Source: Salsipaludibacter albus (GTDB lineage Bacteria; Actinomycetota; Nitriliruptoria; Nitriliruptorales; Nitriliruptoraceae). From it: 64,000 bases of DNA. Below, piece after piece: positions 1-64,000 of the stretch. Position 1 is the stretch's first letter; the number at the start of each line of letters is the position of its first letter. Location: assembly GCF_019798055.1 (NCBI RefSeq), contig NZ_JAHOPH010000001.1, positions 248,001 to 312,000 of the forward strand. Direction: 5' to 3'. A model generated the notes under the pieces. The model saw only the letters and a list, made by a program, of their open reading frames with translations. It made no database searches and was not told the origin of the DNA. The translations under genes and the position numbers were made by a program.

Positions 1-10
1 CCGGCCAGCG

Positions 11-814
11 TCAGCCGATGGCCAGGGCCGCCACGCACGCCGCGACCAGGCCGGGCAGGTCGTGCGGGTCGGCCTCGGCCGCGACGTCCAGCCCGTGGTG
101 GCGTGCCCGCGCGGAGGTGACCGGGCCGATCGACACCAGCGCCGCCCCCGGCGTTCGCCCGTCCAGGGCCGCCACCAGGGCGTCGATCGTCGAGGGTGAG
201 CCGGCCGCCACGGCGTCGATGCCACCGTCCAGCAGGTCGTCCAGGACCGGTCCCGGCAGCCTCGTCACCAGCCGGGTCCGGTAGGCGTGGACGTCGTCGA
301 CCTGCCAGCCCTTGTCGGCCAGGGCCGCGGGCAGCTCGGGCGAGGCGATGTCCGCCCGGGGCAGCAGCACGCGTCCCGGACCCGCCGGGAACGCGCGGCC
401 CAGCCCGGTGGTGGTGTGCACGGGTGCAACCAGGTCGGGGTCGCGACCCAGGGCCGACCGGGTCCGTCGCGCCGTCCCCGGCCCGACGCAGGCCACCAGC
501 ACGTCGGTCAGCGCGGCCGTGCCGTCCGTGTCCGGCGACAGGCCATCGAGTGCGTCGGCCAGGGCGGCCGCGCCGTTGGCCGAGGTGATCCCGACGGCGG
601 TGTAGCGACCGGCGACCAGGTCCTGCGCCGCGCGACGCAGGTCGGCGCCCCCGTCCTGCGGGGGCTCGATCGCCAGCAGCGGGACCTCGACCGGGTCGGC
701 GCCGAGGGCGCGCAGGCGGCGCGACAGTGCCCCCTGCTGGTGGGCCGCGCGAGCCACCAGGACCCGGCGACCGACCAGCGGCCCGTGGTCACCGGTGGTC
801 GCGGCGTCGGTCAC
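11..814 (-). CDS. hemD: Uroporphyrinogen-III synthase
   Basis: Converts hydroxymethylbilane to uroporphyrinogen III, closing the macrocycle with inversion of ring D; cytoplasmic tetrapyrrole enzyme. The 267-residue protein has the usual two-lobe pattern, with GITSANGAAAL in the first half and AAGSPSTIDALV in the second. The family is weakly conserved, so the call leans on its place at the end of hemA-hemC-hemD. The GTG at 814 is chosen because it overlaps the hemC stop as GTGA, the same coupling seen between hemA and hemC. An open frame continues upstream inside hemC but reads as arginine/proline-rich shadow sequence. Confidence 0.88.
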   Translation of the reverse strand: MTDAATTGDHGPLVGRRVLVARAAHQQGALSRRLRALGADPVEVPLLAIEPPQDGGADLRRAAQDLVAGRYTAVGITSANGAAALADALDGLSPDTDGTAALTDVLVACVGPGTARRTRSALGRDPDLVAPVHTTTGLGRAFPAGPGRVLLPRADIASPELPAALADKGWQVDDVHAYRTRLVTRLPGPVLDDLLDGGIDAVAAGSPSTIDALVAALDGRTPGAALVSIGPVTSARARHHGLDVAAEADPHDLPGLVAACVAALAIG

Positions 815-1770
815 GACCGGCCGTCCTCGGTCGAGGTGTCGGGTCCCAGTCCGGTCGCGGCACGCAGGCTGGACGCGACGGCCGCGGCAAGCTCGGGGAT
901 CTCGGTCACGGCCCCGCGCTGGCTGGCCCGGGCGAGGTTGGTCCCCGAGGCGTCCGACAGCAGCCCGAGCAGCTCCACCTGTGGCGTCGAGCGGCCCTCG
1001 ACCATGTGGGCGTGGGCGCCGATGGGGGCGGTGCAGCCCCCCTCGAGGTCGGCCAGGAGCTGGCGCTCGGCCCGGACCGTCAGCCGGGTCTCGCGATGGT
1101 CCAGCAGGCGCAGGGCCGTCTGGGTGTCGAGGTCGTCGCTGCGGCACTCCAGCGCCAACGCGCCCTGGGCCGGGGCGTGCAGCATCTCGCCGTGCTCGAG
1201 TGGGACGGCCACGACCTCGTCGAGCAGGTCCCCGAGCCGGTCACCCAGCCGGAGCAGCCCGGCGGTCGCGACCACGACGCCGTCGAGCACGCCGTCGCGG
1301 ACCTTGCCGAGCCGGGTCTCGACGTTGCCCCGCAACGGCTGGACCAGGACGTCCCGGCGGGCGCGGGCGACCTGGGCACGGCGGCGGGCCGACGAGGTCC
1401 CGATGGTGACGGTGCGGTCGCGCGGCAGGTCGACCAGCCGCCACCCCGCCCTGGTCACCAGTGCGTCACGCGGGTCGACCCGCCGGGGCACGACCGGCAC
1501 CACCAGTCCCTCCGCCGGCTGGGTCGGCAGGTCCTTGTGGGAGTGCACGGCGAGGTGGCAGTCCCCGGCCAGCACGGCCTCGCGGATGCGGTCGACGAAG
1601 ATCCCCTTGGCGTCGAACGCCTCGACCGCCCGGTCCTTGTGGTCGTCGCCCGTGCTCGACAGCGCAACGATCTCGTGGTCGCGTCCGGACACCGACGACA
1701 GCGCCTCGCCGACCTGTCGGGCCTGGATCCGGGCGAGCGTGGAGCGTCGGGTGGCGATGCGCCAGGTCAC
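811..1770 (-). CDS. hemC: Porphobilinogen deaminase (hydroxymethylbilane synthase)
   Basis: Polymerises four porphobilinogen molecules into hydroxymethylbilane on a covalent dipyrromethane cofactor. The 319-residue protein shows VHSHKDLP (about 75-82), IGTSSARR (about 123-130), RGNVETRL (about 147-154) and the cofactor-binding cysteine in LEGGCTAPIGA (Cys246). The GTG start at 1770 overlaps the hemA stop as GTGA, and its own stop overlaps the hemD start, so the three are very likely translated from one mRNA. Length is normal for the family. Confidence 0.96.
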   Translation of the reverse strand: MTWRIATRRSTLARIQARQVGEALSSVSGRDHEIVALSSTGDDHKDRAVEAFDAKGIFVDRIREAVLAGDCHLAVHSHKDLPTQPAEGLVVPVVPRRVDPRDALVTRAGWRLVDLPRDRTVTIGTSSARRRAQVARARRDVLVQPLRGNVETRLGKVRDGVLDGVVVATAGLLRLGDRLGDLLDEVVAVPLEHGEMLHAPAQGALALECRSDDLDTQTALRLLDHRETRLTVRAERQLLADLEGGCTAPIGAHAHMVEGRSTPQVELLGLLSDASGTNLARASQRGAVTEIPELAAAVASSLRAATGLGPDTSTEDGRS

Positions 1771-3011
1771 TTCGGGCCATCGTCGAGGTCGAACAGGTCC
1801 CGCAGCGCGTCCACGACGACCTGGGCCGTGCCGTCGTCGGCGCGATCCTTGAGCCGGATGGTCGGCTGGTGGAGGAAGGTGTTGACGATCCCCTCGGTGA
1901 GGGCGTCGACCGCCTGGCGCTGGCTGTCGTCCAGGCTCCGCAGGCGGTTGTCCAGTCGTTGCAGCTCGGCCCGACGGACCTGCTCGGCGCGACGACGCAG
2001 TGCACGGATCGTCGGCTCCACCTCGATCGCCGACATCCAGGCCGAGAACGCCTCGACCTCGTCGTCGACCAGCTCGAGGGCGTCGCGCAGGACCTCGTCC
2101 TGCAAGGTGGCATCGGCGGCGCGGCGGACGTCGGCCAGCCCGACCACCGTCACGCCCGGAAGGTCGGCGCAGGCGGCGGCGACGTTGTGGGGCATCGCGA
2201 GGTCGAGCAGCACCAGGGGCCGGGCCGAGCGGTCCCCCACCAGCTCGGGGGTGAGCAGCGGGGCGGATGCCCCGGTGGTGCACACCACCAGATCGGCGGC
2301 GGCGACCCCGGTCGCGAGGTCGTCGGCGACGACCGCGTCGTGGCGTCGCGCGAGCCGGTCGGCCTTGTCCGCCGAGCGGTTCCAGACCGCGAGTCCCCCG
2401 TGTCCGGTCAGCCGGGCGGCGGCCAGCGCGCCGACCTTGCCGGCGCCGACGACGAGGCTCGAGGCGTTCGGGGCCAGTGACCCGTCGGCGGTGAGCGAGG
2501 CGAGGGCGATGTCGACCATCGAGGAGCCGCCCGCACCGATCGCGGTCTCGTTGCGCAGGCGCCGGCCCACCCGGACACCCTGGCGGAACAGTCGCAGCAG
2601 CATGCGCCGGGCCGTGCCCTCGTGGCGGGCGAGCTCCATGGCGTCGCGCACCTGCAGGTTGATCTGGCGCTCGCCGACCACCATGGACTCGACCCCGCCG
2701 GAGACCCGGAACAGGTGGTCGGCCACCTCGTGGTCGTAGTGGACCTCGTGGCTGTCCAGGAAGTCCTCGGCGCGATCGCCGGCGCGGTCGGCGAGGAAGT
2801 CTGTCACCTCGTCGAGACCCGGGTGGAACTTCGACAGGTGGACGTACACCTCGACCCGGTTGCACGTCGACAGCAGCACGGCCTCGAGGACGTGCTCGAG
2901 GGCCACGAGGTCACGCAGCACCTTGCGTCGCTCGTCGGAGGGCACGGCCAGCCGCTCCAGCAACTCGAGGTCACTGGTGCGGTGGCTGGCACCGACGACG
3001 AGGAGGGGCAT
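1767..3011 (-). CDS. hemA: Glutamyl-tRNA reductase
   Basis: First committed enzyme of C5-pathway tetrapyrrole synthesis; reduces glutamyl-tRNA to glutamate-1-semialdehyde with NADPH. The 414 residues carry the nucleophile in LSTCNRVEVY (Cys50), the GERQINLQ block (113-120; GESQI is more usual), a Rossmann motif VGAGKVG (188-194), and the C-terminal dimerisation helices. First gene of hemACD; rex lies about 220 bases upstream on the same strand. Heme genes are known Rex targets in some actinobacteria, but I see no clear Rex palindrome here. Confidence 0.97.
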   Translation of the reverse strand: MPLLVVGASHRTSDLELLERLAVPSDERRKVLRDLVALEHVLEAVLLSTCNRVEVYVHLSKFHPGLDEVTDFLADRAGDRAEDFLDSHEVHYDHEVADHLFRVSGGVESMVVGERQINLQVRDAMELARHEGTARRMLLRLFRQGVRVGRRLRNETAIGAGGSSMVDIALASLTADGSLAPNASSLVVGAGKVGALAAARLTGHGGLAVWNRSADKADRLARRHDAVVADDLATGVAAADLVVCTTGASAPLLTPELVGDRSARPLVLLDLAMPHNVAAACADLPGVTVVGLADVRRAADATLQDEVLRDALELVDDEVEAFSAWMSAIEVEPTIRALRRRAEQVRRAELQRLDNRLRSLDDSQRQAVDALTEGIVNTFLHQPTIRLKDRADDGTAQVVVDALRDLFDLDDGPK

Positions 3012-3232
3012 GCGGACTTCTTCGCACGTGGACGGGTGATGCGGTGGCTGCGAGGATGAACCGGCGGGCCGCCCCGGGGTCCGACGAACCGGTCCCGTGG
3101 GGCCGGGGAAGGACGCACGAGTTGCGGCCGTGGCTCGTGCAACGCCCGGCCGAGTCTATCGCCTCGAGGTCCCCCGCCCCGGTCGGTCCAGGGGCCTGCC
3201 AGTCGCAGCGGGCCAGCGTGCACCGGTGGGTG

Positions 3233-3895
3233 TCAGGTGCCCGTGGCGACCTGTCGCTCCGGGCCGGGCGTGGCGTAGAGCTGTTCGTAGAAGCTGAGGA
3301 TCTGCAGTTCGGTGGAGACGTCGACCTTGCGCACCGCGACGTGCTCGGGCGTGTCGACGTGGGTCGGGGCGAAGTTGAGGATGGCGGTGACGCCCGCCGC
3401 GACGAGGCGGTCCACGATCGACTGGGCGTGCTCGGCCGGGGTCGCGATGACCGCGATGGTGGCGCCGCGCTCCAGCACGGCACGGTCGAGGTCGGCGACC
3501 GGCTCCACGACACCGTTGCCGACCTCGGAGCCGACCAGGTCGACCGACTCGTCGAACAGGCCGACGACGTTGAAGCCCCGCCGGCTGAACCCGTCGTAGG
3601 CGGCGAGCGCACGACCGAGGTTGCCGATGCCGACGATCACGACCGCGCGGTCCCGGTTGAGGCCCAGCACCTCCGAGATCTCGTCGATCAGCTCGCCCAC
3701 CCGGTAGCCCACGCCCCGGGTGCCGAAGGCGCCGAGCTGCGACAGGTCCTTGCGCACGATCGCCGCATTCACCCCGGAGGCGTCGGCGAGCGCGGTCGAC
3801 GAGATGGTCTCCACGGCATTCTCGGACGATTCCACGAGGGACTGCAGGTACAGCGGCAGGCGTGCCACCGTGGCCTCGGGGATGGAGCGGGACAT
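3233..3895 (-). CDS. rex: Redox-sensing transcriptional repressor Rex
   Basis: Rex senses the NADH/NAD+ ratio and represses respiratory and fermentative genes when NADH is low. The 220-residue protein has an N-terminal winged helix (about 8-75, with NAAIVRKDLSQLGAFGTRG, typical of Rex) and a Rossmann domain beginning at IVGIGNLGRAL (about 87-97), followed by GLFDES, which contacts the dinucleotide. Its position upstream of hemA matches the rex-hemACD order of actinobacteria. Start is ATG at 3895; the 179 bases to the next gene show no obvious operator. Confidence 0.96.
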   Translation of the reverse strand: MSRSIPEATVARLPLYLQSLVESSENAVETISSTALADASGVNAAIVRKDLSQLGAFGTRGVGYRVGELIDEISEVLGLNRDRAVVIVGIGNLGRALAAYDGFSRRGFNVVGLFDESVDLVGSEVGNGVVEPVADLDRAVLERGATIAVIATPAEHAQSIVDRLVAAGVTAILNFAPTHVDTPEHVAVRKVDVSTELQILSFYEQLYATPGPERQVATGT

Positions 3896-4074
3896 GGGCT
3901 CCCCTGGTGTGGACGGGACCGGCTTCGCGGGACCGGTTCGTGGACCTCGTCGGGGCTCCGGACGAGCCCGACATCGACGTGTCGGGAGAGGGACCGACGT
4001 TCCCCCAGTCTAGTGCCCGGCGTCGACCACTCGATCCACGGTCGGACCCACGGGGCGCCGCCCCGCACGTCGTG

Positions 4075-4341
4075 TCAGGGACTCCGGCGTGCCCGCCGTG
4101 CCGCCCGCACGGCGGCGCGGATCGTGCCGGGCTCCACCACCAGTTCGGCCACCTCGACCCCGTCCACGGCCACCACCGGGACACGCACGTTGTAGCGACG
4201 CTGGAGGTCGTCGTCGGCGTCGACGTCGACCAGTTCCAGGCGTGCCCGGCGCGCCTCCCTGCGCGCCAGCTCCTCCGCCCGGGCGCACAGGCCACAGCCC
4301 CGGCGCGTGTAGACGGTCACCACGGGACGGGAGCGGCTCAT
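4075..4341 (-). CDS. Glutaredoxin-like thiol-disulfide protein
   Basis: An 88-residue single-domain thioredoxin fold with an N-terminal CGLC active site (Cys16, Cys19) after VVTVYTRRG, and the cis-proline stretch NVRVPVVAVDG. This is the short glutaredoxin-like (DUF836) family; the natural reductant and substrate are unknown. The ATG at 4341 overlaps the stop of the upstream transporter gene (ATGA), so it is the last gene of a three-gene operon. A homologue occupies the same place near hemA in mycobacteria (Rv0508), so the position is ancestral. Confidence 0.85.
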   Translation of the reverse strand: MSRSRPVVTVYTRRGCGLCARAEELARREARRARLELVDVDADDDLQRRYNVRVPVVAVDGVEVAELVVEPGTIRAAVRAARRARRSP

Positions 4342-5714
4342 GCGACCGCCCCGGGGCTCGGTGGGGGTCGCCCGTCCAGCTCCCAGCCACGCGTCTCCGG
4401 CAGGCGGCGCAGTGCCAGGGTGACCACGACGGGGACCAGGGCCAGGATCCGTGCGGCCCCACCGAACCCGCCCGTGGCATCGGCGAGGATCCCGAACCCG
4501 GCGAGTCCGACGACGGCGCCGAGCACACCAGCGGCCGCCAGCCACCCCGCGACCGTCGCCCGCACCTCGGTCGGGAACACCTCGGCCGCGGCGGCACCCA
4601 GGCCGGGCCCGATGGCGCCACCGGCGAGGATCCCCACGAGGTAGCCGACGAACATCAGGGGCACCGCGCCCGAATAGGTGCCGGCGAACCCCAGCCCGGT
4701 TCCCACCAGCCCGACCGCGACGCAGGGCCGGCGGCCCACGTGGTCCGACAGCCATCGCCCCGCCAGCAACCCGACCAGTCCGACCGGCCCGGCCGCCAGG
4801 ACCACCAGCGCCATCGTCGAACGGGCCAGGCCCAGGATCGACTCGCCGTACACGAACACGTAGGTGAACCCGGGACCGGTCGCGACGGCGATGCCGGCGG
4901 CCACCGCGACCAGCCGCGCGAGGTCGCGACGATGCGGACGGGGCACGGCGCCGGGCAGCGCCGGGGCGGTCTCGGCCAGGTGGGCGCGTGCGGCGACCGG
5001 TGGCTCGACCAGCGTGCGGGCCAGCCACGGCAGGGCCAGCAGCGGCAGGAAGACCGCCAGCATGACCGGGCGGAAGCCCTCGGGAAGCAGCGACCGGCCG
5101 ATCGAGATGACCCCGCTGCCGATGCCGTAGGTCGCCGCGATCAGCCCGATCGCCCACGAGCGGTACCGGGCGCTGGTCTCCTCCGCCGCCACCACCCCGG
5201 ACACGGCGTTGACCGTGGACAGCCAGGGCCGTGCGAGCGCCACGAGGGCCACCCAGGTCCAGAAGGTCGGTGCGAAGGCCGAGCTGCCGGTCAGCGCGAG
5301 CCCGACCACCAGGGCCAGCAGCAGGACCCGGCGGCGACCGAGGTGGTCGGCGATCGCCGACCCGGGCAGCGACGCCAACGAGGCGAGCCTGATCACCGCC
5401 AGGGCGATCCCGAGCGTGGTGGCCTGCAGGCCGATCTGGGACGTCAGGTCGGTGCCGGCGTCCACCGTCCCGAAGGCTCGCGCGACGTCGCCGATGACGG
5501 CGGTGATGGCGAACTGGCCCATCCCGCTCGCGGCCGACACGACCGCCGCAGACACCAGTGACGGGGTCAGCCAGTCGAGGCGGCCCCCGGCGCCATCGGG
5601 TGGTGGCCTGGCGGCGCCACCAGATGGTGGCGGGGCGGCGCCATCAGATGGTGGCGGGGCGGCGCCATCAGATGGTGGCGGGGCGGCGCCGGGCGCGTCG
5701 CCGGGGTCGGTCAC
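4338..5714 (-). CDS. Major facilitator superfamily transporter
   Basis: Polytopic inner-membrane transporter of 458 residues with about twelve hydrophobic segments. Loop 2 of the first half has DHLGRRR and the matching loop of the second half has DHVGRRP, the MFS signature. Substrate not predictable. An unusual 45-residue cytoplasmic N-terminus is rich in Ala, Pro, Asp and Gly and is built from an eight-residue repeat (AAPPPSDG and variants). The GTG at 5714 overlaps the stop of the acyl-CoA synthetase gene, and its stop overlaps the glutaredoxin-like gene, implying co-expression; export or uptake of an acid handled by the synthetase is possible but inferred. Confidence 0.88.
   Translation of the reverse strand: MTDPGDAPGAAPPPSDGAAPPPSDGAAPPPSGGAARPPPDGAGGRLDWLTPSLVSAAVVSAASGMGQFAITAVIGDVARAFGTVDAGTDLTSQIGLQATTLGIALAVIRLASLASLPGSAIADHLGRRRVLLLALVVGLALTGSSAFAPTFWTWVALVALARPWLSTVNAVSGVVAAEETSARYRSWAIGLIAATYGIGSGVISIGRSLLPEGFRPVMLAVFLPLLALPWLARTLVEPPVAARAHLAETAPALPGAVPRPHRRDLARLVAVAAGIAVATGPGFTYVFVYGESILGLARSTMALVVLAAGPVGLVGLLAGRWLSDHVGRRPCVAVGLVGTGLGFAGTYSGAVPLMFVGYLVGILAGGAIGPGLGAAAAEVFPTEVRATVAGWLAAAGVLGAVVGLAGFGILADATGGFGGAARILALVPVVVTLALRRLPETRGWELDGRPPPSPGAVA
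5590..5685 (-). repeat. Four tandem 24-base repeats within the MFS gene
   Basis: Four head-to-tail 24-base units at 5590, 5614, 5638 and 5662. The last two are identical and the first two differ at a few positions. Each encodes one octapeptide of the MFS protein N-terminus and keeps the frame, so copy number could vary without disrupting the gene. Confidence 0.9.
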
Positions 5715-7318
5715 GACTCGCGCAACGCGACACGTCGAAGCTTCCCGGATGCCGTGTGTGGCAGGGCGGACACGAACTCGATCGTCTGGGGGCACTTGTA
5801 GCGGGCCAGCCTGGTGGCGCAGAAGCCCACCAGGTCGTCCTCGGTGACCTCGCCGTCGGTGACCACGAACGCCTTGACCGCCTCGCCCGTGTAGGGGTGC
5901 GGGATCCCGACGACGGCACAGGCGGCCACGGCGTCGTGGGCCTCGAGCACCCGCTCGACCTCCTGGGGGTAGACGTTGAACCCGCTCACGATCACCAGGT
6001 CGGAGTTGCGGTCCACCAACCGCAGGTAGCCGTCCCGGTCGAGCACGCCCACGTCTCCGGTGCGCAGCCAGCCGTCGTCGGTGAGGGTCGCGGCCGTGGC
6101 CTCGGGGTCGCCGTGGTAGCCGGCGAAGACGTTGGGCCCGCGGACCCAGACCTCGCCCGGATCGCCGGTGGCGACGTCCTCGGGGTTGTCGCCCCCGCTG
6201 AGCTCCACCAGGCGCAGCTCGATGCCGGGCAGCGGGTGGCCGACCGTGCCGGGCCGGGGCTCGGGTGCCATGGAGTTCGCGGTGACCGACGGTGACGCCT
6301 CGGTCAGCCCGTAGCCCTCCTCGACCATGATCCCGGTGCGGTCCAGGAACGCCGTCAGGACGTGCTCGGGCAGCGGTGCGGCGCCCGACACGGCCAGGCG
6401 GAGGTCGGCGAAGGCGGTCGTGGGCAGGTCCGGAAGGGTGGTCCAGGCCACGTACATCGGCGGAGCGCCCAGCAGGATCGTGACGTGGTTGCGCGTCATC
6501 GCGTCGAGGGATCCCAGCGGGTCGAAGCGCTCCTGGAGCACCACCGTCGCCCCGACCCGCACGCACGCCCCCATGCCGACGTTGAGGGCGTAGATGTGCG
6601 ACAGCGGGAGCACGATCAGGGCGACGTCCTCGCCGGTGATCTGGAAGCGACCGGCCAGGGACTGGTCCTGGTTCGCACGGAGGTTGCCACGGGTCAGCAT
6701 CGCCCCACGTGGCCGCCCGGTCGTGCCGGAGGTGTAGACCAGCGCGGCGAGGTCGTCGTCGCCGACCTCGACCGGGTCCGGCACGGCATCCCCCGCCACG
6801 ACCTCGCTCCACCGCCGCACGCCCTGGGGTGCCTCGTCGCCCGCCACCACGACCGGCACGTCCAGCTCGAGGGCGACGTCGACCATCCCGGCCGCGACGG
6901 ACCCGGCGACGACGAACAACGACGCTCCCGAGTCGGCCAGCGAGTGGGCGACCTCGTCGGGTGCCAGGGCCGTGGACAGCGGCACGGCGACGGCCCCGAT
7001 CCGCAGGGTCGCGTAGTAGGCCTCGACGAACGCGGGGACGTTGCCGACCTGGATCGCGACCCGGTCCCCCACGCCGATCCCACCGGACTGGAGGTCGGCC
7101 GCGGCCGCGTCCACCCGGGCGTCGAGCTCGCGATAGGTGACCGTGCGTCCCTGCCACACGATCGCGGGTCGATCGGGGTGGCGCACGGCAGTCTCGCCCA
7201 GGCGGCCCTCGATGTCGATCAGCGAGCGCTCCAGCGACTCTTCCACGTCGACCTCCACGGCCCCGTCCACCTGGCGGCCGGTGTCACGGGTCTTCGCACC
7301 GGGACGTGGCGCGTTCAC
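5711..7318 (-). CDS. Acyl-CoA synthetase (AMP-forming, ANL superfamily)
   Basis: Activates a carboxylic acid to its acyl-adenylate and then the CoA thioester. The 535 residues have the P-loop YTSGTTGRPRG (195-205), the adenine-binding GYGLTE (about 335), the hinge TGDVG with the following DR, and the catalytic lysine near the C-terminus in SGKLRR (about Lys526). Length fits medium/long-chain fatty acid CoA ligases, but chain length cannot be read from sequence. First gene of an operon with a transporter and a glutaredoxin-like protein; its stop overlaps the transporter GTG. Confidence 0.93.
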   Translation of the reverse strand: MNAPRPGAKTRDTGRQVDGAVEVDVEESLERSLIDIEGRLGETAVRHPDRPAIVWQGRTVTYRELDARVDAAAADLQSGGIGVGDRVAIQVGNVPAFVEAYYATLRIGAVAVPLSTALAPDEVAHSLADSGASLFVVAGSVAAGMVDVALELDVPVVVAGDEAPQGVRRWSEVVAGDAVPDPVEVGDDDLAALVYTSGTTGRPRGAMLTRGNLRANQDQSLAGRFQITGEDVALIVLPLSHIYALNVGMGACVRVGATVVLQERFDPLGSLDAMTRNHVTILLGAPPMYVAWTTLPDLPTTAFADLRLAVSGAAPLPEHVLTAFLDRTGIMVEEGYGLTEASPSVTANSMAPEPRPGTVGHPLPGIELRLVELSGGDNPEDVATGDPGEVWVRGPNVFAGYHGDPEATAATLTDDGWLRTGDVGVLDRDGYLRLVDRNSDLVIVSGFNVYPQEVERVLEAHDAVAACAVVGIPHPYTGEAVKAFVVTDGEVTEDDLVGFCATRLARYKCPQTIEFVSALPHTASGKLRRVALRES

Positions 7319-7460
7319 CGGCCGGCCTGCTCCCCGGCGCAGCCTACAGCGCCGGGGGTCGTCGCCCGCCGGGGATCGAGGCCGGGGGCAGCCGGTCGTG
7401 CAGTGGACCGGATCCGGGCCGATCGACCCGCCCGACCACGGGGTCGGCGGCCACGAGGGT

Positions 7461-7466
7461 TACGCT
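7461..7466 (+). promoter_or_regulatory. Candidate -10 element for a leaderless transcript
   Basis: The hexamer TACGCT ends six bases before the GTG of the downstream isomerase gene. Actinobacterial -10 boxes follow TAnnnT, and this spacing would put the transcription start at or next to the start codon. There is no purine-rich ribosome site between them, which fits leaderless translation. Inferred from sequence only. Confidence 0.35.
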
Positions 7467-7472
7467 CCCGCC

Positions 7473-8351
7473 GTGGACACCCCGAGCATCCTGGCCTCCA
7501 CCGGACCGCTGTTCGCGCGTCCGGTCGACTGGGCGATGGGCGTGATCGCCGAGGCCGGCTACGACGGCGTCGAACTGATGGTCACGCAGGATCCCGCCAC
7601 CCAGGACGCCGCCCAGGTCGCCGCGGCGGCCGAGCGGGAGGGCGTGCTCGTGCCCGTGGTCCACGGCCCGTTCCTGCTGTTGACCCGGCGGGTCTACGGC
7701 ACGGACCTGGTCGCCAAGGCGCGCCGATCGCTGGCGCTGGCCGGCGAGGTCGGGGCCGAGCTGATGATCGTCCACCCGCCGTTCCGGTGGCAGCGCGCCT
7801 TCCACGAGTGGCTGCTCGACGAGGGCGACGACGAGGCGGCCGACCACGACACGCAGATCGGCGTCGAGAACCTCTACCCGGTGAAGGTCGCCGGACGACC
7901 CGTGCGGTTCCACCGCTACACCGAGCCCGACCACCTCGACCCGTTCCACCACGTCGTCCTCGACACGTCCCACTTCGGGGTCGCCGGGGTCGACATCGTC
8001 GATGCGTGGCACGCGCTGGAGGATGCGACCGTCCACCTGCACGTGTCGGACTACCGCGGCCAGGGTCGCGACAGCCATGCACCGCTGGGACACGGACTGT
8101 TGCCACTGGGACGGTTCCTCCACGACGTCGGCGCCCGCGAGGACGCCCCGTCCATCACCCTGGAACTGGACTGCCGCCGGTTCCTCGACGACCGGTCGGC
8201 GCTGGTCGGGTACCTGACCCAGGAGCGGCTGAAGTGCCGGGAGCTCCTGGACGGCGGCGACGTCGAGGACGTCCTCGGGCGCCCCGACGTGGTCAGCGTG
8301 GCCCCCGGAGCGGCCGAGGACGACGCCGACCAGCCCACCGTTGGGCTCTGA
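7473..8351 (+). CDS. Sugar phosphate isomerase/epimerase (xylose isomerase-like TIM barrel)
   Basis: A 292-residue AP-endonuclease-2/xylose-isomerase-like barrel. Metal-ligand type positions are visible: the Glu in GYDGVELMV, His in VVHGPF and MIVHPPF, IGVENLYP, LDTSHFG, HVSDYRG and the final LELDCR. The substrate is unknown. An orthologue (Rv0498) sits near proC and galE2 in mycobacteria, so the neighbourhood is conserved. The GTG at 7473 is chosen because it follows a plausible -10 and the barrel begins immediately after it. Confidence 0.82.
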   Translation: MDTPSILASTGPLFARPVDWAMGVIAEAGYDGVELMVTQDPATQDAAQVAAAAEREGVLVPVVHGPFLLLTRRVYGTDLVAKARRSLALAGEVGAELMIVHPPFRWQRAFHEWLLDEGDDEAADHDTQIGVENLYPVKVAGRPVRFHRYTEPDHLDPFHHVVLDTSHFGVAGVDIVDAWHALEDATVHLHVSDYRGQGRDSHAPLGHGLLPLGRFLHDVGAREDAPSITLELDCRRFLDDRSALVGYLTQERLKCRELLDGGDVEDVLGRPDVVSVAPGAAEDDADQPTVGL

Positions 8352-8431
8352 GCCCCCGCGTCGAGCGGCGTTACGATCCTCGCACCGACCTGCCGGGCCT
8401 CCCCCGGCGGTCCGTCGACCACGGAGGGACC

Positions 8432-8518
8432 ATGCGACGCGGCACCGCCATCGCGCTCGTCGTCCTGTTCCTGGTGATCGTCGTCGCGGCGATCGTCCAG
8501 CTGCTGCAGGTGTCCTGA
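8432..8518 (+). CDS. Small single-span membrane protein
   Basis: A 28-residue ORF: two arginines, then a hydrophobic helix filling the rest (about residues 5-24) and a short polar end. A clear ribosome site (acggaggg) lies about three to five bases before the ATG. It follows the isomerase by 80 bases on the same strand. A single helix with a good ribosome site supports a real micro-protein, but no function can be assigned. Confidence 0.55.
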   Translation: MRRGTAIALVVLFLVIVVAAIVQLLQVS

Positions 8519-8533
8519 CCCGCCCTGCAGCTG

Positions 8534-9550
8534 CTAGAAGAACACGGACTGGCGGCCCATGAGGATCGTGGTCAGCATGTCCTGGATGGTGGAGCGGACC
8601 CGGTCGGCCAGTTCGAACACGACCATGGGGTCGTCGGCTGCGTCCGGGCCGAGGTCACTCGTGTCGATCGGCTCGCCGTAGGTGATCGACCACTTCGAGG
8701 GCAGTGGGAGCAGCCCGACGGGGCCGAGGAACGGCAGGGCCAGCATCTGGGCGACGAACGGGAAGTACGGCAGCCCCAGGGCACGGGCGATCTGGCGGGC
8801 GTCCCACAGGAGCGGGTAGATCTCCTCGGACCCGACGATCGCCGTGGGGACGATCGGGACCCCGGCACGCAGGGCGGTGGCGACGAAGCCGCCACGGCCG
8901 AAGCGCTCCAGTTGGTAGCGGCTCGCGAACGGCTTGCCCAGGCCCTTGAACCCCTCGGGGAACACCACGACCAGTTCGCCGCGCGCCAGCAGGTCGTCGG
9001 CGTCACGGTTGTTCGCCCGGGTGACCCCGGACTTGCGGGCGAAATGGCCGATGACCGGGGTCTCGAACACCAGGTCGGCACCGAGCTCGCGTGGGTGACG
9101 GCCACTGGCCTCCCACAGGTCCACGTGCAGCATCAGCCCGTCGACGGGCAGGGTGCCGGCGTGGTTGGCGACGACCAGCGCACCGCCCGGCGGGATGGTG
9201 TCCCGTCCGTGCGAGGCCACCCGGAACCAGTGTCGGTACAACGGCTGGACCAGCGGGATCAGCACGTGCTCGGTCAGGTGCGGGTCGAGCCCGTAGTCGT
9301 CGATCTCGTAGTCGCCGGTGAAGCGACGCCGGAGGAACTCGGCGACCCGGTCGAGGTGGTCCGGCAGGCCATCCCCGAGCACCTCGGCCAGGGCGTCGAG
9401 CACCGTCGTCGCGGCCCGGGCCCCGTCGGTCCACGTCGGGCCCGGCCGACCCCGGCCGGCGGACTGACGACCGCGTAGTTGCGGCACGGGTGGCCAGCGG
9501 CCGTGGGCTGGCCACACCGGGGACGGGGCTCGGCGGTGCTCACGCGTCAC
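8534..9550 (-). CDS. Lysophospholipid/glycerol acyltransferase family protein (5' end uncertain)
   Basis: PlsC-type acyltransferase that moves an acyl chain onto a lysophospholipid or similar acceptor at the membrane. Visible are VVANHAG (the usual HX4D histidine region, in N-H-A-G-T-L-P-V-D form), FPEGFKG and the following VPTAIVGSEE, the family order. The body is in one frame down from about 9450. A second frame that opens with a GTG at 9543, coupled GTGA to the epimerase stop, encodes RCGQPTAAGHPCRNYAV, a cysteine motif seen at the start of related acyltransferases; a frameshift would join them. The in-frame GTG at 9550 is given as the formal start. Orthologue position: Rv0502 next to galE2. 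Confidence 0.8.
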   Translation of the reverse strand: MTREHRRAPSPVWPAHGRWPPVPQLRGRQSAGRGRPGPTWTDGARAATTVLDALAEVLGDGLPDHLDRVAEFLRRRFTGDYEIDDYGLDPHLTEHVLIPLVQPLYRHWFRVASHGRDTIPPGGALVVANHAGTLPVDGLMLHVDLWEASGRHPRELGADLVFETPVIGHFARKSGVTRANNRDADDLLARGELVVVFPEGFKGLGKPFASRYQLERFGRGGFVATALRAGVPIVPTAIVGSEEIYPLLWDARQIARALGLPYFPFVAQMLALPFLGPVGLLPLPSKWSITYGEPIDTSDLGPDAADDPMVVFELADRVRSTIQDMLTTILMGRQSVFF

Positions 9551-10565
9551 CCGCCGGTTGGCGCAGTCGCGCCGCGACCGCCTGCTGCAGTGCGAGCAGG
9601 TCACGCCGGGTCACGCCGCGCTGTCGCCGCCGCTCCAGGAAGGCGGCGAAGGCCTCGGGCGTGGTGTGGGTGGGGGTGTAGCCGAACTCCGTGACGAGGC
9701 GGGTGACGTCGACGACCCGGCCGAACAGGAGGAAGGACAGCTGGTCGGTCGGGACGTCCACCCGGCCACTGCGATTGGCGAGGTCGGCCATGCCGGTGAC
9801 GAACGCCCCCGGCACGGGCAGGCGCATCCGGCCGGCCTGCCGGATCGCCTGGCTCAGGTACAGCGCCCCCGGGCCAGCGACGTTGTACAGGCCGGGCCGG
9901 GGATCCGTGACGGCCCGGACCACCACCTCGACGGCGTCCTCGGCGTGGCAGAACTGCAGTCGGGGGTCGAAGCCGAGCACGGACGGGACGACCGGGAGGG
10001 AGAAGAAGCCCGACAGCGCCGAGTCCTCGACGCCACCGACGAAGTTGGCGAAGCGCAGGGTGGTGAGGTCGAGGTCGGGGCGACGGCGGGCGAGCCCGGT
10101 CGCGTAGCCCTCCACGTCGATGACGTCGCGGGTGAATCCACTGGCCGTGCGGTCGACCGGGGTGTCCTCGCTGAACACGCCGGGATCGGCCGCGTCGGAG
10201 CCGTACAGGACGGTGAACGACTTGAGGACGACGTGGCGCAGGTCCTCGGCGTGCTGGGCCGCCGCGAGCAACTGCATCGAGCCGATGACGTTGCGTTCCT
10301 TCATGCGTCGTCGGCCGCCGGCCGCACGTGGTGCGGTGTGCATCCCCGCGTGGACCAGGGTGTCGATCCCCTCGTCGCGGAGGGTGGCCCCGACGATGGG
10401 GTTGGACAGCTCGGCACGCACGAACCGGACGGGGCCGAGCCGGCGGGGCTCGTGGGTGTCGACCCCCACGACCAGGTCGACGTCGGGGTGGGCCGCCAGG
10501 CGCCGGGCCATCCGAGCCATGATCGGACGTCCGACGCCCGTCAGCAGCACGCGACGAGAACTCAT
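9540..10565 (-). CDS. NAD-dependent epimerase/dehydratase (extended SDR)
   Basis: A 341-residue extended short-chain dehydrogenase. The N-terminal dinucleotide motif reads VLLTGVGRPIMARMAR, a deviant of TGxxGxxG. The catalytic Tyr-Lys pair is not in the usual YxxxK form: LKSFTVLYGSD is the matching segment, and the sequence around residue 150 has no YxxxK, so activity may be altered. The ATG at 10565 is preferred over a GTG ten codons upstream because the Rossmann strand starts there. It is the galE2 (Rv0501) equivalent in a conserved block with the acyltransferase and BldC-like protein. Confidence 0.8.
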   Translation of the reverse strand: MSSRRVLLTGVGRPIMARMARRLAAHPDVDLVVGVDTHEPRRLGPVRFVRAELSNPIVGATLRDEGIDTLVHAGMHTAPRAAGGRRRMKERNVIGSMQLLAAAQHAEDLRHVVLKSFTVLYGSDAADPGVFSEDTPVDRTASGFTRDVIDVEGYATGLARRRPDLDLTTLRFANFVGGVEDSALSGFFSLPVVPSVLGFDPRLQFCHAEDAVEVVVRAVTDPRPGLYNVAGPGALYLSQAIRQAGRMRLPVPGAFVTGMADLANRSGRVDVPTDQLSFLLFGRVVDVTRLVTEFGYTPTHTTPEAFAAFLERRRQRGVTRRDLLALQQAVAARLRQPAGDA

Positions 10566-10665
10566 GGGGTGGGACCGTCCGGTCGCACGCGGCACCGCGA
10601 CCAGGTGGGCACGGTCGTGGGGATCGTCAGTGCCGGGTCCGCGTGGTCACCGATCACGCACGTCC

Positions 10666-10875
10666 TCAGGCCTCGTCGACGTCGGCCAGGTCGACACTGG
10701 AGGGGTCGACGAGCTGTGCCTCGAGATAGGAGTCGAGGTCCTGACTGCGGACACGATAGGAACGTCCCACCCGCACGGCGGGCAGCTCCCCTCCGCGGAT
10801 CAACCGGTAGACGGTCATCGTGGACACGCGGAGCAGGTCCGCGACTTCACCGGCAGTCAGGAGTTGTGCATTCAT
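10666..10875 (-). CDS. BldC-like small helix-turn-helix DNA-binding protein
   Basis: A 69-residue MerR/excisionase-fold protein. LLTAGEVADLLRVS is the first helical pair, TMTVYRLIRGGELPAVRVG the recognition helix and wing, and SYRVRSQDLDSYLEA the closing strand and helix. BldC-type proteins bind direct repeats cooperatively and control development in Streptomyces. The orthologue Rv0500A lies between proC and galE2, as here. The acidic tail (DLADVDEA) is species-specific. About 225 bases lie between it and the next gene, with no strong motif. Confidence 0.85.
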   Translation of the reverse strand: MNAQLLTAGEVADLLRVSTMTVYRLIRGGELPAVRVGRSYRVRSQDLDSYLEAQLVDPSSVDLADVDEA

Positions 10876-11099
10876 CGTCAGGGTTGCCTACGCGGGGAGA
10901 GGACAGTTGAGCCCCAACGCTAGCGAAGTCTCGGCCCGAACACGAAACATCCCCGACACCGGCGTGGTCGGACCCGGTGTTGGACGCGTGACGCGACGGC
11001 GGCGATCTCGGCTCGTCACCCGCCACTGCAACCCCGCGCCGGGGTCCCCGGTGACGCGTCGATCCCTCCTGCTGCATCCGACCGCCCCGCGGGGCGCGC

Positions 11100-12260
11100 T
11101 CACAGCCCGTGGTGGGGAAGGACCAGTTCCTCGACGGCCCGCGCCGACTGCTCGGCCTCGTCACGGGCACGTCGGCGCAGGTGGTCGTTGACCGCCACGG
11201 GGGCTTCCCAGAACGACTCCGGCGGCTTCTGCCCGGTCCGACGACGGGCGGTCTCGCGCCAGGTCATCGGGATGTCGACCGGCAGCGTCGCGCCGGTCAT
11301 CTCCGCGAAGGCCATCGTCCACACCCGCGGCACGACGTGCACCCACTGGTAGCCCCCGCCGCCGGTCGCCACCCAGCGGCCGCCAGCCGCCTCGTGGGCC
11401 AGCGTGTGCAGGCGGGCCACGATCGCCCCGAAGTCGTCGGTGGTCAGCGACAGGTGGGCCAGCGGGTCGGTGACGTGGGTGTCGCATCCCAGCTGGGTGA
11501 CCAGGGCGTCGGGGTTGAACGCCCGCACGAGTGGCTCGACCACCCGGTCGAAGGTCTCCAGCCAGACGTCCCCGGTGGTGCCGGGCATGAACGGCAGGTT
11601 CGCCACCGACCCGAGCGCCCCGGGTCCCCCGACGTCGCTGGCGGCGCCCGTGCCGGGGAACAGGTGCCGTCCGGACTCGTGCAGCGAGATGGTCAGGACC
11701 CGGGGGTCGTCCGCGAACATCGCCTCGACGCCGTCGCCGTGGTGGACGTCCACGTCGACGTAGCAGACCCGCTCCATCCCGCCGGCCAGCAGGTGGTCGA
11801 TCGCGATGGCCGGGTCGTTGTAGATGCAGAACCCGGCGGCGCGGTCGGGCATGGCGTGATGCAGTCCGCCGGCCGGGTTGAAGGCGTGGTCGACCTCGCC
11901 GGCCAGCACCATCCGGGCCGCCTCACGGCTGGCCGCGCACACCAGCAGCGAGGCCTCGTGCATGCCGGCGAAGACCGGGTTGTCCGCCGATCCCAGCCCG
12001 TGGGCCCAGGCCGGCGGATCGGCGGGGTGGTCCGAGGCGTGGCGGACCGCGGCGACGTAGTCGGCCCGGTGCCGGTGCAGGACCTCGTCGAGGTCCGGCT
12101 CGCCGGGCGCCACCGTGACGACGTGGTCCGGTGCGAGCAGGCCGACCTCGCGGACCAGGTCGACGGTCAGCTCGACCCGGACCGGCTTGAGCGGATGGTC
12201 GGCCGAGAACTCGTAGGCCGCGAGCGCGTCGTCCCACACCAGGGCCACCCGTTCGGACAC
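11100..12260 (-). CDS. acuC: AcuC-type acetoin utilisation / histone deacetylase-like protein
   Basis: Zinc-dependent deacetylase fold of 386 residues. Catalytic blocks are visible: AGGLHHAMPDRAAGFCIYND with the paired histidines, DVDVHHGDGVEAMF with the zinc-binding Asp and His, SLHESGRHLFPGTG, and QLGCDTHVTDP. Known family members remove acetyl groups from acetyl-CoA synthetase or other proteins. The GTG at 12260 has a good ribosome site (gggagg, about five bases away) and the family start SERVALVWDD follows. Downstream is the BldC-like gene, upstream proC on the same strand. Confidence 0.88.
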   Translation of the reverse strand: MSERVALVWDDALAAYEFSADHPLKPVRVELTVDLVREVGLLAPDHVVTVAPGEPDLDEVLHRHRADYVAAVRHASDHPADPPAWAHGLGSADNPVFAGMHEASLLVCAASREAARMVLAGEVDHAFNPAGGLHHAMPDRAAGFCIYNDPAIAIDHLLAGGMERVCYVDVDVHHGDGVEAMFADDPRVLTISLHESGRHLFPGTGAASDVGGPGALGSVANLPFMPGTTGDVWLETFDRVVEPLVRAFNPDALVTQLGCDTHVTDPLAHLSLTTDDFGAIVARLHTLAHEAAGGRWVATGGGGYQWVHVVPRVWTMAFAEMTGATLPVDIPMTWRETARRRTGQKPPESFWEAPVAVNDHLRRRARDEAEQSARAVEELVLPHHGL

Positions 12261-12299
12261 GTCGCCTCCCGACGTCGACACGGTCCCGAGCCTACGCGT

Positions 12300-12388
12300 C
12301 GCCGCGTCGCCTGCGGCGACGTTGGAGTTGCTCGGCCACGGCCTCGCAACGTCCAGCACCACCCTTCGCCGCGTCGCCTGCGGCGACG
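12300..12388. repeat. Pair of identical 22-base hairpin repeats flanking a dispersed inverted element
   Basis: An identical 22-base sequence occurs at 12300-12321 and 12367-12388. Each contains the hairpin cgtcgcc-tgc-ggcgacg. Between them (12319-12355) is an element with arms acgttggagttgctcg and ctcgcaacgtcca that recurs at 20599-20632. Lies between acuC and proC, where it could terminate proC transcription. Confidence 0.75.
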
Positions 12389-12407
12389 CGCTCCGGCGAA
12401 ACCAGGG

Positions 12408-13265
12408 TCAGTCCTTGCCGAGCTCGCGGCTGCGGGCGGTGGCGGCCTCGATGGCGTCGACGACGGCGGCCTGCAGGCCGTGGTCGTCCAGGCGCGCCAG
12501 CCCGGCCAGCGTCGTCCCGCCGGGCGAGGACACCATCTCGCGCAGCTCGGCGGCCGACTGGGGGCTCGCCGCCAACAGCGCGCCGGCGCCGGCGATCGTC
12601 TGCTCGACCAGCACGACGGCGTCGTCGTGGGCGAGGCCGACCGCCTCGGCGCCGGCGACCATCGCCTCGGCGAGTGCGAACACGTAGGCCGGTCCGGAGC
12701 CGGAGACCCCGGTGACGGCGTCGAACTGCTCCTCCGGGAGGATCCGGACGTCGCCGGCCTCGGCCAGCAGGGCGGCCACCCGGTCGACGTCGTGCGCCTC
12801 GGCGTGCGTCCCGCCGGTCAGCACCGACATGGCCTGCCCGACCAGCATCGGCGTGTTGGGCATCACCCGGACGGCGCGCGTGCCGGGGGCCAGCGCGGCC
12901 TCCATGGCGGTCGTGGTCACGCCGGCGGCCACCGAGACCACCACCGCGTCGTCGTCGAGGTGGTCGGCGATCGCGGTGAGCACGTCGGACACCAGGTGCG
13001 GCTTGACCGCGACGACCACGACCTCGGCACCGGCGACGGCTGCCGAGGGGTCGGTCTCGACCCGGATCCCGAGCTCGTCGGCGACCCGCGTGGCGACGTC
13101 GGCGTCGGGCTCGCAGCCGACCACCTCGCCAACCGCCAGGTCGGTCGCCCGGGACACCGCCGAGGCGATCGCGGAACCCATGCGACCGACCCCGACGACC
13201 GTGACGCGACGGACGGCCGGGGCCTCGCCCGGGGTCGTGGGAGGTGGGGTCGGACCGGTCGACAT
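12408..13265 (-). CDS. proC: Pyrroline-5-carboxylate reductase
   Basis: Last step of proline synthesis: reduces pyrroline-5-carboxylate with NAD(P)H. The 285 residues carry the N-terminal dinucleotide motif VVGVGRMGSAIA, the central VAAGVTT, RVMPNTPMLVG, and the C-terminal signature from TGVSGSGPAYVF to SSPGGTTLAGL. ATG at 13265 has GAGGAG as ribosome site. About 19 extra residues, rich in Pro and Thr, precede the Rossmann strand. Minus-strand neighbours match the mycobacterial proC block. Confidence 0.96.
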   Translation of the reverse strand: MSTGPTPPPTTPGEAPAVRRVTVVGVGRMGSAIASAVSRATDLAVGEVVGCEPDADVATRVADELGIRVETDPSAAVAGAEVVVVAVKPHLVSDVLTAIADHLDDDAVVVSVAAGVTTTAMEAALAPGTRAVRVMPNTPMLVGQAMSVLTGGTHAEAHDVDRVAALLAEAGDVRILPEEQFDAVTGVSGSGPAYVFALAEAMVAGAEAVGLAHDDAVVLVEQTIAGAGALLAASPQSAAELREMVSSPGGTTLAGLARLDDHGLQAAVVDAIEAATARSRELGKD

Positions 13266-13330
13266 GGCGGCTCCTCGGAGGTGTGGACTGGACGTGGACG
13301 TCGATGAGGCCTGCGCGGAGTCGTGGCCGC

Positions 13331-13837
13331 TCAGCCCTGGGTGGACACGGGGTTGGGGGGCATGTCGTTGGCGGCCCGCCATGCCTGCTCGGCGGCGATG
13401 TAGTCCGCGAAGCCGGTCCGCAGGACGGTGTTGAAGGTCTCGTCGGACACCGCCAGGACCTCGCCGAGGAGTTCGTCGATCGCGGCCGCGTCGACCGCCG
13501 CGATCGGCACGCGGCCGGTCAGGACGATGTCGCCCTCGTCGTCGAGCGCGAAGTGCACCCACCGCGCACGCTCGTTGCGGTGCAGCAGCAGCTCGTGGAC
13601 GGCCCCGTGGTTGTCGTCCGGACGGCCGGCCAGCAGCGAGGTGATCCGCAACGAGCGCTCGCCCAGGACCAACAGGACCGGGATCGTGCGCTTCCACTCG
13701 CCCGCCAGCATCGTCATCCAGCGCTGCTCGCCGACCCGGTCGACGTCCAGGCCGAGCTCGGCCAGCGTGTCCTCCAGCTGCCCCGCCACCTGCTCCGGTG
13801 AGGTCGCAGTGGTCGTGGTCGGCTGGTCGTCGGACAT
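13331..13837 (-). CDS. YbjN-domain protein
   Basis: A 168-residue protein of the YbjN / type III secretion chaperone-like fold (DUF1790-type). After a polar Thr-rich N-terminus, the domain runs from about residue 20 (LEDTLAELGLDVDRV) with the typical IPVLLVLGERSLRITSLL and HELLLHRNERARWVHF segments. Function unknown in actinobacteria; the same gene follows mshA in mycobacteria (Rv0487). Here it also lies directly downstream of mshA on the same strand, so a link to mycothiol physiology is possible but unproven. Confidence 0.8.
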   Translation of the reverse strand: MSDDQPTTTTATSPEQVAGQLEDTLAELGLDVDRVGEQRWMTMLAGEWKRTIPVLLVLGERSLRITSLLAGRPDDNHGAVHELLLHRNERARWVHFALDDEGDIVLTGRVPIAAVDAAAIDELLGEVLAVSDETFNTVLRTGFADYIAAEQAWRAANDMPPNPVSTQG

Positions 13838-13886
13838 GCGAAGGACCTCGTCGGGGACGTGGGCACGTCGGCGTGGCGAGGGAGGG

Positions 13887-15182
13887 TCAGCTGGCCCGGA
13901 CCACCGCGGCGACATCGGGACGGACCATCGCACCGTACACCGACTCCAACCGGTCGACGGTGGACGACCAGGAGCTGGCCAGCGCGTGCTGGCGTCCGGC
14001 CTCGCCCGCCCGCCGGGCACGGTTCGGGTCGGTGAGGAAGCCGGCGATCGCGGTGGCGTGGTCGGCCGGCTCGTGGCCCTCGACCAGGGTGCCACCGGCG
14101 CCGACGACACTGTGCAGCCCGTCCACCGCACTGGCCACGACCGGGGTCCCGCTGGCCTGTGCCTCCAGGGCGACCAGCCCGAACGTCTCGGTCCGGGACG
14201 GCACGTGCACGACGTCCGCCCGTCGGTACAGGGCGGCCAGCTCCTCCTGGGGGCGGGCCGACACCAGGTGGACGGCGTCGTCGACCCCGAGGTGGACGGC
14301 CAGTGCCCGCAGGTCGGCCGGCTCGGTGCCGCCGTGGTCTCCCGAGGCACCACCGACGATCGCCAGCCGGGCGTCCGGGACCCTGCGGCGCAGCTCCGCG
14401 AGCGTGCGCACGGCGACGTCGGGGCCCTTGAGGGGCTGGAGACGACCGACGAACAGCACCAGGGGCGCCTGGCCGACCTCGTCCAGCAGTGCCGCGACCT
14501 CCGGGGCGGGTCCGGCCGGCCGGGCCGGTGGCTGGGGCGCGAAGCGTTCCACGTCGACGCCCGGTGGCACGACGGTGATGCGACGCCCCGACATGCCGAG
14601 GCGGTGGTGCAGCAGCCGGCCCTCGCCGCAGGTCAGCGCCAGCACGCGGTCGGCGTCGTCTGCCAGCCGCTGCTCGGCGACCAGCCGCAACGGTGGCTCC
14701 GGGAGGTCACCCGGCGCCAGTGCCCGGTTCTTCATGACCCCGAGGGTGTGGAACGTGTGGGCGTAGGGGACCTGCCAGCGTCGCGACAGGCGACGCGCGA
14801 CCCAGCCCGACAGCCAGTAGTGGCTGTGGAGCAGGTCGTAGTCACCGGTCCGGCCCAGCGCCTGCATCGAGAATCCGCACAGGTACGAGGGCAGCTCCTG
14901 CTTGGGGACCGCGCGCGGGGGTCCGGCCAGCAGGTGCACGACCCGCAACCCCTCGTCGAGCTGGACGACGTCGGGCGTGTCGGACTCGGTGCGCCGCGTC
15001 AGCACGTCGACGAGGTGGCCACGCTCGGCCAGTCGACGAGCGACCTCCATGACGTAGACGTTGAGGCCACCACCGTCGCCGGTGCCCGGCTGCTCCAGCG
15101 GCGAGGTGTGGACCGACAGGACTCCGATGCGCAGCCGGGTGTCCGGGCCGGCCGCGGGCCGGTTGGGGATCGGCGGGGTCAT
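13887..15182 (-). CDS. mshA: D-inositol-3-phosphate glycosyltransferase
   Basis: First committed enzyme of mycothiol synthesis: transfers GlcNAc from UDP-GlcNAc to inositol 3-phosphate. The 431-residue GT4/GT-B protein has the near-diagnostic start RIGVLSVHTSPLEQPGTGD followed by GGGLNVYVMEVARR, then LLHSHYWLSGWVARR, VPPGVDVERF, LFVGRLQPLKGPD and the nucleotide-binding SRTETFGLVALEAQA. The ATG at 15182 overlaps the upstream gene stop (ATGA). mshD is also in this window (24.3 kb); mshB and mshC are not. Confidence 0.95.
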   Translation of the reverse strand: MTPPIPNRPAAGPDTRLRIGVLSVHTSPLEQPGTGDGGGLNVYVMEVARRLAERGHLVDVLTRRTESDTPDVVQLDEGLRVVHLLAGPPRAVPKQELPSYLCGFSMQALGRTGDYDLLHSHYWLSGWVARRLSRRWQVPYAHTFHTLGVMKNRALAPGDLPEPPLRLVAEQRLADDADRVLALTCGEGRLLHHRLGMSGRRITVVPPGVDVERFAPQPPARPAGPAPEVAALLDEVGQAPLVLFVGRLQPLKGPDVAVRTLAELRRRVPDARLAIVGGASGDHGGTEPADLRALAVHLGVDDAVHLVSARPQEELAALYRRADVVHVPSRTETFGLVALEAQASGTPVVASAVDGLHSVVGAGGTLVEGHEPADHATAIAGFLTDPNRARRAGEAGRQHALASSWSSTVDRLESVYGAMVRPDVAAVVRAS

Positions 15183-16216
15183 CGACCGCTGGCCCGGGCG
15201 GTGATCGCCACGACGTCCCGGTCGACCGCGCCGAAGCGGTACTTGTAGGACTCGTCGCCACGCAGGAGGTCGAAGGTGTCCAGGCCCTCGTCCGCCGCCA
15301 GGGCGACCAGCTCCGCGACCAGCACGTTGCCGGTCGAGAACGACGCCATCCGGGGGTCGAAGGCCGAGTTGTACAGGCCCCAGCGGTCGCGCCACACCAG
15401 GGACACGTTGGCGGCGACGGGCCGACCGGCGACCGTGAGTTCGTGGAGGCGGAACACGTCGTCGTGGGCGAACTCGGTCGCCAGCGCGTCGAAGAATGCC
15501 CGCATGTCGTCGCGGTCGAAGAACGAGGCCTTGTGGCTGGCCGCGTCGTCGTTCATGGTGAAGAACCGGTCGATCGCGTCACCGAGGTCGCCGTCGTCGG
15601 CCGTCACCACCTCGACGTCCCCGAGGTCACGCGCGAGCCGGCGCGCCTTGCGGCGATGTTCCTTGCGGTCCTTGCCGGGGAGGGCCTCCAGCCAGGCCTC
15701 GTGGCCGGCGGACACGTCCACCACGGGGGCGACGTCGATGCGGGTGGGATCGTCGACCTCGAGGCCACGGGCCTGCAGCGCCGTGGCCAGCAGGTCGGGC
15801 CAGCCGGTGTCGTCGGCCAGGCCCGACAGGACGAGCTCGTCGACGTCGAGGGTCGCGAGCCGCTCGGCCCACGCGGTGGCGAGGTCCTTGGCGGCATCGG
15901 GTCGTGCGATCGGGCCCTGGTAGTCGGTGACCTCGGTCCCGCCGGCGAACTCCAGCACGCGCCGCCCGTCACGCTCGACCTGGGCCTCCACGACGATGCC
16001 GACCAGCTCGTCGCCGTCGTGCAGGGCAACGGTGGTGACGTCGTGGTCGCTGCCGAGCACGTCGTGCCACGTCCGCAGGAACCGCGGGCCCTGGAAGACC
16101 GAGGCCTCGGGGTCGGCGTCCAGCAGGGCGGTCCACTGCTCACGCAGGGCGTCGTCGCCGAAACCGGCATGGATCGACAGGGTGGGCACGGGGCTGGTCC
16201 TCGGAGCGGGGGACAC
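15179..16216 (-). CDS. GNAT-type acetyltransferase (BioF2/FemAB-like)
   Basis: A 345-residue protein of the Acetyltransf_6 (BioF2-like, FemAB-related) group with two GNAT-like halves. Characteristic are SVFQGPRFLRTW near the N-terminus, the basic KDRKEHRRKARRLARDLG before the second domain, VSLVWRDRWGLYNSAFDP, and the closing LLRGDESYKYRFGA, which is conserved where polysaccharide or cell-wall precursors are the acceptor. Its stop overlaps mshA, so it is co-expressed with a glycosyltransferase. The GTG at 16216 is only one option; other GTG codons follow within ten residues. Confidence 0.78.
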   Translation of the reverse strand: MSPAPRTSPVPTLSIHAGFGDDALREQWTALLDADPEASVFQGPRFLRTWHDVLGSDHDVTTVALHDGDELVGIVVEAQVERDGRRVLEFAGGTEVTDYQGPIARPDAAKDLATAWAERLATLDVDELVLSGLADDTGWPDLLATALQARGLEVDDPTRIDVAPVVDVSAGHEAWLEALPGKDRKEHRRKARRLARDLGDVEVVTADDGDLGDAIDRFFTMNDDAASHKASFFDRDDMRAFFDALATEFAHDDVFRLHELTVAGRPVAANVSLVWRDRWGLYNSAFDPRMASFSTGNVLVAELVALAADEGLDTFDLLRGDESYKYRFGAVDRDVVAITARASGR

Positions 16217-16285
16217 GGGATGGCTCGACGACCGGCGAGGGGCATCGTCGGTGGTCCGCGAGTGGGAACGCCCGCCCGACGTGGC

Positions 16286-16750
16286 CTATTCCTGCTCGAG
16301 CTCGGCGATGCGTCGGAACGACCGGTACATCTCGAGCAGGGCCTGCTTGTGTGCATCCGTCAGCTCGGGCGCACGCAGGATCGCCTGTTCCACCCCCGCG
16401 TCGGGCTCGGCCTCGTCGAGCAGTCCCGCCCGCACGTAGAGCGTCTCGGAGGAGATCTCCAGCGCGCGGGCGATGGCCTGCAGGATCTCGGCCGAGGGGT
16501 TGCGCAGGCCCCGTTCGATCTGTGACAGGTACGGGTTCGACACCCCGGCCATGTTCGCCAGCTTGCGCAGCGACAGGCGGGCGCCCTCGCGCTGGTGGCG
16601 GATGAACGACCCCAGGTCCGTGCCGGCCTCGCGCAGGAGCTGCTCGACCCGGTGGTCGTCGGCACCGACCGTGGGACCGTCCTCGGGATCGGACTCGGGA
16701 TCGGGGTCGGCCGGGGGGGCGTCGTCGGTCGGGTCGGTCGGGTCGGTCAC
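16286..16750 (-). CDS. XRE-family helix-turn-helix regulator
   Basis: A 154-residue protein with an acidic Asp/Pro-rich N-terminus (about 35 residues) and a Cro/CI helix-turn-helix around residues 50-105: LGSFIRHQREGARLSLRKLA, then NMAGVSNPYLSQIERGLRNPS. The C-terminal part (AELTD... HKQALLEMYRSFRRIAELEQE) is helical. Similar actinobacterial regulators control fatty acid or stress genes; no target is visible here. The GTG at 16750 overlaps the pyrophosphatase stop (GTGA), so it is translated with ppa. Confidence 0.85.
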   Translation of the reverse strand: MTDPTDPTDDAPPADPDPESDPEDGPTVGADDHRVEQLLREAGTDLGSFIRHQREGARLSLRKLANMAGVSNPYLSQIERGLRNPSAEILQAIARALEISSETLYVRAGLLDEAEPDAGVEQAILRAPELTDAHKQALLEMYRSFRRIAELEQE

Positions 16751-17256
16751 GACGCGTCGCCGGGCACGGCGTCGGGATCGCGGTAGCGGGCCAGCGAGTC
16801 CTCGATGGTCCGCCAGGCGACCTCGCGTGGCTCCCAGCCGTGCACGTCGACCACCTTCTCCTCGAGGTTCTTGTAGATCGAGAAGAAGTGGGCGATCTCG
16901 GCCAGCAGGTGGTGCGGGACGTCGGCGAGCTCGCGCACGTGGCGCCAGCGCGGGTCGGAGTGCGGCACGCCCAGGATCTTCTCGTCCGGACCCTGGTCGT
17001 CGGTCATGTCCAGCATCCCGACCACCCGGGCGTTGATCATGCACCCCGGGAACGTGGGCTCGCCCAGGATGACCATCGCGTCGAGCGGGTCGCCGTCCCG
17101 GGCGAGCGTGTCCGGCAGGTAGCCGTAGTCGCCGGGGTAGCGCACCGCCGAGAACAGCATGCGGTCCAGCACGAACACGTCACGTTCCTTGTCGTGCTCG
17201 TACTTGTTGCGAGACCCCATCGGCACCTCGATGAGGACCTCGGTCGCCTCCGTCAT
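16747..17256 (-). CDS. ppa: Inorganic pyrophosphatase
   Basis: Soluble family I pyrophosphatase, hydrolysing PPi released by polymerases and ligases. The 169 residues show IEVPMGSRNKYEHDKE near the N-terminus, YPGDYGYLPDTLARDGDPLDAMV with the metal-binding aspartates, and ILGVPHSDPRW. Short (about 170 residues), as in other actinobacteria. The ATG at 17256 is preferred over an upstream GTG-rich extension because the domain begins there and a purine-rich site (ggaaggtgacgag) precedes it. Confidence 0.96.
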   Translation of the reverse strand: MTEATEVLIEVPMGSRNKYEHDKERDVFVLDRMLFSAVRYPGDYGYLPDTLARDGDPLDAMVILGEPTFPGCMINARVVGMLDMTDDQGPDEKILGVPHSDPRWRHVRELADVPHHLLAEIAHFFSIYKNLEEKVVDVHGWEPREVAWRTIEDSLARYRDPDAVPGDAS

Positions 17257-17357
17257 CTCGTCACCTTCCCACCGTCCGTGGCACCATGCCGGACCCACAG
17301 CCAACCACACCGACGGGACCGACGAGGCGTCGGCCCACCGACCAACGAGGCAACGCG

Positions 17358-17825
17358 ATGAACCTGACCGCCGGCGACACCGCCCCCGACTTCACCCTGC
17401 CGGACCAGGACGGCACCGACGTGACCCTGTCCGAACTGCGTGGCAGCCCGGTCGTCGTCTACTTCTATCCCAAGGACGACACGCCCGGCTGCACGACCCA
17501 GGCCTGCGGCATCCGGGACGCGTGGGGCGACCTGCAGGAGGCCGGCGCGGTCGTGCTGGGCGTGTCGCCGGACGACGTCGCGTCGCACCGGGCCTTCGCG
17601 GAGAAGTACGACCTGCCCCATCGGCTGCTGGCCGACGTCGACAAGGAGGTCATGACGGACTGGGGCGCCTGGGGCGAGAAGGTGCTGTACGGCAAGACGA
17701 CCATCGGCGTGAAGCGCTCCACCGTGCTGGTCGACGCCGACGGCGTGGTGGCCAAGGTCTGGAAGCGCGCCACCCCCAAGACCCACGCCGACGCCCTCCT
17801 CAAGGCCCTCGCCGCCCTGCCCTGA
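17358..17825 (+). CDS. bcp: Thiol peroxidase of the Bcp/PrxQ family
   Basis: Thioredoxin-dependent peroxiredoxin reducing peroxides in the cytoplasm. The 155 residues carry the peroxidatic cysteine in YPKDDTPGCTTQA (Cys45) and the resolving cysteine five residues on (Cys50), the PrxQ arrangement. ATG at 17358 follows CGAGG by seven bases. It is divergent from ppa with about 100 bases between the starts, room for two promoters. Confidence 0.94.
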   Translation: MNLTAGDTAPDFTLPDQDGTDVTLSELRGSPVVVYFYPKDDTPGCTTQACGIRDAWGDLQEAGAVVLGVSPDDVASHRAFAEKYDLPHRLLADVDKEVMTDWGAWGEKVLYGKTTIGVKRSTVLVDADGVVAKVWKRATPKTHADALLKALAALP

Positions 17826-17846
17826 GCTCGCCGGCGGCCGGGTCGC

Positions 17847-18527
17847 CTAGGGCCAGCCGGCCAGCAGCGCGGCGACCACGGCGGCGGCGATCACCACGAC
17901 CAGGGCAAGCACCCACCACCATCGGGACCGGCGCTGGTCCGACGCGTCCTCCAGGTCCGCCACGGTCCGTGCCACTGCCTCGTCCTCGGCGACCTCGTCG
18001 ACCCGCACGGCGACGGGCAGGGCGTCACCGGGCTGTTCGGTCCCACCGTCGACCGTGTCGTCCGCGGGCTCCGCACGGCCGACCGGTGACGTGTCCTCCA
18101 CCGGGGGGCCGGCCTCACCGTCGACGTCCGCGGTCGCCGCGGCCTCGTCCACGCGGGGGTGGACGACCTCGATGATGCGGGCGTCCGCGGCCACGCGGGG
18201 CGCCGGCGGGTCACCCAGCGGACCCCCGAGCATCGCCACGACGTCCTCGACGTCCACGGCCAGCGCAGGCGCGACGGCCTCCGGCGGCACGCCCAGCTCG
18301 GCCAGGACGTCCACGGCGACCTCGAGCGTCATGGGCTGGTGCTGGTCCACGGCCGCGACCAGCCCGGCGAGGTCGTCGGGCTGGGCCTCGTCGACCGCCG
18401 CCCGCACCCGGTCCACGTCGGACGGCCGACACACGACCGCGACCAATCGGTCCGCGAGGTCGTCCAGGTCGGCCGCGCCGGCCCCGTCCAGCGGGGTCGG
18501 ACGCACCACGTCGGCCGGTCCCGTCAC
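17847..18527 (-). CDS. Unassigned acidic protein with C-terminal membrane anchor
   Basis: A 226-residue protein I do not recognise. Residues 1-110 are helical and acidic (repeated Leu/Val-Asp patterns), 110-195 are low-complexity Ala/Asp/Glu/Pro, and the end has a single hydrophobic span (about 203-222) after SDQRRSRWWW, which suggests a cytoplasmic body tethered by a C-terminal anchor. The GTG at 18527 overlaps the YgfZ stop (GTGA), so the two proteins are co-translated. No catalytic motif is visible. Confidence 0.7.
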   Translation of the reverse strand: MTGPADVVRPTPLDGAGAADLDDLADRLVAVVCRPSDVDRVRAAVDEAQPDDLAGLVAAVDQHQPMTLEVAVDVLAELGVPPEAVAPALAVDVEDVVAMLGGPLGDPPAPRVAADARIIEVVHPRVDEAAATADVDGEAGPPVEDTSPVGRAEPADDTVDGGTEQPGDALPVAVRVDEVAEDEAVARTVADLEDASDQRRSRWWWVLALVVVIAAAVVAALLAGWP

Positions 18528-19417
18528 GGTCGCCGCCCCGGCCGGTCCGTGCCGTCGTCACGATCGCGACGCCGTGTCTGGGCCGGCGTCCAACCGACGG
18601 GGTCGCGGTCCTGGCCCACGAACGACGCGACCGCCAGGTCGTCGGCCAGCACGTCGCCCACGCGGGTGTCGGCCTTCACGAAGGCCAGTGCGACCCCACC
18701 GGCCGAACCGGTGACCTCGTCCCCCCCGTCGTCCGCCGCACTGCCGGCGACGACCGCCAGGCGACGACGAGGACGACCCAGCATCCACATGTGGGCGATC
18801 GGCTCCTGGCCCGGATAGCAGCCCTTGGACAGGTGCACGTGGGTCGGGAGGAGCCCGTACTCCTCGGGGAGGCGTCCGGCCACCACCTCGTGTCCCCAGC
18901 GTGGCTCGCCACGTCGGATGCGCAGTTCGTCGAGGTCCACGGTCCGGACCGGACGGTCGCCCGCGACGACGGTGGGATCGTCCGTGCCCACCAGTTCGAC
19001 GCCGAAGGCGTGGTGGACGACCAGGACCTCCCCCGCGGGGCTCTCGACCGCGTGCCAGGTGTCGGCCGGGCCCGCGACCGGGTCGAGCAGGTCCGGCTCG
19101 CTCGACGACGCCAGCGCGGTCACGGGCAGGTCCTCGCGTCGCGTGAACGTGACGTCGGCGAGGAAGGTGCGACGCGCGAGTTCGTCGGTGACGTGGTCGG
19201 CCGCCTCCGGTGGCGCGAGCAGCACCACCCGGTCCTCGTCGACCAGGGCCCAGGCCGCGACCAGGGGTGCCCCCTTGGCCGACAGCACCAGGGCACCCAG
19301 CACCGTCCCGGGGTCCACGCCGGTGAAGCGCTGGGTGGTGACGGCATCGAGGTGACTGGTCCGATCGGCACCCGTCACGTCGATGACGACCAGGTCACTC
19401 GGCGCGGCCTCGAGCAT
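18524..19417 (-). CDS. ygfZ: YgfZ-family folate-binding iron-sulfur cluster protein
   Basis: GcvT-like folate-binding protein thought to help maintain or repair iron-sulfur enzymes. The 297 residues include the signature KGCYPGQEPIAHM (family K-G-C-Y-x-G-Q-E), which holds the conserved cysteine, preceded by the substrate-domain start LVVIDVTGADRTSHLDAVTTQ in truncated form. Actinobacterial members are usually near 300-350 residues. The downstream gene overlaps it; the 140 bases upstream separate it from the thioredoxin gene on the same strand. Confidence 0.9.
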   Translation of the reverse strand: MLEAAPSDLVVIDVTGADRTSHLDAVTTQRFTGVDPGTVLGALVLSAKGAPLVAAWALVDEDRVVLLAPPEAADHVTDELARRTFLADVTFTRREDLPVTALASSSEPDLLDPVAGPADTWHAVESPAGEVLVVHHAFGVELVGTDDPTVVAGDRPVRTVDLDELRIRRGEPRWGHEVVAGRLPEEYGLLPTHVHLSKGCYPGQEPIAHMWMLGRPRRRLAVVAGSAADDGGDEVTGSAGGVALAFVKADTRVGDVLADDLAVASFVGQDRDPVGWTPAQTRRRDRDDGTDRPGRRP

Positions 19418-19559
19418 GGTCGGGGACCTTTTCGTGGGAGGTTCCGGGGTGGGTTCCCCGGGGCGCGTGGCCGTCTCGTGCCCGTCGTGTCACGACGGGC
19501 GGCGGCAGGGCGCGCGGGATGGCACGACCACCGATCCGGGGCACCCCCAGCGTACGTGG

Positions 19560-19955
19560 TCAGGCCACCGGGACCGCGGTCGCGCCGACGGCTGCGGCCA
19601 GGGACTCGCGGTCGATCGTGCCCGCCGCGCGACCCACGAACGAGCCGTCGCGGGCACGCAGCAGCACGGTCGGTGCACGCATCACCCCGTGGCGACGCAC
19701 GAACGCGACGTCCTTGGAGGCATCGACCTCCTCCCAGCCGAACCCGTCGACGTGGCGTGCCAGGTCGTCGAGCAGGATCCGGACCTGCGGGCAGGTCCGA
19801 CATGTCGGCGTCGAGACCAGCACCGCCGAGGTCACGACGGGTGGTGCGGCCGTGGTGGTGTCGACGCGGACCCGGCCGTCCCGCGACTGCCACCACCGCG
19901 CCACCAGGACGACGAGCAGGACCAGCCAACCCACCATCACGGCGCGGGCGATCAT
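19560..19955 (-). CDS. Membrane-anchored thioredoxin-like protein
   Basis: A 131-residue protein: an N-terminal membrane span (about residues 6-20) followed by a small thioredoxin fold with the active-site pair in STPTCRTCPQVR (Cys52, Cys55). The expected cis-proline lies in MRAPTVLL. The orientation implies an extracytoplasmic or membrane-proximal redox role. Its ATG overlaps the stop of the DUF4395 gene (ATGA). DUF4395 plus thioredoxin pairs are common in actinobacteria and often sit with sulfur-transfer genes, so a role in sulfur or disulfide handling is likely but not shown. Confidence 0.82.
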   Translation of the reverse strand: MIARAVMVGWLVLLVVLVARWWQSRDGRVRVDTTTAAPPVVTSAVLVSTPTCRTCPQVRILLDDLARHVDGFGWEEVDASKDVAFVRRHGVMRAPTVLLRARDGSFVGRAAGTIDRESLAAAVGATAVPVA

Positions 19956-20431
19956 CGTGTGCCCCGCAGTCGCAGGGCCGCCACGTACACCTCGCAGCCG
20001 ACGCACAGTCCGGTGACGGCCAGGACGGCCGCCAGGGCCAGCACGACCGTCGCCAGGCCCCAGCCGACCCCGGTGGCACCGGCGAGCACGGCAGCCAGCC
20101 CCGCGCCGGCGACGACCAGCCCGCAGGCCTGGGCGAACCGGGCCGGCCGGGCGTCCTCGGTGGCCGTGGGAGGACCGAGTGCGAACCGGCCGCGCACGAC
20201 GCGGAACAGCACCGCCCACGGTGATCGCGCCACGCCTCGTGTCACCGCCAGGGCGAACACCGCGACCTGGAGGGCGAGCAGGACGATCCCCACCGGCCCC
20301 TGCACGACCAGGGCGACGGCCAGCACCACGGTGGTCACCGCCGCGGAGAACCGCTGACCACGGACGTCGAGGCGGCCCTCGCCGGGGCGCTCGGCGGGTG
20401 GTGCGGTGGTGGGGACGGTCGATGCGTGCAC
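19952..20431 (-). CDS. DUF4395 integral membrane protein
   Basis: A 159-residue membrane protein with about four hydrophobic segments and a C-terminal CxxC (Cys143, Cys146 in TGLCVGCEVY), plus a third cysteine in FAQACGL. The DUF4395 family has no proven function, but the CxxC, the membrane location and the overlapping thioredoxin gene suggest that it passes electrons or sulfur across the membrane. GTG at 20431 is the first start before the domain. A spaced GTGCAAAC repeat lies about 105 bases upstream. Confidence 0.82.
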   Translation of the reverse strand: MHASTVPTTAPPAERPGEGRLDVRGQRFSAAVTTVVLAVALVVQGPVGIVLLALQVAVFALAVTRGVARSPWAVLFRVVRGRFALGPPTATEDARPARFAQACGLVVAGAGLAAVLAGATGVGWGLATVVLALAAVLAVTGLCVGCEVYVAALRLRGTR

Positions 20432-20535
20432 GGTGTTCCCGGTCGGTCGAGGTCGGCCGTGGTGGCCGTGTGGCGGTCGGTCCCGGGGGGGACGACCGAG
20501 TCAACGGCACCGGGGACCGCGATGCTCCTCCCACC

Positions 20536-20552
20536 GTGCAAACCGTGTCAAC
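20536..20552. promoter_or_regulatory. Candidate operator: spaced direct repeat GTGCAAAC-N-GTGTCAAC
   Basis: A 17-base sequence made of two near-identical octamers one base apart, 105 bases upstream of the DUF4395-thioredoxin pair. The matching repeat (GTGCAAAC-N-GTGCAAAC) lies upstream of the neighbouring regulator gene at 21814-21830; I noticed no other copy in the window. Its AT-richer composition stands out. Likely a binding site of the adjacent regulator, by inference. Confidence 0.5.
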
Positions 20553-20598
20553 GCGTGCCCGTCGAGTCTTGCTGCCACGGATGCGACGTGGTCCGGGC

Positions 20599-20632
20599 AC
20601 GTTGGAGTTGCTCGCTGCGCTCGCAACGTCCA
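20599..20632. repeat. Second copy of the dispersed inverted element
   Basis: Arms acgttggagttgctcg (20599-20614) and ctcgcaacgtcca (20620-20632) repeat those at 12319-12355, with a shorter, different middle. Both copies are intergenic. Function unknown; it may be a small non-autonomous repeat family of this genome. Confidence 0.6.
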
Positions 20633-20643
20633 CGCTGCGTGGG

Positions 20644-20688
20644 TGGAGTTCGCGGGGTTCGCGAACTCCAACCTGGCCGCAGGCCAGG
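20644..20688 (-). terminator. Double hairpin, probable terminator of the TusA-like regulator gene
   Basis: Two hairpins in a row: tggagttcgcg-gggtt-cgcgaactcca (20644-20670, 11-bp stem) and cctggcc-gca-ggccagg (20672-20688, 7-bp stem). They begin two bases after the stop codon of the regulator gene as read on the minus strand. No long T run follows, as is usual in high-GC actinobacteria. Confidence 0.5.
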
Positions 20689-20690
20689 CG

Positions 20691-21674
20691 TCAGCGGCGG
20701 TCGGGGTCGAGGAGGCCGGTGGACTTGCGCAGCAGGAGGCGGATCGCGATCCGGCCCTTGACGTCGCGGACGCGGGTCACGTCGACGACCTCGTGGCCGG
20801 TCCGGTCGGCCCAGCGGGCGAACGCAGCCGGCGCGCCCTTCAGGTCGGTCAGGACCTCCACGTGGTCGCCCGTGCGCACCTCCCCCATCGACTGCATGGT
20901 CAGGGCGATGCCCGCCTGGTAGGTCCGTCCCCGGGCATCCAGGCGTGCCACGGGCGAGGGCCTGGCGCTGCCCGACGCGTCCGCACGGACGGTGATGCGC
21001 CCGCGGTCGGACGTGACCGTCGACGCGCCACCGGCCGCCGCGACCGCTCCTCGGACGAAGCCCCGGGCCAGTGCGTCACCGACCTGGCCGTCGACCTCGC
21101 CGATCAGGCGCAGCCCGACGTCCAGGCCCTCCACCACCGCACCGTCGGCGTCGCTGGACACCATCCGTGCCTCGGGGAAGGCCGAGCGCAGTCCCTCGAC
21201 CGCCACGACGGCGGCGGCCTCCAGGTCCCGGGCCTCGGCGCGGCCACCGTTGGCGTCGACCAGGCGACGACCCTCCGCCTCGGCCAGCAGCTCGAGCTTC
21301 TCGGTGTGCTCGACCAGTCCGGCGATCAGCTGGACGACGACGTGGACCCCCAGCTGGCTGCCCGGGGGGACGCGCACGTCCCCACCCCCCGAGCGCGCCT
21401 GTTCCCGGGCGATGTAGACCTTCGCCGGACGACCACCCTTGGGGTTGCGACGGCTGCCCACCACCACCAGGCCGACGTCGGCGAGCTGGTCGAGGTGACC
21501 CCGGGCGACGTTGGGATGCAGCCCGAACATCTCCGCCACGTCCTTGGCCGACACGCCGTCGCCGTCGGTGCGCAGTCGCCGGTAGATCCCGGCCCTCGTC
21601 GGCGCCGCCAGCACCTCGGCGACCGGGTCGTCGGCGGTCTCGAGGCGCTCGAGCGCATGGTCCCCGGTCACCAC
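20691..21674 (-). CDS. Winged-helix regulator fused to a degenerate TusA-like domain
   Basis: A 327-residue protein with an ArsR/MarR-type winged helix at residues 20-90 (VSAKDVAEMFGLHPNVARGH is the helix-turn-helix, GGRPAKVY the wing), a middle region (110-230) resembling the sensory part of helix-turn-helix proteins with a 4-vinyl-reductase-like length, and a C-terminal domain (244-317) that follows TusA: LDARGR at the start and the closing GRIAIRLLLRKS. The sulfur-carrying Cys-Pro of TusA is replaced by Tyr252-Gln253. It neighbours the DUF4395-thioredoxin genes and shares a candidate operator with them. A sensor of sulfur carrier state is a reasonable guess only. Confidence 0.75.
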   Translation of the reverse strand: MVTGDHALERLETADDPVAEVLAAPTRAGIYRRLRTDGDGVSAKDVAEMFGLHPNVARGHLDQLADVGLVVVGSRRNPKGGRPAKVYIAREQARSGGGDVRVPPGSQLGVHVVVQLIAGLVEHTEKLELLAEAEGRRLVDANGGRAEARDLEAAAVVAVEGLRSAFPEARMVSSDADGAVVEGLDVGLRLIGEVDGQVGDALARGFVRGAVAAAGGASTVTSDRGRITVRADASGSARPSPVARLDARGRTYQAGIALTMQSMGEVRTGDHVEVLTDLKGAPAAFARWADRTGHEVVDVTRVRDVKGRIAIRLLLRKSTGLLDPDRR

Positions 21675-21813
21675 GACGTCACCGGCGCGATCGAGCGGTG
21701 CACGGTGGACATGTGGATCCCGTGGGCAGCCGAAGGTTCGTCAGCAGGGCGGTCGGCCAACGGCGCGACGTCCGCAGGGTCATGGCCACGCGCACCGGGC
21801 AGCGACCATGATG

Positions 21814-21830
21814 GTGCAAACAGTGCAAAC
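21814..21830. promoter_or_regulatory. Candidate operator: spaced direct repeat GTGCAAAC-N-GTGCAAAC
   Basis: Perfect direct repeat of an octamer with one base between, 140 bases upstream of the winged-helix/TusA-like regulator. The near-identical site at 20536-20552 is upstream of the DUF4395-thioredoxin genes. Two matching, AT-richer sites before two adjacent transcription units point to autoregulation plus control of the redox pair. Confidence 0.5.
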
Positions 21831-21847
21831 CGGCAAGCTGCCGGGGA

Positions 21848-22216
21848 TCACATCAGTGGGCGGAACCAGGGGATGCCGGCCAGCACCAGGACGAGCGCCA
21901 CGAGCGTGAAGAGTCCGAGCACCCGTGGAGGCCCCTCGCCGCGGCCGGCACGCGCGGTGCCGACCTGGAACACGCCCAGGGCGGCGATCATCGCGACCGG
22001 GTGCCACATCGCGAGGAAGGGTCCCTGCTCCCAGCCCTGGTCGGCGACGTAGAGCACGAGGCCCAGCACCACCTGCAGAGCGAAGATCCCGCCGACGACC
22101 CGGACCCAGGTCGGGACCCCGCTCCGGTCCCCGGTGAAGGCCCAGGCGATCACGGCGACCAGGCCGGCCAGGACCAGCCAGCGCAGTCCGGAGTGGGCAG
22201 CGAGCACGACGTCCAT
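21848..22216 (-). CDS. Four-span membrane protein with conserved histidines
   Basis: A protein of about 122 residues with four hydrophobic helices. HSGLRWLVLAG opens the first helix and MWHPVAMIAALG the third; the histidine pair in helices one and three resembles small cytochrome-b-like or heme-handling proteins, but no assignment is safe. ATG at 22216 is chosen; a GTG one codon upstream is equally possible. The next gene is 30 bases upstream on the same strand. Confidence 0.65.
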   Translation of the reverse strand: MDVVLAAHSGLRWLVLAGLVAVIAWAFTGDRSGVPTWVRVVGGIFALQVVLGLVLYVADQGWEQGPFLAMWHPVAMIAALGVFQVGTARAGRGEGPPRVLGLFTLVALVLVLAGIPWFRPLM

Positions 22217-22246
22217 CACGAGCCTCGAGTCGGGGAGCGGTCGACG

Positions 22247-22501
22247 CTACCGGGGCCCGGCACCGCCCGCGAAGGGAGGGACGACCACCACCTCGTCCGC
22301 GGTCGACAGGTCGACCGAGTCGTCGTCCGGGGCCACGACGACCTCGTCCACCCACACGCTGGCCGTCGTCAGCCGGGCGGCCATCAGCTCACCGTGGTCG
22401 GCCGCGAGCCGCGCCAGCAGTTCGGGGACCGTGGTGACGTCGAGGTCGAGCTCGCGTGCCCCCGCAGCGTCGGCGATCGCGGCGAACAGCCGCACGCGCA
22501 T
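22247..22501 (-). CDS. MoaD/ThiS-family ubiquitin-like sulfur carrier
   Basis: An 84-residue beta-grasp protein: MRVRLFAAIADAAG, the strand VVVAPDDDSVDL and the closing VVVVPPFAGG. MoaD carries sulfur for molybdopterin synthesis as a C-terminal thiocarboxylate, so the usual last residues are Gly-Gly. Here the Gly-Gly is followed by four more residues (AGPR), so it would need trimming or may not be a canonical MoaD. The ATG overlaps the stop of the upstream hydrolase by one base (TGATG). No other molybdenum cofactor gene is present in the window. Confidence 0.78.
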   Translation of the reverse strand: MRVRLFAAIADAAGARELDLDVTTVPELLARLAADHGELMAARLTTASVWVDEVVVAPDDDSVDLSTADEVVVVPPFAGGAGPR

Positions 22502-23508
22502 CAGGCGACCTCCGTGCGCGGAGGCCACGTGGCTGGCGGGGCGACCGCGTCCCCGGGCGGCGCGGAGGACGGACCGCCCGCCGCCTCCACGAACCCGCCC
22601 GCCTCGGCGGCCGACGTGATCGCGTCGGCGAGCCGGTGGCAGAATTCCGGCGTGAGCCCGTCCTCGGCGTGGCCGAAGACCGGCTCGACCCACAGCACGG
22701 CCCGGTCGCCACGGGCCAGCGCCTCGCCGTGCCCGACCGGGAAGTAGCTGTCGTCACGACCGTGCACCACCAGGGTGGGCAGGTCGGCCGGGAGCACGTC
22801 GGCGGGATGTCGTGGCTCCGACCAGGTCGCCGGCGGCGCGACGTCGACGTGCAGGGCACGCCGCATCACCAGCCGGGACCAGGGCGAGTGCCAGTGCCGG
22901 TGGAGCTGGCGCAGGGGCTCGGTGGCCGGTTCCTCGTCGAACCACCCCGGTCCGGAGACCAGCACCAGCGCGTCCACGTCGACGCCGGTGGCAGCGGCGT
23001 GGACGGCGGCGGTCGAGCCCATGGACACGCCGAGCGCGGTCACGTGCCGGTGCCCGTCGGCGCGCAGCGCGGCGACCGCCGCGGCGACGTCGTGGCGCTC
23101 GGCGTCGCCCAGGGTCGACGAGCCAGCGGACCGACCGTGCCCACGCAGGTCGACCGACAGCACCGCCAGGTCGCGCGACAACTCGTCGGCCAGCCGGGCG
23201 TACGCCGGCTTGGCGGCACTCGCCGCGAACCCGTGCAGCAGCACGACGGCCGGGACCGTCGCCGGATCCCGCCAGCGGGCGGGCCCGGGCAGGGACACGG
23301 CCGACAGCCACACCCCGTCGGCGGCGTGCAGGCGACGTCGGCGATGCGGCGCATGGTGGCGGCCAAGCGTGCCCCGTGCCTCGAGGAACCGGCGCAGCGG
23401 CCCGCGCACGGGCGCGGCGAGTGCCTCGGGGGCGCCGGCCGCGTCGGCGGCGGGATCCGCCACCCGGGGTGCGGGGCGATCCGCAGGCGTGGAAAGGTGT
23501 CCAGTCAT
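22501..23508 (-). CDS. Alpha/beta hydrolase
   Basis: A 335-residue alpha/beta hydrolase with a nucleophile elbow GVSMGS, oxyanion-side VVLLHGFAAS, the acid in LVVHGRDDSYFP and the histidine in PVFGHAEDG. The long N-terminus (first 45 residues, Ala/Pro-rich) and the C-terminal 25 residues are outside the fold. Substrate unknown; homologues are often annotated as lipases or peptidases. It is coupled to the MoaD-like gene and divergent from glnR with only about 20 bases between starts. Confidence 0.8.
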   Translation of the reverse strand: MTGHLSTPADRPAPRVADPAADAAGAPEALAAPVRGPLRRFLEARGTLGRHHAPHRRRRLHAADGVWLSAVSLPGPARWRDPATVPAVVLLHGFAASAAKPAYARLADELSRDLAVLSVDLRGHGRSAGSSTLGDAERHDVAAAVAALRADGHRHVTALGVSMGSTAAVHAAATGVDVDALVLVSGPGWFDEEPATEPLRQLHRHWHSPWSRLVMRRALHVDVAPPATWSEPRHPADVLPADLPTLVVHGRDDSYFPVGHGEALARGDRAVLWVEPVFGHAEDGLTPEFCHRLADAITSAAEAGGFVEAAGGPSSAPPGDAVAPPATWPPRTEVA

Positions 23509-23515
23509 CAGTGCC

Positions 23516-23521
23516 TATGCT
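23516..23521 (+). promoter_or_regulatory. Candidate -10 element of glnR (leaderless)
   Basis: TATGCT ends six bases before the ATG of glnR, the same geometry as the TACGCT before the isomerase at 7473. No ribosome binding site fits in the gap, consistent with a leaderless mRNA. Inferred. Confidence 0.35.
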
Positions 23522-23527
23522 GCCAGA

Positions 23528-24226
23528 ATGCATCTGTTCGTGCTCACCGACCGAGCCTCCGGGGCCAAGGGGTTGCTCCCCTCGCTGGAGTTCCTCGCGC
23601 ACACCCTGGACGAGGTCCCGCTGGACCCCGGTCGCGTGACCGGTCTCCAGCACGTCGACGTGGTCGTCGTGGACGCGACGGGCGACCTGCGCGAGGCCAT
23701 GTCGGTGTGCCGCCGGGTCACCACCCACGAGTTGCGCTGTCCCCTCCTGCTGGTCGCCGGCGAGGCCAGCCTCGCCGCGCTCAAGGTCACGTGGGGCTTC
23801 GACGACTGGATGCTTCCCGGGGTCAGCCCGGGCGAACTCGAGACCCGCCTGCGGCTGGTCGCGGACCGCGCGGCGCGGGACGCGTCCGAGCCCACGGCCG
23901 AGGTCGGTGACCTCGTCGTCGACGAGGACAGCTACCAGGTCCGTCTGCGTGGGCGCCCGCTCGACCTCACCTACAAGGAGTTCGAGCTCATCAAGGCCAT
24001 GGCCGGCCACCCCAACCGCGTGTTCACCCGCGAACTGCTGTTGCAGGAGGTGTGGGGCTACGACTACTACGGCGGCTCACGCACCGTCGACGTCCACGTC
24101 CGACGCCTGCGGGCCAAGTTCGGACCCGAGCACGAGCAGCTGATCCAGACGGTCCGCGGCGTGGGCTACAAACTGGTCCACCCCCGCCCCCGGGCCGACG
24201 CCCCAGGCGACGACCGCGACGACTGA
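23528..24226 (+). CDS. glnR: GlnR-type orphan OmpR-family regulator
   Basis: Controls nitrogen assimilation genes in actinobacteria. The 232 residues have a divergent receiver domain (1-118; Asp49 in VVVVDATGD occupies the acceptor site, but the usual acidic pocket is missing, as in GlnR, which works without phosphorylation) and a winged helix (126-217) with GRPLDLTYKEFELIK, LLQEVWGYDYYGGSRTVDVH and VRGVGYKL. Convergent with mshD, as in Streptomyces. A sensor kinase is absent, consistent with an orphan regulator. Confidence 0.85.
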   Translation: MHLFVLTDRASGAKGLLPSLEFLAHTLDEVPLDPGRVTGLQHVDVVVVDATGDLREAMSVCRRVTTHELRCPLLLVAGEASLAALKVTWGFDDWMLPGVSPGELETRLRLVADRAARDASEPTAEVGDLVVDEDSYQVRLRGRPLDLTYKEFELIKAMAGHPNRVFTRELLLQEVWGYDYYGGSRTVDVHVRRLRAKFGPEHEQLIQTVRGVGYKLVHPRPRADAPGDDRDD

Positions 24227-24251
24227 CCGGCATCGGCTGACGGCGTCCGAA

Positions 24252-25112
24252 CTACGTCAGGGCGACGTCGTCCCACAGGGTCTCGAACCCGACCGAGTCG
24301 TACAGCTTGAGCGCTCGGTGGTTGCTGCGGTCGACCCACAGGATGATCTCGTCCAGGCCGATGTCGGCCAGGTGGGCCATGCCGGCGGTCAGCAGTGCCC
24401 GACCCAGCCCCTTGCCCTGGGCCCACGGTGCGATCGCGAGGTTGTAGGTCTCGCCGCGGTGGGTGGTGCGTTGCTTGGTCCAGTGGATCCCGGCGATCCG
24501 ACCGTCGGGCGTGGACGCGACCAGCAGGTCACGGTCGCGGTACCACGGGTAGGCCCGTCGTCGCTCGAGCTCGTCACGCGTCCACCCGCCGTCGTCGGTC
24601 CCGTCGTAGGCGTCCAGCAGCACGGCGAGCACGCCGTCGAGGTCTTCGTTGGTGACCGCGCGGATCCGCAGGTCGTCCGGCGGGTCGGCCACGTCCACGG
24701 TCGCCAGGCCGCGACCGACGACCCCCAGGCGACGCCGGATCGTGAACCCGGCAGCCTCGGCCGCGGCCAGCTCGTCCTCGGTCGAGAACCGCAGCCAGGT
24801 GATCAGCTCGCGGTCGCCGGCCTGCTCACGTTGCCACGCCAGCAGCACCGGCAGTACGTCGGCGCCGTCCAGCGACACCACGTCGCCACCGACCGCGTCG
24901 TCACGCTCGACGACCGCGGCGTAGCCCACCACCGAGCCCTCCTGCTCGGCGACGGCTGCGGTCCACCCCTTTCGGGACCGGCGCCCGGACAGCCGGGCGA
25001 GCTCGGCCTCGTCCACGACGTCGCCACCACGCTTCTCGCCCGCACGGGACAGCAGGTTGGACACGCGCGCCGTGTCGACGTCGGCGAGTGGGACCAGCGT
25101 GGGCTCGGGCAT
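24252..25112 (-). CDS. mshD: Mycothiol synthase (Cys-GlcN-Ins acetyltransferase)
   Basis: Last step of mycothiol synthesis: N-acetylates the cysteine of Cys-GlcN-Ins using acetyl-CoA. The 286 residues form two GNAT domains. The C-terminal one has the acetyl-CoA loop APWAQGKGLGRALLTAG and LWVDRSNHRALKLYDSVGFE, the MshD pattern, preceded by IHWTKQR. It converges on glnR with a 25-base gap. With mshA it shows that this organism makes mycothiol. Confidence 0.9.
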   Translation of the reverse strand: MPEPTLVPLADVDTARVSNLLSRAGEKRGGDVVDEAELARLSGRRSRKGWTAAVAEQEGSVVGYAAVVERDDAVGGDVVSLDGADVLPVLLAWQREQAGDRELITWLRFSTEDELAAAEAAGFTIRRRLGVVGRGLATVDVADPPDDLRIRAVTNEDLDGVLAVLLDAYDGTDDGGWTRDELERRRAYPWYRDRDLLVASTPDGRIAGIHWTKQRTTHRGETYNLAIAPWAQGKGLGRALLTAGMAHLADIGLDEIILWVDRSNHRALKLYDSVGFETLWDDVALT

Positions 25113-25272
25113 GGCGCTCCCTGTGGCGGACCGGCGAGTGCCCCGGCAGGCTACTGCCCCGCGCCGCTGTCCCGACGGCGACCTGGACCACCACCACGTC
25201 GCCCGGCCCCGGGTTGGCCTCGTCCAGCCACAGTCGGTAGACTGCGCGTTCGTTCGTGCGCTGGTCCAGAAG

Positions 25273-25345
25273 GGGCCGCTAGCTCAACTGGCAGAGCATC
25301 GGACTTTTAATCCGCTGGTTGCAGGTTCGAGTCCTGCGCGGCCCA
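25273..25345 (+). tRNA. tRNA-Lys (anticodon TTT)
   Basis: Full cloverleaf in 73 bases. Acceptor stem gggccgc pairs with gcggccc, the T arm is gcagg-ttcgagt-cctgc, the D arm gctc...gagc, and the anticodon loop is cttttaa, giving TTT. The anticodon stem has a T-C mismatch at its outer pair. No CCA is encoded. Confidence 0.95.
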
Positions 25346-25396
25346 CGACCGGCGTGACACGACGACGACAGCAGGGCAAGACGCAAGACCGTGCAC

Positions 25397-25471
25397 GGAC
25401 CTGTGGAGCAGTTTGGAGTGCTCGCCACCCTGTCAAGGTGGAGGTCGCGGGTTCAAATCCCGTCAGGTCCG
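25397..25471 (+). tRNA. tRNA-Asp (anticodon GTC)
   Basis: Acceptor stem ggacctg pairs with caggtcc; anticodon stem ccacc/ggtgg encloses ctgtcaa, giving GTC; the T loop is gttcaaatc. 75 bases with G as discriminator. CCA is not encoded. Confidence 0.95.
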
Positions 25472-25479
25472 CGTTCCGC

Positions 25480-25509
25480 GTGCCCCCGACCCTTCCGGGG
25501 CGGGGGCAC
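25480..25509 (+). other. Hairpin between tRNA-Asp and tRNA-Phe
   Basis: A 9-bp perfect stem (gtgcccccg / cgggggcac) with a 12-base loop separates the two tRNAs. No T tract follows, so it may be a processing signal of a common transcript rather than a terminator. Confidence 0.5.
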
Positions 25510-25514
25510 GTCCC

Positions 25515-25587
25515 GGTCAGGTAGCTCAGTTGGTAGAGCACACGACTGAAAATCGTGGTGTCGGCGGTTCGACCCCGCCCCTGACCA
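25515..25587 (+). tRNA. tRNA-Phe (anticodon GAA)
   Basis: Acceptor stem ggtcagg pairs with cctgacc; anticodon stem cacga/tcgtg encloses ctgaaaa, giving GAA; T arm ggcgg-ttcgacc-ccgcc. 73 bases, discriminator A, no encoded CCA. Confidence 0.95.
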
Positions 25588-25593
25588 CAGCCG

Positions 25594-25623
25594 GACCCCC
25601 GATGCCACCAGGCGTCGGGGGTC
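25594..25623 (+). terminator. Terminator hairpin downstream of the tRNA cluster
   Basis: A 13-bp GC-rich stem (gaccccc... / ...gggggtc) with a four-base loop (acca) lies six bases after tRNA-Phe. It is followed only by scattered T residues. Confidence 0.65.
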
Positions 25624-25700
25624 TCGTCGTTGCCGGACGTGCGCGCTCGACGAGGCGACCGCGGCCCTAGCATCGCGCTGGTCGTCCGGGAGGTGACGAG

Positions 25701-26897
25701 GTGGACGTTCGACTGCTGCGACCCGACGAGGCGCACGCCGCGTTGCAACTGCGCGTGGCCGCCTTCACCTCCGCCATGCACGTCGACCCGGACGACGTGG
25801 CCGACGACTACGTGCCCGACGACCATCGCCTGGTCGCGGTCGAGGGTGACCGCGTGGTCGGGCATGCAGCCGCGTGGCCCTTCGGGCAGTCCTTCGGTGG
25901 CCGGGTCGTGCCGATGGGTGGCGTCGGTGGCGTGGCCGTCGCGCCCGACCGACGTGGCCGCGGCATCGGGTCGGCCCTGCTCGCGTCCCTGCTGGAGCTG
26001 ATGGCAGACCGTGGCCTGGTCGTGTCCAGCCTGTACCCGTCCACCTCGGCGCCCTACCGGAGCTGGGGCTGGGAGGTCGCGGGCGAGCACGTCCGTCGCC
26101 GGGTCCGCACCCGCGACCTGCTCGACCTCCCCGCGGCCGGTGACGACGTCGTCCTGGACGCGTTCGAGCCGGACGACCTCGACGAGGTGGTCGCCCTGCA
26201 CGACGGGATCACCGCCACCGAGCCGGGTGGGCTGGTGGGTGGCCGCCGGTGGCACGCCCGGGCACTGCTCCCGGATCCCGACGAGCCCGAGATGCCGATC
26301 GTCGCACGCCGCGGCGACGCGATCGTCGGCCTGTCCCTGGCGACCAAGACCTCGGCCGAGCCGGGCGACGGGCACAGCGCCTACGGACTGCGCGTGCTGC
26401 GCCTGGTCGCGATCGACCACCAGGTCGAGCGCGCGCTGTGGCGCAACCTCGGCCACCACTACTCGGTCGCCGAGACCACGACGTTCAACTCGCGCCCGGC
26501 CGAGCCACTCCTGTTCCAGCTCCCACTCGGACTGCACCTGCCCCCGCCGACGAGCCAGCACTGGATGACCCGGCTGGTCGACGTCCCGGCAGCCCTGGCC
26601 GCGCGGGGGTGGCCGCCGCTGTCCGCGCGGGTCGAGCTGGCGATCACCGACCGCCGCGTGCCGGCCAACGACGGGGCCGTCGTGCTGGAGGCCGACGACG
26701 GCGAGGTGGCGGTCACCCCGGGAGGGTCCGGGTCCGTGGCGCTGGACATCGGTGCGCTGTCGACGATCTACACCGGCTTCGCGAGCCCCTCGGCGATGGC
26801 ACGGACCGGTCGCCTGACCGGCGCCGACGCGGACGAACTGGCCCTCCTCGACCACCTGTTCGCGGTCCCGGCGCCGTTCCTGCGCGACTACTTCTGA
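25701..26897 (+). CDS. Eis-family N-acetyltransferase
   Basis: A 398-residue protein with an N-terminal GNAT domain carrying the acetyl-CoA loop VAVAPDRRGRGIGSALL, a second GNAT-like middle, and a C-terminal sterol-carrier-like domain (about 300-395) ending in a terminal Phe. In the Eis (enhanced intracellular survival) family the C-terminal carboxylate takes part in catalysis. Family members acetylate aminoglycosides, peptides or proteins; the substrate here is unknown. GTG at 25701 follows ggaggtgac by a few bases. Its last ten bases overlap the 3' end of the thymidine kinase gene on the other strand. Confidence 0.85.
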   Translation: MDVRLLRPDEAHAALQLRVAAFTSAMHVDPDDVADDYVPDDHRLVAVEGDRVVGHAAAWPFGQSFGGRVVPMGGVGGVAVAPDRRGRGIGSALLASLLELMADRGLVVSSLYPSTSAPYRSWGWEVAGEHVRRRVRTRDLLDLPAAGDDVVLDAFEPDDLDEVVALHDGITATEPGGLVGGRRWHARALLPDPDEPEMPIVARRGDAIVGLSLATKTSAEPGDGHSAYGLRVLRLVAIDHQVERALWRNLGHHYSVAETTTFNSRPAEPLLFQLPLGLHLPPPTSQHWMTRLVDVPAALAARGWPPLSARVELAITDRRVPANDGAVVLEADDGEVAVTPGGSGSVALDIGALSTIYTGFASPSAMARTGRLTGADADELALLDHLFAVPAPFLRDYF

Positions 26898-27577
26898 CGC
26901 GACGACGTCGGGGCTGGTCGCGCACGCTCGGCCGGGACCGGCGACGCGGTCGCGGTCGCCCCACCCACGTCCTCGGGGGTGTCGGCCGTGCGGCGGGTGA
27001 TGCCCTCGCGGTGGTGGTGGCGGCACAGGACCTCGTACGCCACGGCCGAGTCGTCGACGTCACCGACCACGACCTGCGCACCGTCACGGACGATCCGTCC
27101 ACGCAGCGTCCGGGCGTTGTGGGTCCCACGTTCGCCGCACCAGCACCGCGCCGCCAACTGCAGCTCCTCGCGCTGGTCGGCCAGCTCCAGGAGCCGTTGC
27201 GACCCCGGGAACAGGCGGGTCTGGAAGTCGCTGAGCAGCCCGAAGCAGCGCACCTGGAGGTCACGCTCGTCGGCCAGCCGGGCGAGCTGGTCGACCTGGG
27301 ACGGTGACAGGAACTGGGCCTCGTCGACGATCAGCTCGTCGACCGGTCCCCCGGCCTCGATGCAGCCCACGACGTGGTGGTGCAGGTCGAGGTCGTCGCC
27401 CACGGTCGTCGCGGGCTGGGACAACCCGATCCGCGACGAGATCACCGCCCCCGCGCGGTCCAGCTTCGAGAACAGGAGCACGGACTGGCCCGCCGCGCGC
27501 GCGTTGTGGGCCATCTGCAGCGCGAGCGTGGACTTCCCACAGTTCATCGTCCCGAAGTAGAAGGTCACGGCACCCAT
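26888..27577 (-). CDS. tdk: Thymidine kinase (type II)
   Basis: Phosphorylates thymidine with ATP for salvage. The 229 residues have a Walker A GTMNCGKST (9-17), Walker B-like ELIVDEAQF (catalytic Glu), the lasso region and the zinc-site cysteines in ARCWCGERGTHNART and VLCRHHH. The C-terminal 30 residues (Ala/Pro/Thr-rich) are extra. ATG at 27577 has ggag as ribosome site; an upstream start adds only 12 residues. Convergent overlap with the Eis-like gene. Confidence 0.92.
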   Translation of the reverse strand: MGAVTFYFGTMNCGKSTLALQMAHNARAAGQSVLLFSKLDRAGAVISSRIGLSQPATTVGDDLDLHHHVVGCIEAGGPVDELIVDEAQFLSPSQVDQLARLADERDLQVRCFGLLSDFQTRLFPGSQRLLELADQREELQLAARCWCGERGTHNARTLRGRIVRDGAQVVVGDVDDSAVAYEVLCRHHHREGITRRTADTPEDVGGATATASPVPAERARPAPTSSRQK

Positions 27578-27802
27578 GTCGACTCCGAGGTCACGGTCCT
27601 GGCGGCTCCGCACGGATCGACGAGCACGTGCCGGCGGGGCCGAACGACACGGCTGGAACTCCCCTGTTGGTACCAGACGCAGGGTGCCTCGGACAACGGC
27701 CCGGCGCAGGCCGCACGCCCGGGCGCGACCGCGCGGTTCGCGACCCGCGCCGACGGCCTATCGTCGACGCCGTGCGGGGGCACGTGACGGTCGGGAGTGA
27801 CG

Positions 27803-28216
27803 GTGACACCGCAGGACGCCCTGCTCGCCGCCTGCATGCTGCACCTGGGGTTCCAGGTGGTCGTGACCCTGCTGGTCTACCCCGGCCTCGTCGCCGTGAC
27901 GCCGGACCGCTGGCCCGAGGTGCACGCGGCCCACACCCGTCGGATCGGCCCGATCGTCGTGGTCGTCTACGGCGCGCTGGTGGTGTCGGCCGTCCTGGTC
28001 GTGGCGTCGGACCCCACGGCTGCCCAGGTCGTCGCCGTCGTGTCCTCCGCCACCGCGATCACGATCACGGCGACCGTGGCCGGTCCCGCCCACGGACGTC
28101 TCTCGCCGGACCGCCCCGACCCGGTCCTGCGACGGCTGGTCGTCTCGGACCGTGTCCGGCTGGGCGTGGCCGTCGTGGGTGCCGTGGCCGCCACGCTCGC
28201 GACGATGGCGACGTGA
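27803..28216 (+). CDS. Small four-span membrane protein
   Basis: About 137 residues with four hydrophobic helices, connected by short polar loops such as PDRWPEVHAAHTRRIGP. I do not recognise a family beyond a general resemblance to small transmembrane proteins with an N-terminal Leu-rich helix (LLAACMLHLGFQ). GTG at 27803 has gggag five bases before it; a GTG two codons upstream is possible. Confidence 0.65.
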   Translation: MTPQDALLAACMLHLGFQVVVTLLVYPGLVAVTPDRWPEVHAAHTRRIGPIVVVVYGALVVSAVLVVASDPTAAQVVAVVSSATAITITATVAGPAHGRLSPDRPDPVLRRLVVSDRVRLGVAVVGAVAATLATMAT

Positions 28217-28247
28217 CCCCGGCCCGACACGCGCGTCGTACCGCCTG

Positions 28248-28811
28248 CTACAGCATCCGCGACACCAGGCCGTCGCGCCGGACGAACTGGTGGTGGAGCG
28301 CCATGCCGACGTGGACCGCGAGGGTCGCGAGGAACACCAGCTGGGTCGCGACGTGTGCCGCCAGCCACGTGTCGTCGTCCAGCAGCTCCAGCGGTCCGAC
28401 GAACTCGCGCCCGGCGCCCAGCGCCCAGTCCTCACCCGACAGCAGGAACAGCCCCAGCCCCGTGACGGGCACCAGGAACAGGCAGGTGTAGAGGACCACC
28501 TCGACGACGTGGGACACCCGTCGCTCACGCGACGACAGGCCCTCGGCCCACGGTGGCAGTGACGTCGCGAGTCGCCATCCCAGCCGCAGCACGGCCAGCA
28601 CCAGGATCGTGATCCCGATGCCGACGTGCACGACGACCAGGGCGTCCTCCTCGCCCCCGAAGCGCGCGTCGGCGAGGGGCTCGAGCAGGTCGTCGGCCCG
28701 GGTCAGCGCCCAGCCCAGCGCGAACTGCGCCACGACCAGCACCACCGTGGTCCAGTGCAGCACGCGGGTGACCAGCCCATAGCCGTGCTCGTCACTGCGC
28801 CACCGGACCAC
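28248..28811 (-). CDS. Cytochrome b561-like membrane protein
   Basis: A 187-residue protein with four or five hydrophobic spans and paired histidines: VTRVLHWTTVVL in helix one, DALVVVHVGIGITILVLAV in helix two, LAAHVATQLVFLATLAVHVGMALHHQ in the last two. The order and spacing match b561-type di-heme electron carriers. It begins five bases after the aceE stop, so it is probably co-transcribed. Start GTG at 28811 is the only in-frame choice near the first helix. Confidence 0.8.
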   Translation of the reverse strand: MVRWRSDEHGYGLVTRVLHWTTVVLVVAQFALGWALTRADDLLEPLADARFGGEEDALVVVHVGIGITILVLAVLRLGWRLATSLPPWAEGLSSRERRVSHVVEVVLYTCLFLVPVTGLGLFLLSGEDWALGAGREFVGPLELLDDDTWLAAHVATQLVFLATLAVHVGMALHHQFVRRDGLVSRML

Positions 28812-28816
28812 TCCGG

Positions 28817-31594
28817 TCAGAACGTGACGTCGCCGGTCCGGCGGTTGCCGATGAACGGCCAGTGCCGCAGCTCGTCCAGCCCGTACTTGGTGATGGCGTC
28901 GGACACCGTCGACCACTCGACGTCCCCCTCCGCCGCGAGCTCCGCCAGCACCGTCACGGCGATGGACTCGGCGTCGATGCGGTGGAAGCGTCGGAGCATC
29001 TCGCGCGTGTCCGAGCGACCGAAGCCGTCGGTGCCGAGCACGGCGAACCGGCCCGGGATCCAGTCGGCGATCTGCACCGGCGTCGCCTTCAGCCAGTCCG
29101 AGACGGCGATGTAGGGACCCTCGGTCCCCTCCAGGACAGTGGTCAGCTCGGGCACGAGCTGTTCCTCGTCGGGGTTCATCCGGTTCCAGGCCTCGCACTC
29201 GGTCCCGTCGCGCAGCAGGCGGTTCCAGCCGGGCGCGGACCACACGTCGGCCCGCACGTCGAAGTCCTCGGCCAGCAGTTCCTGGGCCCGCAGGGCCTCG
29301 TACATGATCGTGCCCGACGAGAAGATGTGGGCCTCGTGCTGGCCGGACTCGCCCTCGCGGTACCGGTAGATGCCCCGGACCACGTCGTCGGGGTCGAGGT
29401 CGTCGGGCATCGGCGGCTGGAGCCGCGGCTCGTTGTAGACGGTCAGGTAGAAGATGACGTCCTCGCCACCCTCGACGTGGTCGTCGGAGAACATCCGCTC
29501 GATGCCGTTCTGGACCAGCACCGCGAGCTCGTAGGCGAACGACGGGTCGTAGGCCTCGACCGCCGGGTTGGACTGGGCCAGCAACAGCGAGTGGCGGTCC
29601 TGGTGCTGGAGGCCCTCGCCGTTGAGGGTGGTGCCTCCGGCCGTGGCCCCGATCAGGAAGCCCCGGGCGCGCTGGTCGGCGGCCGACCAGATCTGGTCGC
29701 CGGTCCGCTGGAAGCCGAACATCGAGTAGAACATGTACAGCGGGATCATCGGCTCGCCGTGGGTGGCGTAGCTGGACCCCACCGCGTGGAACGACGCCAT
29801 CGCGCCGGCCTCGGTGATCCCCTCGTGCAGGATCTGGCCCTTGGGCGACTGCTGGTAGGACAGCAGCAGGTTGGAGTCGACCGACTCGTAGCGCTGCTCG
29901 GTCGGGCTGTACAGCTTCAGCGTCGGGAACATCGAGTCCATGCCGAAGGTGCGGGCCTCGTCCGGGATGATCGGGACGATGCGCTTGCCGATGCCGTTCT
30001 TGTCGCTCCCCTTGTGGCGGAACAGGTCCTTGAACAGCCGCACCAGAGCCATCGTCGTCGCGACCTCCTGGTTGCCCGAGCCCTTCTTGAGCTCGCCGTA
30101 GAGGTCGGGCTCGGGCAGCTCGGGCATGGTGAAGGTCGGGCGACGCTCGGGCAGGTAGCCACCCAGCTTCTCGCGTCGCTCCTGCAGGTAGACCTGCTCG
30201 TCGGCATCGTCGTCGAAGGTGATGTAGGGCGGCAGGTCGGCCTCGATCTCCTCGTCGGAGATGTCGAGGTAGAGCCGGTCACGGAACGTCTTGAGGGCTT
30301 CCTCGTTGAGCTTCTTCATCTGGTGGACGGCGTTGCGGGCCTCGAAGTCCGGCCCGAGCGTCCAGCCCTTGATGGTCTGGGCGAGGATGACCGTCGGCGC
30401 ACCGTGGAACTCGGTCGCGGCCTTGAACGCGGCGTAGACCTTGCGGTAGTCGTGGCCACCGCGTGGCAGCTTCTCGATCTGTTCGTCGGACAGGTGCTCG
30501 ACCATCTTGAGTAGGCGCGGGTCGGCCCCGAAGAAGTCCTCGCGGATGAAGTCGCCGGGCTTGACCGTGTAGGTCTGGAACTGGCCGTCGGGGACCTCGT
30601 TCATACGGTTGATGAGCAGCCCGTCGACGTCCTTGGCCAGCAGTTCGTCCCACTCGCTGCCCCAGACGACCTTCAGGACGTTCCAACCCGCACCGCGGAA
30701 CACGCCCTCCAGCTCCTGCATGATCTTGCCGTTGCCACGGACCGGGCCGTCGAGCTGCTGGAGGTTGCAGTTGATGACGAAGGTCAGGTTGTCCAGGCCC
30801 TCCCGGGTCGCGACGCTCAGCGCACCGAGCGTCTCGGGCTCGGCGGTCTCGCCGTCGCCCAGGAACGCCCACACGTGCTGGTCGGAGGTGTCCCGGATGC
30901 CGCGGTTGTGCAGGTAGCGGTTGAACCGGGCCTGGTAGATCGCGTTGATCGCGGCGAAGCCCATCGAGACCGTCGGGAACTCCCAGAACTCGGGCATGAG
31001 CCGGGGGTGGGGATAGCTGGCCAGCCCACCCGGTCGGACCTCGCGACGGAACGCGTCGAGCTGCTCGGTGGTCAGCCGTCCCTCCAGGAACGCGCGGGCG
31101 TAGACCCCCGGGGACGCGTGGCCCTGGATGTAGACCTGGTCGCCGCCACCGGGGTGGTCCTTGCCCCGGAAGAAGTGGTTGAAGCCGACCTCGTAGAGCG
31201 ACGCCGCCGAGGCGTAGGAGCCGATGTGGCCCCCGACGCCGTGGACGATGTTGGCGCGGTGCACCATGACGGCCGCGTTCCAGCGGATGTAGGCGCGGAT
31301 GCGTCGTTCGAGGTGCTCGTCACCGGGGAAGGTCGGCTCGCGCTCCGGCGGGATCGTGTTGATGTAGTCGGTGGTGGTGAGGCTGGGCACGCCGATGTTG
31401 CGCTGGCGGGCGCGCTCCAGCAGGCGCAGCAGGAGGTAGCGGGATCGGGCCTTGCCCCGCTCGTCGGTGACGACGTCGAAGGACTCGAGCCACTCGACCG
31501 TCTCCTGCTCGTCGATGTCGGGGTACTGGGCCGGGATCCCGTCGGTGATGATGGGGTCGTCGGCGAAGACCTGCTGCTCACGCATCTCGGACAT
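28817..31594 (-). CDS. aceE: Pyruvate dehydrogenase E1 component (homodimeric)
   Basis: Thiamine-diphosphate enzyme that decarboxylates pyruvate and acetylates the E2 lipoyl domain. The 925 residues are standard for the homodimeric AceE type, with the TPP motif starting [29 protein letters not shown]-like substrate channel residues near the N-terminus (written in parts: [15 protein letters not shown]), and the typical pyrimidine region around [12 protein letters not shown] at 31594 has GAGGAG upstream. E2 and E3 are not in the window. Confidence 0.95.
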
Positions 31595-31684
31595 GGGGGC
31601 GCTCCTCGTCACCTGCCACCCTATTCCGCTCCGCCGCCGCCCGCGCCCGGCGGACGGTCGGTCGACCTGGGCCGTCGGCCCGGC

Positions 31685-31816
31685 TCAGCCGGCCTCCCCG
31701 GCGGCCTGGCGACGCCGGTACGTCCGGGCGTCGTGACGTCCGCCACACGCGTCCATCGAGCACCACCGGCCACCCCGTCTGCGACGAGTCACGCGCGTTG
31801 AACGCTCGGGTGGCAT
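31685..31816 (-). pseudogene. CGNR zinc-finger remnant
   Basis: A 43-residue open frame in the 346-base gap before the DGPF gene contains GRWCSMDACGGRHDARTYRRR, close to the CGNR zinc finger consensus WCSMxxCGNRxKxxxxR but with GG for GN and without the upstream CxxC. It looks like the C-terminal end of a lost CGNR-type regulator. The rest of the gap (31613-31684 and 31817-31958) shows no gene. Confidence 0.5.
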
Positions 31817-31958
31817 CGACAGTCGCACGGACGCAGGGCGTGGTGTCGACCCCGGGAGGGCCGTGACGACAGTCGGGTGGACGGCGCCTCGCCGACCCGG
31901 CCCCCGACGCGGGGTCGTGTGCGACACTCGACGCCCCGACCGGGGGAAGGGATCCACC

Positions 31959-32309
31959 ATGAAGTACCTGATCATGCTCTACGACCGCGAGGACCGACCT
32001 CAGTCCGAGGACGAGCAGGCGGCCGAGATGCAACGCTGGTTCGCCTACACCGACGACATGCGAAGGGCAGGAGTCCACGTGGCCGGCGAGGCCCTCCTGC
32101 CGTCCTCGACCGCGACGACGGTGCGGATCCGCAACGACGAGACGTTGCTGACCGATGGCCCGTTCGCCGAGACCAAGGAGGTGCTCGGCGGGTACTACGT
32201 GGTCGACGTCGAGGACCTCGACACGGCCGTCCACTGGGCGGCCCGCGCCCCGTCGACCCCGTACGGCTCCACCGAGGTCCGGCCCGTCATGGAGTTCGAG
32301 CAGGAGTGA
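31959..32309 (+). CDS. DGPF-domain (YCII-related) protein
   Basis: A 116-residue ferredoxin-like protein of the YCII/DGPF family, with the naming motif in [21 protein letters not shown]. No enzyme activity is established. DGPF genes sit next to ECF42 sigma factors, and here the sigma gene starts inside the stop codon (GTGA). ATG at 31959 follows gggaagg by about nine bases. A TGTCGA hexamer at 31844-31849 could be a -35 for the partner sigma factor. Confidence 0.9.
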
Positions 32310-33646
32310 GCACACGCCGTCGCCACGGGCCGGCGACCACGCCCACGGAGGCGACCCTGGCCCGCACCCTGCGTGCGGACCGCGGTCGCATCCTGGCCGT
32401 GGTCGTCGGGGCCGTGGGCGGTGACTTCGACCGGGCCGAGGAGGCTCTCGCGGACGCCCTCGCCGAGGCCGCGCGCTCCTGGCCGACCCGCGGGGTGCCC
32501 GACAACCCGACCGGCTGGCTCGTCACCGTCGCACGTCGTCGTGCGCTCGACGCGGTGCGGTCCACGACCCGGCGGCAGCACCGGGAGCGGGCCGACCACG
32601 CACGCTCGATCGCACCGACCGGCGCCGAGGCGTTCCGCGTCGTCGAGGAGGCGGGTGACGGGATGCTGGAGGACGGCCACGTCGACGACGAACTGCGGAT
32701 GGTCTTCACCTGCTGCCACCCGGCCCTGAACACCCCGGCACAGGTCGCCATGACCCTGCGCTACGTCGCCAACCTCACCACCGACGAGATCGCCCGCGCG
32801 TTCGTCGTCGCCCCGGCCACGATGGCCCAGCGCATGGTCCGTGCGAAGCGCAAGATCCGCGACGCCGGGATCCCGTTCCGGGTGCCGGCGGACCACGACC
32901 TGCCCGACCGCCTCGCCGGCGTGCTGGCCGTGGTCTACCTGGTCTTCAACGAGGGCTACGTGGCCACCACGGGCGAGGACCTGCAGCGGGTCGACCTCGC
33001 GGACGAGGCGATCCGGCTGGCCGGCCTGCTGGCCGAGCTGATGCCGGACGAGGCCGAGGTCGGTGGCCTGCTCGCGCTGTTGCTCCTGACCCGTGCCCGC
33101 GCCCCGGCCCGGGTGGACGACCGGGGCCGGCTCGTCCGGCTCGAGGACCAGGACCGGCGGCAGTGGGACCAGTCGATGCTCGCGGCGGGCCGCGAGGTGC
33201 TCGAGCGGGCCCTGCGTCGCGGCACGCCGGGTGCCCACCAGGTCCAGGCCGCCATCGCGGCCTGCCACGCCGACGCCGACAGGTGGGAGGCGACCGACTG
33301 GGCGCAGATCGACCTGCTCTACGGGGAGCTGCTGGCCCGCGCACCCTCGAAGGTCGTCGAGGTGAACGCCGCCGTCGCCCGCGGCCACGCCCGGGGGCCC
33401 GAGGCCGGCTGGGCGGCCCTCGCGTCCCTGCGCGAGGACCCGACCCTGCAGCGCTGGCCCTACCTGCACGTGGCCGTCGGGGAGTGCCTGGCCGACCTCG
33501 GCCGCACCGACGAGGCGGTGCGGGCACTGGCGCGGGCCCACGACCTCACCACCAACCCGGCCGAGCGTCGCCATCTGGCGGCTCGCGTCGCCACGTTGCG
33601 TGCGGGGCCACCGGGCCGGTCTCCGGGCTCGACGTGGCCCGCCTAG
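32306..33646 (+). CDS. ECF42-type RNA polymerase sigma factor
   Basis: A 446-residue extracytoplasmic-function sigma factor. Region 2 is [20 protein letters not shown] and the following [17 protein letters not shown]; region 4 covers [20 protein letters not shown] through [15 protein letters not shown]. The remaining 230 residues (DUF6596 and a TPR-like tail with ARDL.., [22 protein letters not shown]) are characteristic of ECF42, which lacks an anti-sigma factor and is controlled through this extension. Translationally coupled to the DGPF gene. The physiological signal is unknown. Confidence 0.92.
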
Positions 33647-33680
33647 GGTGGAGGCTCCTCGACCGTGACAGGAACGCCGC

Positions 33681-34043
33681 GTGGCGCGGACCTTCAGCCT
33701 CGACGAGGCCAACGCGCTGGTGCCCGACATCCGTGAGCGGGCGAGCCGGCTGGTGGCCGTGCGCGCCGACCTGGTCGGGGCGACCCGCGCCCACAACTCG
33801 GGACAGGACGTGGCGATCCCCGACATCAAGGCGCTGGAGGCCACGATGGGTGACCTCCTCGACGGGTTCCGCGCCTGGGGGCTGGCCGTCCAGGGCTACG
33901 CCCCGTTGCTGCTGGACTTCCCGAGCACGCGCGACGGTGACGACGTCTTCCTGTGCTGGCTCGAGAACGAGCCCGAGGTCGCCTGGTTCCACGCCGTCGA
34001 CCAGGGCTTCATGGGTCGGCGACCGCTCGCCGCGGACCAGTAG
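33681..34043 (+). CDS. DUF2203 family protein
   Basis: A 120-residue soluble protein, start GTG at 33681. ARTFSLDEANALVPDI at the N-terminus and the closing FLCWLENEPEVAWFH are the DUF2203 pattern. Function unknown; small members occur throughout bacteria. 34 bases after the sigma gene stop; may be transcribed with it. Confidence 0.85.
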   Translation: MARTFSLDEANALVPDIRERASRLVAVRADLVGATRAHNSGQDVAIPDIKALEATMGDLLDGFRAWGLAVQGYAPLLLDFPSTRDGDDVFLCWLENEPEVAWFHAVDQGFMGRRPLAADQ

Positions 34044-34103
34044 CCTGCCGGACGGCCCCCCGGCGGCCACCGTCGTGCCGCCCCCCGCCCGCGAGGAGCC
34101 GTC

Positions 34104-34565
34104 ATGGCCAACCGCAAGCCGGTCGTCCCCGACGCCGACATCCGCGAGCTCCGCAAGGACTACAAGGCCCTGATGAAGGCCGAGCCCTCACCGGAGCACG
34201 CCGCCGAGCTGGCGGTGTTCGTCCGTCACGCCCACGAGATGCGCCAGCTCAACATGGCGATGCACACCGGCAGGATGTGCCTCGACGAGGACCCCGACGA
34301 CCCCACACTGCTCGTCGACGCCTACGTCGTGGACCGCGACGAGGACGAGGAGGCCCTCCGCGACCTGCTCGACCTCGCCGACATCGGGCGCTACCTCGAC
34401 CGCGACGACATCCGCACCACGGCCGAGGAACGCTTCGACACGCTCGCCGGTGACTGGATCCGCAACGCCACGGAGGCCGAGCAACGTCATCGACTGCGGA
34501 CGCTGACGTCGATGAAGGACCGGGCCTACGCCGACGCGCTGCGGGACGCGGACCGGTTCGCCTAG
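34104..34565 (+). CDS. Unassigned helical protein
   Basis: A 153-residue, strongly acidic, largely helical protein with no recognised motif; DADIRELRKDYKALMKAE and the central DDPDDPTLLVDAYVVDRDEDEE suggest a small helical bundle. ATG at 34104 is preceded by gcgaggagccgtc, a clear ribosome site. Ends directly at the start of the lipoprotein gene. Confidence 0.75.
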   Translation: MANRKPVVPDADIRELRKDYKALMKAEPSPEHAAELAVFVRHAHEMRQLNMAMHTGRMCLDEDPDDPTLLVDAYVVDRDEDEEALRDLLDLADIGRYLDRDDIRTTAEERFDTLAGDWIRNATEAEQRHRLRTLTSMKDRAYADALRDADRFA

Positions 34566-35777
34566 GTGGCGCTCCGCGTCCGGCACGCGACGGATCGACC
34601 CCCGCGGTGGGCTCGGACGCGCGCGCCGGTCCGGCTGCTCGCCCTGGTCGCATGCGCGCTCGTCGCCATCACCGGGTGCCGAGCGGACTCGGACCCGGTC
34701 GACGTCGAGGACACGTCCGCCACGTCGACCTTCCGGGACGGGCCGGACCGTCCCGGACGGGTCCGCGGGACGATCGCCGACGAGCCGGCGTCCACCTGGA
34801 CCGTCGACGGCGACGAACCGGTGATCGCCTCCCCGGTCGTCGTCGACGACGCCGTCGCGGTGCCGCTCGGCGACGACCAGGTGGTGCTGGTCGAGGCCGC
34901 CACCGGGCGTGAGCGGTGGCGCGTCGACGTCTCGCCCACCGAGGCCTCCGCGACCCTGCTCGGCAGCCACTTGGTCGTGGCCGGCCTCGACGGCACCGTC
35001 ACGACGCTGTCGGTCGTCGACGGGTCGCCCGGATGGACGACCGAACTCGGTGCCCGAGTGCGCTCCTCGCCCCTGCTCGTGGACGGACGGGTCGTCGTGG
35101 GGACGGGTGACGAGGTGGTGGCGCTGGGGGCCGTCGACGGCCGCGAGGCCTGGCGCACGGCGTTGGCGGGTCTGATCGACGGATTTGTGGCCGTGGCCGG
35201 CGACCTGCTGGTCGTGGGTGACACGGCCAACACGCTGTGGGGGCTGGACGCGGCGGACGGCACCGTGGCCTTCGAGGTCTCGCTCGGGCCGCTCGCCGAC
35301 GACACCTTCGTGGACGGGATCGCGGCGACGCCGGCGGTGGCTGGTGACCGGGTCATGGTGGCCAGCACCAACGGCCGGCTCGTCGCCGTCGACACCGACG
35401 GGGGCGAGGTCGCATGGGACACCGACCTGGACGGACCGGTCTACGCATCGGCCGCCCTGGACGGCGACGGGGGCGGCTGGATCGCCACGGCCACCGGCAC
35501 CGTCGCGGCCTTCGAGGTCGCCGACGGGTCGACCGCGTGGGAGGTCGACGTCGGGGACGCGGTCTACGCCTCGCCGACCCTGGTCGAGGGTCCCGACCCG
35601 GTCCTGCTGGTCGTGGAGGAAGGGGGCTCGCTGGTCGGGCTGGACCCGTCCGACGGCGGCGAGCGCTGGCGCGTCCCGGTCGGCACCGACGGCAACTACA
35701 TGGCCTCGACCCCGACCGTCGTCGGCGACACCGTCGTGGTGGGCACCAACACCGGCGACCTCGTCGGGATCCGCTGA
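34566..35777 (+). CDS. PQQ-like beta-propeller lipoprotein
   Basis: A 403-residue secreted lipoprotein: basic N-terminus, hydrophobic core and lipobox LVAITGC (Cys about 38), then six to eight blade repeats of the PQQ-like (pyrrolo-quinoline quinone-like) type, such as VVLVEAATGRERWRVDV, LGAVDGREAWRTAL, VDTDGGEVAWDTDLDGP and LDPSDGGERWRVPV. Similar propellers include BamB, but in a Gram-positive envelope the role is probably an extracellular binding scaffold. GTG at 34566 follows the previous stop immediately. Confidence 0.85.
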   Translation: MALRVRHATDRPPRWARTRAPVRLLALVACALVAITGCRADSDPVDVEDTSATSTFRDGPDRPGRVRGTIADEPASTWTVDGDEPVIASPVVVDDAVAVPLGDDQVVLVEAATGRERWRVDVSPTEASATLLGSHLVVAGLDGTVTTLSVVDGSPGWTTELGARVRSSPLLVDGRVVVGTGDEVVALGAVDGREAWRTALAGLIDGFVAVAGDLLVVGDTANTLWGLDAADGTVAFEVSLGPLADDTFVDGIAATPAVAGDRVMVASTNGRLVAVDTDGGEVAWDTDLDGPVYASAALDGDGGGWIATATGTVAAFEVADGSTAWEVDVGDAVYASPTLVEGPDPVLLVVEEGGSLVGLDPSDGGERWRVPVGTDGNYMASTPTVVGDTVVVGTNTGDLVGIR

Positions 35778-35841
35778 CCGCCGACCCGGACGATCCGGAC
35801 ACGCGGCCGTGGCATGCTGGGCTCGACCCGGAGGTCCTGCC

Positions 35842-36456
35842 ATGGGCGACGTCCCGCCGACCGCATCCGACCACCCCGACACGTGGAGGTTCGGCTACCC
35901 GATCTACCACCCGGCGGACCGGGCGGCGTGGCGTGCTTGGCTGCTCGCGCACCAGGACGACGATCGTGGGGTGTGGGTCGCGACCTGGCGGACGCCCACG
36001 GGCCGCGACACCGTCGCCTACGACGCCGTGGTCGAGGAGGCCCTGTGCGTCGGCTGGGTCGACTCCACCGTCAACGTGCTGGACGAGGAACGGCAACTGC
36101 AGCTGGTCACCCCCCGCAAGCCGCGCTCGACCTGGGCACGCACCAACAAGGTGCGCGTGGCACGCCTCGAGGCCGACGGGCTGATGCGGGAGCGCGGTCG
36201 CCGGGCCATCGAGGTCGCGAAGGCCAACGGCTGGTGGGAGATCCTCGACGACGTCGAGGACCTGGTCGAGCCCGACGACCTCGCGACCGCGCTCGACGCC
36301 GTGCCGGCCGCGCGGGAGTCCTGGGACGGCTTCCCGCCGTCGGCGCGCAAGCAGATGCTGTTCTGGGTGGTGACCGCCATGCGCAGCGAGACCCGGCGCG
36401 GCCGCATCGACCAGGTCGTGGCGCAGGCGGCCGAGGGCGAGCGCGCCCGCGGGTGA
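35842..36456 (+). CDS. YdeI/OmpD-associated family protein
   Basis: A 204-residue protein of the YdeI family. Diagnostic are VVEEALCVGWVDSTVN, VTPRKPRSTWARTNKVRVARL, RGRRAIEVAKANGWWE and the end ESWDGFPPSARKQMLFWV. Members are linked to bacteriocin or peptide tolerance in some species. ATG at 35842 follows ggaggtcctgcc by seven bases. Confidence 0.88.
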   Translation: MGDVPPTASDHPDTWRFGYPIYHPADRAAWRAWLLAHQDDDRGVWVATWRTPTGRDTVAYDAVVEEALCVGWVDSTVNVLDEERQLQLVTPRKPRSTWARTNKVRVARLEADGLMRERGRRAIEVAKANGWWEILDDVEDLVEPDDLATALDAVPAARESWDGFPPSARKQMLFWVVTAMRSETRRGRIDQVVAQAAEGERARG

Positions 36457-36576
36457 CCTGCCCACCGGCCGTCCGGGTCGACCGGCTCGGTCCGCCGCCG
36501 GTCACGGCCGATCCGGACACATCCCGTCCGGAACACCCGCCACACTGCCTCTCCTCCCCGATGACAGGACACCTCC

Positions 36577-37185
36577 ATGTCCGAGCGCGACACCTTCGTC
36601 CTCGCCGACGTCGAACTGGCCCGGGTGGTCGACCGGATCACCGACGGCCAGTGGGACCAGCAGCTGCCACCGGAGTTCCCGACCCTCGGCGACCAGACCT
36701 ACACGGTCCGCGAGATCGTCGGGTACCTGGCCTACGACGAGGCCTGGGTGCCGGCGATGGTGGCGGGGCAGCGGATGGAGGAGGTGGGCGCGGACGCCTT
36801 CGGGGAGCCGATCGGTGGTGACCTGCTCGGCGACGACCCGGCCACGCGCTACCGGGAGCTGGTCGACACGTCGATCGAGGCCATCACGGCCCTCGACGAG
36901 GAGGACCTCGACCGGCGCGTCGTGCACTTCACCTACGGCGATCACCCGGCCCGCGAGGCCATCGCCCACCTGGCGACCTTCCGCGGGCTGCGGGTCCACG
37001 ACCTGGGGCGTGCGCTCGGTCAGGACCACCCCATGTCCGACGAGCTCGTCACGGGACTCTGGGAGATGCTGGTGCCCCGCTTCGAGGAGTACCGCGCCGC
37101 TGGCGTGTTCGGCGAGCCGGTCGAGGTGGGCGGCGACGCCACGCTCACCGCGCGGCTGCTGGCCGCCACCGGTCGCCAGCCCTGA
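36577..37185 (+). CDS. Mycothiol-dependent maleylpyruvate-isomerase-like protein (DinB fold)
   Basis: A 202-residue DinB-fold protein of the maleylpyruvate isomerase family. The metal-binding histidines are not in the usual spacing: VREIVGYLAYDEAW and RRVVHFTYGDHPAREAIAHLATFR carry His in the second and third helices. The family typically uses mycothiol, which fits an organism with mshA and mshD. Substrate unknown. ATG at 36577. Confidence 0.7.
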   Translation: MSERDTFVLADVELARVVDRITDGQWDQQLPPEFPTLGDQTYTVREIVGYLAYDEAWVPAMVAGQRMEEVGADAFGEPIGGDLLGDDPATRYRELVDTSIEAITALDEEDLDRRVVHFTYGDHPAREAIAHLATFRGLRVHDLGRALGQDHPMSDELVTGLWEMLVPRFEEYRAAGVFGEPVEVGGDATLTARLLAATGRQP

Positions 37186-37267
37186 CCTCCCTGGGCCACG
37201 GCCGCCCGACGAGCGCTGCCGTCGGGTTGACTGGCACCTGGTCGATCGGGTGGCGCGAGGAGCAACC

Positions 37268-37567
37268 GTGGCGGACAAGGGTGACGAAGTCGAGGTCAGC
37301 GCGCTGGCGATCAACGTGGCGATCCCGGACGCGTTGCAGTGGGAGGCCACCCGGCGCGACCGGACGTTCCGCCTCACCACGCTGAACGTGCGGATGCTCC
37401 CCGACGGACGGCTGGCGAGCAAGGCCTACGGGCGCCCGGTCGAGGGTGGCCGCAGTGGCTACACGTCCTTCCCCGTGCCGGACGACCCCGACCTCACCGC
37501 CCTCGTGGCCGCCGGCGCACGACGCGCCGCCGAACGCTGGGCGGCCGCCCACGACCGGATGCGATGA
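37268..37567 (+). CDS. Unassigned small protein
   Basis: A 99-residue ORF with GAGGAG six bases before GTG 37268. SALAINVAIPDALQWEATRR and FRLTTLNVRMLPDGRLASKAYG suggest a beta-rich fold, then a Gly/Ser loop and an Ala-rich helix. No family recognised. It is the last clear coding sequence before the accessory island. Confidence 0.55.
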   Translation: MADKGDEVEVSALAINVAIPDALQWEATRRDRTFRLTTLNVRMLPDGRLASKAYGRPVEGGRSGYTSFPVPDDPDLTALVAAGARRAAERWAAAHDRMR

Positions 37568-37597
37568 CCCCGGTGGTGCCCGGCCGCCTTGCCTCCA

Positions 37598-37920
37598 CAC
37601 CACCCACGACCGATCGGGCAGCGGCGATGCCTGATCGGCCAGCGCGAGGGCCTTGATCGCGTAGGCCGCCGCCCCCAGGTCGTGGGCGGCGACGTGGGCC
37701 ACGACTGCGGCCTGGCCTACGGCGAACGCCGCGTGCCGGGCAGCCCCGTCAGTGGCCTGGCGGCCGCGGGTCCGACGGGCTGACGTCTCCCGAACAAGCC
37801 TGCAGGACCAGCTCGGCGCAGGTGGCCGCCCACAGCGCGAGCAGGTGATGGTCGGCGTCAGTGAGGGTCCCACCACGCCGGATGGTGGTGAGGCGAGGGT
37901 CACGCGCCTTCGGCAGATCA
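37598..37920 (-). pseudogene. Broken Imm5-type putative immunity protein gene
   Basis: Minus-strand remnants of the Imm_5 'putative immunity protein' family. One frame (about 37919-37749) reads DPRLTTIRRGGTLTDADHH then LLALWAATCAELVLQ, the family N-terminus, and stops at 37751-37749. A second frame picks up with DGAARHAAFAVGQAAVVAHV and AAHDLGAAAYAIKALALAD, the family C-terminal half. The intervening family segment and the true end are missing, so there is an internal deletion plus frameshift. No start codon precedes the first block. A polymorphic-toxin partner is not nearby. Confidence 0.65.
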
Positions 37921-38024
37921 CGCCGACCCCTCGTGGTCTCCGCGACGTCTCACATACCCAGCGCCCCCAAGCCATCCGCGTGCAGGATGCCACTTGGTGC
38001 CTCCCCAGGGATCTTGGAGAGAGA

Positions 38025-38043
38025 GAGCGGTGGATCCCAGAGA
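38025..38043 (+). repeat. Island repeat, divergent copy
   Basis: gagcggtggatcccagag; matches the first half of the repeat family and diverges at ctacc. Confidence 0.45.
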
Positions 38044-38070
38044 GTTCGTCGGCGCACTGGAGAGTGGCGA

Positions 38071-38089
38071 GAGCGGTGGCTACCAGAGG
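38071..38089 (+). repeat. Island repeat copy
   Basis: gagcggtggctaccagagg, preceded by gagagtggcga; identical over 19 bases with the copy at 38928. Same orientation as all others. Confidence 0.75.
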
Positions 38090-38157
38090 GATGGGTCTGG
38101 GGCATCGAGGTGGCCTGCATGACCGGGGCTTCCCCGGCGAGCCCCGAGTTGGCACGG

Positions 38158-38529
38158 TCACCCGATGATCACGCCGTCCTCCACCGCGAAGGCGCGCACG
38201 TCCAACGCTTTCACCAACGAGGTCGCGGCCTGCCGGCACGCGTCGACGTCTCCTCGACAGTGCATCGCGAAGTGGTCAACCGGATCGCCCGGCATGTTGA
38301 GCTCGATGTCGAACCCAGGCCCTTCCCAACGGACCCACGCGGGCTCGCTGTCGTTGATCGTGCCGATGTCGAGGGCGTCGGCGATGCGGACGACCGAGGC
38401 TCGGTCAAGTTGAAGTGGCGTCGGTTGAAAGTCGTCCGGGATGTCTTTCGGACGGCTCGCGTTGAGGGGGATGTCCTGAATGAAGACGTCCCAGCTCACG
38501 TCAGTCCCAATGGCCCGGTCGTTGGCCAT
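38158..38529 (-). CDS. Unassigned small protein of the accessory island
   Basis: A 123-residue soluble protein. VSWDVFIQDIPLNASRPKDI at the N-terminus, ADALDIGTINDSEPAWVRWE in the middle and a region with MHCRGDVDACRQAATSLVKA suggest a mixed alpha/beta protein of the kind found among immunity or small accessory proteins; I do not recognise a family. Codon usage is less GC-biased than in the neighbours, a hint of transfer. ATG at 38529. Confidence 0.65.
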   Translation of the reverse strand: MANDRAIGTDVSWDVFIQDIPLNASRPKDIPDDFQPTPLQLDRASVVRIADALDIGTINDSEPAWVRWEGPGFDIELNMPGDPVDHFAMHCRGDVDACRQAATSLVKALDVRAFAVEDGVIIG

Positions 38530-38583
38530 GCTAGGTGAGAGAGGATTCCGCGCGTGCCGGCAAAGTGGATAGAGCTGCGGATC

Positions 38584-38781
38584 TCAGAGGTCTGAACGAG
38601 GCGCCGGATCCGGCTCCTCCTTCGCGCGGGAGCCGAGGAGAAGACCGGTCGCGACAAGGGCCATGGCGAGCGTGATCAATGCAGGGCCCCAATCGGCTTG
38701 CATGATTGCCCGCACAAGGGCTGCGACCCCGAGGAGGCTCGCGACAGAGATCAAGATCGCACGACCCTTGGACATCTTCAT
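38584..38781 (-). CDS. Small two-span membrane protein
   Basis: A 65-residue protein with two hydrophobic segments (about 9-27 and 31-50) and a charged tail. A very good ribosome site (gaaggag) precedes the ATG by about seven bases. No family recognised. Codon bias is also weaker than average. Confidence 0.65.
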   Translation of the reverse strand: MKMSKGRAILISVASLLGVAALVRAIMQADWGPALITLAMALVATGLLLGSRAKEEPDPAPRSDL

Positions 38782-38890
38782 TGCGTCTCCTTCTCGTGCC
38801 GCAGGGTAGAGGCCTGAGCTGATGGGTTCGGGCGGATCCCGGGGCCGGCCGGCTCCGGGGAGGGCCGTGCGGAGTGTCGATACCGGACAG

Positions 38891-38908
38891 CTACCAGAGG
38901 TTTCGTGA
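38891..38908 (+). repeat. Island repeat, half copy
   Basis: ctaccagaggtttcgtga; only the second half of the repeat, 37 bases before the full copy at 38928. Confidence 0.4.
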
Positions 38909-38927
38909 CCGGTCTAGAAAGTCTCGG

Positions 38928-38953
38928 GAGCGGTGGCTACCAGAGGTCTTGCG
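38928..38953 (+). repeat. Island repeat, full copy
   Basis: gagcggtggctaccagaggt followed by cttgcg, preceded by gaaagtctcgg. The best copy, nearly identical to 40703-40728. Confidence 0.8.
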
Positions 38954-39066
38954 GCCCCCCGCAGCCCGCACCTTCGCGGGACCTCCCGGCAAAGGAGATA
39001 CAGCGGCCACCGTCCGCGCGAACTGCCATGGCCCTGGGAGGTCTAGGCTCGCTGCCTGGAGATGCG

Positions 39067-39348
39067 ATGACTCGAATCCTGCGCGGCGGACTTGTCGGAG
39101 GGGCGGCGGGCCTTGCCACTGGACTCCTGGGTGAGCTTGCAGTTCTGCTGGTGGTCGAGGTGTTCCCAACTGACGTGCTCATTGCTGGCTTCGCGGTGAT
39201 CTGGGCTGTTCCTCTGGGTATCGCCGTCGGCGCAGTGACCGCTTGGCGAGGGTGGTTCGATCGTTGGCAAGCCCGTGCTTTCGCCTCCGCGATCCCCGGA
39301 CTCCTTGCCGGCTTCACGGCCGTACGGATGCAATGGGCAGCGGTGTAG
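39067..39348 (+). CDS. Small membrane protein
   Basis: A 93-residue protein with three hydrophobic segments and small loops (ITAWRGWFDRWQARA-like second loop, read as VTAWRGWFDRWQARAFASA). ATG at 39067 with ggag five bases before it. No family recognised. It lies between two island repeats. Confidence 0.55.
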   Translation: MTRILRGGLVGGAAGLATGLLGELAVLLVVEVFPTDVLIAGFAVIWAVPLGIAVGAVTAWRGWFDRWQARAFASAIPGLLAGFTAVRMQWAAV

Positions 39349-39635
39349 CTGACGGAGCCAGAGTGAGGAGTATGGGGATCGGGTGATAGCAGAGGGCGCC
39401 AGTTGCTGATCAGTCCGCTACGGAGCGATCCTTGCGACGTCGAGGAGGACTCGGACCCACCGTCGTACGGGCCCGAGACAAGCGCTCTCACAACCGATCA
39501 TGGGGTCGCCACTTCATCAGGACCGCACCAGGCAACCCGGCCCTCCGCCTCCCTCGCTCCATGAGGAACCGTCGTTGTCGCCTGCGCTGCCATGGCGCAG
39601 GTGGCGCAGATGCAGGGCGTGGAGCTACACCGGGT
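39349..39635. other. Non-coding stretch
   Basis: About 290 bases with no recognisable coding sequence, RNA or repeat. Composition is mixed and less GC-rich at first. No promoter or hairpin stood out. Confidence 0.5.
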
Positions 39636-40409
39636 TCAGGTTGCGCCCGCGGCTCGTTCGCCTTGCTGTTGCTCCTGGATCAGGGTGTCGTGGCGGGCCT
39701 GTGATGCATCGTGCGCGTCATCGCCGGAGGCCCCCCCCTGTCGACGATCGAGCTCATCGATGGTGCGGTCCTGTCCGTACAGAAGCACCGTGTCGCCGGG
39801 GTGCAGGCGCGTGCGGGGCCTCGGTGCCCCGACGTAGCGGCCGTCGGCGCGTTGCACGCCCAGCACCACGACACCTTCCTCGGGCAGGTCGAGGTCCTCG
39901 AGGGGCACGTCGACGATCCAGTCGTCTTCCTCGATGTGCAGCTCGCCGACCTTCCAGTCGTCCGACAGGTGCAGCAGATGTTCGTAGTCGCGGACCTCCA
40001 GCTCGGTGAACCGGTCAAGAAGCCGCTCGATGAGCCGCGAGACCCAACGGTCGACCACGCGACTACCACCGATGGCCCACAACGCCGCGACCCCGCCGAC
40101 GAGCGCGACCGGGACGGCCCCGGCGGCGCCCTGCTCGAGACGGGACAGCGACACCACCAACGTTGCGAGCGAGGTGACCAGCCCGGCACCGCCCAGCAGG
40201 ATCAGCAGCATCACGATCCGGCGACGCACCGGGTGGTTGACCACCCACTCGGCCTCGCCGGTCGTGAACCCCGCACCCGAAAACGCCGACCGTGCCTGGA
40301 ACCGCGCTGCCTGGCGGGACAGGCCCGTCATCGTCAGCGCAACGGTCGCGGTCCGGGTCACCACCATGGACAACGCCACTGCCGTGAGGAAGTACAAGAC
40401 CGTCCGCAT
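39636..40409 (-). CDS. Membrane protein with C-terminal TrkA-C (RCK-C) domain
   Basis: A 257-residue protein: an N-terminal membrane span, a cytoplasmic segment, two further spans (IVMLLILLGGAGLVTSLATL and GAVPVALVGGVAALWAIGG), then a TrkA-C ligand domain (about 165-235) with VPLEDLDLPEEGVVVLGVQR, RTRLHPGDTVLLYGQ. This is the YhaT-like architecture used by potassium or proton exchange regulators. ATG at 40409 has aaggg six bases before it; an ATG two codons upstream is less well placed. It sits in the accessory island but is coherent. Confidence 0.75.
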   Translation of the reverse strand: MRTVLYFLTAVALSMVVTRTATVALTMTGLSRQAARFQARSAFSGAGFTTGEAEWVVNHPVRRRIVMLLILLGGAGLVTSLATLVVSLSRLEQGAAGAVPVALVGGVAALWAIGGSRVVDRWVSRLIERLLDRFTELEVRDYEHLLHLSDDWKVGELHIEEDDWIVDVPLEDLDLPEEGVVVLGVQRADGRYVGAPRPRTRLHPGDTVLLYGQDRTIDELDRRQGGASGDDAHDASQARHDTLIQEQQQGERAAGAT

Positions 40410-40609
40410 CGCCATCCCTTCGATCCACCACTGGACCGGCACGCTAGAAGCGCACAGAGCCTCAGGTCACCGGCTCACGTCCGTCACACGCCGCACGCCC
40501 GACCGTGGCTGAAACCACCGAGGGTCCTGACATGTCGAACATGGTCGCACCGCACTGGGCACGTCACGGCCGCTTCGGAGTGCTCATCACGAACGGCCAA
40601 GAGGGTCGG

Positions 40610-40635
40610 GAGCGGGTGGATCTCCAAGGTCTCGC
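40610..40635 (+). repeat. Island repeat, divergent copy
   Basis: gagcgggtggatctccaagg then tctcgc; keeps the outline of the repeat with several substitutions. Confidence 0.5.
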
Positions 40636-40702
40636 CTACGATTCGAGACTGTTCAGAGCGGGTTGCTCGCCGAGGTTTCGGCCCTACCGCCGAAAGTGTC
40701 GA

Positions 40703-40728
40703 GAGCGGGTGCTACCAGAGGTCTTGCG
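40703..40728 (+). repeat. Island repeat, full copy
   Basis: gagcgggtgctaccagaggt followed by cttgcg, preceded by gaaagtgtcga. Differs from 38928 by a one-base shift in the middle. Confidence 0.8.
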
Positions 40729-40866
40729 ACCTGGACGCGGCGTTGATCGCCAGACGCCGAACGTCGCGCCTGCCATACGACGGTCGGACGGTCCCAGCCG
40801 AGGTCCTCGCACTGCTCGACGCCGACCGCCTGGTGGTGGCCGCCAGGCCGCGAATGAAGACGCGAC

Positions 40867-41697
40867 TCAGTCGCCGCGGCGAAACGCCCCCATCACCTGG
40901 TGCAGGCGTCCCTCGCGGTAGTTGCGTTGCACGTTGTGCCGCTTGCGCTCGTGGTCCTCGCCCATCACCAGGTGGGTGCCGAGCACCGGCAGTGCCGCAT
41001 CCACCTTGCTGTTGTGCTGCGCGTACCAGGCGAGCGCGTCGTCTGTGGTGTCGCGCCACTCGGTGGTGACGAAGCCCGCGGCCTCCACCACACCGCGCAA
41101 GTCGTCCGGGCTCACCAGGTGGCTGGCGGCGGGATCGGAAGACCACGGCGCCGGCAGGTGGCACGGGCCGCCCGCACCTTGCGCCAGCTCCTGCAGCACG
41201 AAGCGCCCACCGGGTTTCAGCACGCGGTGGATCTCCCGGTACAGGCGCGTCTTGTCGCTGATGTTCATCTGCATCTGCATGGTCCAGGCCAGGTCGAAGT
41301 GGCCGTCGGGCAGCGGCAGCGCGGTGCCGGAACCGGTTTCAAGGCGCACCTTCGGCGAGAGCCCGGTGAGCTCGCTCAGCCAGTTGCCCACCTCGCAGAA
41401 CTCGGGCGTCAGGTCGATGCCGGTGACCTCGCAGCCGAAGGTCTCGGCCAGATAGCGCGCCGGTCCGCCGAGGCCCGAACCCACGTCCAGCACCCGCTCG
41501 CCGGACACCGGCGACGCCAGTGCCGCCAGCTCGCGCGTGGCGAGGCGGCCCCGGGAGTGGAACTCGTCCACCGGCGCCAGGTCGCCGGTGGTGACCGCGC
41601 GCAGGTCGACACCGGCCGCAGTCAGGCCTTGCTCGATGCGCTGGCGTAGCCCCCCGTCGCCGTAATGGGACACCATCGCGTTCGGGTCGTCGCTCAT
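40867..41697 (-). CDS. Class I SAM-dependent methyltransferase
   Basis: A 276-residue methyltransferase with motif I VLDVGSGLGGPARYLA, motif II GIDLTPEFCEVG, motif III/IV FDLAWTMQMQMN and the following REIHRVLKPGGRFVLQE. It resembles ubiquinone/menaquinone- or sarcosine-type methyltransferases; the substrate cannot be told. ATG at 41697. It lies inside the accessory island and the truncated gene immediately upstream suggests it arrived by insertion. Confidence 0.75.
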   Translation of the reverse strand: MSDDPNAMVSHYGDGGLRQRIEQGLTAAGVDLRAVTTGDLAPVDEFHSRGRLATRELAALASPVSGERVLDVGSGLGGPARYLAETFGCEVTGIDLTPEFCEVGNWLSELTGLSPKVRLETGSGTALPLPDGHFDLAWTMQMQMNISDKTRLYREIHRVLKPGGRFVLQELAQGAGGPCHLPAPWSSDPAASHLVSPDDLRGVVEAAGFVTTEWRDTTDDALAWYAQHNSKVDAALPVLGTHLVMGEDHERKRHNVQRNYREGRLHQVMGAFRRGD

Positions 41698-41774
41698 CCG
41701 CCGCGCTCCGTTGGATCCGTTGCCCACAGGGTGCCAGAACGGGAGCCGATTGCGAGGATGGGAAACCGCGGCCG

Positions 41775-41981
41775 GATTGGATCGCGAGCGACGGCGATTT
41801 CGCCAACGCCTGCCGCATCGCGCCCGACGGTGCCCGTCCACAGCTGCGGATCTTCCACGCCGACGCCGGCGTCTTCGCCGACGCCGGCGGCCTGAAGTTC
41901 CGCTACGTCAGCCACCTCGAGCACCAGACCGCTCGCGCGGTCGGACTGGCGGCCGACCGAGCGTCGAGGAGCCGATCGTGA
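41775..41981 (+). pseudogene. Truncated coding remnant (C-terminal end only)
   Basis: Reads SDGDFANACRIAPDGARP, then LRIFHADAGVFADAGGLKFR and YVSHLEHQTARAVGLAADR before a stop at 41979-41981. The stop overlaps the GTG of the next remnant (GTGA), the coupling style of this genome, which supports a former real gene whose 5' part was lost near the methyltransferase. Family not identified. Confidence 0.4.
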
Positions 41982-42509
41982 CCATGACCGACCCGCACCC
42001 CCCGGGGCTGCGCTGCCCTTCCTGCCGCGCAACGCTCGGCACGACGCTGCCACCACGCTGCCGTGCGTGCAGCGTGCCGGTCGGCGGCCCCACAGGCCGA
42101 CGGCTCCTCGACGTCGATGCAGCGCCTCGCGACGCTGTCCGCCGAGCGTGTCGACCTGCTCGGCCGTCTCCGGCGCGAAGCCGGACCGTCGGCCACCGAC
42201 CCGGCAGCGGGCGCGGCTGCGAACGCGACCCGTCCGCCGGTGTCGACCGCTCCCGCCGCCAGATCGCAGGTCCGCACCCGATCGCGCCGTACGGCCGGGC
42301 CGGTGCGCCGCTGGTTGTCCGCGGCGGGGCCGCAGACCCTCCTCGCTCTCCGAGGGCCTCGCGGGCCGGTCGCCGAGGTGGCGCTATCCCCCGGATCTCC
42401 AATGGCCAGCGACGTGGTAGCGACGTCTGGCGTGAGGTCCGGCACGAGACAGTGGGCCAGTCAATGGCTCGGTCGAAGACGGCGGGGAGTTGCCTTCAAC
42501 GCCGCTTGA
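41978..42509 (+). pseudogene. Frameshifted zinc-ribbon remnant of a large membrane protein
   Basis: Starts at GTG 41978 with GAGGAG before it. The first frame has the double zinc ribbon LRCPSCRATLG and PRCRACSVPVGGPTGRRLLDVD. At about 42115 the homology jumps frame to LATLSAERVDLLGRLRREAG and a Pro/Ala/Arg-rich linker, then ends near WLSAAGPQTLLALRG where the membrane part should begin. Layout matches the long actinobacterial 'zinc ribbon plus multi-TM' proteins (SCO7460-like), here broken and truncated. Confidence 0.55.
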
Positions 42510-42640
42510 CACGACTTCCCGACCCGCCCGGCGGCGCCGCCAACCCCCACTCGTCACGAGACAGCTTCCGCACCACAATCGGCATCCTTCGGATGCCGCG
42601 GCGAGCCGCCGGTGGTCGCTTGGGATGGGGGGATCTGGAG

Positions 42641-44065
42641 CTAGGGGGACGGACCGGTGTCCGGTCTCAGTCGGGGTCGTCGGGAGAGGTGGGGCCGACT
42701 TGGTTGACGGATGCGGTAGCCGGTCGTGGGCACGGTCCAGGTGCGGGTGCCGTCTCGGTGCCGGGTCAGTTGCCAGTCGCCCCTGGACTTGGCGTTGTTG
42801 AACCGCCTGGACAACAGGGTGAGGTTGGGCGCGTCGGTGGCCCCGCCGGAGGCCCAGCCCTGGACATGGTCGACCTCACACAACGGTCCGGGGGTGGTGG
42901 AGCCGGGGGCGGTGTCGTGCAGGTCACGGGCGATGATCGCGTCCCGCAGCCACCCGTCCACGTGACGGCGTCTCCGGCCATAGCCGACCACCTCGCCACA
43001 GTCGTCGAACAGGAACACTCGCGCATCGGCACCAGCGACGTCCAACCACTTCCGGGCGGTGGCGGATGTGACCTGGATGCGGCCGCCGAGCCGGTTGAGC
43101 ACCCACGCGGGTGCGGAGCCGTCCAACAGTGCTTCCACCGAGCAGGTCAACGACACCGCGGGGCGGCCAGGCGTGGTGGCCGCCGTCGTGGGATCGCCGG
43201 CAGGCAGCGGCGCGAGCGTGGCGGCATCACGGCCGGTCAACAACTCGAACATCGCCTTGGCGCGGCGGGAGGCGTTGCGGCCCCGGACCTGCCAGGCATG
43301 GCGATGGGCAGCCGTCAGTTCAGCGTCGCTCATCCCGGCGGTGTCGGTGTCGTCAGGATGGGGTTCGGCTTCGAACGGAAAGCGGTCGTCGGCACGGTTG
43401 TCGATGGCCTGGGCCGCCCAAGGGAAGTGGTCGGCGTCCAACTCCGCGAACAAGGTCCCGGAACCATCCAGGCGGCCGGCCAAGACGGTCCGGTTGGACT
43501 CGACCGGCTCGGACTCCTTGTCGAGGGCACGCTGCTCGACGAGCTGGGCGACCAGCCAGTCGACCTCGTGGACCAACGCGTCGGCCTCGAACTCGACATG
43601 TGCCCGTGCAAGCTGCCCGACCAGGGCGTCGACCTCGTCGCGCCCTGCGACGTCGACGCGGCCGACGGCGGTGATGATCGCGCGGACCTGCGACCACGAG
43701 ATCAGCCCGTCACGGAAGGCCTGGCGGACGGCGGGCATCCGCACCAGGGTGGTGGCGGCCCGCAGCAGGGCGGTGCGTTCGAACCGGACCATCCGCGCCG
43801 ACTGGGACAACACCAGCTCGACCGCGACCCCGAGCGCTTGGTCGGTCGCGCCGGACTCCACGACCCGCACCAGGTGTTCGACCAACTGCACGGTCAACCG
43901 GTCGACCAAGTGGGCCGTCTCCAACAACTGACCGACCGCCGCCTGCGCCGGCGACCGGGACCAGTCCAGCTCGGCGACCTCGCACGGCGACGGGGCCACC
44001 CCGGTCGGCACCGGAACCGACCGATCGGGCGGCGGTGGCGAGTTCTGAGCGGGATTCAATGTCAT
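42641..44065 (-). CDS. DUF222 and HNH endonuclease domain protein (13E12 family)
   Basis: A 474-residue protein: a helical DUF222 domain (about 40-330) followed by an HNH-type zinc finger nuclease near the C-terminus. In the nuclease, CEVDHVQGWASGGATDAPNL gives the first His, and the region TLLSRRFNNAKSRGDW has Asn where many homologues have the last His. 13E12 (REP13E12) proteins are repetitive in actinobacterial genomes; DNA cleavage or phage attachment roles are proposed. ATG at 44065 is chosen over an upstream extension; AT-rich sequence and an inverted repeat lie before it. Confidence 0.85.
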   Translation of the reverse strand: MTLNPAQNSPPPPDRSVPVPTGVAPSPCEVAELDWSRSPAQAAVGQLLETAHLVDRLTVQLVEHLVRVVESGATDQALGVAVELVLSQSARMVRFERTALLRAATTLVRMPAVRQAFRDGLISWSQVRAIITAVGRVDVAGRDEVDALVGQLARAHVEFEADALVHEVDWLVAQLVEQRALDKESEPVESNRTVLAGRLDGSGTLFAELDADHFPWAAQAIDNRADDRFPFEAEPHPDDTDTAGMSDAELTAAHRHAWQVRGRNASRRAKAMFELLTGRDAATLAPLPAGDPTTAATTPGRPAVSLTCSVEALLDGSAPAWVLNRLGGRIQVTSATARKWLDVAGADARVFLFDDCGEVVGYGRRRRHVDGWLRDAIIARDLHDTAPGSTTPGPLCEVDHVQGWASGGATDAPNLTLLSRRFNNAKSRGDWQLTRHRDGTRTWTVPTTGYRIRQPSRPHLSRRPRLRPDTGPSP

Positions 44066-44071
44066 GACACG

Positions 44072-44089
44072 ACAGTATGCACCTACTGT
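44072..44089. promoter_or_regulatory. Inverted repeat ahead of the DUF222-HNH gene
   Basis: acagta-tgcacc-tactgt, a perfect six-base inverted repeat seven bases before the start codon, in an AT-richer patch. Likely an operator or part of the promoter; which protein binds it is unknown. Confidence 0.45.
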
Positions 44090-44161
44090 GACAATCCAGA
44101 CCTTCTCAGTTCGTTCCATGTGCACGCCGCGCACTCCTTGACGACGTGCCCGACCTGGCCG

Positions 44162-45871
44162 TCAGGACGACTCCTGCTCCACCACGGTCAGGTGGTCGAT
44201 CGCGCGGCTGGCGGCGATGAACAGGCCGGCCGGGCCGTGTTCACGCCAGATCTCCTCCGGGGCCACGACCACGACGTGCGGCCACTCCAACCCGACGGCC
44301 TCGGCCGGGTCCAGCCAGTCACTCCCGCTGGCCCGATCGATCCGTGACACCGGTGCGATGACCGCCGCTTCGGGATCGTCCGGAAGGTCGTCGACCCGGT
44401 GCACGGCGCCTCCCGCGGCGGCGGAGCGCACCTCCGGAGGCGGCTGGCCGTGGTCGGCCCAGAAGGCATCGATCCAGGCCGCGATCGACGACGGCAGGCG
44501 CAGGCTGGTCGACAGGGACACGGCCTCGGCGTCACCCAGCCATGCGGCCGCGTCGCCACCGGCGAAGGACTGCAGCGGGTCCCCGGAGAGCAGGACGGTG
44601 GTCGCCCGACGTCGCAGCAACGCCAGCACGACATCCGGGAGACGCTGGTACTCGTCCACGACCACGAGGTCCCAGTCGGCCCGATCCGTGCGCGGGGATC
44701 CGTCGAGCAGGCGACGCGCGTAGGCGGTCGCCGCCGCACGGATCGGCCGGGCCAGGCCGGTCGAGGCCCCGACGGCACGCAGCAGGTCCGTCGGCGTCGT
44801 CGCGGGGCGCAGCGACTGGCAGGCCGCCTCGGCGGCCCGGCGTGAGGACTCGCCCGGGACGAGCTGCTGGTACTCCTCGACGACGGCCGCCGCCAGGGCA
44901 CGGCTGCTGTCCCGGTACGACTGGGTGGCCGCGCGGGCCCGCACGGCCAGCACCGAGGCGATCTCGTCGGCCGGGACCTGGCCCAACGGGTGCGGCACGG
45001 GGCGGTCGGATGCCAGCAGGTCCCGGCGGGCGGCGAAGGCCGCGTCCAGAGCCCGGGGCAGCGCGAGGTCGCCGTCGTCGGCGGACGCGGGCGGCGTGAC
45101 CTCGTCGGACACGCCGAGGTGCGCCAGGATCCGCGACTGCGGGACCGGGACCACCGAGGCCGTGCCCAGGAGTCGGGTGAGCGCCTCGGCGCGGCGGGCG
45201 AGCCGGGTCGTGCCCGTCACGAACAGCACCCGGTGGCGTGACGGGAGGTCCGCCGACAGCATCCGTCGCGCCAGCTCGACCATGACGATGGCCGACTTGC
45301 CGCTGCCCGGGGGCCCGGTCAGCACGACGTCCCCCGGCGCCGCGGTGATCGTCGCGAGGGCCCGACCCTGCTCCTCGGTCAGGGTCGCGAGCGGATCCGA
45401 CATCCGGTCCTGCACGGCCGCGGCCCGCATCCGCGCACGGATGGTGTCCGCCAGGGCGGTGTCGTCGGCGGTCAACCGGTGCAGCGCCACGGAGCCGTCA
45501 GGGTGCTCGGTGGCCAGCAGGCGGTCCGGTGCGAGCAGGTGCCGCTGGCCGGCCGGGGCGTGCCACGGGACGAGCACGACCTCCTTGTCGGGGTCCAGCA
45601 CCGCCATGCGCCCGACCACCGGATCCCCGTCGGCACCGGTCGCGACCACCAGCGCCGAGCCGTTCGTCCGCATCTCGTCGACCTGGAGCAGGAAGTCGTT
45701 GAAGGTGCGGGCGACCAGGGCGTCGTCGGGATCACCCGTCTCCACCAGCCGGCCCACCGCCTCCTCGCGACGCGCAACGGTGGCCGACAGCAACTCGCGT
45801 GCCGCCGCGATGCGCTCCTCGACGCGTGCGACCACGCCGGGCGCGACCTCGGCACCGGCCGTGGAGGGCAT
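44162..45871 (-). CDS. HelD-like superfamily I ATPase/helicase
   Basis: A 569-residue SF1 ATPase: N-terminal helical region starting AEVAPGVVARVEERIAAARE, Walker A TGPPGSGKSAIVMVEL, Walker B with DEYQ in LVVVDEYQRLPDVVLALL, the motif III-like SGDPLQSFAGGDAA and the closing arginine region IAASRAIDHLTVV. HelD homologues remove or recycle RNA polymerase; this one is shorter than typical HelD (about 700), so function is inferred. ATG at 45871 has no clear ribosome site; an upstream GTG at 45889 is possible. Confidence 0.8.
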   Translation of the reverse strand: MPSTAGAEVAPGVVARVEERIAAARELLSATVARREEAVGRLVETGDPDDALVARTFNDFLLQVDEMRTNGSALVVATGADGDPVVGRMAVLDPDKEVVLVPWHAPAGQRHLLAPDRLLATEHPDGSVALHRLTADDTALADTIRARMRAAAVQDRMSDPLATLTEEQGRALATITAAPGDVVLTGPPGSGKSAIVMVELARRMLSADLPSRHRVLFVTGTTRLARRAEALTRLLGTASVVPVPQSRILAHLGVSDEVTPPASADDGDLALPRALDAAFAARRDLLASDRPVPHPLGQVPADEIASVLAVRARAATQSYRDSSRALAAAVVEEYQQLVPGESSRRAAEAACQSLRPATTPTDLLRAVGASTGLARPIRAAATAYARRLLDGSPRTDRADWDLVVVDEYQRLPDVVLALLRRRATTVLLSGDPLQSFAGGDAAAWLGDAEAVSLSTSLRLPSSIAAWIDAFWADHGQPPPEVRSAAAGGAVHRVDDLPDDPEAAVIAPVSRIDRASGSDWLDPAEAVGLEWPHVVVVAPEEIWREHGPAGLFIAASRAIDHLTVVEQESS

Positions 45872-45974
45872 CAGGGCACCGATCGTCACGAGGGGCAGGC
45901 TCGACCACACGACGGTCGAGGGAGCCCCGCAGCCTAACGTGGCCACCGGACCGCGGTCAGATCCACCCCGCAGC

Positions 45975-46610
45975 TCAGACCCGCCCGGACCGGTCGGCGC
46001 CACCGCGTTCGTCCGGGGTGTCCCCGGCCAGCCACGCCGCGCCCCCTTCGGGCCCGGCCGGGCGCGCGATCCGCTGGCGGCCCGGGTGCTCGGTCAGGCG
46101 GACGTGCAGGTCGATGCCGGTGATCGGGGCCAGGTCCTGCAACATCCGGGTCAGCCGGGTGCCGTCCGGCAGGCGGCCCCCCGGGAGCACCTCGGACAGG
46201 GGCACGAGCACGAACGCGCGCTCGGCCAGCCGGGGATGGGGGACGACCAGGTCGGGCGTGTCCATCTCGACGTCGCCGTAGAGCAAGATGTCGAGGTCCA
46301 GCGTCCGCGGGCCCCAGCGGACCTCCCGGGAACGGTCCCGCCCGAACGCCGCCTCGGTGGCCTGGAGGTCGGCGAGCAGGTCGGCCGGGCGCAACGTCGT
46401 GTCGACCAGGACCACCGCGTTCAGGAACGGGTCCTGGTCGACACCGCCCCATGGGGCGGTCTCGTACACACCTGACACGTCCACGACCGTGATCCCGTCG
46501 GCGTCGTCCAGCGTCCAGGTCGCCGCCTCGATGGTGGCCAGGCGGTCGCCTCGGTTGGTGCCGAGCCCGATCGCGGCGCGCACCGGCACCCTGTCGAGGT
46601 GGTCCGCCAT
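45975..46610 (-). CDS. folK: 6-Hydroxymethyl-7,8-dihydropterin pyrophosphokinase
   Basis: Transfers pyrophosphate from ATP to the pterin in folate synthesis. The 211 residues have AAIGLGTNRGDRLATIEAA at the N-terminus, the loop YETAPWGGVDQDPFLNAV and the ATP/Mg region RWGPRTLDLDILLYGD, all typical. About 40 C-terminal residues are extra. It belongs to the folE/folP/folB set found further downstream, but four plus-strand genes separate them here. Confidence 0.94.
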   Translation of the reverse strand: MADHLDRVPVRAAIGLGTNRGDRLATIEAATWTLDDADGITVVDVSGVYETAPWGGVDQDPFLNAVVLVDTTLRPADLLADLQATEAAFGRDRSREVRWGPRTLDLDILLYGDVEMDTPDLVVPHPRLAERAFVLVPLSEVLPGGRLPDGTRLTRMLQDLAPITGIDLHVRLTEHPGRQRIARPAGPEGGAAWLAGDTPDERGGADRSGRV

Positions 46611-46697
46611 CGTCGACCTCCGGTCGTCGGGGGTCGATGCTACGCAGAGACAGGGTTAGCCTCGGCCGCCGAGTGCACGAGCCGAGCCGGGGGTGGC

Positions 46698-48224
46698 ATG
46701 ACCGAGGACCTGTTGGTCGTCCACGACGTGCGCCGGCCCGGCGAGGACCAGCCCCTGGACCTGGTCGTCGGGGGCGGCCGGATCCGGGCACTCGGACCGG
46801 CCGGGAGCGCGCCGACGACGGCCGACGTGGACCGGATCGACGCAGGGGGCCGGATCGTCGCCCCCGGGCTGTGGGACATGCACGTGCACGTCGGGCAGTG
46901 GGCGCTGGCGCGTCGACGCCTCGACCTGTTCGCCGCGGACTCGGCCGACGACGTCGCCACCCGCATCTCGGCCAAGCTCGCGGACGGCACCCATGTCGGC
47001 GAGTTCCTGGTCGGGCGCCGGATGCGGTCGGCCCTGTGGACGAGCCCACCCCATCGCGACCTGCTCGACCGGGTGGCCCCGGACGTGCCGGTCGTCGTGA
47101 CCAACATCGACCTGCACACCGCGTGGCTGAACGGGGCCGCCCTGGCACGGTTCGGACTGGCGGATCACCCGACCGGCGTGCTGCGCGAGGCGGCGTGCTA
47201 CCGCGTCGTCGAGGCGCTCGCGGACACCTCACTCGGTGAGCGGGACGAGGCCGTCGCCGCAGCGCTGCAGGACGCCGCCGACCTCGGTGTCGTGGGCGTC
47301 AAGGACTTCGAGTTCAGCGATGCCGTGGCGGACTGGCTGCGACGGGTCGACCGCGGCCTGCCACCGGTCCGGGTCGACACGAGCGTCTACGCCGCCCGGC
47401 TGGACGACGCGATCGACCGTGGCTGGCCCACCGGGACCGTCGTGCCCGGGACCGGCGAACGGGTCCGGGCCGGGCACCTCAAGCTGTTCGTGGACGGCGC
47501 GCTCAACAGCGGCACGGCCCTGTGCCACGAACCGACCCCGGGCATGGGCTCCGGCAGCGACGACGACCACGCCGCCCGTGGTGCCGGCAGTCCGGACGAC
47601 GACCCACGCGGTCACCTCGCCACCCCGCCCGACGAGCTGCGAGCCCTGATGGCACGCGCCTGGCAGCACGGCATCGCGCCGGCCGTGCACGCGATCGGGG
47701 ACCTCGCCGTCACCATGGCGCTGGACGCCTTCGACCACGTCGGCTGTCCGGGGCGGATCGAGCACGTCCAGTTGGTCGCCGACGACGACCTGGGTCGCTT
47801 CGACCGGCCCGGCCTGGTCGCGTCCGTGCAACCGACCCACGCCACCGACGACCGCGACGTGACCGACCTGCGCTGGGCGGACCGGGCCGGCCGCGCCTAT
47901 CGGTTCGCCGACCTGGTGGCCGCCGGCGCCCGGCTGGAGTTCGGCTCCGACGCACCCGTGTCGCCGCTGGACCCGTGGGCGGCGATCGCCGTGGCGGTCG
48001 AGCGCACCGACGACGACCGTCCCGCGTGGCACCCGGAGCAGGCCCTGGACCGGGCCACGGCACTGGCCGCGGCCACCCGCGGCCGCACGAGGGTCACCGT
48101 CGGTGACCCGGCCGACCTGGTCCTGCTCGACGACGACCCGCTGGCCTGCGAGGTGTCGACCCTGCGGGCCGGGCCGGTCTGGGCCACCATGGTGGCCGGC
48201 ACCTGGAGTCGAGCTCCCGACTGA
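46698..48224 (+). CDS. Amidohydrolase (YtcJ-like, amidohydrolase 3 family)
   Basis: A 508-residue metal-dependent hydrolase. The first HxH is WDMHVHVGQW, the carboxylated lysine/GVKDFEF region is in the middle, then HAIGDLAV and IEHVQLVADD carry the third and fourth histidines, and FGSDAPVSPLDPW gives the catalytic Asp. YtcJ-like members hydrolyse N-acyl or related groups; the substrate is unknown. GGGGG upstream of ATG 46698. Plus-strand intruder between folK and the other fol genes. Confidence 0.85.
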   Translation: MTEDLLVVHDVRRPGEDQPLDLVVGGGRIRALGPAGSAPTTADVDRIDAGGRIVAPGLWDMHVHVGQWALARRRLDLFAADSADDVATRISAKLADGTHVGEFLVGRRMRSALWTSPPHRDLLDRVAPDVPVVVTNIDLHTAWLNGAALARFGLADHPTGVLREAACYRVVEALADTSLGERDEAVAAALQDAADLGVVGVKDFEFSDAVADWLRRVDRGLPPVRVDTSVYAARLDDAIDRGWPTGTVVPGTGERVRAGHLKLFVDGALNSGTALCHEPTPGMGSGSDDDHAARGAGSPDDDPRGHLATPPDELRALMARAWQHGIAPAVHAIGDLAVTMALDAFDHVGCPGRIEHVQLVADDDLGRFDRPGLVASVQPTHATDDRDVTDLRWADRAGRAYRFADLVAAGARLEFGSDAPVSPLDPWAAIAVAVERTDDDRPAWHPEQALDRATALAAATRGRTRVTVGDPADLVLLDDDPLACEVSTLRAGPVWATMVAGTWSRAPD

Positions 48225-48254
48225 CAGGCCGGACGTGCCACGATGGAGTGGCCG

Positions 48255-48647
48255 TCAGCCGGACAGCCTCGCGAGGGCCCGGTCGAGGCGAGCCCGGGCG
48301 TCCTCGGCGATCGGTCGCACGGACTCGCCGGCGACGTCGAGCATCGCGTGCGGATCAGCCGCGACGACGTCGGTCCCACCGTCCGAGTTGGCACGCAGCA
48401 GGACGTTGCACGGCAGCAGTGCCCCGATGTCGGCGTCCAGTTCGATCGCCCGACGGGCCAGCGGCGGGTTGCATGCCCCCAGGATCGTGTAGCCGCCGAC
48501 GTCCTCGCCGAGCTTGGACTGCAACGTCGCCTGCACGTCGATCTCGCTCAGGATCCCGAAGCCCTCCTCGGCCAGGGCGTCGCGGACCCGGCCCTCGGCG
48601 TCGGCCAGGTCGGTGTCGAGCGTGGTGGTGATGGTGTAGGCACCCAT
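48255..48647 (-). CDS. DUF302 family protein
   Basis: A 130-residue protein of the DUF302 family: [19 protein letters not shown], the conserved Cys in [15 protein letters not shown] and the block [11 protein letters not shown]. Function unknown, often next to detoxification or heme genes. Divergent from the catalase gene with 255 bases between starts; no palindrome of the OxyR or FurA type seen. Confidence 0.85.
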
Positions 48648-48902
48648 GTGGTCCTCGTGGTCGTCGGTCGTGGTCGTCGTGCCTGTCGCAACGCGCCGTG
48701 CCCGGTCCGACTTCCGACGAGGTGTCCCGCGATCGGGACACGGCCGGTCCGTCCGGTCGGCAGTGTCAGCCGGTCGGGCCCCGTCGATACGGTCGACGAC
48801 CTACCGGACGACGTCCTGGCCGGTGTCCTCCGGGCCCGTCGAACACCACGACGCCCTCGGACCAACCGACCTGCCCCGCAGTTCTGCGACAGAGAGACCA
48901 CC

Positions 48903-50345
48903 GTGACCGAGCAGCGCCCGCCCACGACCACCGATGCCGGGATCAGGGTCCCCAGCGACGAGTACTCGCTGACCGTGGGACCCGATGGCCCCATCCTGCT
49001 CCAGGACCACTACCTCATCGAGCAGATGGCCAACTTCAACCGGGAGCGCATCCCGGAGCGCCAGCCCCATGCCAAGGGCTCCGGGGCCTTCGGGCACTTC
49101 GAGGTGACCCAGGACGTCAGCCAGTGGACCAAGGCCGCGGTGTTCCAGCCGGGCACGACCACCGACTCGCTGATCCGGTTCTCGACCGTGGCCGGGGAAC
49201 GTGGCAGCCCGGACACGTGGCGGGACCCGCGTGGGTTCTCGCTCAAGCTCTACACCACCGAGGGCAACTACGACATGGTGGGGAACAACACGCCGGTGTT
49301 CTTCATCCGTGACCCCATGAAGTTCCAGCACTTCATCCGCTCCCAGAAGCGGCTGCAGGCCAATGGGTTGCGTGACCACGACATGCAGTGGGACTTCTGG
49401 ACGCTGTCGCCCGAGTCGGCCCACCAGGTCACCTGGTTGATGGGTGACCGCGGGATCCCCAAGACCTACCGCCACATGAACGGCTACTCGAGCCACACCT
49501 ACATGTGGGTCAACGCCGCCGGCGAGCGCTTCTGGGTCAAGTACCACTTCAAGACCGACCAGGGGATCGACTTCCTCACCCAGGAGGACGCCGACCGGAT
49601 CGCCGGCGAGGACAGCGACTTCCACCGCCGGGACCTCTACGAGTCGATCGAGTCCGGCGACCACCCCAGCTGGACGCTGAAGGTCCAGGTCATGCCGTTC
49701 GACGAGGCCGCCGACTACCGGTTCAACCCGTTCGACCTGACCAAGGTCTGGCCGCACGACGACTACCCGGTGCACGAGGTCGGGCGCCTCACGCTGGACC
49801 GCAACCCGGTCGACTTCCACACCCAGATCGAGCAGGCCGCCTTCCAGCCCAACAACCTGGTGCCGGGGATCGGCCCGAGCCCGGACAAGATGCTGCTCGG
49901 CCGCCTGTTCTCCTACGCCGACGCCCACCGCGCCCGGCTGGGGGTCAACTACACCCAGATCCCGGTCAACCGACCGCAGGCACCCGTCAACAGTTACAGC
50001 AAGGACGGGGCGATGCGGGTGGACAACGTCACCGACCCGGTGTACGCGCCCAACTCCAAGGGTGGGCCGGCCGCGGATGCTCCCTACGTCGAGAAGTGGC
50101 ACGCGGACGGCGAGTTCCTCCACGCCGCGTACACGCCCCATGCCGATGACGACGACTTCGTCCAGCCACGCGCGCTGGTCAACGAGGTCATGGACGACGC
50201 CGCCCGCGACCGGCTGGTGTCCAACGTCGCCGGCCACCTCGCCGACGGCGTCTCCGACGAGGTCCTGCAGCGCGCCTTCGAGTACTGGCGCAACATCGAC
50301 AAGACCATCGGCGATCGCATCGCCGACGAGTTCGACCGCGCCTAG
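48903..50345 (+). CDS. katA: Monofunctional catalase (small subunit, clade type)
   Basis: Heme catalase of 480 residues. The catalytic histidine is in [14 protein letters not shown] (His56), the essential Asn in [12 protein letters not shown] and the following FFIRDPMKF, and the heme-ligand tyrosine in [15 protein letters not shown]. Length and lack of a C-terminal flavodoxin domain indicate a small-subunit catalase. Start GTG 48903 after agagag. Its last four bases overlap the folB stop on the other strand. Confidence 0.95.
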
Positions 50346-50707
50346 CGGCTCGGGCGGGCGCGGGTGATCGTCACCGCGACCTCGGCGACGGGCACCGTCA
50401 CCGGGGCCGACGGCTTGCGAACGGTGACCGTGACCTGCCGGACCGCGTGGTGGCCGAGGACGACGTCGGCGATCCGGGCCGCGAGTGCCTCGATCAGCTG
50501 CACGGGCTCGCCCGACACCACCTCGTAGACCTGGTGGGCGAGCCGGCCGTAGTCCACCGTGTCGGACAGGTCGTCGCTGACCCCGGCGGGGACCAGGTCG
50601 ACCCCGACGTCCAGGTCGACCAGGAACTCCTGGCCGAGCTCGCGCTCGTGGGCGAGGACGCCGTGGTGGCCCCACGCCCGGATGCCCTGCACGGTCATGT
50701 GGTCCAC
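50342..50707 (-). CDS. folB: Dihydroneopterin aldolase
   Basis: Cleaves dihydroneopterin to the hydroxymethyl pterin, substrate of FolK. The 121 residues have [17 protein letters not shown], the central [15 protein letters not shown] and the conserved [15 protein letters not shown] at 50707 has aggagga six bases before it and overlaps the folP stop by 13 bases; an internal ATG at 50698 gives a 4-base overlap and is the alternative. Confidence 0.92.
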
Positions 50708-51603
50708 GGACGTCCTCCTGGTCGGCCGCTCGGGGCAGTCATGTCGGTCGGGACACGTCGCACGGCGAGGGCCACGGCGACGGCCTGGCGGGTCGCCACG
50801 ACGTCGTGCACCCGCACGACGCTGGCGCCGTCGACCACGGCCATCGCGGCCCCGACCGCGGACGCAGGATCCCGGCGGCGCGGGTCCGGTTCACCCGTCA
50901 GGGTGGCGAGGAAGGACTTGCGACTGAGGCCCACCAGCACCGGACCGATGCGTGCGAGGTCGGGCACCGCCCGCAGCAGCGCGAGGTTGTGCTCCAGCGT
51001 CTTGCCGAACCCGATGCCCGGATCGATCGCGATCCGTCCGGGTGCCAGGCCGGCGGCGACCAGCGCGTCGCGCCGTCGAACCAGGAAGTCCGACACGTCG
51101 GCGACGACGTCGTCGTAGGTCGGGTCGCTCTGCATGGTGCGAGGCGTGCCCTGCATGTGCATCAGCACGTAGGGCACGTCGCGCGCGACGACCAACGGCC
51201 ACAGGTCGGGGTCGAAACGCCCGGCCGAGACGTCGTTGACGATGACGGCGCCGGCATCCAGGGCCGCCTCGGCGACGGCGGCCTTGGTCGTGTCCACCGA
51301 CACCGTCACCCCGTCGTCGGCGAGCGCGCGCACCACCGGCACGACGCGGGCGATCTCGGTGGCCGCGTCGACCGACGCGGAGCCTGGTCGGGTCGACTCT
51401 CCCCCGACGTCGACGATGTCGGCGCCGGCGGCGACCAGCTCGCGGGCATGGGCGATGGCGGGGGCGGGGTCGCCGTCCACGGCGAAGGCCAGGCCACCGT
51501 CGGAGAACGAGTCCGGGGTCGTGTTCACGATGCCCATGACCGCCGGACGCGAAGGACCGAAGTTCCGACGGTCGTCCGGGTCGGCGTGCACCTGCCAGGT
51601 CAT
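50695..51603 (-). CDS. folP: Dihydropteroate synthase
   Basis: Condenses the pterin pyrophosphate with p-aminobenzoate. The 302 residues have MGIVNTTPDSFSDGG, VDVGGESTRPGS, and VSVDTTKAAVAEAAL, with IVNDVSAGRF, the typical order. ATG at 51603. Target of sulfonamides in other species. Upstream on the other strand is the DUF1028 gene. Confidence 0.96.
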   Translation of the reverse strand: MTWQVHADPDDRRNFGPSRPAVMGIVNTTPDSFSDGGLAFAVDGDPAPAIAHARELVAAGADIVDVGGESTRPGSASVDAATEIARVVPVVRALADDGVTVSVDTTKAAVAEAALDAGAVIVNDVSAGRFDPDLWPLVVARDVPYVLMHMQGTPRTMQSDPTYDDVVADVSDFLVRRRDALVAAGLAPGRIAIDPGIGFGKTLEHNLALLRAVPDLARIGPVLVGLSRKSFLATLTGEPDPRRRDPASAVGAAMAVVDGASVVRVHDVVATRQAVAVALAVRRVPTDMTAPSGRPGGRPWTT

Positions 51604-51728
51604 CGGTCGTCTCGGGGGTCGAGGCACGCCTCCCACGGTACGCGGCGGGTGGGGCTCGGACCGGACGGTCCGGACGGCTCCGGACGGCGGGTCTACCGTG
51701 CCGACGAGGCGGACCGGAGGCGGACACC

Positions 51729-52625
51729 ATGACGTACTCGATCGTTGCACGAGACCCGGAGTCCGGCGAGCTCGGCATGGCCGTGCACAGCCGGGTGTTC
51801 GGGGTCGGTCGGGCGCTGCACCACGTCCGCGGTGGGGTGGGCGCCGTCAACAGCCAGGCCATGGCCCTGCCGGCCCATGCGACTCGCACGCTCGACGGGA
51901 TCGCCGCCGGGGCGACGGCCGCCGAGGCCCTCGAGGACTCGCTGTCCCGCGACGACGCACGGGAGCGTCGCCAGGTCATCGCCATCGACGTGGCCGGTGG
52001 CACGGCCGCGCACACCGGCAGTGCGTGCATCGCGAGCGCCGGCCACCACGTCGGCCCGGACTGGGTCGTGGCCGGCAACATCCTGGCCGACGACGGCGTC
52101 GTGGAGGCGATGGTCGCGGCGGCCGAACGTGACACCGACCGGTCGCTGCCGCGGCTGCTGCTGGAGGTCCTGCAGGCCGCCGAGGCCGCGGGCGGGGACG
52201 CGCGCGGCAGCCAGTCGGCGGCGATGCTGGTCGCGGGACCGGACCACACGGGCGACCCGCTCGTCGACCGCGTCGTGGACCTGCGCATCGACGACCACGT
52301 CGCCCCGGTGACCGAGCTCGGCCGACTGCTGGCACGGGCGGAGGCCGGTCACGTGTTCGAACGGGCCGAGCGCCTGCTCGGTGACGGGGAGCCCGGACGC
52401 GCGGCCGAGCTGTTCGGCGAGGCGCTCGACGCCGTCGACCGTGACCCCGAGTTCGTCGTGTGGACCGCACTGTCGTTGGCGGGCGCCGGGGACGAGGCGG
52501 GTGCACGCGACCTGGTCGCCACGCTCCACGACCACCCCGACGTCGCCCGCTGGCAGGACTTCACCCACCGCCTCGCCGCTGCCGGCATGGTCGACCCCGA
52601 CACCGCCACCACCTGGTGGACCTGA
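51729..52625 (+). CDS. DUF1028 family protein (Ntn-hydrolase-like) with C-terminal extension
   Basis: A 298-residue protein: the first 200 residues match DUF1028 (TYSIVARDPESGELGMAVHS, VNSQAMALPAHATRTL, SACIASAGHHVGPDWVVAGN), a fold of the N-terminal-nucleophile hydrolase type, and the rest (RAEAGHVFERAERLLGDGEP...) is helical, resembling a TPR-like or peptidoglycan-binding tail. Function unknown. Ribosome site ggaggcg before the ATG. It is the only plus-strand gene between folP and folE. Confidence 0.85.
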   Translation: MTYSIVARDPESGELGMAVHSRVFGVGRALHHVRGGVGAVNSQAMALPAHATRTLDGIAAGATAAEALEDSLSRDDARERRQVIAIDVAGGTAAHTGSACIASAGHHVGPDWVVAGNILADDGVVEAMVAAAERDTDRSLPRLLLEVLQAAEAAGGDARGSQSAAMLVAGPDHTGDPLVDRVVDLRIDDHVAPVTELGRLLARAEAGHVFERAERLLGDGEPGRAAELFGEALDAVDRDPEFVVWTALSLAGAGDEAGARDLVATLHDHPDVARWQDFTHRLAAAGMVDPDTATTWWT

Positions 52626-52652
52626 CCCGTGAAGGCGGGGCAACCGCTGGAG

Positions 52653-53456
52653 CTACCGACCGGCCAGGAGGGAGAAGGCCTCGGCGCGGGTCTTGGGGTC
52701 GTCGCGGAACCGGCCCCGCACGGCCGAGGTGACCGTCTCAGCGCCGGGCTTGCGGATGCCGCGCATCTCCATGCACAGGTGCCGGGCCTCGACCACGACC
52801 ATCACCCCGCGCGGGTCCAGCTTCGACTCGATCGCGTCGGCGACCATCGTGGTCATGCGCTCCTGCACACCGGGTCGCTTCGCACACACGTCGACCACGC
52901 GGGCCAGCTTCGACAGCCCGGTGATCGCCCCGTCCTCGTTGGGGAGGTAGGCGACGTGGGCGTGGCCGAACCACGGCAGCAGGTGGTGCTCGCACTGGGA
53001 GTAGAACGGGATGTCGCGCATCATCACGATCTCGTCGTGGCCCTCCGCGAAGACCGCCGAGATGACGTCCTCGGGGTCGACGAGCAGGCCGGCGAAGATC
53101 TCGTCGTACTCGCGCGCGATCCGGTCGGGGGTCTCGGCCAGGCCCTCGCGGTCCGGGTCCTCGCCGATGGCCTCCAGCAGCAGCCGGACGGCACGGCGGA
53201 TCTTGTCGTGGTCGAACTCGCCACGGGGCTCGACGTTGGTGACGGCCTTGACCCGCGCCCGTGACGAGCGCCGGTCCTCCTCGGCCGCGTCGGCGTCCCG
53301 TGTCGGCTCGACCAGATCCACCGGGGGCCGGGTCGACTCGGACTGGCCGTCGACCGACGGCCCGCCGTCGCTCGCACCCACACCGTCGCTGCCCGGGGCG
53401 GTGCCGTCCTGCCGGTCGACCAGGCCGGTGGCGTCCCCGTCGGGCGGGGACGTCAT
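52653..53456 (-). CDS. folE: GTP cyclohydrolase I
   Basis: First enzyme of folate synthesis; opens the GTP imidazole ring. The 267 residues have the zinc ligands in [13 protein letters not shown] (Cys, His) and [12 protein letters not shown], and [20 protein letters not shown] near the start. About 75 N-terminal residues are acidic and disordered-looking and not part of the catalytic domain. The ATG at 53456 overlaps the ftsH stop (ATGA). Confidence 0.95.
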
Positions 53457-55498
53457 GCGTCGTCCGACGACGCCGGCATCTCCTCCGGCGTGGGCTCGGT
53501 GCCCGGTGCCGACCAGTCGCGGTCGTGGTCGTGGCCGTTGCGATGGCCGTTGCCCGTCCCGTTGGTGCCCGGCGCCAGCCGACGCAGCAGCTCGATGACC
53601 CGGTCGGGTCCCTGGCCGTCGGGCGGCACGAGCGCTCGCGAGGGCCGGAGACGCACGGCGGCGAGGATCTCCTCGAGCCGATCGCCCTCGAGGGTCTCCT
53701 CCTCCAGCAGTGCACGTCCCATGGTCTCGAGGACGTCGTCGTTGTCGACCAGGACCTGGAGCGCCTCGTCGTGGGCGTGGTCGAGCATGTGGCGGATCTC
53801 GAGGTCGATCTGCTCGGCCACGCGCGCCGAGTAGTCCGGGGTGTGCCCGAAGTCCCGGCCCAGGAACGGCTGGGAGTCCTTCTGGCCCAGCAGGATCGGG
53901 CCGAGCCGGTCACTCATCCCGTACTGCGTCACCATCTCGCGGGCCAGCGCAGTGGCCTTCTGGATGTCGTTGGACGCCCCGGTCGTGACGTCGCCGATCT
54001 TGATCTCCTCGGCGACGCGCCCACCCAGCATCATCGCGAGCTTGTCGGTCAGTTCGCCACGGGTGTTGTAGGACTTGTCCTCGGTGGGCAGCGCCATGGT
54101 GTAACCACCGGCGCGTCCCCGCGGGATGATCGTGATCTTGTGCACGGGGTCGTTGTGTGGCAGGGCGTGGCCCACGATCGCGTGACCGGCCTCGTGGAAG
54201 GCCGTGATCGTGCGCTCCTTGTCGCTCATCAGCTTGGTCTTGCGCTCCGGACCGGCGATGACCCGGTCGATCGCCTCGGCCAGCTCGGCCTGGGTGATCT
54301 CCTTCTTGCCGAACCGGGCGGCCAGGATCGCCGCCTCGTTGACGAGGTTTGCCAGGTCGGCGCCGGTGAACCCGGGGGTCTGGCGGGCCAGGACCTTCAG
54401 GTCGATGTCGTCGGCCAACGGCTTGCCACGCGAGTGGATCTTGAGGATCGCCTCACGCCCGAGCAGGTCGGGACGGTCCACGGTGATCTGGCGGTCGAAG
54501 CGTCCGGGACGCAGCAGCGCCGGGTCGAGGATGTCGGGCCGGTTCGTCGCGGCGATCAGGATCACCGCGGTGCGCTGGTCGAAGCCGTCCATCTCGACGA
54601 GCAGCTGGTTGAGCGTCTGTTCGCGCTCGTCGTGGCCGCCGCCCATGCCTGCCCCGCGGTGGCGCCCGACGGCGTCGATCTCGTCCATGAAGATGATCGC
54701 CGGGGCGTTCTCCTTGGCCTGTTCGAACAGGTCACGGACCCGGGAGGCACCGACACCGACGAACATCTCGACGAAGTCAGAACCCGAGATCGAGAAGAAC
54801 GGGACACCGGCCTCACCGGCGACCGCTCGTGCGAGCAGGGTCTTTCCGGTCCCGGGCGGGCCGAACAGCAGCGCGCCCTTGGGGATCTTGGCCCCCATGG
54901 CCTGGAACTTCTGCGGGTTCTCGAGGAAGTCCTTGATCTCGCGGAGCTCCTCGATGGCCTCCTCGGCGCCGGCCACGTCGGCGAAGGTGACCTTCGGGGC
55001 GTCCTTGTTGACCATCTTGGCCTTGGACTTGCCGAACTGCATGACGCGGCCGCCGCCGCCCTGCATCTGCTGCATGAGGAAGAAGAACAACCCGAAGATC
55101 AGCACGAACGGCAGCATGTTGATCAGCAGGGTGACCAGCGTCGAGTTCTGCTCGGGATTGACCCGCAGGTCCTCGATCTGGCCCTGGGCGACCAGGTCAC
55201 CGATCTGGTCGCCGTTGATCGCCTCGGAGTAGGTGGTGGTGAACGGCACCCGGTCGTTGCCGTCGCGGTACTCGCCGGTGATCGAGAACGAGCGCAGCCC
55301 GACCTCGACGCCCGGCGTCTCGTTCTCCTGGGACGCGGCGACGAGCTGGTCGCTCTCGGCCAGCTCGAGGAAGCGGGTGACCGGGATCTCCTCGGGTGCC
55401 GAGGCGGAGTTGAACACGCTGACGGCGAAGAACATGACCAGGACGAGCACCACGATCCAGAGGAAGGGTCCGCGGAGGAGGCGCTGGGAGGTCTTCAC
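53453..55498 (-). CDS. ftsH: ATP-dependent zinc metalloprotease FtsH
   Basis: Membrane-anchored AAA protease for quality control. The 681 residues have two N-terminal spans (about 11-29 and 120-142) around a periplasmic domain, Walker A GPPGTGKT (213-220), Walker B IIFMDE (268-273), the SRH around [13 protein letters not shown] and the zinc site HEAGH (435-439). The tail carries a His/Gly/Asn-rich stretch ([13 protein letters not shown]). GTG at 55498 starts the first span; folE is coupled downstream. Confidence 0.97.
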
Positions 55499-55905
55499 TG
55501 GGGTCTTGCCTTTCCCGGTGACGCCGCCGGTGACGTCGTCCGGCTGGTGGGGCCGGCGAGGACGCGGGGTCGTCGCGGCGGTCGAGCCCGTGGGACAGGG
55601 CCCGAATGGGGACCGAATCGCCGTGGAGCCGGGGTACGGCGGCTCGGTTCGGGTGAATGGACAGCGTATCAGGGGGGCGCGCACCGGCCCTGCGGCGGGT
55701 CGTGGTGCGGAGGTGCAACGACGCGGCGAGGTCGGTTGTTCCTGCCGCGTCGCGAGGGTCCCGCTCCGGGCATCGGCACGGGGACGACGCGACAGGGGAA
55801 ACCCTACGATCCGGACCTGAGGGTCGGCTGAGGACCACGCCACCTCCCGACCCCGCCGAGCCCGACCAGCCCCCACCATCCCCCACGAGCCGGACGGATC
55901 CGACC

Positions 55906-57042
55906 ATGGACGTGCCACGCCTGCTGCCCGACGACGAGGCCCAGGCCCTGCTCGACCTGGTCACCACGATCGGCGAGCGCGAGCTGCGCCCCCGGGCGGC
56001 CACCGACGAGGCCGCCGGGTCGTTCCCCCGCGACGTCGTCGCGATGCTGGGTGCCAGTGGGCTGCTCGGGCTGCCGTACCCGGTCGAGGTGGGCGGGGGT
56101 GGCCAGCCCTACGAGGTCTACCTGCAGGCCCTGGAAGAGCTCGCACGGGCCTGGGCCACACCAGCCCTGGCCACCAGCGTGCACGTCCTGTCGTGCCACG
56201 CCCTGGCGGGGTACGGCACGCCCGAGCAGCAGGAGCGCTTGCTGGGTCCGCTGCTGGCCGGCGACCGGCTCGGCGCCTACGCCCTGTCCGAGCCCCAGGC
56301 CGGGTCCGACGTCGCGGCCATGACCACCCGCGCACGACGCGACGGTGACGAGTGGATCCTGGACGGAACCAAGGCCTGGATCACCCACGGCGGCCACGCC
56401 GACTCGTACACGACCTTCGCCCGGACCTCCGAGGACCGCACCCGTGGGATCTCGTGCTTCGTGGTGCCCGGCAACAGCCCCGGCCTGTCGTTCGGGGCGC
56501 CGGAGTCCAAGATGGGCCTGACCGCGTCGCCGACGACGACCGTCAACTACGACGGCGTGCGGATCCCGGCCGACAACCTCGTCGGCGAGGTCGGCCAGGG
56601 CATGGCCATCGCGCTGGACGCCCTGGACTCCGGACGGCTCGGGATCGCGGCGATCGCGACCGGGGTGTCCCAGGCTGCCCTGGACGCCGCGGTGGACTAC
56701 GCCCACGAGCGTGAGCAGTTCGGCAAGCCGATCATCCGCCACCAGGGACTGGCCTTCCTGCTGGCCGACATGGCCACCCGGGTCGGACAGTCCCGGGCCA
56801 CGGTCCTCGACGCCGCCCGACGACGCGACGCGGGCCAGGACGTGTCGCGCGCCGCGTCGATCGCCAAGCTCACCGCCACCGACAACGCCATGGCCGTCAC
56901 GACCGACGCGGTCCAGGTCTTCGGTGGCTACGGCTACACCCGGGAGTTCCCCGTCGAGCGCTACATGCGCGAGGTCAAGGTCATGCAGATCTTCGAGGGC
57001 ACCAACCAGATCCAGCGCCTGGTCATCTCCCGCACCCTCTGA
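55906..57042 (+). CDS. Acyl-CoA dehydrogenase
   Basis: FAD-dependent oxidation of an acyl-CoA in beta-oxidation. The 378 residues carry YALSEPQAGSDVAAM, KAWITHGGHADSY, RIPADNLVGEVGQG and the signature QVFGGYGYTREFPVERYMRE with the catalytic Glu region IFEGTNQIQRLVI. Chain-length specificity is not predictable. Upstream 400 bases contain the divergent ftsH promoter region; no structure stood out. Confidence 0.94.
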   Translation: MDVPRLLPDDEAQALLDLVTTIGERELRPRAATDEAAGSFPRDVVAMLGASGLLGLPYPVEVGGGGQPYEVYLQALEELARAWATPALATSVHVLSCHALAGYGTPEQQERLLGPLLAGDRLGAYALSEPQAGSDVAAMTTRARRDGDEWILDGTKAWITHGGHADSYTTFARTSEDRTRGISCFVVPGNSPGLSFGAPESKMGLTASPTTTVNYDGVRIPADNLVGEVGQGMAIALDALDSGRLGIAAIATGVSQAALDAAVDYAHEREQFGKPIIRHQGLAFLLADMATRVGQSRATVLDAARRRDAGQDVSRAASIAKLTATDNAMAVTTDAVQVFGGYGYTREFPVERYMREVKVMQIFEGTNQIQRLVISRTL

Positions 57043-57059
57043 CGCGGACCGGGGTCGGC

Positions 57060-57701
57060 TCAGTCCGCGGGTCGGACCCAGCGTCGACCGAACCGGCCGT
57101 GGTGGGCGACGTCGTCGACCTCGCGACGCCGCCGGGTCCTCGCGCTGCCCATCCGGGTCTCGTCGGACGCGGGGTGGCCCATGCTGACCACCCCGACGAA
57201 GGACCGGTCGTCGGGGATGTCGAAGGCGGTGCGCACGGCGTCGTGGCGTGCCGGGGGGACACCGAACAGGCAGGCCCCGAGCTCCTCGTCGACCGCCGTC
57301 AGCAGGATCAGCAGGGCAGCCATCCCGGTGTCGACGTGCCAGTAGTCGACCGACCACCGGTCCTCGTCCCGGTCCTCCCAGCCCTTGTCCGACTCGGCGT
57401 AGCGGTCGAGGTAGGCCTGCTTGTTGCCCAGGCACAGCACCAGCACCGGTGCGTCGGTCATCCCCCGCAGCCACGTGTCCGCCTGGTCGCCGTCCCAGTC
57501 GGCGTCGGCGGCCGCGTCCCAGTAGCGGGCGCGGTCCTCCGGCGTGTCCAGCACCACGAAGTCCCAGCCCTGGCTGAAGCCCGCCGACGGTGCCCGGATC
57601 GCCCGGGCCAGGGCCCGCTCGACCTGGCCCCGGTCCACGGGCCGGTCCGGGTCGTAGTCACGCACCATCCGACGGCGGCGCACCACCTCGTCGAACTCCA
57701 T
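57060..57701 (-). CDS. Nitroreductase family flavoprotein
   Basis: A 213-residue FMN reductase. MEFDEVVRRRRMVRDYDPDR is the typical start, RAPSAGFSQGWDFVV binds FMN phosphate, and the tail GVVSMGHPASDE is typical of the family. Redox partner unknown. ATG at 57701 follows gggag. It ends 17 bases from the acyl-CoA dehydrogenase stop on the other strand. Confidence 0.9.
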   Translation of the reverse strand: MEFDEVVRRRRMVRDYDPDRPVDRGQVERALARAIRAPSAGFSQGWDFVVLDTPEDRARYWDAAADADWDGDQADTWLRGMTDAPVLVLCLGNKQAYLDRYAESDKGWEDRDEDRWSVDYWHVDTGMAALLILLTAVDEELGACLFGVPPARHDAVRTAFDIPDDRSFVGVVSMGHPASDETRMGSARTRRRREVDDVAHHGRFGRRWVRPAD

Positions 57702-57787
57702 GGGGCTCCCGTCGTCCGTCCCCTCGAGTCTGCCCTGCCACCGACGGACCTGCCGCACCGACCCGCGGCTCGCCGACAGGACGCCGC

Positions 57788-58423
57788 CTAGGAGTAGACC
57801 TCTGGGCGCAGCGTGCCGATGAAGTCCAGGTTGCGGTAGTGCTCGTCGTAGTCCAGGCCGTAGCCGACCACGAACACGTCGGGCACCTCGAAGCCGACGT
57901 AGCGCACCGGGATGTCGACCCGCCGGCGCGACGGCTTGGTGAGCAGCGTCATGACCTCGATCGACGCCGGGCCGCGCGAGCGCAGGTTTCCCAGCAGGTA
58001 GTCCAGCGTCAGCCCCGAGTCGATGATGTCCTCGACGATCAGGAGGTGGCGCCCCTCGATCTCGGTGTCGAGGTCCTTGAGGATGCGCACGACCCCCGAC
58101 GACGTGGTGGCAGCGCCGTAGGACGACACCGCCATGAAGTCGACACTGGTGGGCATCCGGAGTCGTCGCGCCAGGTCCGACATCAGGACGTAGGCCCCCT
58201 TGAGGACGCCGACGATCAACAGGTCGTCGACGTCGGCGTAGTCCTCCTCGATCTGGCGGGCCAGCTCGTCGAGGCGGTCGCGGATGCGCGCCGCGGGGAC
58301 CAGCACCTCCTCGATGTCCTCGGCGAAGGCGTCGGGCAGGGTGGCGAGGTCGTCGGAGCCTGCACCCTCGGCCGGCGCGGCCGGGACGGGGCGCGTGGAC
58401 GGGTCGGTGACGTGGTCGGTCAC
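57788..58423 (-). CDS. hpt: Hypoxanthine phosphoribosyltransferase
   Basis: Purine salvage: hypoxanthine or guanine plus PRPP. The 211 residues contain the PRPP loop LLIVEDIIDSGLTLDYLL, VDFMAVSSYG and the purine-binding FVVGYGLDYDEHYRNL, diagnostic of Hpt. About 25 N-terminal residues are extra. The tilS gene is next on the same strand, the usual order tilS-hpt. Confidence 0.95.
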   Translation of the reverse strand: MTDHVTDPSTRPVPAAPAEGAGSDDLATLPDAFAEDIEEVLVPAARIRDRLDELARQIEEDYADVDDLLIVGVLKGAYVLMSDLARRLRMPTSVDFMAVSSYGAATTSSGVVRILKDLDTEIEGRHLLIVEDIIDSGLTLDYLLGNLRSRGPASIEVMTLLTKPSRRRVDIPVRYVGFEVPDVFVVGYGLDYDEHYRNLDFIGTLRPEVYS

Positions 58424-58551
58424 GGGATCCTCGAGCGACGGGGTGTGGAACAGGATGGAGGAGGGGGGAGGGGGAACGGTTCGGCCGGGGCGTGGTCCGG
58501 CGCCACAGTGGCGAGACTAGGGCGCGGTGGCCGGACCGGGACGGCGGTCGC

Positions 58552-60006
58552 TCATCGCAGGCGCCGGATCGCGAGGTGCAGCTGGGGCACCGCGCGCCCG
58601 GTGCGCAGGGCGGGCTCGTCGGCGACGAGGCCGGGCACCCACAGCACCCGCTCCTCGGTCGCGACGACCGGCAGCAGGTCACGCGTGGGCCGGGGCACGC
58701 CCGCGTCGACGAACACGTCCTGGAGCTTGCGCGTGCCCGCCGCGGTCTGGACCCGGTCGCCGGGGCGCCGGGGGCGCACGACCAGCCGTGGCAGCCGCTC
58801 GCCGAGCCCACCCAGGACCACCTGGCACCGGTCCCGGCGACCACCGGGTGGCGCCAGGTCTTCGGGGATGCGCGCCGCCGGTGGCCGCCACGCCGACAGC
58901 AGGCCGAGCTGGGCACCACGCTCGGCCCCGGCCTCGCTGGTCGCCTCCAGCAGCCAGTCGGCGGACGGCCACGCGGTCCGGCCGTCAACGACCAGGTCGA
59001 CGTGCGCCGGACGCGCCAGGTCCAGCGGCGCCACCGCGAGCCACCCCCCGGCCGCCACCGCCTCGGCGCCGGGCAGGTCGATCGCCCCCCGCCGCAGCAT
59101 CCGGACCCGCTCGACCTCCGCGGCGGCGGGCGGAGCATCGTGGGGACGAGCGGCCACCACCAGTCGTCGGACCAGCCGCCGGGCCGCCGCCGGGGCCAGC
59201 TCGGCGAGGTCGTCCACCGGCACGGCGTGCACCGGACCCACCCGACGCACCAGCCGACCGACGAGCTCGTCGGTCAGCCCACCCATCCACTCCTCGTCGT
59301 CCCGCGCCAGGGCGGCCAGCCGCGCGAGGGCACCGACGACGTCGGGCCCGAGCGTGTCGAGGTCGGGCATCACCCGGTGGCGCAGGCGGTTGCGGGTCAG
59401 GGCGACATCGTCGTTGGTCGGATCGTGCGCGACCTCCAGGCCCTCCTCGTGCACGAAGGCGTGCACGTCCCGACGCCGCAGTCGCAGCAACGGCCGGCAC
59501 CGACCGTCCGCGGCGGGGTCGATGCCGGCCAGGCCGGCGATCCCGGTGCCCCGCGCCATCCGCAGCAGCACCGTCTCGGCCTGGTCGTCGGCCGTGTGTC
59601 CGGTCAGGATCCACTTCGCCCGCGTGGCGCGGGCCGCCCGCTCGAGCGCCGCCCAGCGCTGGTGGCGCGCCGCGGCCTCGGGACCCTCGCCGGTCGGCTC
59701 GACGGTGACGTCGACCACCTCGAGGTCGGTGCCCAGGAAGCGGGCGGTCGTGGTGACCGCCGCGACGTCGGCCCGGTCGTCGCGCAGGCCGTGCCGGACG
59801 TGGACCAGGTGCAGGGCGAGATCTGGCCGGGCCTCGGCGACCAGGAACGCCAGGGCGGTGGAGTCGGGTCCGCCCGAGACGGCGACCACGACGGATGCGT
59901 CGCCCGGCACGTCGGTGAGCCCGTCACGCGTGGCGGCGACCAGCTGGTCGCGGGTGCGGCCCACGGGCAGCGCGCCCACCAGCTCGTCGCCGCTCCCCTG
60001 CCCCAC
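58552..60006 (-). CDS. tilS: tRNA(Ile)-lysidine synthetase
   Basis: Modifies C34 of tRNA-Ile(CAU) so it reads AUA. The 484 residues have the PP-loop VAVSGGPDSTALAFL (about 42-56), the region ILTGHTADDQAETVLLRM and the linker domain, plus a longer C-terminal domain (about 410-484) ending VPQLHLAIRR. GTG start at 60006; the preceding gene ends 15 bases upstream. Confidence 0.93.
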   Translation of the reverse strand: MGQGSGDELVGALPVGRTRDQLVAATRDGLTDVPGDASVVVAVSGGPDSTALAFLVAEARPDLALHLVHVRHGLRDDRADVAAVTTTARFLGTDLEVVDVTVEPTGEGPEAAARHQRWAALERAARATRAKWILTGHTADDQAETVLLRMARGTGIAGLAGIDPAADGRCRPLLRLRRRDVHAFVHEEGLEVAHDPTNDDVALTRNRLRHRVMPDLDTLGPDVVGALARLAALARDDEEWMGGLTDELVGRLVRRVGPVHAVPVDDLAELAPAAARRLVRRLVVAARPHDAPPAAAEVERVRMLRRGAIDLPGAEAVAAGGWLAVAPLDLARPAHVDLVVDGRTAWPSADWLLEATSEAGAERGAQLGLLSAWRPPAARIPEDLAPPGGRRDRCQVVLGGLGERLPRLVVRPRRPGDRVQTAAGTRKLQDVFVDAGVPRPTRDLLPVVATEERVLWVPGLVADEPALRTGRAVPQLHLAIRRLR

Positions 60007-60021
60007 GTCACGCCCCCATGG

Positions 60022-61035
60022 TCAGGCAGCCGTCCGGGCGAGCCAGGCGTCCGGGGTGTCCAGCTCGTCCGTCCGCGGGAGGTGCTCGGCGTCGGCGAAC
60101 GCCCGGTTGAGCCCGTCGATCCCGGCGAGATCGATGACGCCACGGACGAACTCCTCGCCCTGGGCGTACTGGCGACGCTTCATGTCCATCCCGGCGACCG
60201 CCGTCAGGATCTTGCTGGTCAGGTCACCGCGCCGGGACTCCAGCGCCTCGCGAACGCCGTCGGGGTCCGCGACCACCGACTCGGCAGCCAGGGACATGGC
60301 GGCGTTGCCGTGCCCCTCGAGCAGGCTCATCAACCCCTGCGCGCGGTCGAGCAGCTCCTGCTGGGGCGGGGTCATGACGGCCGTGAGCACCGGCTGGACC
60401 GACCCGGTCCGGCGCGCCTCGCGGACGGCCTCGGGCAGCTCGGCGGCGACGCTCAGGATCCGGTCCGGGTCGAGCTCGGCCTCGGCCACGTACTCGTCCA
60501 GCAGGCCCCGGAGGTGCCCGCCGAGCCAGTCGGTGCCGTCGAACTGCAGCCGGTGGACGATCTCGTGGAGCACGACGCTGCGACGCAGGTCGTCGGCCTG
60601 GTCGCCGAACTCCGTCGCCAGGTCGAGCAGGTTGGGGCCCACGATCAGCAGCTGGCCCGATCCCTCGCCGGCCAGTGGCAGCACGAACTGGCCCAGCACC
60701 TTCGTGGACAGCAGTCCGAACAACGTGCCCAACTGGGTGCTGACAACCTTCGTGGCCGCGGTGGTGTCGCGCGACATGCGGGCGCCGAGACTGGCGACGA
60801 CCGGGGTGACGGTCTGGAGGTTGGCCCGGATCCACCCCAGTCGGCCGACCACGCGACCCCGGGTCGGCGGCAGGCCCTCACCGAGCCGACTCCACTCACG
60901 TGCCGCCCGGTCGAGTTCGTCCCACTCGGCGTCGACCCGGACCCGCAGGTCGGCCGCCGCGACCGGGTCCGACACCTTTCCGGGCATCACGAAGCGGGCC
61001 GCGGACATCGCGGTCGACAGGTCGATCGTTGGCAT
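60022..61035 (-). CDS. Zinc-dependent metalloprotease (DUF2342)
   Basis: A 337-residue protein with HEIVH in VVLHEIVHRLQFDGTDWL, the family hallmark (HExxH), and the helical N-terminal region LVARFVMPGKVSDP-like start read as SAARFVMPGKVSDP. Actinobacterial members are described as F420-biosynthesis-associated or Zn proteases; the substrate is unknown. ATG at 61035 follows gaggatc. Upstream of tilS as in many actinobacteria. Confidence 0.88.
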   Translation of the reverse strand: MPTIDLSTAMSAARFVMPGKVSDPVAAADLRVRVDAEWDELDRAAREWSRLGEGLPPTRGRVVGRLGWIRANLQTVTPVVASLGARMSRDTTAATKVVSTQLGTLFGLLSTKVLGQFVLPLAGEGSGQLLIVGPNLLDLATEFGDQADDLRRSVVLHEIVHRLQFDGTDWLGGHLRGLLDEYVAEAELDPDRILSVAAELPEAVREARRTGSVQPVLTAVMTPPQQELLDRAQGLMSLLEGHGNAAMSLAAESVVADPDGVREALESRRGDLTSKILTAVAGMDMKRRQYAQGEEFVRGVIDLAGIDGLNRAFADAEHLPRTDELDTPDAWLARTAA

Positions 61036-61098
61036 CGCCGGGATCCTCGGGTCGGGCTCGCACACCGTAGGCCCCGGCACGAGGACGTGGTGCGGCGG

Positions 61099-61416
61099 TC
61101 AGCCCTCGGCAGGACGCCGACGGACGACCATCAGCCAGTACAGACCGCCCAGCAACGCGACGCCGCCCACCACCATGACCGTCAGGCCGACGGCGGCACC
61201 CCACAGGAAGTTTGGCTCGTAGTCCTCGGGGGCATTGGCGTTCTCGGGATCGTTCGCACCACCCGGCTCCAGCCCGATCGGCTCCTCGCCGGTCGCCTCG
61301 GTCGCGAGCTGGACCCGGTCGGCCGGCAGGTCGTCGGCCGCGGACACGCCCGCGGGCACGAGCACGGCCAGGCCCACGAACAGGGCCAGCAGGAGGGAGT
61401 GGAGCAGGCGACGCAT
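61099..61416 (-). CDS. Secreted/membrane protein with C-terminal span
   Basis: A 105-residue protein with a signal peptide (MRRLLHSLLLALFVGLAVLV..SA), an acidic middle and a C-terminal hydrophobic span (about 73-97) followed by VVRRRPAEG, so the middle faces outside. Family not recognised. ATG at 61416; the upstream 560 bases face the HTH gene. Confidence 0.7.
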   Translation of the reverse strand: MRRLLHSLLLALFVGLAVLVPAGVSAADDLPADRVQLATEATGEEPIGLEPGGANDPENANAPEDYEPNFLWGAAVGLTVMVVGGVALLGGLYWLMVVRRRPAEG

Positions 61417-61977
61417 GACGTCCTCGGCAGGCAGTCGTCAACAGAGGCGATGCAGAGACTAGCCGGGACGCACCTGCGACGGGCACGACGACGGGTCCCC
61501 ACCGAGCGCAGCAGCGGGGTCGACCCTGCCCCGGGGCGTGCATTCCCGATGCAACCTCCGTGCCTGCCGTGCATTCAGCGCACACTGACGGTCACTGGTT
61601 GCAGGACGAACATCGTGGGCTGAACGGGGGCTTTCCGGCCGGCGTACGGAGGACCACGTCGACCTCCTCGCCCGGCGACCCGGACAGGGCCTAGGATGCC
61701 ACCACGTGGCGCAAGGGCCCGGGTTCGGGGCCAGCCACGCGCTCGGCAGCACGACGGCACGCGACATCACGATGACATGGAACACCATGGACATTCGTCA
61801 GTTGCCGTCAGTGCATCCGAGGCCTACACTGACAACGCGTCAGTGTCGCTGGGATCACTGCTCGAACAACGGGGGCGGAGTCCCTGCGACGACCGACGAC
61901 GTGGCCCTTGCTCACGGGGGTGGGACTCAGGAACCAGGGGGCCACGCACTCATGACGACCAAACCAGGGAGCACACC
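61417..61977. other. Long non-coding stretch ahead of the HTH gene
   Basis: About 560 bases with no convincing gene on either strand. It contains the palindrome at 61826-61846 and several GTCAGTG-like words (61583, 61797, 61807). It is probably the control region of the small HTH gene downstream. Confidence 0.5.
61826..61846. promoter_or_regulatory. Perfect palindrome ahead of the small HTH gene
   Basis: ACACTGAC-N5-GTCAGTGT, eight-base arms with a five-base centre, 130 bases before the start codon. A further GTCAGTG (61807-61813) and GTCAG words lie next to it. Likely an operator, possibly of the HTH protein itself. Confidence 0.55.
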
Positions 61978-62217
61978 ATGTCCGACGACATCGAGTGGCT
62001 CAGCACCAAGGAGGCCGCGAGCCGCCTGGGGTTGACCACACGAACCGTCTACCGCCTGATCGACGACGGCCAGATCCCCGCCTACAAGTTCGGGCGGGTC
62101 ATCCGCCTGCAGGCGCGGGAGGTCGACAACTTCATCAACGGCGCGCGGATCCAGCCAGGGGACCTCGAGCACCTCTATCCGACGACGGCAGGCAACGCCG
62201 CCGACGGGGAGGGCTGA
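61978..62217 (+). CDS. Excisionase/AlpA-type small HTH protein
   Basis: A 79-residue MerR/excisionase-like DNA-binding protein: WLSTKEAASRLGLT is the helix-turn-helix, TVYRLIDDGQIPAYKFGR the wing, IRLQAREVDNFINGARI the closing part. Related to, but clearly different from, the BldC-like protein at 10.7 kb; its tail is longer (GDLEHLYPTTAGN). ATG at 61978 has gggag before it. The target could be the upstream palindrome. Confidence 0.82.
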   Translation: MSDDIEWLSTKEAASRLGLTTRTVYRLIDDGQIPAYKFGRVIRLQAREVDNFINGARIQPGDLEHLYPTTAGNAADGEG

Positions 62218-62493
62218 CCGGGCTGCGGGACCACCAGGCCCACGTCACCCCCGAGCGCGCAACACCGCCTTCGTCCCTGAGACCGGGGGCGCCCTCGCCG
62301 CCTCGGACCATCTTCATCCTCTCGACGACCCGACCGCGTACGCCGTCGGGTCGTCGTGCGCTCGGGACGCTCCCCGGTCCCGGAGGGCGGATCGTGGGCC
62401 GGCGGTATCGTGGGCCGTGCCCGCTGGATCGCCCGCTGGATCGCCCCCTGGATCGCCCCGACCATCCGCTCCCGACCGCCGGACCCACACGAC
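62218..62493. other. Intergenic stretch ahead of the Zur-like gene
   Basis: Contains the 12-base triplicate at 62421-62456 and otherwise nothing recognisable. An open frame runs through it into the Zur-like gene, but the coding signal begins at 62494. Confidence 0.5.
62421..62456 (+). repeat. Three tandem 12-base repeats upstream of the Zur-like gene
   Basis: ccgctggatcgc twice, then cccctggatcgc, head to tail, 38 to 73 bases before the start codon. The tandem array may be a binding site or a slip-prone stretch. Confidence 0.8.
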
Positions 62494-62976
62494 ATGGCAG
62501 CGTCCGAACTCGACCTCGAGGAGCCTGCCGAGGTCGACCACATCCACGACGTCGCCGCCGCGCGTCTCCGCGGGACGCGACAGCGCTACACCAGTGGTCG
62601 ACGAGCACTGGTCCGCCAGCTGCACGACCTCCACGGGCCGGCCACGATCAGCGAGCTCCAGGACGGTGGCAGCGATTCGTCGACCTCGTCGCTGTACCGC
62701 AACCTGGCGATCCTCGAGCAGTGCGGCGTGGTGCACCGGGTCGTCGCCGTCGACGACACGACCCGCTACGAGCTGTCGGAGGAACTCTCCGGGCACCATC
62801 ACCACCTCGTCTGTCGCAACTGTGGTCGCGTCGCGGACCTGACCCTGTCCGACGACGTCGAGCTGGCCCTGGCCCGCGCCGCCGACCAGGCCAGCCGGAC
62901 CAGTGGGTTCCGCGTGGCCGCGCACAACCTCGAGATGGTCGGCACCTGCGAGGACTGCGATCCCGAGACCGCCTGA
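62494..62976 (+). CDS. zur: Fur-family regulator, probably zinc-responsive (Zur)
   Basis: Metal-dependent repressor. The 160 residues have a winged helix (ALVRQLHDLHGPATISELQD and SLYRNLAILEQCGVVHRV), the histidine cluster LSGHHHHLVCRNCGRVADL and the second CxxC in GTCEDCD, giving the structural zinc site plus a sensing site. Facing a zinc/manganese permease, it is more likely Zur than Fur. ATG at 62494 is preferred; an upstream open frame (from 62356) is Arg/Trp-rich repeats. Confidence 0.85.
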   Translation: MAASELDLEEPAEVDHIHDVAAARLRGTRQRYTSGRRALVRQLHDLHGPATISELQDGGSDSSTSSLYRNLAILEQCGVVHRVVAVDDTTRYELSEELSGHHHHLVCRNCGRVADLTLSDDVELALARAADQASRTSGFRVAAHNLEMVGTCEDCDPETA

Positions 62977-63013
62977 CGACCCGGGGCGGACCCCAGCAGC
63001 ACCCCCGGGTGGG

Positions 63014-63865
63014 TCAGCCGGAGGTCCGTGCGCGTGCCCGTTGCACCGGGAGGGCGATCTCCTTGCCCGCCAGGACGGCGAAGAAGAGCGCCACGCTGAC
63101 CACGGCGATGGCCGGTGAGGCCGCGACACCCCAGTGGAACGACACCAGCAGCCCCGTGACCACCGCGAGCCCCCCGACGCCCATCCCCACGCCCATCAGT
63201 ACGGGAACCCGCCTGGCCACCAGGGCCGCCGTGGCGGCCGGCGCGACCAGCAGGGCGAACACCAGCAGCGTGCCCACGGTGCGGAACGACGCCACCACGG
63301 CCACGCCGATCAGCACCAGCATCGCGAGATGGACCCGCGCCGGGTCCAGTCCCAGGGTGGCGGTCGTGTCCTCGCTGTAGGTCAGGGCGAGGAACGCGCG
63401 GTAGCCCACGATCGTCGCGATGCTCACGAAGACGGCTGCCACCAGGGTCACCATGATGTCGTCCCGCCCGACGGCAATGGCGTCGCCGAACAGGATGGTC
63501 GACAGGTCCGTGGCGTAGGCACCGCCCCGCGAGATGATCGCGACCCCCAGCGCGAGCATGCCAACGAACAACAGGCCGATCGCGGTGTCGCCCGACAGTC
63601 GCGTGCGGCGCCGGACAAGGTCGATGCCCGCCACCATCGCCGCACCGGAGACGACCGCACCCACCGTGGTGCTGGCTCCGACGAGCACCGCCACGGCGAT
63701 GCCCGGCAGCACACCGTGGGCCATGGCGTCGCCCAGGAAGGACAACCCTCGCAGGACCACCCAGGTCCCCACCAGCGTGGTGGTCACGACGGTGAGCAGA
63801 CCCGCGACCAGTGCTCGGATCATGAACGGGTTGGCCACGAACGGCTCGACGAGCGTCTCGAACAC
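63014..63865 (-). CDS. znuB: Zinc/manganese ABC transporter permease (ZnuB family)
   Basis: A 283-residue ABC-3 family membrane permease with about eight spans. SFLGDAMAHGVLPGIAVAVLVG is the family core loop and GTLLVFALLVAPAATA the last conserved block. GTG at 63865 has ggagg before it. The ATP-binding partner probably lies upstream (partial gene at the window end). Convergent with the Zur-like gene, which likely represses it. Confidence 0.9.
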   Translation of the reverse strand: MFETLVEPFVANPFMIRALVAGLLTVVTTTLVGTWVVLRGLSFLGDAMAHGVLPGIAVAVLVGASTTVGAVVSGAAMVAGIDLVRRRTRLSGDTAIGLLFVGMLALGVAIISRGGAYATDLSTILFGDAIAVGRDDIMVTLVAAVFVSIATIVGYRAFLALTYSEDTTATLGLDPARVHLAMLVLIGVAVVASFRTVGTLLVFALLVAPAATAALVARRVPVLMGVGMGVGGLAVVTGLLVSFHWGVAASPAIAVVSVALFFAVLAGKEIALPVQRARARTSG

Positions 63866-63866
63866 G

Positions 63867-64000
63867 TCACGACCTCCCGGTGCCGTCGGCCACGCTGTCC
63901 GGTCCGACCCACCCCGGGACCGTACTGGTGACGGTCGCGCTCACCCGCACGACCCGGACCAGCCCTCCACGAGGCCCTCGCCCACCGTTCGCATCATCTC
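63867..64000 (-). CDS. Partial gene cut by the window end (probably ABC ATP-binding protein)
   Basis: Only the last 43 or so codons are present: VRVVRVSATVTSTVPG then WVGPDSVADG and a stop just one base before the znuB GTG. The position fits a metal ABC transporter ATPase, but the residues here are not diagnostic, so the identity rests on context. Confidence 0.35.
   Translation of the reverse strand, partial: DDANGGRGPRGGLVRVVRVSATVTSTVPGWVGPDSVADGTGRS

Follow-up and report, generated by a model that had tools for sequence, protein, structure and literature searches.

A cysteine-free TusA-like domain on a predicted sulfur-assimilation regulator of Nitriliruptoria

What can a sulfur-relay fold do on a DNA-binding protein once the residue that would carry the sulfur is gone? 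TusA relays sulfur as a persulfide on its Cys-Pro motif. In the window, the whole 64,000-nucleotide stretch of Salsipaludibacter albus DNA that was analyzed, a TusA-like domain with a different residue pair at this position is joined to a winged helix, next to genes for two membrane proteins with CxxC motifs. The protein, referred to here as the regulator, has the following composition.

20691..21674, minus strand: regulator of 327 aa, consisting of a winged helix, a middle domain and a C-terminal TusA-like domain (Pfam, orthologues, model and Foldseek)
21405..21629, minus strand: winged-helix DNA-binding domain, about residues 16-90, with the recognition helix HPNVAR.HL (HTH_20 at residues 22-72)
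20727..20951, minus strand: TusA-fold domain, about residues 242-316, with Tyr252-Gln253 replacing Cys-Pro (Pfam, alignment, model and Foldseek)

The winged helix is ArsR/SufR-like (Pfam HTH_20, E 5e-10). The regulator matches Pfam TusA (PF01206) with 24.9 bits, under the gathering cut-off of 28.6. In the AlphaFold model, the C-terminal domain forms a confident beta-alpha-beta-alpha-beta-beta arrangement, for which Foldseek returned E. coli TusA (3lvj_C, TMt 0.84) as the best match and also matched YeeD/TsuB. A TusA-type domain with Tyr252-Gln253 in place of Cys-Pro, which had been proposed from the letters alone with modelling as a check, is thus confirmed by its fold. We set aside the Foldseek hits of the complete model to methyltransferases because their rmsd was about 18 Å over chimeric alignments, and a PDB sequence search gave nothing beyond weak winged-helix matches. 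Against NCBIfam SufR_cyano, the regulator scored 16.6 bits, below the curated score of 178.8; its middle domain has no cysteine ligands, and there are zero cysteines along the entire protein.

To place the protein among its relatives, we used genomes of Nitriliruptoraceae, Egibacteraceae and Euzebyaceae (class Nitriliruptoria). Matches to the regulator were present in 54 of 61 related genomes, a few of them spanning the winged helix only, and in 32 of the 33 good Nitriliruptoria genomes. Among 29 aligned orthologues, the Cys-Pro position is occupied by Tyr-Gln, Tyr-Glu, Phe-Glu, Phe-Asp, Leu-Glu or Arg-Glu and never by cysteine (0/29); the TusA-like domain is cysteine-free in all 29 and the whole protein in 25, including that of the window. 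The alignment indicates that the loss of the motif is class-wide. Within the same domain, P281, A282, A285-D289, R290, G292 and H293 are invariant and belong to the most conserved residues of the protein.

Downstream of the regulator gene and on the same strand lie the two genes of the redox pair.

19952..20431, minus strand: membrane protein of the DUF4395 type (PF14340, E 5e-28), CVGC close to its C-terminus
19560..19955, minus strand: membrane-anchored thioredoxin-like protein with CRTC (weak Pfam thioredoxin matches, CxxC read directly)

The DUF4395 protein scores 98.4 bits against PF14340, above the gathering score of 24.5, the best thioredoxin match of its partner has an E value of 0.0012, and the two genes overlap by 4 bp, so that the pair of CxxC membrane proteins described in the sequence-only reading was borne out. 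The pair is part of a gene block at 16747-25112 that is largely kept across Nitriliruptoria and comprises PPase, peroxiredoxin, YgfZ, Trx, DUF4395, the regulator, MoaD/ThiS, a hydrolase, a response regulator and an acetyltransferase. Between regulator and DUF4395, at 20592-20692, there is a palindromic, strongly folding intergenic element that resembles a REP-type repeat, with parts of it recurring at about 50 further positions in the genome.

The redox pair had been taken as the regulator's neighborhood, a description that missed a further set of neighbors, as many relatives carry three small genes between regulator and DUF4395, in some genomes followed by cysH. The genes of this trio match DsrE or DsrH, mostly weakly, and for the modelled product of the first gene the matches are E. 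coli YchN, DsrEFH and TusBCD. Of the 61 genomes, 28 have the third gene, in almost every case at a distance of about 1 kb from the regulator; a search with the model of this gene did not find it in the window genome or its sister, and the window genome is accordingly taken to lack the trio.

Which genes the regulator might control can be approached through two candidate operators in the window.

21814..21830, minus strand: candidate operator GTTTGCACTGTTTGCAC ahead of the regulator gene, 0 mismatches, conserved ahead of orthologues
20536..20552, minus strand: candidate operator GTTGACACGGTTTGCAC ahead of DUF4395, also present in L004, a genome of the same genus

The spaced direct repeat claimed earlier ahead of both units is real at both sites, but its strand had to be corrected: because the regulator and DUF4395 genes are both on the minus strand, the gene-sense reading is GTTTGCAC-N-GTTTGCAC, a 17-bp tandem octamer of the form GTTYRCAC-N-GTTYRCAC on the gene strand. 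At up to two mismatches, the window contains only these two matches, with 0.05 expected; as the pattern was derived from both sites, the independent test is its conservation in relatives. The element stands about 86-189 bp ahead of most Nitriliruptoraceae regulator orthologues. Of the two positions, the one upstream of the regulator is thus conserved. Ahead of DUF4395, the element is confined to this genus (window and L004; a match in L010 is weak at best), as the DUF4395 gene of relatives comes next after the regulator or is separated from it by the DsrE-like trio. Allowing up to one mismatch, we counted 51 elements across 24 genomes of the two nearest families (same order), compared to 2 occurrences of a reversed control pattern, and 7 elements versus 4 controls in 13 genomes from other families of the class, indicating that it is weak or diverged there. 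Outside the class there is little excess (46 versus 30 controls in 108 genomes of the phylum, by our own count). Matches with two mismatches in the window's own genome were not used, as they barely exceeded the control (14 versus 10), and a site on contig C15 of L074 was treated as chance because it falls inside a transporter gene. In a cross-phylum comparison of one locus, a SufR-like homologue from Symbiobacteriaceae with the helix HPNVARTHL has GTTTACACTGTGTCAAT ahead of its own gene, showing the same half-site and the same 1-bp gap as the Nitriliruptoria element. In 6 of 23 regulator promoters (L010, L012, L014, L016, L017 and L026), a second, inverted copy lies downstream of the first at 48, 58, 59 or 69 bp (range 48-69 bp), distances that are about one helical turn apart; the inverted copy could serve autoregulation.

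For a search beyond the locus, we trained a matrix solely on 23 sites ahead of regulator genes and applied a threshold of at least 12 bits. Sites at or above this threshold were found ahead of moeZ, encoding a ThiF-rhodanese protein, in 21 of 30 genomes, every one of them in gene orientation; 258 control windows yielded none. The window's own genome carries the element upstream of the regulator, DUF4395, moeZ (contig C28) and cysO-cysM (contig C26). In relatives, further sites precede cysO-cysM, metY-metX, cysH, cysDN, sulfite reductase, two rhodanese genes and peroxiredoxins. These gene names were read off translated sequences, Pfam having been applied to the genes of the window locus and to those beside the regulator in relatives. 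A shared operator-like element ahead of sulfur-assimilation genes, as would be looked for with a CymR/CysB-like sulfur-assimilation regulator, was therefore found. In most genomes there is no detectable site at cysM and cysH, so that the regulon varies and its stable core, besides the regulator, is moeZ. Control of the redox pair and of the regulator itself, as put forward before, is probable for both, but that proposal did not capture the main conserved targets, moeZ above all and, here, cysO-cysM.

The position of the element relative to the promoter provides a clue to its possible mode of action. In most of 18 moeZ promoters (13 by our own count), the element is followed by 6-7 bp, GGAAGN, 17-18 bp and GTT. 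A similar arrangement is seen just downstream of the DUF4395 operator.

20503..20528, minus strand: promoter-like GGAGCA-N17-GTT, at the same offset as in the moeZ promoters of relatives

Activators typically bind directly upstream of the -35 region, and the placement of the element there at moeZ and DUF4395 suggests that the regulator would act as one. The moeZ promoter (GGAAGN-17/18 bp-GTT) resembles the consensus of SigH, GGAAYR-N17-GTT, a sigma factor that in M. tuberculosis has moeZ and mec-cysO-cysM under its control (PMC4803200). The mycobacterial proteins MoeZ, CysO and CysM constitute a route to cysteine (PMC3227635, PMC4803200).

From these data we consider it probable, on sequence-based grounds, that sulfur assimilation in Nitriliruptoria is governed by the regulator as a master transcription factor, with the TusA-like domain serving as signal input through docking or ligand binding. 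The winged helix would bind GTTYRCAC-N-GTTYRCAC upstream of the regulator's own gene, of moeZ and of other sulfur genes, here cysO-cysM and DUF4395-Trx; at moeZ and DUF4395, where the element lies close upstream of the -35 region, the bound protein would activate transcription. The TusA fold, having lost the sulfur-bearing cysteine, would have become the signal input; the signal would come from a docked sulfur-relay partner or from a bound small sulfur metabolite, and not from a persulfide carried by the domain. In many relatives, the DsrE/DsrH-like trio encoded directly downstream would provide likely docking partners; the window genome has no trio, so that such docking could not fully explain the mechanism here. 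A more tentative extension, which we regard as possible at best, is that the TusA domain on the transcription factor and the DsrE/F/H-like trio represent a cysteine-free copy of a TusA-TusBCD-type relay, which would act as a docking sensor reporting the state of the real sulfur-carrier pathway to the master regulator, the trio having later been lost in some lineages, including that of the window. In Nitriliruptoria, a class without a sulfur regulator in the literature searched, the regulator would be the predicted master switch of cysteine synthesis that depends on a sulfur carrier (MoeZ, CysO, CysM), and a fold for sulfur transfer seems to have taken on signaling after losing its chemistry. 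The same searches gave nothing direct on TusA-regulator fusions, SufR with TusA, DUF4395 function or sulfur assimilation in Nitriliruptor.

OmpR-type response regulators typically recognize direct repeats, and one such protein is encoded in the same conserved gene block (23541-24226, plus strand). The tandem octamer might thus be bound by another protein, such as this response regulator, the TusA-fused protein being merely a target or an unrelated neighbor. In line with this, one fragmented draft assembly (G022) has perfect element sites, and the regulator was not found in it. However, the boxes of actinobacterial PhoP and GlnR have an 11-bp period, compared to the 9-bp period of the element; the element is limited to the class in which the TusA-fused regulator occurs and stands ahead of the regulator gene, and the half-site recurs ahead of the homologue from another phylum that has the same recognition helix. 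We therefore regard binding by another protein as unlikely.

A different question is whether the TusA-like domain reads anything at all. It may be a dimerization module or a structural remnant, with sulfur status being sensed elsewhere, for example in the SufR-like middle domain or, at the shared promoters, by an alternative sigma factor. The catalytic motif is indeed lost, ligand and partner of the domain are still candidates, and the SigH-type appearance of the moeZ promoters implies that a sigma factor could respond to thiol stress. On the other hand, the middle domain has no cysteine ligands, and the set of invariant residues between P281 and H293 exceeds the conservation of a remnant, which makes this explanation a rather doubtful one. 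Chemical sensing of persulfide or of the sulfur-carrier state, which a sulfur regulon and a TusA fold might suggest, is nearly excluded, as 25 of the 29 orthologues, the window protein among them, have no cysteine. Of the sensing module for sulfur-carrier or persulfide state that had been envisaged for this domain, sensing through docking or a small ligand fits the data, but direct persulfide reading is weakened by the lack of cysteine and was dropped as the leading idea.

The predicted master regulator can be compared with several known systems. Its winged helix and recognition helix resemble those of a SufR-like protein (L069, Symbiobacteriaceae) encoded beside SufC- and SufD-like genes, and it shares with SufR an autoregulatory site, here a candidate. 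In contrast to SufR, in which the Fe-S ligands follow CX12CX13CX14C (PMC8593673), it has no Fe-S cysteines and carries an extra TusA-fold domain, and its predicted regulon is sulfur assimilation instead of suf operons. The C-terminal domain corresponds to TusA/SirA carriers in fold and length, but Cys-Pro is replaced and the domain is fused to a DNA-binding protein. Similarly, the trio beside the regulator in relatives has the fold of TusBCD/DsrEFH but no conserved cysteine (first and third genes). The ArsR repressors sHdrR and SoxR of Hyphomicrobium, which are described as responding to sulfane sulfur (PMC12423496, PMC10451225), have a similar ArsR-like winged helix and sulfur context, whereas the regulator has no reactive cysteine to modify. 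With M. tuberculosis SigH, the system has in common the targets moeZ and mec-cysO-cysM and a similar GGAA-N17-GTT at moeZ (PMC4803200), but Nitriliruptoria have a dedicated 17-bp element upstream of that promoter.

Two further observations concern genes outside the window. The window's own genome (L001) encodes on contig C51 a separate TusA with an intact Cys-Pro, convergent with an apparent ThiS/MoaD-type sulfur carrier. In nine Nitriliruptoraceae genomes, and not in that of the window, a conserved protein of about 50 aa starts 44-45 bp past the element, upstream of a thiolase gene.

L095:1563-1709, L145:1792-1956, L153:2062-2217, L159:73-234 and L151:2062-2226: protein of about 50 aa with the pattern TMRRVxAxLRAGxAPSFEALLAYGxP
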